Below, in pieces: positions 1-21,404 of a stretch of 21,404 nt of DNA. Source of the DNA: a virus. The stretch covers positions 1 to 21,404 of IMG/VR virus record IMGVR_UViG_3300045911_000010; one strand, 5' to 3'. Both the position numbers and the translations under genes were made by a program. The notes below the pieces were generated by a model. That model ran no database searches and was not told the DNA's origin. It saw only the letters and a program-made list of their open reading frames with translations. Position 1 is the stretch's first letter, and each line of letters opens with the position of its first letter.

Positions 1-98
1 CATTCTGCAATTCCGCCCCGTATAGCCCGACACTAGGTATCACCCCTAGCGAAGTGCCACGGAACGGACGGCGCATGTCCGCGTTCCCGCGACCATCC

Positions 99-115
99 AC
101 AGCCCCATGGGCTGT
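99..115. repeat. Perfect 7-bp hairpin, 3-nt loop
   Basis: The arms ACAGCCC and GGGCTGT flank a CAT loop. No T-run follows on either strand, so this is not a standard intrinsic terminator. On the minus strand it overlaps the possible GTG/ATG start zone of a frame that leaves the left edge, where it could mask translation initiation. That role is inference. Confidence 0.5.
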
Positions 116-127
116 TGGTCCTAGACA

Positions 128-150
128 AACCCGCTTGCCAAAGGCGGGTT
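128..150. repeat. 7-bp GC-rich hairpin
   Basis: The arms AACCCGC (128-134) and GCGGGTT (144-150) flank a 9-nt loop. Read on the minus strand the stem is followed by TGTCT, too weak a T-run for a confident terminator. It could be a transcript-end or processing structure downstream of the minus-strand gene at 284-592. Confidence 0.45.
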
Positions 151-244
151 CGGGTTAGCCTAAGGTGCGTTCCCCTAGGCGTTTCCTGGAGGGGCCGTTC
201 TGGCTCTTCTCTCCTATGATTGCTATACCGTATGGCACAGCATC

Positions 245-279
245 GAACCCTAGCCAACCTAGCAGATTAGCTAGGGTTC
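245..279 (-). terminator. Terminator-like 10-bp inverted repeat after the minus-strand gene
   Basis: GAACCCTAGC (245-254) and GCTAGGGTTC (270-279) form a perfect 10-bp stem with a 15-nt loop. It begins 4 nt past the stop codon of the leftward gene 284-592. There is no following T-run, so it may stabilise the 3' end or act with Rho rather than terminate alone. The position argues for a transcript-end element; the mechanism is not shown. Confidence 0.4.
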
Positions 280-283
280 AAGG

Positions 284-592
284 TTATGCCTTACTGTTCC
301 CCTTCTGCAATACCTTAATCTGTCTGTCATTCAGAACCCCTGAACGGTCGGGCTGCCATTGCCCATAAATATGGGCGCTGGAGCCTGGCGTTCGAACCCG
401 GCCAAGCGGGCTAGAAAGCTGTCGGTCAACCCTTCGCTCCAAGGCGCTAGGCCTGGGGGCAGAAAGGTTAGCGGCGACAATTGCGTCACGCGCCTGCCGT
501 TCGGCGGCTAGTGCCGCCTTAGCAATCCGTTCCGCCTTGGCTGCAAGGCGGGCTTTCGCGCGCTTGCGTCGAATGTTCCGACTAGAAGCCAT
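284..592 (-). CDS. Small basic hypothetical phage protein
   Basis: A 102-residue leftward gene of unrecognised family. The first ~45 residues are rich in Arg, Lys and Ala (it opens MASSRNIRRKRAKARLAAKA) and should form a basic amphipathic helix. The rest has no clear motif. I chose the ATG at 592 over one nine codons upstream because AAAGGA lies 9 nt before it, a good ribosome binding site. It is the only well-supported minus-strand gene and probably belongs to a leftward, non-structural operon extending beyond the left edge. A leftward promoter at 1123-1152 could drive it. Basic helical proteins of this size often bind nucleic acid, but nothing here proves that. Confidence 0.6.
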   Translation of the reverse strand: MASSRNIRRKRAKARLAAKAERIAKAALAAERQARDAIVAANLSAPRPSALERRVDRQLSSPLGRVRTPGSSAHIYGQWQPDRSGVLNDRQIKVLQKGNSKA

Positions 593-730
593 AGCACCTA
601 TTCCTTTGCAGGCGGGCATGTGCGCTAGGCACGCGCCCTAGGTTAATGTTTGGTTATCGAGAGGGCCTCCGCTCAGTGCCTCGGCGCCTTCCGATGCACC
701 CTACATGCCCCATGCCCCCCAGGAAGTCAC

Positions 731-752
731 CTATCAAATGTGATAGCTATCA
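731..752. promoter_or_regulatory. CTATCA / TGATAG / CTATCA operator-like cluster
   Basis: CTATCA (731-736) is followed after 4 nt by TGATAG (741-746) and directly by CTATCA (747-752). The last two form a perfect 12-bp palindrome. It ends 3 nt before the 18-G tract. Repeated symmetric hexamers suggest a protein-binding site, but no promoter of quality is visible beside it. Confidence 0.35.
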
Positions 753-967
753 TTCGGGGGGGGGGGGGGGGGGTTCATCCGGGTGTGTGTGTCGGGCGTT
801 ACCCCACCCCCCTCAGTCTCTACATAAAAAATTAACACACCAATCCTATATGCCTCTTCTAGCCATTTTAAGCCCCTCTCAGAGGATTTTTCAGAAAAAG
901 CTACCCCAGTACCACCCAACCCCCTTTTTCTTCTGTACGGGGCTAAAAACCGCCTTAGAATTGACAT
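734..967 (-). CDS. Possible small leftward ORF containing the poly-C (proline) tract
   Basis: A 77-codon frame read leftward from ATG at 967. The first ~45 residues have ordinary composition with a short hydrophobic stretch near residues 42-48. The end contains six consecutive prolines encoded by the complement of the 18-G tract, seven residues before the stop. A weak AAGG lies about 12 nt before the ATG. The leftward promoter at 1123-1152 could transcribe it. I recognise no family, and the proline run is a by-product of the homopolymer. It may be spurious; if real, slippage in the tract would alter its C-terminus. Confidence 0.22.
   Translation of the reverse strand: MSILRRFLAPYRRKRGLGGTGVAFSEKSSERGLKWLEEAYRIGVLIFYVETEGGGVTPDTHTRMNPPPPPPNDSYHI
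756..773. repeat. 18-base homopolymeric G tract
   Basis: Eighteen consecutive G bases on the + strand, followed by a (GT)n stretch near 783-792 and a C-rich run CCCCACCCCCC at 802-812 that can pair with it. A tract this long is slippage-prone and could form a G-quadruplex. It may also be an assembly or sequencing artefact, so the true length is uncertain. Confidence 0.85.
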
Positions 968-1029
968 TAAAGAGGCTCGCCTTACACGGAAACCATAGAT
1001 ACAAAAAATAGACTCGCGGTTGTAAAGGA

Positions 1030-1126
1030 TATTACTAAGAGTAATAGATTTATTATCTATTGTCTTTTATAAAACTCTTAGTAATATACTATAGGAATAT
1101 ACTAAGAGATATTACTAAGAGTAATA
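1030..1126. repeat. Four related 17-bp palindromic sites (TATTACT-AAG-AGTAATA)
   Basis: Two perfect copies of TATTACT-AAG-AGTAATA occur at 1030-1046 and 1110-1126; the 19-mer GATATTACTAAGAGTAATA is identical in both. A third, inverted and degenerate copy (TAAAACT-CTT-AGTAATA) lies at 1070-1086. A fourth partial copy (ATATACT-AAG-AGATATT) lies at 1097-1113, overlapping the last perfect copy. Multiple dyad sites in an AT-rich leader are typical of repressor operators or replication iterons. Site 1110-1126 overlaps the -10 box of the leftward promoter, which favours an operator role. Confidence 0.7.
1043..1061. repeat. Inverted repeat AATAGAT-5-ATCTATT
   Basis: AATAGAT (1043-1049) and ATCTATT (1055-1061) flank TTATT. 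The same heptamer pair recurs, in the opposite relative orientation, around the -35 box of the rightward promoter (1212-1235). This suggests a second regulator with sites at both places. Confidence 0.5.
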
Positions 1127-1152
1127 TATAGAATATCATACCTTTTTGTCAA
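1123..1152 (-). promoter_or_regulatory. Leftward sigma-70-type promoter
   Basis: Read on the minus strand, TTGACA (1152-1147) is followed after 18 bp by TATATT (1128-1123), one mismatch from consensus. Transcription would start near 1116 and run left through the repeat cluster toward 734-967 and 284-592. The -10 box overlaps the perfect palindrome at 1110-1126, so binding there would block it. Confidence 0.5.
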
Positions 1153-1159
1153 TTCCCTA

Positions 1160-1200
1160 GGATCGGAACGATCCGTTCCTCCCTTCTTTTATTTTTTTTT
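1160..1200 (+). terminator. Orphan rho-independent terminator-like element with two alternative hairpins
   Basis: GGAACG (1165-1170) and CGTTCC (1174-1179) form a 6-bp stem, followed by a T-rich stretch ending in nine Ts (1192-1200). An overlapping stem, GGATCG (1160-1165) with CGATCC (1169-1174), is mutually exclusive with it. No + strand gene precedes it. It may insulate the late promoter from upstream transcription or end a short transcript from the repeat region. Confidence 0.45.
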
Positions 1201-1211
1201 GTCTTTTCCCT

Positions 1212-1235
1212 ATCTATTTCGCTTGACAAATAGAT
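1212..1235. promoter_or_regulatory. 8-bp inverted repeat enclosing the late promoter -35 box
   Basis: ATCTATTT (1212-1219) and AAATAGAT (1228-1235) are perfect complements separated by 8 bp. The -35 hexamer TTGACA (1223-1228) lies in the spacer and ends on the right arm. A dimer bound here would cover the -35 box, so repression or activator positioning is likely. The half-site recurs at 1043-1061. Confidence 0.55.
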
Positions 1236-1251
1236 TCATTCGTGGTATAAT
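1223..1251 (+). promoter_or_regulatory. Consensus sigma-70 promoter for the structural operon
   Basis: TTGACA (1223-1228), a 17-bp spacer and TATAAT (1246-1251) match the bacterial housekeeping consensus at all twelve positions. TG at 1243-1244 adds an extended -10. Transcription should start near 1258, leaving a leader of about 28 nt before the first gene. So perfect a promoter presumably needs a repressor; the inverted repeat around its -35 box is the obvious candidate site. Confidence 0.85.
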
Positions 1252-1285
1252 TACGGTGTAAGGTAGGAAATAGGGTTTTAAAACA

Positions 1286-1543
1286 ATGGCCAAAAAGTAC
1301 AAAACTCCGGCATGGCAGCGAAAAGAAGGAAAAAATCCTAAGGGTGGACTTAATGCCAAGGGCCGAGCCTCCTACAACAAAGCCACTGGTGGAAACCTTA
1401 AAGCTCCTCAACCGGGGGGCGGAAAGAGACGAGATTCCTTCTGTGCTCGAATGAAAGGCATGAAAGCTAAAAACACTTCTGCTAAAACCGCTAGAGACCC
1501 CAATTCCCGCATCAATAAATCTCTTAGGGCTTGGAACTGTTAA
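1286..1543 (+). CDS. Small basic phage protein, DUF6321-like
   Basis: 85 residues, first gene of the rightward operon. The N-terminal half is Lys/Gly/Asn-rich and probably unstructured. The C-terminal third carries a motif around residues 50-85 with CARMKGMKAK, TSAKTARDPNSRIN and a terminal SLRAWNC. I recognise it from small proteins encoded near terminase genes in many podoviruses, which I recall as DUF6321. Its function is unknown; the two cysteines (one in the motif, one terminal) may be structural. The start follows a weak AGGG 10 nt upstream and lies close to the predicted transcription start. The family label is from memory and less certain than the gene call. Confidence 0.8.
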   Translation: MAKKYKTPAWQRKEGKNPKGGLNAKGRASYNKATGGNLKAPQPGGGKRRDSFCARMKGMKAKNTSAKTARDPNSRINKSLRAWNC

Positions 1544-1547
1544 AAAT

Positions 1548-1829
1548 ATGACTAGTCATAAAACTAAAAAGAATACCCCGGCTAGACAGGCCGCCCAAAG
1601 AAAGTATAACTCCAAGCCAGAGCAGAAAAGGCGCAGGGCCATGCGTAACAAGGCTAGGGCAATGATGATGAAAGCCGGAAAAGTAAGAAAAGGAGATGGA
1701 AGGGACGTTGCCCATAAGGACGATAACCCAATGAATTCCGACCCATCCAATTTTCTAATTCAATCTCCGTCTAAAAATCGTTCTGTCCCCCGAGGAAGCA
1801 CCGGAAAAAGGAAACGAGAGAATGGCTAG
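1548..1829 (+). CDS. Small basic protein with degenerate HNH-like motif
   Basis: 93 residues beginning 4 nt after the previous stop, with no clear ribosome binding site, so probably translated by coupling. Residues 11-50 are very rich in Lys and Arg. The second half shows a pattern like the metal-binding part of HNH nucleases: D53-V-A-H56-K, then N60-P-M-N63, S67-N68, and N77-R78. Phages often place an HNH protein next to terminase, where some stimulate terminase cutting. This copy is short and shows no cysteine pairs, so it may be a minimal or inactive HNH fold. Its last 8 bases overlap the terminase small subunit gene. The HNH assignment is inference from the pattern. Confidence 0.75.
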   Translation: MTSHKTKKNTPARQAAQRKYNSKPEQKRRRAMRNKARAMMMKAGKVRKGDGRDVAHKDDNPMNSDPSNFLIQSPSKNRSVPRGSTGKRKRENG

Positions 1830-2319
1830 TTTAACCCGAAGAGAAGAAAAAGGACTGACTACCCTCCAGCAGCGTTTTGTAGAAGAATATATGGTTGATA
1901 TGAACGCTGCTCAAGCCTGTCTTCGTGCTGGATATAACACAAAAGCTTCTGCTCAGATGGGTCTTAAGGTTCTTAGGCACCCACGGGTTGCCGCCGAAAT
2001 TGCTAAAAAAATGCAAAAGAAGCGGGAAGAAACAAAGGTAACGGAAAACTACGTTATCAATAAACTGGTCATGATGGCAGAAAACCCGGAAGCAAAAGAC
2101 GCTGATCAGCTTCGGGCTCTCGAACTCCTCGGCAGAAGCCTTGGAATGTTCCGTGACCGCCAAGAAATTTCTGGACCGGATGGCGCTGCTATCCAATACC
2201 AACAAAGGGTTGAACAGGATGACGCAGACCTCGCCCGCGCAATTGCTCGCCTCGCTAAGCGAGAAGGAGAGAACAGAGTGGCTCTCAGGGCTGTCCCCCG
2301 AACAGAGAGCGAATCTTAA
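1822..2319 (+). CDS. terS: Terminase small subunit
   Basis: 165 residues. Residues ~13-60 match the Terminase_2-type start: a TLQQRFVEEYMVDMNAAQA helix, then an AGY turn, then KVLRHPRVAAEI. This is the helix-turn-helix that recognises the packaging site on phage DNA. Residues 65-110 are helical and probably oligomerise; the acidic/basic C-terminus should contact the large subunit. It would recruit the large subunit to concatemeric DNA to start packaging. The ATG overlaps the end of the preceding gene by 8 bases, and the last 101 bases overlap the large subunit gene in another frame, so the three are tightly coupled. Confidence 0.9.
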   Translation: MASLTRREEKGLTTLQQRFVEEYMVDMNAAQACLRAGYNTKASAQMGLKVLRHPRVAAEIAKKMQKKREETKVTENYVINKLVMMAENPEAKDADQLRALELLGRSLGMFRDRQEISGPDGAAIQYQQRVEQDDADLARAIARLAKREGENRVALRAVPRTESES

Positions 2320-3634
2320 ATATTACTGGCCATTCTGGGCCAGACCAAACCAGCTAGAACCAGAAGGAGACTGGAATACGTGGTTGGTGCTAGCTGGTCG
2401 AGGATTTGGTAAAACGCGGATGGGCAGCGAGTGGGTTAGACAAAAAGCCCACAAATATCCAGGATGCCGTATTGCCCTTGTAGCTGAAACAGCCGCTGAC
2501 GCACGAGATGTTATGATTAAAGGGGACTCAGGTCTCCTAAACTGCGATCCTTCTCTTACTGAAGAAAGCTGGTCTCCTACTAATCGCTGTCTTACCTGGC
2601 CCAACGGAAGTAGAGCATTTACTTACAATGCTACTGAACCCGACCAGCTTCGCGGACCCCAACACCATTTTGCGTGGGTAGACGAGCTTGCCAAGTTTAG
2701 GTATATGCAAGAGACGTGGAACCAGACACAATTTGGTCTTCGTCTTGGAGAACACCCCAAAGCTCTGGTAACAACCACCCCAAGACCGCTACCTCTTATC
2801 AAAAAGCTGGTTAATGACCCCACCGTTTTTGTAACACGAGGAAGTACTTTTGACAATGCATCAAATCTCGCTTCTACATTTCTGTCTCAAATCGAAGATC
2901 AGTATGGAGGTACCCGTCTTGGAAGACAAGAACTCGAAGGAGAAATCCTTGAAGACATCCCCGGTGCTCTCTGGAGTCGTGAAACTATCGACAGTTGCAG
3001 AATCAAAGAAGCCCCGCCGATGGAACGCGTTCTTGTCGCTATTGACCCGGCTGCGAGCTCGAATGAAGGCTCTGACGAAACCGGAATCATTGGAGTTGGT
3101 ATGGCGCGGGACAACGATGGATACGCCCGTGGCTATGTCTTGGCCGACCGCTCCCGCAAAGGGTCCCCAGAAGAATGGGCTAAAGCCGCAGTTAACCTTT
3201 ACAGAGAACTGCAAGCAGATCGTATCGTAGCAGAGAAGAACAACGGAGGCGAAATGGTTGCTTCCGTTATTAGGGCAATAGACAGGTCGGTGCCTATTAC
3301 CCTTGTCCACGCATCTCGTGGAAAACATGTCCGTGCTGAACCTATCTCTGCTTTGTACGAGCAAGGGAGGGTGCATCATGTTGGAAAGTTTGATAAGCTG
3401 GAAGATCAAATGTGCCAGTTTAGCGTTGATAATGTGCGGGACAGCAATACCGGTTCTCCCGATAGGGTTGATGCATTGGTATGGGGTCTTTCAGAGCTAT
3501 TCGACCGAATTACAGCTAGAAGGCGTGCAGAAGGTGTAGGACGAGGAGCCCTTCAACCCAACAACCCTAACGCCTTTGTCTTTAGCTCCTATTACGATTT
3601 GAACAATTCTCCTAATATGTGGATGGCTGGTTAA
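2219..3634 (+). CDS. terL: Terminase large subunit (packaging ATPase and nuclease)
   Basis: 471 residues from the ATG at 2219; an upstream in-frame ATG at 2141 would add 26 residues but lacks support. AAAGGG lies about 9 nt before 2219. The ATPase domain has Walker A GRGFGKT (residues 60-66), Walker B FAWVDE with D155/E156, and coupling motif TTT at 185-187. The RNase-H-like nuclease domain has acidic residues D276 (VAIDP), E339 (VAEKNNGG) and D418 (RVDAL). All expected catalytic positions are present, so it should be active. It pumps DNA through the portal and cuts concatemers. Headful packaging is likely by analogy with P22 but is not shown by sequence alone. Confidence 0.96.
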   Translation: MTQTSPAQLLASLSEKERTEWLSGLSPEQRANLKYYWPFWARPNQLEPEGDWNTWLVLAGRGFGKTRMGSEWVRQKAHKYPGCRIALVAETAADARDVMIKGDSGLLNCDPSLTEESWSPTNRCLTWPNGSRAFTYNATEPDQLRGPQHHFAWVDELAKFRYMQETWNQTQFGLRLGEHPKALVTTTPRPLPLIKKLVNDPTVFVTRGSTFDNASNLASTFLSQIEDQYGGTRLGRQELEGEILEDIPGALWSRETIDSCRIKEAPPMERVLVAIDPAASSNEGSDETGIIGVGMARDNDGYARGYVLADRSRKGSPEEWAKAAVNLYRELQADRIVAEKNNGGEMVASVIRAIDRSVPITLVHASRGKHVRAEPISALYEQGRVHHVGKFDKLEDQMCQFSVDNVRDSNTGSPDRVDALVWGLSELFDRITARRRAEGVGRGALQPNNPNAFVFSSYYDLNNSPNMWMAG

Positions 3635-3637
3635 TTT

Positions 3638-5686
3638 ATGAATCAGGAACAAGACCTCAAAAACTCTTCGCCCGATGAGGCCGAAGCTGTAGCGGTCGAT
3701 ACGCTAGACTACAATGATAACGTAGAAAAGGGGTATGTACCTGAGGGTTTTGATTCTGTCGAAGACTTCCTTACAGAAATGCGAGAAGAATACAGAAAAG
3801 ACCTTGAAGCAGATCGTATTAACCGAGAGCTAGCCTTAGACGACAAAAAGTTTACTGCCGGAGAGCAATGGGACCCCGTTGTTCTACAGCATCGAAAGGG
3901 TCTTCCCTGCCTTACTATTAACTCAATTCCTCAGTTTGTTGGACAAGTAGTCGGAGACTGGAGAGAAAACAAAAACGCAATTAAGGTTCTTCCCGCAGAA
4001 GACGGCGATATTGATATTGCCAACATTCGAGGCGATCTTATTCGGGCTATTCAAGCAGAAACACGGGCTACCAGAGCGTATGATAACGCCTTTGAGTCTA
4101 TGGTTCAGTGTGGAGACGGGGCCTTTAGGGTTTGCGTGAAATACGCACGTAATGACGTATTTGATCAGAATATTGAAATAGACCCCATTGAAGACGCTCT
4201 TTCTGTTGTGTGGGATCGTTTCTCTCAAGACCCTACTGGGCGTGATGCTCGTAGGGTTTTTGTAGATGACAAGCTTTCTACTAAGGAGTTTAAGCGGAAA
4301 TGGCCAGGCATTGATCCTTCTGACCTAGGACGCGAAGAGTCCGGGGAACTTATGGTAGAAGGCTGGCTAGACACTGATTCCGTCAAGGTGACTGAATATT
4401 GGCGCCTTATTGAAAGGCAACGACTCCTTGTTATGTTTGAAGACGGTTCTGTTCGTCCTGTTGAAAAAGATCGGCTAGAAGAATATGTCGAAAAACACGG
4501 ACCTCCGGTTAGGACTCGGGTAGCACCTGTAACATACGCCCAGATGCATCTGGTTACTGGTTTTGCTATTTTGTCTGGGCCTTACGAATATATGCTTTCC
4601 CGTGTTCCAATTATCCGTATGAGCGGTCGAGTAGTAAACGTGGGAGGACGAAGGGTTCGGTTCGGACTAGTTCGTTTTATGAAGGACTCTGTGCGCCTCA
4701 AAAACTTCTGGCGTAGCGTTGCTGCCGAACAACTTGGCTATGCGCCCAAAGCCCAGTGGATTGCTCCCCAAAGTGCCGTAGAAGGCCGGGAAGAAATGTT
4801 CCGAAAGGCCCATTTGTCTCGTGATCCGCTCATTATTTATAACGATGATGCTAGCGCTCCGCCTGCTCGTCTCGATCCCCCTATCCCGCAGGCCGCTCTT
4901 CTTAACGAAGCTCAAGTCAATGCTCAGGATATGAAGGATGTTACTGGTATCCACGATGCATCGTTGGGTATTAAGAGTAATGAAGTTTCTGGACGAGCTA
5001 TTCAGGCTCGTCAAAGAGAAGGCGACGTTGCTTCTATTACGTATTACGATAATGGTAATGCGGCTATTCTGGAAGCAGGAGATGTTGTTAACCAGCTTAT
5101 TGGGCAAATCTACGACGGTACCCGTATTCTTCGGGTTATTGGAGAAGACGAAAGCATCCGGTTTCAGCGGGTTAACGACCCGAACGACCCTTCTTCGCCA
5201 GACCTCTCTATCGGTAATTACGATGTAGCCCTTACCTCGGGCACTTCCTATACGACTCGCCGCGTAGAAGCGGCTCAGGCCATGATGGAGGCTATTCAAG
5301 TGTGGCCTCAGCTCATTCAGGTGGCAGGTGATATTATTGCCAAAGCTCAGGACTGGCCAGGCGCTGATAAGCTTGCTGAACGCCTTAAGAAAACTATTCC
5401 ACCTGAGCTTAGAGACGACGAAGACGGCCAACAAGCCCCTCCGATTAGTCCCGTAGTTCTTCAAGAACTTCAGATGCAACTACAAGCGCTGGCTCAAGAG
5501 AATCAAATGCTTAAAACGGACAAATCTTTGGAGCTCCGAAAGCTTGAGATTGCCGCGTTTGAAGCAGAAACCAAGCGGCTAGACGCTATTGCTTCTAACC
5601 AGCTCGCCCAAACATCATTGGGGATTAAGACTATTCAAGAAGCTTTGAAGTCCCCTGACATTTCGGAACCGGCAGGTATTCAATAA
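3638..5686 (+). CDS. P22-type portal protein
   Basis: 682 residues, close to the ~725 of P22 gp1. The N-terminal region, from an acidic start to KKFTAGEQWD and LPCLTINSIPQFVGQVVG, followed by a GDWRENK segment, matches P22-like portals. A dodecamer should sit at one capsid vertex as the DNA channel and terminase dock. Residues ~600-665 are heptad-rich (QELQMQLQALAQENQML) and should form the coiled-coil barrel that P22 portals extend into the capsid. It starts 3 nt after the terminase stop. The C-terminal barrel appears shorter than in P22. Confidence 0.93.
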   Translation: MNQEQDLKNSSPDEAEAVAVDTLDYNDNVEKGYVPEGFDSVEDFLTEMREEYRKDLEADRINRELALDDKKFTAGEQWDPVVLQHRKGLPCLTINSIPQFVGQVVGDWRENKNAIKVLPAEDGDIDIANIRGDLIRAIQAETRATRAYDNAFESMVQCGDGAFRVCVKYARNDVFDQNIEIDPIEDALSVVWDRFSQDPTGRDARRVFVDDKLSTKEFKRKWPGIDPSDLGREESGELMVEGWLDTDSVKVTEYWRLIERQRLLVMFEDGSVRPVEKDRLEEYVEKHGPPVRTRVAPVTYAQMHLVTGFAILSGPYEYMLSRVPIIRMSGRVVNVGGRRVRFGLVRFMKDSVRLKNFWRSVAAEQLGYAPKAQWIAPQSAVEGREEMFRKAHLSRDPLIIYNDDASAPPARLDPPIPQAALLNEAQVNAQDMKDVTGIHDASLGIKSNEVSGRAIQARQREGDVASITYYDNGNAAILEAGDVVNQLIGQIYDGTRILRVIGEDESIRFQRVNDPNDPSSPDLSIGNYDVALTSGTSYTTRRVEAAQAMMEAIQVWPQLIQVAGDIIAKAQDWPGADKLAERLKKTIPPELRDDEDGQQAPPISPVVLQELQMQLQALAQENQMLKTDKSLELRKLEIAAFEAETKRLDAIASNQLAQTSLGIKTIQEALKSPDISEPAGIQ

Positions 5687-5753
5687 GCTACGCCTGCTGG
5701 AGGACTTCCGCAACAAAAGTAGCGCAATTTCGGTATAAGGACCGTTAAAACCT

Positions 5754-6812
5754 ATGAGTGACAGTAACTCACTGCCTGAACAGGCTGAACTTGATCTGGA
5801 CAAAACTCTTGCTAATATCCAAGATGAAGAGCTGGATACTAGTAATGAACAACAGGATGCTCCTGTAGCAGAAGACACAGACGATCTGGATGCCTTTAAC
5901 GACCTTCTTACGGGAAAGCGAAAGGCTCAAGCTGCTACGGAGGAAGAACCATCCAACAAAGATCAAAAACAACAGCCTGAAAAACAATCCGAGGAAGCCG
6001 ACGATGCCCTCGCAACTGAACCGGAACAAAAGGAACCAAAGCCTAAATCCCGTTTTCAGGAACGCATCGACGAACTAACGCACAAGGCTCGTGAAGCAGA
6101 GCGAAAGGAGAAAGAACTCCAAGCAAAGCTTGACGAAGTATTGGCAAAGCTAGACGCAACCAATAAAGAACCTCAGAATGCGCCAACTCAAAAATACGAA
6201 GGGCCTCGGCCCGACGAAAAAGACGAAAACGGGGAGGACAAGTATCCTCTTGGTGAGTTTGATCCTGAGTTTATCCGAGCCCTCACTCGCTTCGAACTCC
6301 GTAGGGAGCTAGAAATCCAGGCAGCCAAAGAGGCTGAAGCAAAGGAACAAGCTCGTATCCAAGAAGCTCAACAAGCTCTTCAACAAGAGTGGCAACAGCG
6401 CGTCGACAAAGCATTGGAAAAGTATCCCGACCTCCCTGAAAAGGAAGAAGCTCTTGCAACTGCCTTTGAAGGAACTGACGAGAAATATGGGGCATATTTG
6501 GCCGGTGTAATTATGTCAATGGACTACGGACCTGACGTTCTTTATTATCTGTCTAACAATTTGGACGAGGCAAAACGGATCGTTAATAGTGGTCCTGCTC
6601 GTGCCACCATTGCTCTTGGCAAACTCGAAGCACGGTTCGCCCTGCAAGAAGAAGAAAAGAGCGAAGCAAAGAAACTGAGAGTATCTAAGGCTCCTGAGCC
6701 GCCTGAACGCCTTAATAAGGGTAATATGGTAGCAAAGGAAGTTCCGGACGATACAGATGATCTGGATGCCTTTGCCGCGAAGCTCTTCAACACTCGTGGT
6801 AAAAGGCGATAA
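5754..6812 (+). CDS. Scaffolding protein
   Basis: 352 residues, highly charged, with long Glu/Lys/Gln-rich coiled-coil stretches (about residues 95-135 and 180-225), as expected for a P22 gp8-like scaffold. It lies between portal and coat genes, the usual place. It would direct coat assembly into a procapsid and then leave. The C-terminus ends NTRGKRR, a basic tail like the one P22 scaffold uses to bind coat. The motif DTDDLDAF occurs twice, at residues 41-48 and 333-340, each followed within about ten residues by a GKR basic patch. A 67-bp gap precedes the gene; AAGGA lies 12 nt before the ATG. Confidence 0.88.
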   Translation: MSDSNSLPEQAELDLDKTLANIQDEELDTSNEQQDAPVAEDTDDLDAFNDLLTGKRKAQAATEEEPSNKDQKQQPEKQSEEADDALATEPEQKEPKPKSRFQERIDELTHKAREAERKEKELQAKLDEVLAKLDATNKEPQNAPTQKYEGPRPDEKDENGEDKYPLGEFDPEFIRALTRFELRRELEIQAAKEAEAKEQARIQEAQQALQQEWQQRVDKALEKYPDLPEKEEALATAFEGTDEKYGAYLAGVIMSMDYGPDVLYYLSNNLDEAKRIVNSGPARATIALGKLEARFALQEEEKSEAKKLRVSKAPEPPERLNKGNMVAKEVPDDTDDLDAFAAKLFNTRGKRR

Positions 6813-6837
6813 CAAAACCACGAAAGGATAATAAACA

Positions 6838-8133
6838 ATGTCTGTTACTGTTGATCAGGCAAAACTGGTTCTTAACACTTTTGCCGCTACATTTCAAAAC
6901 AATCTTATGGCCGCCGAAACCGTAACTTGGAAGAAGTTTGACGGTGAGATGAATGATCGCAACGCCCTGACTGTTGTGGAACAAGTCACTCCTCGTTATG
7001 TTGTAACTCAAAACGAGAACAATGTTGCTGATCTTAGCACCGGAACTCAAGGAACTGTCTTTGGCTCGGAACAGTACAAGATTGACCGAGTGTTTGGCGC
7101 AAGCATGGGCTGGGGCGATTTTGTAAAGATTCGCGATATTGGCGATGCCCGCGAATCGGAAGCAATTAAGGCCGCTGCTACTCAGCTGGCTGAGCAGATT
7201 GACGCCTATATTATTCGTACCATCGCGCTTGCTTCTAACAACTGGGTAGGTAACGCTGGTAACGTTGTTGCCACTTTTGACGATGTGGCCTCCGGCTACA
7301 CTCGCCTGAAGGAAGAAGGCGTTGACGACGCAGACCTTCGTGCTGTTCTTACCTATCAAGATAGGCAGGCACTTGCGGACTGGATTGTGGACGACAATAG
7401 CTCGGCTCTTTCTGGTGCCGATGGCGTGTATCGACAAGGTTTTACGGGCACTGTTGCAGGCATTCCTACGATGTTTACGCAACAGCTTCCGACCCTGACG
7501 GTTGGTTCTCGGACTGGTACAATCAGCGTTAACGGCGCAAACCAGAACGTTAACTATGCGGCTGTGGCTATCTCGGGAGCTCCGGGCCAGTACATGACAC
7601 AAATCCTCAACATTAACCTGACTACTGGTCAGACGCTTGTTGATGGGGAAGTGTTTACCATTGCTGGCGTGAATGCCTACGATAACCGTCTGCAAGCTTC
7701 GCTTGGTCGTCTCCAACAGTTCCGGGTAATTGGTAACTACACCGGCGCTGGTGGCACTGCTGCTGTTCGTGTTTTCCCTGCGATTATCGTTCCCAACACG
7801 GGCACGGGCGTCAACATTGGGATTAACACGGCCCATGCTACGGTTACTGCGGCTCCAGCCAACGGCGCTGCGATTACCGTGATCGGTGCCGCTAACGGAC
7901 AATTCCGTACTCGCTTCATCGGTCAGAAGCAAGCAGTTGTTTGCCATACGGCAGACCTTATTCTTCCGGCCACAGGAGTTGGTATGCGTAAGGCGCTTAC
8001 CAAGGTTCCGCTGAGTGTGCGTATGTGGAAGAACTCCAACTTTGCTACCGGCCAACACGATGTTCGTTTTGACGTGGCTCTTACTGCCAACGTTCGAGAT
8101 CGTCGTCGTGTGGTTCGTATTAACGGTGCGTAA
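6838..8133 (+). CDS. Major capsid (coat) protein, P22 gp5-like
   Basis: 431 residues, almost the length of P22 coat (430). It follows the scaffold gene with AAAGGA about 9 nt before the ATG. The start (SVTVDQAKLVLNTFAATFQNN) and the WKKFDGEMND and GTVFGSEQYKID segments fit the P22 coat family of HK97-fold proteins. Residues ~215-365 are Gly/Ala/Thr/Asn-rich beta sequence where P22 has its inserted I-domain. The C-terminus (DVRFDVALTANVRDRRRVVRI) is a typical last strand. It should form the capsid shell with scaffold and portal. An intrinsic terminator directly after it suggests that its mRNA is made in excess over downstream genes. Confidence 0.93.
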   Translation: MSVTVDQAKLVLNTFAATFQNNLMAAETVTWKKFDGEMNDRNALTVVEQVTPRYVVTQNENNVADLSTGTQGTVFGSEQYKIDRVFGASMGWGDFVKIRDIGDARESEAIKAAATQLAEQIDAYIIRTIALASNNWVGNAGNVVATFDDVASGYTRLKEEGVDDADLRAVLTYQDRQALADWIVDDNSSALSGADGVYRQGFTGTVAGIPTMFTQQLPTLTVGSRTGTISVNGANQNVNYAAVAISGAPGQYMTQILNINLTTGQTLVDGEVFTIAGVNAYDNRLQASLGRLQQFRVIGNYTGAGGTAAVRVFPAIIVPNTGTGVNIGINTAHATVTAAPANGAAITVIGAANGQFRTRFIGQKQAVVCHTADLILPATGVGMRKALTKVPLSVRMWKNSNFATGQHDVRFDVALTANVRDRRRVVRINGA

Positions 8134-8145
8134 CGTTTGATTAGG

Positions 8146-8190
8146 CGGGGGCCTTATACGCGGGGCCCCCGTCTTTTCTCTTTTCTCTTT
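8146..8190 (+). terminator. Rho-independent terminator after the coat gene
   Basis: CGGGGGCC (8146-8153) and GGCCCCCG (8164-8171) form a perfect 8-bp GC stem with a 10-nt loop, 12 nt after the coat stop codon. A pyrimidine-rich, T-heavy tract (8172-8190) follows. The T-run is broken by Cs, so termination is probably partial. That would let enough transcription through for the tail genes. Confidence 0.8.
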
Positions 8191-8207
8191 ATACGGAGTA
8201 AATATTA

Positions 8208-8459
8208 GTGACAAACGAACGTTTTACGGCCTATGTTATGGGAACTAATTCTTCTCTTAAGGTTACGCGACAGAGCATTGGCGGTTTCTTGGCAAAGACA
8301 GGAGGCACCGTCACTGTTACCAATGATAATGGTGTAGTGATTGTGGATGCACATCCTGTTACTGCTGGGCTTTATTATCCTATGCCGTTTCTTTTTCAAA
8401 CGGCTACTGGTGGTACAGTTACACTTGCTGGTGGAGCCAGCGGAGTTCTAGCGGTCTAA
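8208..8459 (+). CDS. Small decoration-like head protein
   Basis: 83 residues with a GTG start at 8208, supported by GGAG 9 nt upstream. The sequence is rich in Thr, Val and Gly and looks all-beta, with no transmembrane segment or signal peptide. It sits directly after the coat gene and its terminator, where phages usually encode head decoration or cement proteins. I do not recognise the family, so that role is inference from position and composition. Its stop overlaps the next gene's ATG by one base (TAATG), coupling it to the spike gene. With the terminator ahead of it, it should be expressed below coat. Confidence 0.7.
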   Translation: MTNERFTAYVMGTNSSLKVTRQSIGGFLAKTGGTVTVTNDNGVVIVDAHPVTAGLYYPMPFLFQTATGGTVTLAGGASGVLAV

Positions 8460-10654
8460 TGGGACGTCTTTCTACCCGGGTTATTGCATGGATGGGGCAC
8501 GGGGGAGCGCCGCCACCGACGCCCTTCCTTTCTTCTGTCGAGACGCACGGGTTTCTTGCTGAGGCGACCAATACACCGACCAATACTGTTATTGACGAGT
8601 TCGTCCCCGTTTTGCGGACTGGCTATCTTGGCACCACCAGCCTGACCACGTGGACCGAGCAGGTGCTGGTTCACCGGCGCGCTCCGACGCCCGGTTCAGC
8701 GCCTCGCACCTATTCCGGCAACCGTGTGGTCCTTAATTCCGTCATCCTTTCCGACGATGTAATTTCCAGCACGGTAAATAATAGCACCCGGACAGCACCG
8801 GCGCTTGAAGGGTTTTTCACCTGCCCCTTGAACCGGGTGATTGGCAATTCGGTCACTCTTACATCGGTGTGGGAGTGCGCGATGACACGCAACGGGGTCC
8901 CTGTCACTCTGGTGCGCTACACGATCTCTTCTCTTGATGGGTCGCAGGTCGTGACGGCGGATGTGACAGCGCCTGTCGCGCGGTCGCACAGCCTGACTGG
9001 CCTTTCGTCGCACTCGTGGGAGGCAACGCTCGACACGTCCGCTATTCCGGACGGCCACCGGGTCAAATACCGGATGCAGGGCTACGGCCCCTATGGGCAG
9101 GTCTTCGACAGCGACAACTGGACCTCGCAGGCCGATATCCTGATCGGGCGTGGTTCGAGGCGCGGGCTGAAACACAACGGGATCGCTACCAATCCCGTCA
9201 AGGTGGTCCTTCGCGATACGGCCTCGGGATCGCCAACTGCGTCGACCGACTATGCCACCGCTTACGCTGGCCATTACGCACGCACTACGGCAGGTATCAA
9301 CGCGGCGCGCACTGCCGCACAGGCGCTCAATCTTTCCACCTACGGGATTAACGGGCTGGACGGTGTGGAGTTCTACATTGGTGGCACAGTCATAAACACG
9401 ACATTTCATCCGACCAGCCTGACTGTTCTTTACACCGGGATTATCATCCGATCTGACCCGACAGATTTTCCGGGCGGCGCTGACTTTTTCACAAACTTCC
9501 AGCCGAACTGGACTGGACATCTGGAAAGCGCGCCGCACGATATTTACGGCCTCACCTTCCGCGATTTTGCAAAGACAAGGCGGCGGTCGCCGTCCGGCAA
9601 CACTACTGTAGACTTCATCAGCGGGAGCGGAATTACCGACCTATGGATCGAGGGCGGCGAACACGATTGCCTTACCCCTGCGTCTGGTAATGCTTTTCTG
9701 GTGGACGGCGGGGGCGTTGCAACTTTCCTGAATGTGACAATCACGAACAACACCGGAGGCGCAGGAAACTATACGGGCGTCATTACTGGCGGGAACGTCA
9801 GGTATTTGCGGGTTATCGGTTCGCGCTTTGCAGAGGTCTCGTCTGGCATTCAGGAAGTCGCTTCGCCGCTAAAAATAGGTTCGGTCTTTGAGCGCACCCG
9901 GTTCCGGCTGATCGACATTTCTAATTCCTGGGCAGTGAATAGCCACATTGCAGATGGCTGCTGCCTGTTTAATCACAATCCTACCGCTAACGGCATTATG
10001 TTGAACGCGCCATCACTTGCCCAAAAGGATAATACGCGCGGCTGGTATTGGAGAAACTGTCTTTTCGAGAATGTTTCGAATACCAATAACGACCGCGTGG
10101 CATTTCTGGCTGACGCCAACACAGACAGCTGTTCCTGCGTTGTTTTCCGCAACTGCACCATGGTTGGCTATGACCTTGCGGGCCGCTGGAACGCCTGTTA
10201 CAATCAAAGCACCGCTTCGCCGGTTTCAATGTTCCAATACACATTTTTCGATGCCTGCATCATGCCGCGATCTGCCAGCAAAGGCGACATGGACGGCACC
10301 CCGAACGGGGCGCGCTATGTTGGCTGGGCCGAGCAGGGGACAATGGTGCTTGGGCGCGGGAACTGGTCGCAATGGCCGCCATTGGCGAATGACCGGCGAG
10401 ACAGCTGGGGGCCGGGTTCGGTGTCTCCGACTAACACGGGAGTGTGGAACAACCCAGGTTTTGTCGATTACCGTGGCTCTGATGGCGTAAACCTCGGCGC
10501 TGGCTATGGTGACTACAATCTGACTGCTTCCGCTCCCGCTCGTGGCGGTGTTTCCTACATTCCGGCCTGCCGGTTTGACGCCGAGGGCAACGCGTTGCCG
10601 ATTGGCACGGTGCACACAACGCCCGGCCATCTGGCTGCTAAGCCCGCGCCGTAA
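8459..10654 (+). CDS. Beta-helix tailspike or surface-glycan-binding protein
   Basis: 731 residues. Residues ~140-225 look like an Ig/fibronectin-like module. Residues ~355-600 are Asn/Gly/Val-rich with repeated strand-turn units (for example DLWIEGGEHDCL, FLNVTITNN, VVFRNCTMVG), typical of right-handed parallel beta-helices. The C-terminus has a GDYNLTASAPA segment and a DAEGNALP segment like the closing part of polysaccharide-lyase-type helices. It probably binds or cleaves surface glycan as a spike; no catalytic residues can be named. Base composition is clearly more GC-rich than the neighbours (spot count 40 of 60 at 9001-9060, against 26 of 60 at 12901-12960), a sign of recent transfer. 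Its place before the gp4-like gene is unusual for a tailspike. Confidence 0.75.
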   Translation: MGRLSTRVIAWMGHGGAPPPTPFLSSVETHGFLAEATNTPTNTVIDEFVPVLRTGYLGTTSLTTWTEQVLVHRRAPTPGSAPRTYSGNRVVLNSVILSDDVISSTVNNSTRTAPALEGFFTCPLNRVIGNSVTLTSVWECAMTRNGVPVTLVRYTISSLDGSQVVTADVTAPVARSHSLTGLSSHSWEATLDTSAIPDGHRVKYRMQGYGPYGQVFDSDNWTSQADILIGRGSRRGLKHNGIATNPVKVVLRDTASGSPTASTDYATAYAGHYARTTAGINAARTAAQALNLSTYGINGLDGVEFYIGGTVINTTFHPTSLTVLYTGIIIRSDPTDFPGGADFFTNFQPNWTGHLESAPHDIYGLTFRDFAKTRRRSPSGNTTVDFISGSGITDLWIEGGEHDCLTPASGNAFLVDGGGVATFLNVTITNNTGGAGNYTGVITGGNVRYLRVIGSRFAEVSSGIQEVASPLKIGSVFERTRFRLIDISNSWAVNSHIADGCCLFNHNPTANGIMLNAPSLAQKDNTRGWYWRNCLFENVSNTNNDRVAFLADANTDSCSCVVFRNCTMVGYDLAGRWNACYNQSTASPVSMFQYTFFDACIMPRSASKGDMDGTPNGARYVGWAEQGTMVLGRGNWSQWPPLANDRRDSWGPGSVSPTNTGVWNNPGFVDYRGSDGVNLGAGYGDYNLTASAPARGGVSYIPACRFDAEGNALPIGTVHTTPGHLAAKPAP

Positions 10655-10672
10655 CAAAAAGGATCAAATTAC

Positions 10673-11455
10673 ATGACCTTGGTATCAGACATCCTTACAG
10701 ATGCTTACCGCCAGAGCAACCTTTTGGCCATTGGGGGTACCCTTACAACCAACCAACAAACAGAAGCATTGCGTCATCTAAATCGTATTGTAAAATCGGT
10801 TCTTGGTAATGAAGTTGGAGAACCTTTTACACCTGTTCCTTTGGGTCGTTTGAATATTGAGCGTCCTTCTGGATGGCCTTGGTACGAAAATTTTCCAGAG
10901 CCTGATTGGTTTGTCCCCGAAAACTCTCGCCTAATGTGCAATCTTACGGGAAGCGGGGAAGTATTTCTTCACCCAACTCCTGATGATGGGTCTCGGCTTT
11001 CTGTAATTGATGTAGGACAAAACCTATCGACTTTTCCTCTTACGCTTAATGCTAACGGGCGTAGAATTGAGGGACAGCCTTCTGTTGTGCTTAATAACGA
11101 TGGGTACAATGCTGAATGGTTGTATCGGGCCGATCTCGGAGAATGGAGACTTGTTTCTCCTCTTACTCTTCCCGCAGATTTTCCTTTTCCAGAAGAGTTT
11201 GATTTTTATTTTATTACGCTGTTGGCCATGGCGCTTAATCCAGCCTACGGCGTAACTATGGACCCGCAAACTCAGCTTATGATGGTTAGGTCTCGTTCAC
11301 AAATTCGCTCTCGTTATCATAACAATATACCGACTCGGTCTGAGCTAGGGCTTATTCGTTCTCCTCTTACCTCCCAAGACAGGTGGTATACTGGTACAGA
11401 CTTTGGCTGGGACTATAGCCCAGACGGGGCGTTTAAAGCAGGAATTCCGTTTTAA
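10673..11455 (+). CDS. gp4-like tail accessory factor / head-completion protein
   Basis: 260 residues. The start (LVSDILTDAYRQSNLLAIGG, then a TTNQQTEALRHLNRIV helix) is typical of P22 gp4-like proteins that bind beneath the portal as a ring and begin tail assembly. The rest alternates beta and helical segments, with a YHNNIPTRSELG stretch near residues 218-229. AAGGA lies 9 nt before the ATG. P22 gp4 also has peptidoglycan-hydrolase activity; I see no motif that lets me claim this here. It is AT-richer than the upstream spike gene and matches the rest of the operon. Its stop overlaps the next start by one base. Confidence 0.85.
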   Translation: MTLVSDILTDAYRQSNLLAIGGTLTTNQQTEALRHLNRIVKSVLGNEVGEPFTPVPLGRLNIERPSGWPWYENFPEPDWFVPENSRLMCNLTGSGEVFLHPTPDDGSRLSVIDVGQNLSTFPLTLNANGRRIEGQPSVVLNNDGYNAEWLYRADLGEWRLVSPLTLPADFPFPEEFDFYFITLLAMALNPAYGVTMDPQTQLMMVRSRSQIRSRYHNNIPTRSELGLIRSPLTSQDRWYTGTDFGWDYSPDGAFKAGIPF

Positions 11456-12711
11456 TGCGTTTGCCCTTTGTCACTAGCGATTATTCAAGAAGGGTTTCGG
11501 GAGCCCCTGACCTTCTTCTTCGCAATAGATATTTTGAAACTAACCCTACTCTCACTGAAGACGGGGCCTCTCTCCTTCCTCGTCCCGGCCTAAAGTATTT
11601 TACAACTGTAGGACAAGGCCCTATTCGAGGGATTAAATCTGAAAGCGGGTCATTTAATGGAGACCTGTTTGTAGCTTCTGGTACAGAAGTTTACAGAGTT
11701 TCTGCTGATGGCTCTTCTCGTATGATTTACACGGGACTTGGAAACGCATCAGAAGGGTTTGTTACGTTCGCTATTACTGCTAATATTGAAAATGTTCCTC
11801 CTTATTGTTTTATTGCAGACGGTTCCTCGTTTCTTGTTTACATTGAAAATGGGTATGCCACTAATACTCTTAGCGGGACTATTGCTAACAATGACGTAGT
11901 CAGAATTGGAGCAACTTATTATCAATTTACCAACGGATCGGTAGATGCTGGAACCCCTAATGGAAGCGTGTCTAACCCTTGGTTGGTTGCTCTTGGCGTA
12001 AACAATATGATGGCATTTTCAATTTTTGCTAGTGCTGTCAACGGGACCGGTGTTGCAGGCGTAGATTATTCTACAAATTTGCAGGTTAACGGAGAAGCTG
12101 CGGCAATTAATCTGTTCACTGAATCTGTTCAAGTAAGAGCAACAACTCCCGGCGTCTCAGGAAACTCTATTGTTACGACTACTACGGGCTCAAACCTTAC
12201 TTGGGCAAATGGCGGAACCCTTACTGGCGGAGGGGAAGAATCGGTTCTTCCTGTCGGCTTGCCTATTGCAACAGGCGTGATCAGTTGTGCAGTTATTAAT
12301 TCTTTTGTAGTAGTTGTTCCTGAACAAAGCGGCTCCCTTAACGGAAGATTTTATTGGATTGAACCGGGAGAGCTTTTTGTTAATGCGCTTAATTTTGCAA
12401 CAGCGGAATCAGCTCCTGACGGCCTTAACGGTGTTGTAGTTTTTAAGGACCAGTTCTGGCTTTCTGGAGAGAGCACTACTGAAGTTTGGTATTTTACCGG
12501 AGACCTTAATGTTCCTGTCCGCCGAGTGCAAGGCGTACTGTTTGACAGAGGGACTCTACAAAATATGGCTGTTCCTTTTGAAGAAGGAATTGTTTTAACA
12601 GACTCTCTTGGCGGAGTTTTTCTTGTTTCTGGAGGAGAACCAAGAAGAATTTCTACCCCAGCAATCGAAGAGCAACTCCGTCGGGCTCTTATTGAGCAAA
12701 GAAGGTTCTAA
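11455..12711 (+). CDS. N-terminal part of a gp10-like tail hub / DNA-stabilisation protein
   Basis: 418 residues resembling the first two thirds of P22 gp10-like hub proteins. It shows a start binding the tail ring (LPRPGLKYFT, residues 41-50), beta-propeller-type repeats with FIADGSSFLVYI, then GELFVNALNFA, TTEVWYFTGD (341-350) and RRISTPAIEEQLR (397-409). In the family this last segment is followed by a strand such as DGHxxxVL and a further ~190 residues. Here the gene stops at residue 418, and that missing part appears at the end of the next gene. Residues ~135-262 look like an inserted beta domain. The stop overlaps the next ATG by one base. Read with its partner it would plug the portal and anchor tail appendages. 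Confidence 0.8.
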   Translation: MRLPFVTSDYSRRVSGAPDLLLRNRYFETNPTLTEDGASLLPRPGLKYFTTVGQGPIRGIKSESGSFNGDLFVASGTEVYRVSADGSSRMIYTGLGNASEGFVTFAITANIENVPPYCFIADGSSFLVYIENGYATNTLSGTIANNDVVRIGATYYQFTNGSVDAGTPNGSVSNPWLVALGVNNMMAFSIFASAVNGTGVAGVDYSTNLQVNGEAAAINLFTESVQVRATTPGVSGNSIVTTTTGSNLTWANGGTLTGGGEESVLPVGLPIATGVISCAVINSFVVVVPEQSGSLNGRFYWIEPGELFVNALNFATAESAPDGLNGVVVFKDQFWLSGESTTEVWYFTGDLNVPVRRVQGVLFDRGTLQNMAVPFEEGIVLTDSLGGVFLVSGGEPRRISTPAIEEQLRRALIEQRRF

Positions 12712-15047
12712 TGGCGTCTGGTTTTTTCTTAGCTGACAAGGACACAGAAGCTTTTCAAGCTGTAGTGCCTCGTTTTGACCCTAAATTTTGGACCGTAAAT
12801 TTTCCAAGGCCAATGATGGCCTCTGTCCGCACGCTTTCAGCAAACAGCTTTAGGGCTGATTGTAATTGGATTGAAGAAGGAAATCTCTGTGGTTTGATTT
12901 GGAGCAGCGAAGACACTCTAGACCACCCCCTCAATTCCTATGAAACCAATAAAGATTATTCAGGGGTTACTTTGACCTTTAGGTGGCAAAGCACTGGAGT
13001 AGAGCCCTTGGATTCAAGCAACCCTCCTGTGCTTACTATTGAAGGCAGAACGCAAGATGGTGTTCCTAAGTCTTGGTTTGTTCGTCTGTGGAACTATAAA
13101 ACCTCTGGAACTGGTACAGATTGCATTATTTCCCTTCCTTTTAGTGCGTTAGACGGAGGATTTATTCTTCCTAATGATGCAGACCCTGTTTTTCCGGGCA
13201 ATATTGACAGAATGTTTATTTCTCTTATTCCTCCGGGATTTGTAGAAAATAGCACTACTTTGTTTCCATTGCCAAAAGACGGACATGTAATTATTTCAGA
13301 TATTGAAGTTACTGGTGGACCTAATGCAAGCCTAGCAGTCAAAAACGCCTTGAGGCCCCCGCACGAGTTTTACATGTGCACGGCTTTTGACGACAGCTAC
13401 AATCTAACCCCCGAGCGTGTTTTGTATAATATTCAACAACTGGGGTATCGTAAAACAATTAATCATTATGTTGGCATGAGCCATTATATGCAATTGCGTT
13501 TTGACATTGGGGACAACGCTCTAAGGCTATACAATGTGGCCGGTCAAAGGCTAAATGCGCCTACTCGTTTTTGGCACTCGGATTTTTTCGAGCGAGCTAA
13601 AGACTTGGGCTTTGAAGTTATTGTGTCTTTGTCTTATGAAATGTTCAACTCTTATTGCCCTACTAGCTGGAGGCAGCTCGATTCAAACGGAGGCCCGGCT
13701 CTTACGGGATGGGTTCCTCCTTCCACTATTCTAATTCCTACCCTGCCTGCTGCTATGAACTATCTGCAAGGAGTTGCCATAGAGTTTATGGATGAAGCTG
13801 ATGCTGTCGGAGCTCCTCTTCTTTTTCAGATTGGGGAACCTTGGTGGTGGGTGAATTTTACAGACCAAAGACCGTGTTTCTATGACGCTTACACTACAGC
13901 GCTATATTTTACTGAAACAGGCCTAACTGCCCCAGTTATTACAGACATGAAAGCAACCTTGAATAGCGCTCAACTAGCCTATCTAGACTGGCTGGGAACT
14001 AAGCTGGGGATTTCTACAAACAACCTTAGAGATGCAGTTAAAACTGCTTACCCCTCTACTAAAACTCTATTGCTTTTTTATGCTCCTCAAGTCCAAAGCG
14101 ATTTGACGCCTGAGCTTTACAGGGCTAATCGTCCAGCCGCTTGGAACTATCCTGCCTATGATATTCTACAGCTTGAAGATTATACTTTTGTTAGTCAAGG
14201 AAATGTTCCTGCGTCAGAGTTGGCTGCTGAAACAGTTACAACTCTTCTGGGATATCCTGTAGACAAGCAACACTATTTTTCGGGGTTTGTTCTGTTGCCT
14301 CAAGACGCCCCTACGCTCTGGCCTTTGATCAATAATGCTGCTAATAGGGCCGTGGCCAGAGGCGTCTCTCAAGTGTTTTTCTGGGCACAGCCTCAAATTA
14401 ATCGAGACGGTTTTACCGTTCTTGGTTCTACAGAATTGTCTTCTAGGGCGTGGGGAATAGAACTAGACGGGCACCAACTGCTGGTTCTTAGAGCTGGTGC
14501 AGATAAAACCTTTGTCTACGATTTGCAAACAGGGCAATGGTCTTCGTGGGATAGCCCATTTAGCTCGGTGTGGCGTCCTCTTTACGGCATCAACTGGATT
14601 AACTCGGGAGAAGCTGCTTTCAACGCAGGAACAAACATTGTATGCGGGGACTCTTCTACGGGAGTTCTGTGGATGTTGGACCCCGAACAGCCTTACGATG
14701 ACTCTCCAATTACAGAAGTAGAAGAAGCACAGCCATTTACTAGAACTGCTACTGCTCAGGTTCCTGTTCGAGGAAGAGAATTCATCCCAGTATATGATTT
14801 GTTTTTGACTGCCTCTAAGACCAATAATCTACAAGTTAGTCCTAATGTTGGCTTGTATTATTCTGACGACGGGGCCGATACTTTCGTTCACGCGGGAGAC
14901 ATTGCTTCAGATAATTCGTTTACACAAGAGTTTGCGTGGAGATCGCTAGGGCGTATTCAAGCGCCGGGAAGAATTTTCCACATTGTAGACGAAGGGGCAT
15001 TGTCCAAGATTGATACTCTAGATATTAATACAATTACGGAATCTTAA
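12711..15047 (+). CDS. TIM-barrel virion protein fused to the gp10-like C-terminal part
   Basis: 778 residues in two parts. Residues 1-~570 match the GTA TIM-barrel / non-contractile tail sheath family of alphaproteobacterial phages: RFDPKFWTVNFPRPMM (21-36), AFDDSYNLTPERVL (225-238), NHYVGMSHY (251-259), SLSYE (306-310), GEPWWW (375-380), LQLEDY (486-491) and HYFSGF (521-526). The glycoside-hydrolase-like barrel has conserved acidic residues E310, E376 and E489 that could be catalytic, which is inference. Residues ~578-778 instead resemble the C-terminal part of P22 gp10-like hubs: DGHQLLVL, VYDLQTGQWSSW, CGDSSTGVLWMLDP, YYSDDGADTF and RSLGRI. The gene therefore looks like a TIM-barrel protein placed inside a hub gene. 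It may act at the baseplate on the cell surface. Confidence 0.8.
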   Translation: MASGFFLADKDTEAFQAVVPRFDPKFWTVNFPRPMMASVRTLSANSFRADCNWIEEGNLCGLIWSSEDTLDHPLNSYETNKDYSGVTLTFRWQSTGVEPLDSSNPPVLTIEGRTQDGVPKSWFVRLWNYKTSGTGTDCIISLPFSALDGGFILPNDADPVFPGNIDRMFISLIPPGFVENSTTLFPLPKDGHVIISDIEVTGGPNASLAVKNALRPPHEFYMCTAFDDSYNLTPERVLYNIQQLGYRKTINHYVGMSHYMQLRFDIGDNALRLYNVAGQRLNAPTRFWHSDFFERAKDLGFEVIVSLSYEMFNSYCPTSWRQLDSNGGPALTGWVPPSTILIPTLPAAMNYLQGVAIEFMDEADAVGAPLLFQIGEPWWWVNFTDQRPCFYDAYTTALYFTETGLTAPVITDMKATLNSAQLAYLDWLGTKLGISTNNLRDAVKTAYPSTKTLLLFYAPQVQSDLTPELYRANRPAAWNYPAYDILQLEDYTFVSQGNVPASELAAETVTTLLGYPVDKQHYFSGFVLLPQDAPTLWPLINNAANRAVARGVSQVFFWAQPQINRDGFTVLGSTELSSRAWGIELDGHQLLVLRAGADKTFVYDLQTGQWSSWDSPFSSVWRPLYGINWINSGEAAFNAGTNIVCGDSSTGVLWMLDPEQPYDDSPITEVEEAQPFTRTATAQVPVRGREFIPVYDLFLTASKTNNLQVSPNVGLYYSDDGADTFVHAGDIASDNSFTQEFAWRSLGRIQAPGRIFHIVDEGALSKIDTLDINTITES

Positions 15048-15050
15048 ACA

Positions 15051-15689
15051 ATGTCTAAAGCTCCTCAGCCTTTGTCTGCTAATTTTCCTATTGTAGGAGA
15101 AGACTTCAAACCAACTCCCTATTTTATTAGGTGGGCTCAAGAAAGACAAATTGACATTCAGAATAGCGCTTCACCAGGAGAAATTGACGACGCAATTAAT
15201 AATTGGTCTAGTGCTCGTTCTATTAACACTCCCGGAGGAGGGGGCCTTACAGGCGGAGGAAACCTAAGCTCAGATTTGACTTTGGGGATTGCTAACACAT
15301 CTGTTACTCCAGGCTCTTATTCGTGCCCAAATATTACAGTTAATTCCCAAGGACGGATTACTTCTGCAACTACTGTAGACCCTACCGGGTCCCTTCAAAT
15401 TCCTACTCTTTCGTTAGGGTGGATTGGTTACGGAAGTGGCTACGTATCTCCTAGGTACAGGAAAGACAGGCATGGTCGCGTAACTGTAGAGGGTTTGATG
15501 CAATCTGGGACTGATGGAGTAGTATTTACTTTTCTTCCGGGCTTTAGACCAGACGGCACTCTTATGTTTATCTGTTGGTCTGGGGGAGGGCCGTACAGAG
15601 TTGACGTAAGAGCAACCGGAGAACTAGAAGTCTTTGGTTCAAATGCTGTGTTTTCCTCTCTTACTGGCATTAGTTTCTTTGCTGTTTAA
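15051..15689 (+). CDS. Short tail-fibre-like protein
   Basis: 212 residues. The N-terminus (TPYFIRWAQERQIDI, residues 22-36) is a common head-binding start of phage appendage proteins. Residues ~63-105 contain a Gly-rich fibre motif (GGGNLSSDLTLGI, then ITVNSQGRITSAT). The C-terminal ~95 residues, with YRKDRHGRVTVEGL, LPGFRPDG and LTGISFF, resemble compact receptor-binding tip domains of phage fibres. It should be a trimeric fibre that contacts host receptor. It occupies the slot where P22 has the tail needle gp26, but it shows no long needle coiled coil. It starts 3 nt after the previous stop. Confidence 0.7.
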   Translation: MSKAPQPLSANFPIVGEDFKPTPYFIRWAQERQIDIQNSASPGEIDDAINNWSSARSINTPGGGGLTGGGNLSSDLTLGIANTSVTPGSYSCPNITVNSQGRITSATTVDPTGSLQIPTLSLGWIGYGSGYVSPRYRKDRHGRVTVEGLMQSGTDGVVFTFLPGFRPDGTLMFICWSGGGPYRVDVRATGELEVFGSNAVFSSLTGISFFAV

Positions 15690-16091
15690 ATGGACAAAAT
15701 TGCAAAACTTTTGGAGCCCTATTTAAAAGACAAGGACTTTGACGTAGTAGAATGGGCTACTGATCCTAAAAACATTCTTTACTTGGACGAATACGATAAC
15801 ATAGCGATATTCGAACCTATTACAGACACAAGGTATTCAGGGCACTACTACTTTGTTCAAAGAGGAAAAGAGGCTCTAGTAGCCGCTAAAAAGTTCTTGG
15901 AAAAGTTTTTTACAGAAAACCCTCATATAGCTGTTCTTCAGGGATTTGTTCCTGTAGAACATTTAGGGGCTAGATGGATGTCAAGACAAATAGGTCTTAA
16001 AAGCTACGGAATAGAAGAAACCACAATTGGTCCCGTAGAAATGTTTATCCTCACCAGAAACGAATACATGGCACAAAGGAGTCAAGGTTAA
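15690..16091 (+). CDS. gp14-like head-assembly protein (DUF2824, GNAT-like)
   Basis: 133 residues, starting on the base after the previous stop. The sequence shows a GNAT-fold pattern: strands near GHYYFVQRG (residues ~51-59), a helix KEALVAAKKFLEKFF, then IAVLQGFVP and an LGARWMSRQIGLKSYGI helix-turn. I associate this with the DUF2824 family that includes P22 gp14, encoded at the same place between tail-hub and ejection genes. P22 gp14 is described as a head-assembly protein with no firm mechanism. An acetyltransferase reaction cannot be claimed because the cofactor loop is not clear. Confidence 0.7.
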   Translation: MDKIAKLLEPYLKDKDFDVVEWATDPKNILYLDEYDNIAIFEPITDTRYSGHYYFVQRGKEALVAAKKFLEKFFTENPHIAVLQGFVPVEHLGARWMSRQIGLKSYGIEETTIGPVEMFILTRNEYMAQRSQG

Positions 16092-16769
16092 ATGGGTGGT
16101 ATCGTTAGAAACCTTTTCGGAGGCAGTAAGAACAGGTCCCAATCAGACAATCAGGCATTTGGCCTTCTCTCGGGCGCCCTTTCCCCTAGTCTAGGTTTTG
16201 TCCAACAAGGGGGTCAAGGCATGGCTGACCTTCTTTCCGGAAACAGCGCTGGATTTGACGCTTTTAAACGAGCGACTGGCTTTGATGCTCTTGCAGAGAG
16301 AGGCTCTCGTGGTGTAACGAACAATACTGCGGCTTCAGGGCTTCTTCGAAGCGGGGCTTCTGGCATGGCCCTTCAACGATATGGACAAGAGCTTCAAAAT
16401 CTTACCGCTAATAATTATCTTTCCCAGCTAGCCGGTCTTGGAAACATGGGCCTTGGTGCTGCTAATGTTATTGGGCAAGCAGGGGCTCGTAATGTTTCAG
16501 GGGGCACGAACTCGACTGGGGGTCTTGGTAAAGCGCTTGGTAAAATTGCTTCTAGCATTGCTGCGTCTGACCCCCGTCTTAAGTATGATGTTACTAAGCT
16601 TTTTGAGCTTGAGGACGGGCTAGGCGTCTACGAGTGGACATACATTTGGGAAGAAGAAGGAACTCATAACATCGGGGTTATGGCGGATGAAGTGGCCGAG
16701 CTCCGGCCTTGGGCTCTTGGTCCCACGGACGAATACGGTTTCATGTCTGTTGATTACGGAAAGCTGTAA
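16092..16769 (+). CDS. Internal/ejection protein with C-terminal Peptidase_S74 chaperone
   Basis: 225 residues. The N-terminal ~130 residues are Gly/Ala/Leu-rich with a conserved-looking AASGLLRSGAS...RYGQEL segment (80-101), as in phage DNA-transfer/internal virion proteins, here at the P22 gp7 position. Residues ~157-225 are a Peptidase_S74-type intramolecular chaperone. S159-D-P-R-L-K164 fits the Ser/Lys pair of the family, followed by HNIGVMADEV (192-201) and a terminal VDYGKL. S74 domains usually fold fibre trimers and then cleave themselves off, so here cleavage would release the N-terminal ejection part. The S74 is short and lacks the usual C-terminal helices. It starts on the base after the previous stop. 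Confidence 0.78.
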   Translation: MGGIVRNLFGGSKNRSQSDNQAFGLLSGALSPSLGFVQQGGQGMADLLSGNSAGFDAFKRATGFDALAERGSRGVTNNTAASGLLRSGASGMALQRYGQELQNLTANNYLSQLAGLGNMGLGAANVIGQAGARNVSGGTNSTGGLGKALGKIASSIAASDPRLKYDVTKLFELEDGLGVYEWTYIWEEEGTHNIGVMADEVAELRPWALGPTDEYGFMSVDYGKL

Positions 16770-16771
16770 AA

Positions 16772-17770
16772 ATGGATATTTTGAATTTTCTGGCTTCTGC
16801 GTTGATGCAACAAGGGGCGTTTAATCCGCGAGGGGCGAGCCCTGATGTTGAGGAAGAAATTGTTGTTCAAGGGGCTCGCGCTCCTTTTGAGCTTGACCCC
16901 GATCCTACGTTTGTAAGGAGGGGAGAACCTTACCGTGAATTCGGACCTCGTCAAGGGGGCAAAGGGATGTTCGGAATTAAGGGAACCATGAGGGACGTTC
17001 TCGGTCTTCTTGGAGACTCCCTGTTGGTAGGTAACGACGTTTCTCCGGTGTATGCTCCTCGACGGCAGCAAGAAAATATTTCAGAAGCTCTTGAAGTATA
17101 CCGAAAAGACCCGGCTCTTGGGCAACAGCTTTTGGACCGAGTTGCTCCTGAGATGAGTCAAAAGATGGCTGAAAATGCCCGCCGTGAAAGCCTAGATCAA
17201 CAACGTATTAATCAACAACTTCGGGCTACCGAAAGTCTTGAACGAGAACGGCGGCTTAAGTCTTTTGGTACGATTGCTCAATACGCTAACGCTGCCCGAG
17301 ATGAAAGTAGTTATCAGCGAATGAAGCCCATTCTCCAAGAATATATTAATGATAACGGCCTTAATTTTCCTCTTCCTGATAAATATGATCCTAATATTAT
17401 TCAAGACCTATTGAAAGCTGCTATTGGTCCTGTGCAAGAACAGTCTTTAGATATTCGTGCTCAAAACGCACAAACTGCTGCCGCTCGTACTGCCGGTAAT
17501 CTTGCGCTTGGGCAAGGACGTCTTGGTGTTGCTAAGCAACAAGCAGACATAGCGCAACAAAGAACAGACATCTATAGAGATGACGTAAGGTCTCGAATCA
17601 ATACTAGAGAGAATCCGCCAAACCAAAGAAAACGCATGACTGGTCAAGGAGCTGCTCCTCCTAGCCGAATACCCCCAGGTGCAGTTGACCTTGGTGGTGG
17701 TGTGTTCAGGCTTGCTGATGGCACTTTTGCAAATGCGCAAGGCGTGCCCCTGCGCCCAAAGGTTAAATAA
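16772..17770 (+). CDS. Internal virion (ejection) protein, gp20-like position
   Basis: 332 residues, mostly helical and Gln/Arg-rich. A hydrophobic N-terminal helix (DILNFLASALMQQG) is followed by an acidic/basic linker. Residues ~70-115 (FGIKGTMRDVLGLLGDSLLVGNDVSPVYAPRR) form a block I recognise from internal virion proteins of podoviruses. A long Gln/Ala-rich coiled-coil region (~130-280) follows, then a C-terminal ADGTFANAQGVPL module. It lies between the gp7-like and gp16-like positions, as P22 gp20 does. It should be packaged in the head and ejected with DNA to help cross the cell envelope. It starts 2 nt after the previous stop. Confidence 0.72.
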   Translation: MDILNFLASALMQQGAFNPRGASPDVEEEIVVQGARAPFELDPDPTFVRRGEPYREFGPRQGGKGMFGIKGTMRDVLGLLGDSLLVGNDVSPVYAPRRQQENISEALEVYRKDPALGQQLLDRVAPEMSQKMAENARRESLDQQRINQQLRATESLERERRLKSFGTIAQYANAARDESSYQRMKPILQEYINDNGLNFPLPDKYDPNIIQDLLKAAIGPVQEQSLDIRAQNAQTAAARTAGNLALGQGRLGVAKQQADIAQQRTDIYRDDVRSRINTRENPPNQRKRMTGQGAAPPSRIPPGAVDLGGGVFRLADGTFANAQGVPLRPKVK

Positions 17771-17771
17771 T

Positions 17772-20700
17772 ATGGCAAATAATAAGGTTTTTGTTGACAA
17801 TCAAGGGATTGAATACGAGGCGGTAGAAGATTCTGCCCCGCTGCGTGTTACAATTAGACCTCTTGCAATGCCGCCTAATAATACGGAAACTAAGGGCACT
17901 ACAAAAGCAGGAATTCTTGTTGATAGTCAGGGCATTGAATATGAACCTATTGATTTTGCCCCTCCAGTACGACTTCCTGATGCTCCTGATGATGCCTCCG
18001 GCGACGCTCCTGATGCCCCGGGCTTTCTTGGCACGATCAAAGACTACATTAATCTAGCAGACACGGGCGTCTATAACACGCTTAAGACTTTTACTGATGC
18101 TGTTGGAGGTGCTGGTAACGTTGCCTCTGAGTTTCTAGAAGAAAGAGCAAAATACGAAGAGGACTCTCTGTCTCCGTATCGTAGACAATTGATGCAACTG
18201 CAACAGCAACTGTTGAACCAAGCCGAAGGACAAGGCCTTGGTGCAGAAGTAGGGGCTGCTTGGAAAGCCTTTAAGACGGCCCCCGGCACTATGCTTGCTC
18301 AAGGGGTCGGTTCAGTACTTCCTTTTGTTGGAGCTACTATTGCTGGAGGAATTCCTGCTGCTGTTGCGGCTGGCGCTGTTTCTGGAGCGGGTGCTGTTAA
18401 AGGAACTATCTACGATGCAGTAAGAGAGACTAGCATTGCTGCTGGAGTTCCTGAAGAAAAAGCAGAACAACTTGCTCGTGAATCTCAGGCCTACTTTGGA
18501 GGTAACACTGACCAGATTGCTATTGGCGCTGGTATTGGTGCTCTTGCTTCAAGGCTTGGGGTTGAAAAAAGTGTGGCAGGGGCTATTGGGCGTACTGCGG
18601 CAAGTCGAGGCGTGACTAAAAGCGCCGCTAAAGGTTTTGTCGAAGAGGCTGCTACTGAAGCCGCTCAAGAAGGGCAAGAAAAGCTTGCTGGAAACATTGC
18701 CCTTAAAAGGGCTGGATACGATAATGACATCTTCAGGGGTACGGCTAGTGCAGCTACTCTCGGGGCCCTTACTGGAGGGCCTCTGGGGGGCACCCTAGGG
18801 GCCGTTGAAGGCCGAGTCGGTACTGTTACAGCCGGAGGCGATCAAGCGGCTGCACAAGCCCGAAAAAAGGTTGCTAGTACTATTGAGCTGGCAGGACCTG
18901 CTAATGGCAAATATTACACTGCTGAAGAAGCCGCTACTGAAATTAACAAGATTGTAGGAAGATGGACTAATCCTCCTGAAATTGAAGTTGTTGATACAGT
19001 AGACGATATTGCTGATCCAGACATCCGTGAAGAGGTCCAACAAGAGGCTGGTCCTACAGACGTTCTTGGTTTCTATGGCCGAGATGGAAAAGTTCGTATT
19101 ATTGCCGGCAACATTACTAATCCAGCCGACCTTAAGGGCGTTCTATTCCACGAAGCACTTGGACACTACGGTCTTGCCCAACAGTTTCGCAACGGGCTGA
19201 ATGCTCTTCTTCGCAGTATCTATCGTACTAGTCTGGAGATTCAGCAACTTGCTCGTGATTGGGTAAATCAACAAACTAGAGATTGGTCAACCGAAGAGCG
19301 GGAGGCGGCCCTTCGAGACCTTGACGCTAATCCTGAACTTGCTGTTGAAGAAGTTCTTGCTTCCCTTTCTGAGGGCGGTCCGGTTGTTGCAACCATGCTC
19401 GATAAAATTAAAAACTATATTAAGAGCATGGCCCGTAAGGCCGGGATGAAAAATGTTGATTATTCTGTTCGAGAAGTTCAAACCATTCTTGCTCAAGCTC
19501 ATGCAAGGGTAATTAGCGGGAAGGCTGCTGCTTCACCAAGCAGCTCTGGCGTTACCAGATTTTTGAACACGTGGCACGGTAGCCCTGTTGACGAATTTCG
19601 CAATGTAGACCACGACAACCCTTACGGCAAGTTTGATGACGCCTTTATTGGAACTGGAGAAGGCGCTCAAGCATTTAGCTGGGGCCATTACGTTGCTATG
19701 AGGCGTAGAACTGCTGAAGAAAAGTATCGTTTTGGTCTTCTTTCTTTAAAAGGAAAAGAGCCAAAAACAATTATAGGGCCAAACAACATTACACTAGAAG
19801 AGTGGGCAGAACAAAATGCTCCTAATTATTACTATCTTATTGTGAATACGGTTAATGACTTTGGAATTGGTAAAAAGGGAGTTATTGATGCTATTAATTA
19901 CCTAGAAACCCCTGAACATAGATCAAGAAAACAGGGAAAACCGCCTCGTTTAACACCCTACGACCAAGAAAAACGAGAAGCCGCTAATATCCTGAAACAA
20001 ATTCTTCCTCTTGTTGTTGATATGCCTCCTCCTAACCCTCTTACAGAGGAAGAAATTAAACTCGTTGCAAAGATGTTTAGGTACACTCCTGGAGAAGTTT
20101 CAAGAATGCGTATGCATGTTCTTCGCGAGGAGTTGTCTAAGCAGGCTGATTTTCATCAAATGAAGGCAAGAGACTTTAAAAAAGAAGCGGTTGATTACGA
20201 TAATCCTAGGCTCTTTAGGTGGGCAAAACAAGAAAAAAGGGAAGAACTTAAAATAAGAGCTTTGCTTAAAAAATATGAAAATGTAAAGCCCCCCGGTTCT
20301 ACCTTTGAAGTAGAAATTCCTGATCCTAAATACGATCCTGAAACTGGAAAGATTATTAACCCAGATGGGGCATTGTATCTTAACTGGGATGGTCCAGTAG
20401 CTCCTGAAGTTTTAGATGCGTTTAAGCGGCTAGGAATTAACCCTGCAAAAGTTTTTTTTCTGGGTCCCTCTCTTGCGGGGCAAGAGCTATATACCCATCT
20501 TGTTCAAAAAATGTATACGCCAATTAGTTACGAAAGATACTTACTGGAAGAAAGCTTTAGGGATACTTATAACAACCCCAGTAGATATTATAACGATAAG
20601 GGCGAGCTTGTAGACCCTGACGGTATCCCCGGACCTACACCTCCTGTCTCTCTCCTAAAAGAGTTGAAGAGACTTTCAAAACTGGCTTTTAAAGAAATAC

Positions 20701-21404
20701 CAAACGAGAACGCTCCTAGACTTGCGTCTAAGGCGCTATCCCGAGAAGGTGTAGTTGGAACTCAGTTTCGTGATGGGTTTAGTCGTAATAAAAACAAAAA
20801 TATTACATACAACTTCGTTATCTACGACCCCAAAGATATGAAGATTATTAACAAGTTCTCTAAGCGTAGTGCTAAGATGATTGGAGGAATTAATTTTGAG
20901 AAGCTTCGAGCATCTTCTAGTATCAAGAAAACTCTTAGGGAAGCTGCTGAGCAAATAGATACTAGTGGTCGTGGGACTACTCACAGAGAAATTGTGGACG
21001 CCGCTAGAGCGGCTGATCTTCTCCCGGAAGAGTTCTTAAAGCTGAAGCCGGGTATTGATGCAGTAGACATTACTGGTGGACGCATGATCTTGCTTGATCT
21101 TGCAGGCAAGGTAAACGAACTTTCTTGGGCCATCAGAAACAACGAAGCCACTACGGACCAAGAGCTTGAGTTCTTGGAACATGTTGTTATGCTAAACGAG
21201 GTTATGGCCCATTTGTCAAAGACTGCAAGCACTATTGGACGTACTCTGAATGCTCTTGGAATTACTCTTGGAAAGGCCCGTAGAGGAGGCTTTGACCTTA
21301 GATATGCTCTGAAAGACGTGAATTTGGGCGGGATTAGAACGCCCGAAGATATTAGGCGTCTGGCAGAGCTGATCGGAAAAACAGAAGGTAATCCTCAACA
21401 GATT
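17772..21404 (+). CDS. Giant polyvalent virion protein: metallopeptidase-like and ADP-ribosyltransferase-like domains (partial)
   Basis: An open frame of 1211 codons from ATG 17772 to the right edge, with no stop found, so the protein is longer. A short motif repeats at the N-terminus (VDNQGIEYE at 8-16, VDSQGIEYE at 50-58). Residues ~178-210 are Gly/Ala-rich and hydrophobic, followed by an amphipathic EEAATEAAQEG region; together these could insert in a membrane. HEALGHYG (H460, E461, H465) with a later VEEVLA (E526/E527) resembles the zincin metallopeptidases of large phage proteins. HGSP (602-605), GTGEGAQAF (627-635) with Y640, WDGP (872-875) and GTQFRDGFSR (996-1005) match the ART-PolyVal ADP-ribosyltransferase pattern. 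Residues ~1044 onward are helical. At the P22 gp16 position, it should enter the host with the DNA and may modify host proteins. Confidence 0.85.
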   Translation, partial: MANNKVFVDNQGIEYEAVEDSAPLRVTIRPLAMPPNNTETKGTTKAGILVDSQGIEYEPIDFAPPVRLPDAPDDASGDAPDAPGFLGTIKDYINLADTGVYNTLKTFTDAVGGAGNVASEFLEERAKYEEDSLSPYRRQLMQLQQQLLNQAEGQGLGAEVGAAWKAFKTAPGTMLAQGVGSVLPFVGATIAGGIPAAVAAGAVSGAGAVKGTIYDAVRETSIAAGVPEEKAEQLARESQAYFGGNTDQIAIGAGIGALASRLGVEKSVAGAIGRTAASRGVTKSAAKGFVEEAATEAAQEGQEKLAGNIALKRAGYDNDIFRGTASAATLGALTGGPLGGTLGAVEGRVGTVTAGGDQAAAQARKKVASTIELAGPANGKYYTAEEAATEINKIVGRWTNPPEIEVVDTVDDIADPDIREEVQQEAGPTDVLGFYGRDGKVRIIAGNITNPADLKGVLFHEALGHYGLAQQFRNGLNALLRSIYRTSLEIQQLARDWVNQQTRDWSTEEREAALRDLDANPELAVEEVLASLSEGGPVVATMLDKIKNYIKSMARKAGMKNVDYSVREVQTILAQAHARVISGKAAASPSSSGVTRFLNTWHGSPVDEFRNVDHDNPYGKFDDAFIGTGEGAQAFSWGHYVAMRRRTAEEKYRFGLLSLKGKEPKTIIGPNNITLEEWAEQNAPNYYYLIVNTVNDFGIGKKGVIDAINYLETPEHRSRKQGKPPRLTPYDQEKREAANILKQILPLVVDMPPPNPLTEEEIKLVAKMFRYTPGEVSRMRMHVLREELSKQADFHQMKARDFKKEAVDYDNPRLFRWAKQEKREELKIRALLKKYENVKPPGSTFEVEIPDPKYDPETGKIINPDGALYLNWDGPVAPEVLDAFKRLGINPAKVFFLGPSLAGQELYTHLVQKMYTPISYERYLLEESFRDTYNNPSRYYNDKGELVDPDGIPGPTPPVSLLKELKRLSKLAFKEIPNENAPRLASKALSREGVVGTQFRDGFSRNKNKNITYNFVIYDPKDMKIINKFSKRSAKMIGGINFEKLRASSSIKKTLREAAEQIDTSGRGTTHREIVDAARAADLLPEEFLKLKPGIDAVDITGGRMILLDLAGKVNELSWAIRNNEATTDQELEFLEHVVMLNEVMAHLSKTASTIGRTLNALGITLGKARRGGFDLRYALKDVNLGGIRTPEDIRRLAELIGKTEGNPQQI

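Follow-up and report, generated by a model that had tools for sequence, protein, structure and literature searches.

A P22 gp10-type tail hub encoded in two parts, with an N4-type sheath fused to its second half, in an uncultivated virus of bacteria

A tail hub of the P22 gp10 type is encoded in two consecutive parts by two adjacent genes of an uncultivated virus of bacteria, represented by a virus contig of 21.4 kb (hereafter the window). As the contig is only of this size, the genome of the phage is probably incomplete. We consider it likely that the two halves of the hub reassemble into a two-chain P22 gp10-type hub, and that the slot at the chain break has been refilled by an N4-type sheath fused to the second half. 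The architecture and the history of this arrangement are well supported.

The ORF calls were confirmed for both genes, which, like all features described here, lie on the plus strand. Protein 1 has 418 aa (11455-12711) and contains the first hub half (hub-N), and protein 2 has 778 aa (12711-15047), a single ORF that carries both the sheath domains and the second hub half (hub-C). Upstream of the hub genes are those of a terminase and of a portal (7e-150) and a coat protein (1e-24), both of P22 type, and a gp4-like tail adaptor (10673-11455) lies directly upstream, its end coinciding with the start of the hub. Homologues of the adaptor with 45-53% identity are found directly before hub-N in the related contigs L105, L143, L174, L161 and L120, and the adaptor-hub order matches the gp4-gp10 order of DSL-LC05. 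The junction of the two hub genes (12698-12713) comprises a Shine-Dalgarno-like AAAGAAGG at 12698-12705, five bases ahead of the second start, and the TAATG at 12709-12713, where, as the initial annotation had it, the stop of protein 1 and the start of protein 2 share one base. Directly 3' of hub-C is the gene of a fibre-like protein (15051-15689), which has weak matches to tail-fibre PHROGs; its N-terminal part (residues 6-107) has 47-55% identity to proteins encoded at the same place in L143, L174 and L105. The gene order of adaptor, hub-N, slot, hub-C and fibre, followed by the genes at 15690 and 16092, is kept in relatives.

PHROG_578, the head closure family (Hc3) of P22 gp10, matches protein 1 over profile positions 5-280 of 486 (1.2e-27) and residues 578-758 of protein 2 over positions 289-452 of 486 (1.4e-14); the length of the hub-family profile is covered by the two chains jointly and by neither alone. 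The initial annotation had proposed just such a division of a gp10 hub, with a profile-profile comparison of the halves to P22 gp10 among the checks. When half families were compared by hhalign with intact hubs (464 columns), 29 first halves fell on columns 2-272 (E 1.9e-58) and 27 second halves on columns 273-462 (E 4.3e-32), the two sets of columns being adjacent with neither overlap nor gap. An end-to-end alignment of protein 1 with complete hubs, the contrary case, was not obtained. By these profile comparisons, gene 11455-12711 is confirmed as encoding the first ~60% of a P22 gp10-type hub, the remainder being at residues ~578-778 of the product of gene 12711-15047 (14442-15044). Pfam PF11134 is reached by neither half from the window, and it is reached by the intact hub of DSL-LC05. 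The hub-C family profile matches the Pan3 and Pam1 hub structures (~1e-14), and among solved hubs it matches only these homologues, P22 gp10 not being matched directly. Known gp10-type hubs are single polypeptides, whereas the hub is encoded by two ORFs in the window and in 48 other distinct hubs of its clade. It is filed here as a two-chain variant of the P22 gp10-type hub, not as an ordinary member.

Between the hub parts of proteins 1 and 2 are 570 residues that correspond to complete NCTSP_N and TIM-barrel_NCTSP domains of Pfam. NCTSP_N spans residues 20-207 of protein 2 (12768-13331; PF23844, E 1.4e-77, profile 2-187 of 191) and the barrel spans residues 216-568 (13356-14414; PF23845, E 1.8e-132, profile 1-348 of 348), so that both defining domains of the sheath family are present near full length and a complete TIM-barrel protein is indeed joined to the C-terminal part of a hub. 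The barrel had been labelled “cell-surface-enzyme-like”; its PDB relatives, gp64 (6e-64) and gp65 (6.9e-20) of phage N4, make a non-contractile sheath of the gp64/gp65 type the better description. Without exception, the 84 NCTSP sequences compared share residues E310, E376 (in GEPWWW), E489 (in QLEDY), D227, D228 and H258. The suggested kinship of the barrel with GTA-type tails holds, in that the closest relatives of the sheath among the matches listed are NCTSP-DUF2460 genes, at ~50% identity. In the best 80 barrel relatives, homology ends at residues 567-589 (mostly 569-578) and is followed by DUF2460, which is missing from the window, with hub-C in its place; the C-terminal part of protein 2 is not, as had been considered, one natural to barrel proteins. 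At the two NCTSP-DUF2460 loci that were inspected, tail genes of the Rcc01698-like and PF09931/PF09356 types are present as well, marking both as GTA-like tail loci. In a rooted tree the window sheath is placed among the NCTSP-DUF2460 genes on a long branch (1.1 changes per column), and because of this branch length its exact donor lineage is unsure.

The position of the break was examined with structure models, the seven-bladed propeller fold being tested by model on an intact relative and on the window hub-N, and by profile for hub-C. The AlphaFold2 model of L110, an intact hub from the same contig set (mean pLDDT 92.7), has 28 strands between residues 47 and 346, which may be read as seven blades of four strands each; a platform with a beta-sandwich fold comes next. 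The model is structurally similar to P22 gp10 (8eap_D, Z 38.3), Sf6 gp8 (35.6) and the hubs of Pam1 (38.8) and Pan3 (44.0). The chain break maps after helix 266-272 and before strand 279-285 of this model, and by strand count it would lie just past the closing strand, with blade five on one side and blade six on the other. Hub-N (11455-12711) is predicted to comprise an N-terminal arm and five blades, and hub-C (14442-15044) the last two blades and the platform. The AlphaFold2 model of the window hub-N superposes on residues 52-288 of P22 gp10 and no further (Z 22.1). Its arm (residues 1-47; 11455-11595) has a pLDDT of 34-48 when hub-N is folded alone, while the matching first 50 residues of the intact L110 model have 72-97 per ten-residue block; in T7 gp12, a 45-residue N-terminus gives three strands to the C-terminal platform (PMC6702177). 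Because of the model coverage, the pLDDT of the arm and the arm of T7 gp12, hub-N should need hub-C to close the propeller and to order the arm, which is probably ordered only together with hub-C. Separate from the break, hub-N has an inserted domain of ~125 residues (residues ~142-266; 11878-12252) that is modelled at a pLDDT near 90, is without counterpart in intact hubs and is missing from the split relatives L115, L120, L144 and L164. When sheath and hub-C rows were aligned jointly with protein 2, the first ~60 residues of hub-C were misplaced with every MAFFT setting tried.

The layout of the hub genes was compared across contigs that have a related coat, hub-N or hub-C, and after removal of near-copies 49 split hubs (including the window) and 51 intact hubs were used for phylogenetic analyses. 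In the joint tree the split hubs group as a single clade (SH-aLRT 99), as they do in the trees of the single halves (100 for the N half and 99 for the C half), and this clade is nested among the intact hubs of related podovirus contigs. Because intact hubs lie outside the split clade, and the P22, Sf6 and Pam1 hubs of solved structure are single chains, intact appears to be the ancestral state. The nearest rows to the window are L105, L143 and L174 in all three trees, and this agreement of the trees shows that the halves are co-inherited. All three relatives have the same break, with the gap occupied by a LamG-type gene and hub-C encoded by a gene of its own, the product of which has an extension of ~80 residues that appears repetitive by eye. 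Identity across the split clade is 31-56% for hub-N and 30-48% for hub-C. The phylogenies show a single origin of the split, co-inheritance of the halves and later replacement of the cargo. The coat protein was set aside as a guide to the history of the hub, as split hubs do not group in its tree. Split and intact hubs are mixed in the coat tree, so the hub module moves between phage backbones, coat and hub being exchanged independently.

The gap between the hub halves is filled by a LamG-lectin gene in 43 of the 49 split hubs (29 short and 14 long), the assignment being based on PF13385 matches in L103 (5e-13) and L132 (1.9e-8) and, for the others, on homology to these. L090 has a tandem gene pair, and L179 a tandem pair of another kind (phrog_6368). 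Modules are fused to hub-C in four of the 49, one being the window with its sheath. The other three are L118 (a LamG module), L188 (a glycine-rich domain, PF21722, 3e-21, besides which there is a LamG-type gene) and L190 (an unclassified module of ~460 residues). An extra scan was seeded with a closer subset of hub-C sequences (A9), the broad alignment (A4) being too variable for pattern search. It revealed further fused modules of ~370-430 residues in L311, L323, L343 and L346, 268 residues in L301 and ~395 residues in L320. The fused module of L284 is a discoidin-like domain (PF00754, 5.5e-6, slightly below the curated cut-off). Those slot modules that have a convincing Pfam match are carbohydrate- or surface-binding types or the glycine-rich domain. 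Comparison of the relatives shows that the module at the break has been exchanged, and the window itself has swapped its lectin cassette for a sheath, fused to hub-C. No second sheath-hubC fusion was found in the viral-contig scans or among the best 80 matches listed for the sheath-seeded search; the closer hub-C-seeded scan gave new cargos and no second sheath, and protein 2 alone had no matches in viral contigs.

The initial annotation suggested that ~1.7 kb encoding the barrel had been inserted into the hub and had so split it. Entry of a barrel gene into an intact gp10 hub in the lineage of the window agrees with the location of the barrel, exactly between the two hub parts. However, 48 other distinct hubs without a barrel, including those of L105, L143 and L174, share the break and belong to one clade, so that the break was already there in the ancestor of the clade and the barrel is a later replacement; we regard the insertion as extremely unlikely. 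An assembly chimera, joining a podovirus contig to a GTA or prophage contig, is just as improbable, even though the sheath cargo occurs in one contig only and its nearest relatives come from another type of phage. The sheath and hub-C form one uninterrupted ORF, and the identity of the sheath to any database copy is only ~50%. Moreover, the sheath has the base composition of its surroundings (42-45% GC, where its own relatives have 70-73%), and synteny with relatives is found on both flanks; these features speak against a chimera, at least a recent one.

It is also conceivable that the halves are remnants, hub-N being a decayed gp10, with a complete hub encoded elsewhere in the genome and the hub-C fold used by protein 2 for docking. 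The 21.4 kb record may be a fragment, with room for other genes. Nevertheless, both halves are conserved across the split clade, have invariant residues in each and follow the same phylogeny, and one hub-N and one hub-C only were found in each split relative, several of them with more than 10 kb of sequence, so this reading is considered very unlikely. As for frameshifting at the overlap, which would join hub-N, sheath and hub-C into one chain and turn the sheath into an ordinary insertion, the one-base overlap and the immediate adjacency of the genes are what one would expect, but the sheath gene has its own start preceded by a Shine-Dalgarno-like sequence. Across the relatives, the junctions vary (TAA, TGA or TAG, with spacers or overlaps) and have no common slippery motif, and in most of them an entire lectin gene separates the halves, all of which makes frameshifting highly unlikely. 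The reading we retain is that of two separately encoded halves of one hub, with a slot between them.

In family, fold and post-adaptor position the window hub resembles P22 gp10, Sf6 gp8 and the hubs of Pam1 and Pan3 (PHROG_578, Hc3), with which it shares the seven-bladed propeller and platform. It differs from these known hubs, each of one polypeptide, in its two chains, the interblade position of the break and the foreign modules encoded there. Propeller-platform hubs with extra tip domains are found, as in the window, in the nozzle or muzzle proteins T7 gp12, SU10 gp17 and crAss001 gp44 (PMC6702177, PMC9509320, PMC10172136). Their extra domains belong to a single chain and sit within or beside blade 3, the site of the known insertions in SU10 and crAss001 (PMC9509320, PMC10172136), a position that corresponds roughly to the hub-N insert (~142-266) of the window, not to the chain break. 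The gp64:gp65 sheath of N4 (PF23844, PF23845) has the N-terminal and barrel domains in common with the window, but in N4 the matches to the barrel fall on two proteins, gp65 and gp64, and the anchoring of the sheath is different, whereas in the window there is one chain that ends in hub-C. The NCTSP-DUF2460 fusions of GTA-like alphaproteobacterial tails, which at ~50% identity are the nearest to the window sheath among the matches listed, have the distal tail domain DUF2460 as the fusion partner, while in the window, from a P22-like podovirus, hub-C takes that place. A gp10 hub of two chains was described nowhere in the literature searched, which covers few subscription journals; the initial annotation, too, knew of none. 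No split hub was present among GenBank phage and plasmid matches, where hub-N queries gave hub or stabilisation proteins, and the hubs in the DSL-LC05, Manatee Spring and Caenibius plasmid records were intact on inspection. Each part belongs to a known family, and what is new, within the literature searched, is that a hub comes as two chains and that the module at the fixed break between them can be exchanged.

From these comparisons we infer how the two chains may assemble and function. Hub-N and hub-C would be products of separate translation that most likely come together again as one subunit of propeller and platform, of which, going by known structures, there would be six per tail. Hub-N would give the arm and five blades, and hub-C the last two blades and the platform, which the arm would complete. 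The interblade break would expose a new N-terminus on hub-C, a position that the clade appears to use as a slot for surface-binding modules. Usually it is filled by a separate LamG-lectin gene together with a short repeat extension on hub-C, and sometimes by a module fused directly to hub-C. In N4, gp64:gp65 heterodimers form a six-fold sheath around the tail, and gp65 is the receptor-binding protein and has been proposed to act on the plug (PMC12633501). By analogy, the sheath of the window may bind a receptor and surround the tail. As the sheath is fused to hub-C and the hub would be hexameric, six sheath or receptor-binding subunits would be tethered to the plug, their barrels covalently fixed to it and presumably displayed outward. 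Both the lectin cargos and the relationship to N4 suggest that the modules bind the host surface, and such binding might, more speculatively, shift hub-C against hub-N and help to open the plug.

In podoviruses the gp10/gp12 propeller hub serves as the gate by which the DNA is retained and let out, and how this gate is opened by receptor binding at the surface is poorly understood. On balance, we favour the view that a large clade of uncultivated P22-like podoviruses has a two-chain hub such that the break is an exchangeable docking slot, in which lectins, discoidin-like and glycine-rich adhesins, repeats and an N4-type sheath are swapped as receptor-binding parts wired to the DNA plug. The window would then represent a hybrid virion, with a P22-like hub in an N4/GTA-like sheath. 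Recognition modules at a chain break inside the gate, in dozens of related phages with varied cargos, provide a comparative series for testing the route by which the receptor signal reaches the plug. One exchanged module would link three tail types that are usually kept apart, P22-like hubs, N4-like sheaths and GTA-like distal tails, and the clade as a whole suggests that the propeller of the hub tolerates being made of two chains.

Trees of contigs L090-L254 differ in how they place split hubs, in which the two halves of the P22 gp10-type tail hub (hub-N and hub-C) are encoded by separate genes, and intact hubs, which are a single chain. The hub tree separates the two types whereas the coat tree does not, and thus hub modules are swapped among capsid lineages. 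Tetraselmis viridis virus S20 encodes a relative of the lectin from the podovirus hub slot, the position between the two halves (L270:6001-7038). As this gene lies shortly after the one for the tape measure protein of a siphovirus-type tail, it again suggests module exchange between the hub position and the distal-tail position. Fusions of the N4-type non-contractile tail sheath (NCTSP) to DUF2460, a distal tail domain, were found among the matches listed for NCTSP loci (L022, L017, L002 and others of L010-L089). They occur in GTA-like alphaproteobacterial tail loci, where they parallel the fusion of the sheath to hub-C in the window (12711-15047).

Hub-N carries an inserted domain of about 125 residues (residues ~142-266, positions 11878-12252) that has no match in Pfam or PHROG. 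The same domain type is present in long lectin genes and, in L092, L143 and L177, in small ORFs that precede the hub; the 855-aa hub-N of L202 probably contains more than one copy.

Between the coat and adaptor genes, a 731-aa protein is encoded at 8459-10654, for which the family search returned no significant match. The GC content of the gene (58%; GC3 66%) is clearly higher than that of the remainder of the window, and it may be a spike-like gene that was acquired recently. At 17703-21404, an open frame that exceeds 1,230 codons, continues past the window end and has no match in the Pfam search possibly encodes a large internal virion protein.

A split hub is also found on a phage-like contig of 47,210 bases (L254) from a cultured strain, Sphingomonas segetis YJ09, which is a possible laboratory model for this arrangement.
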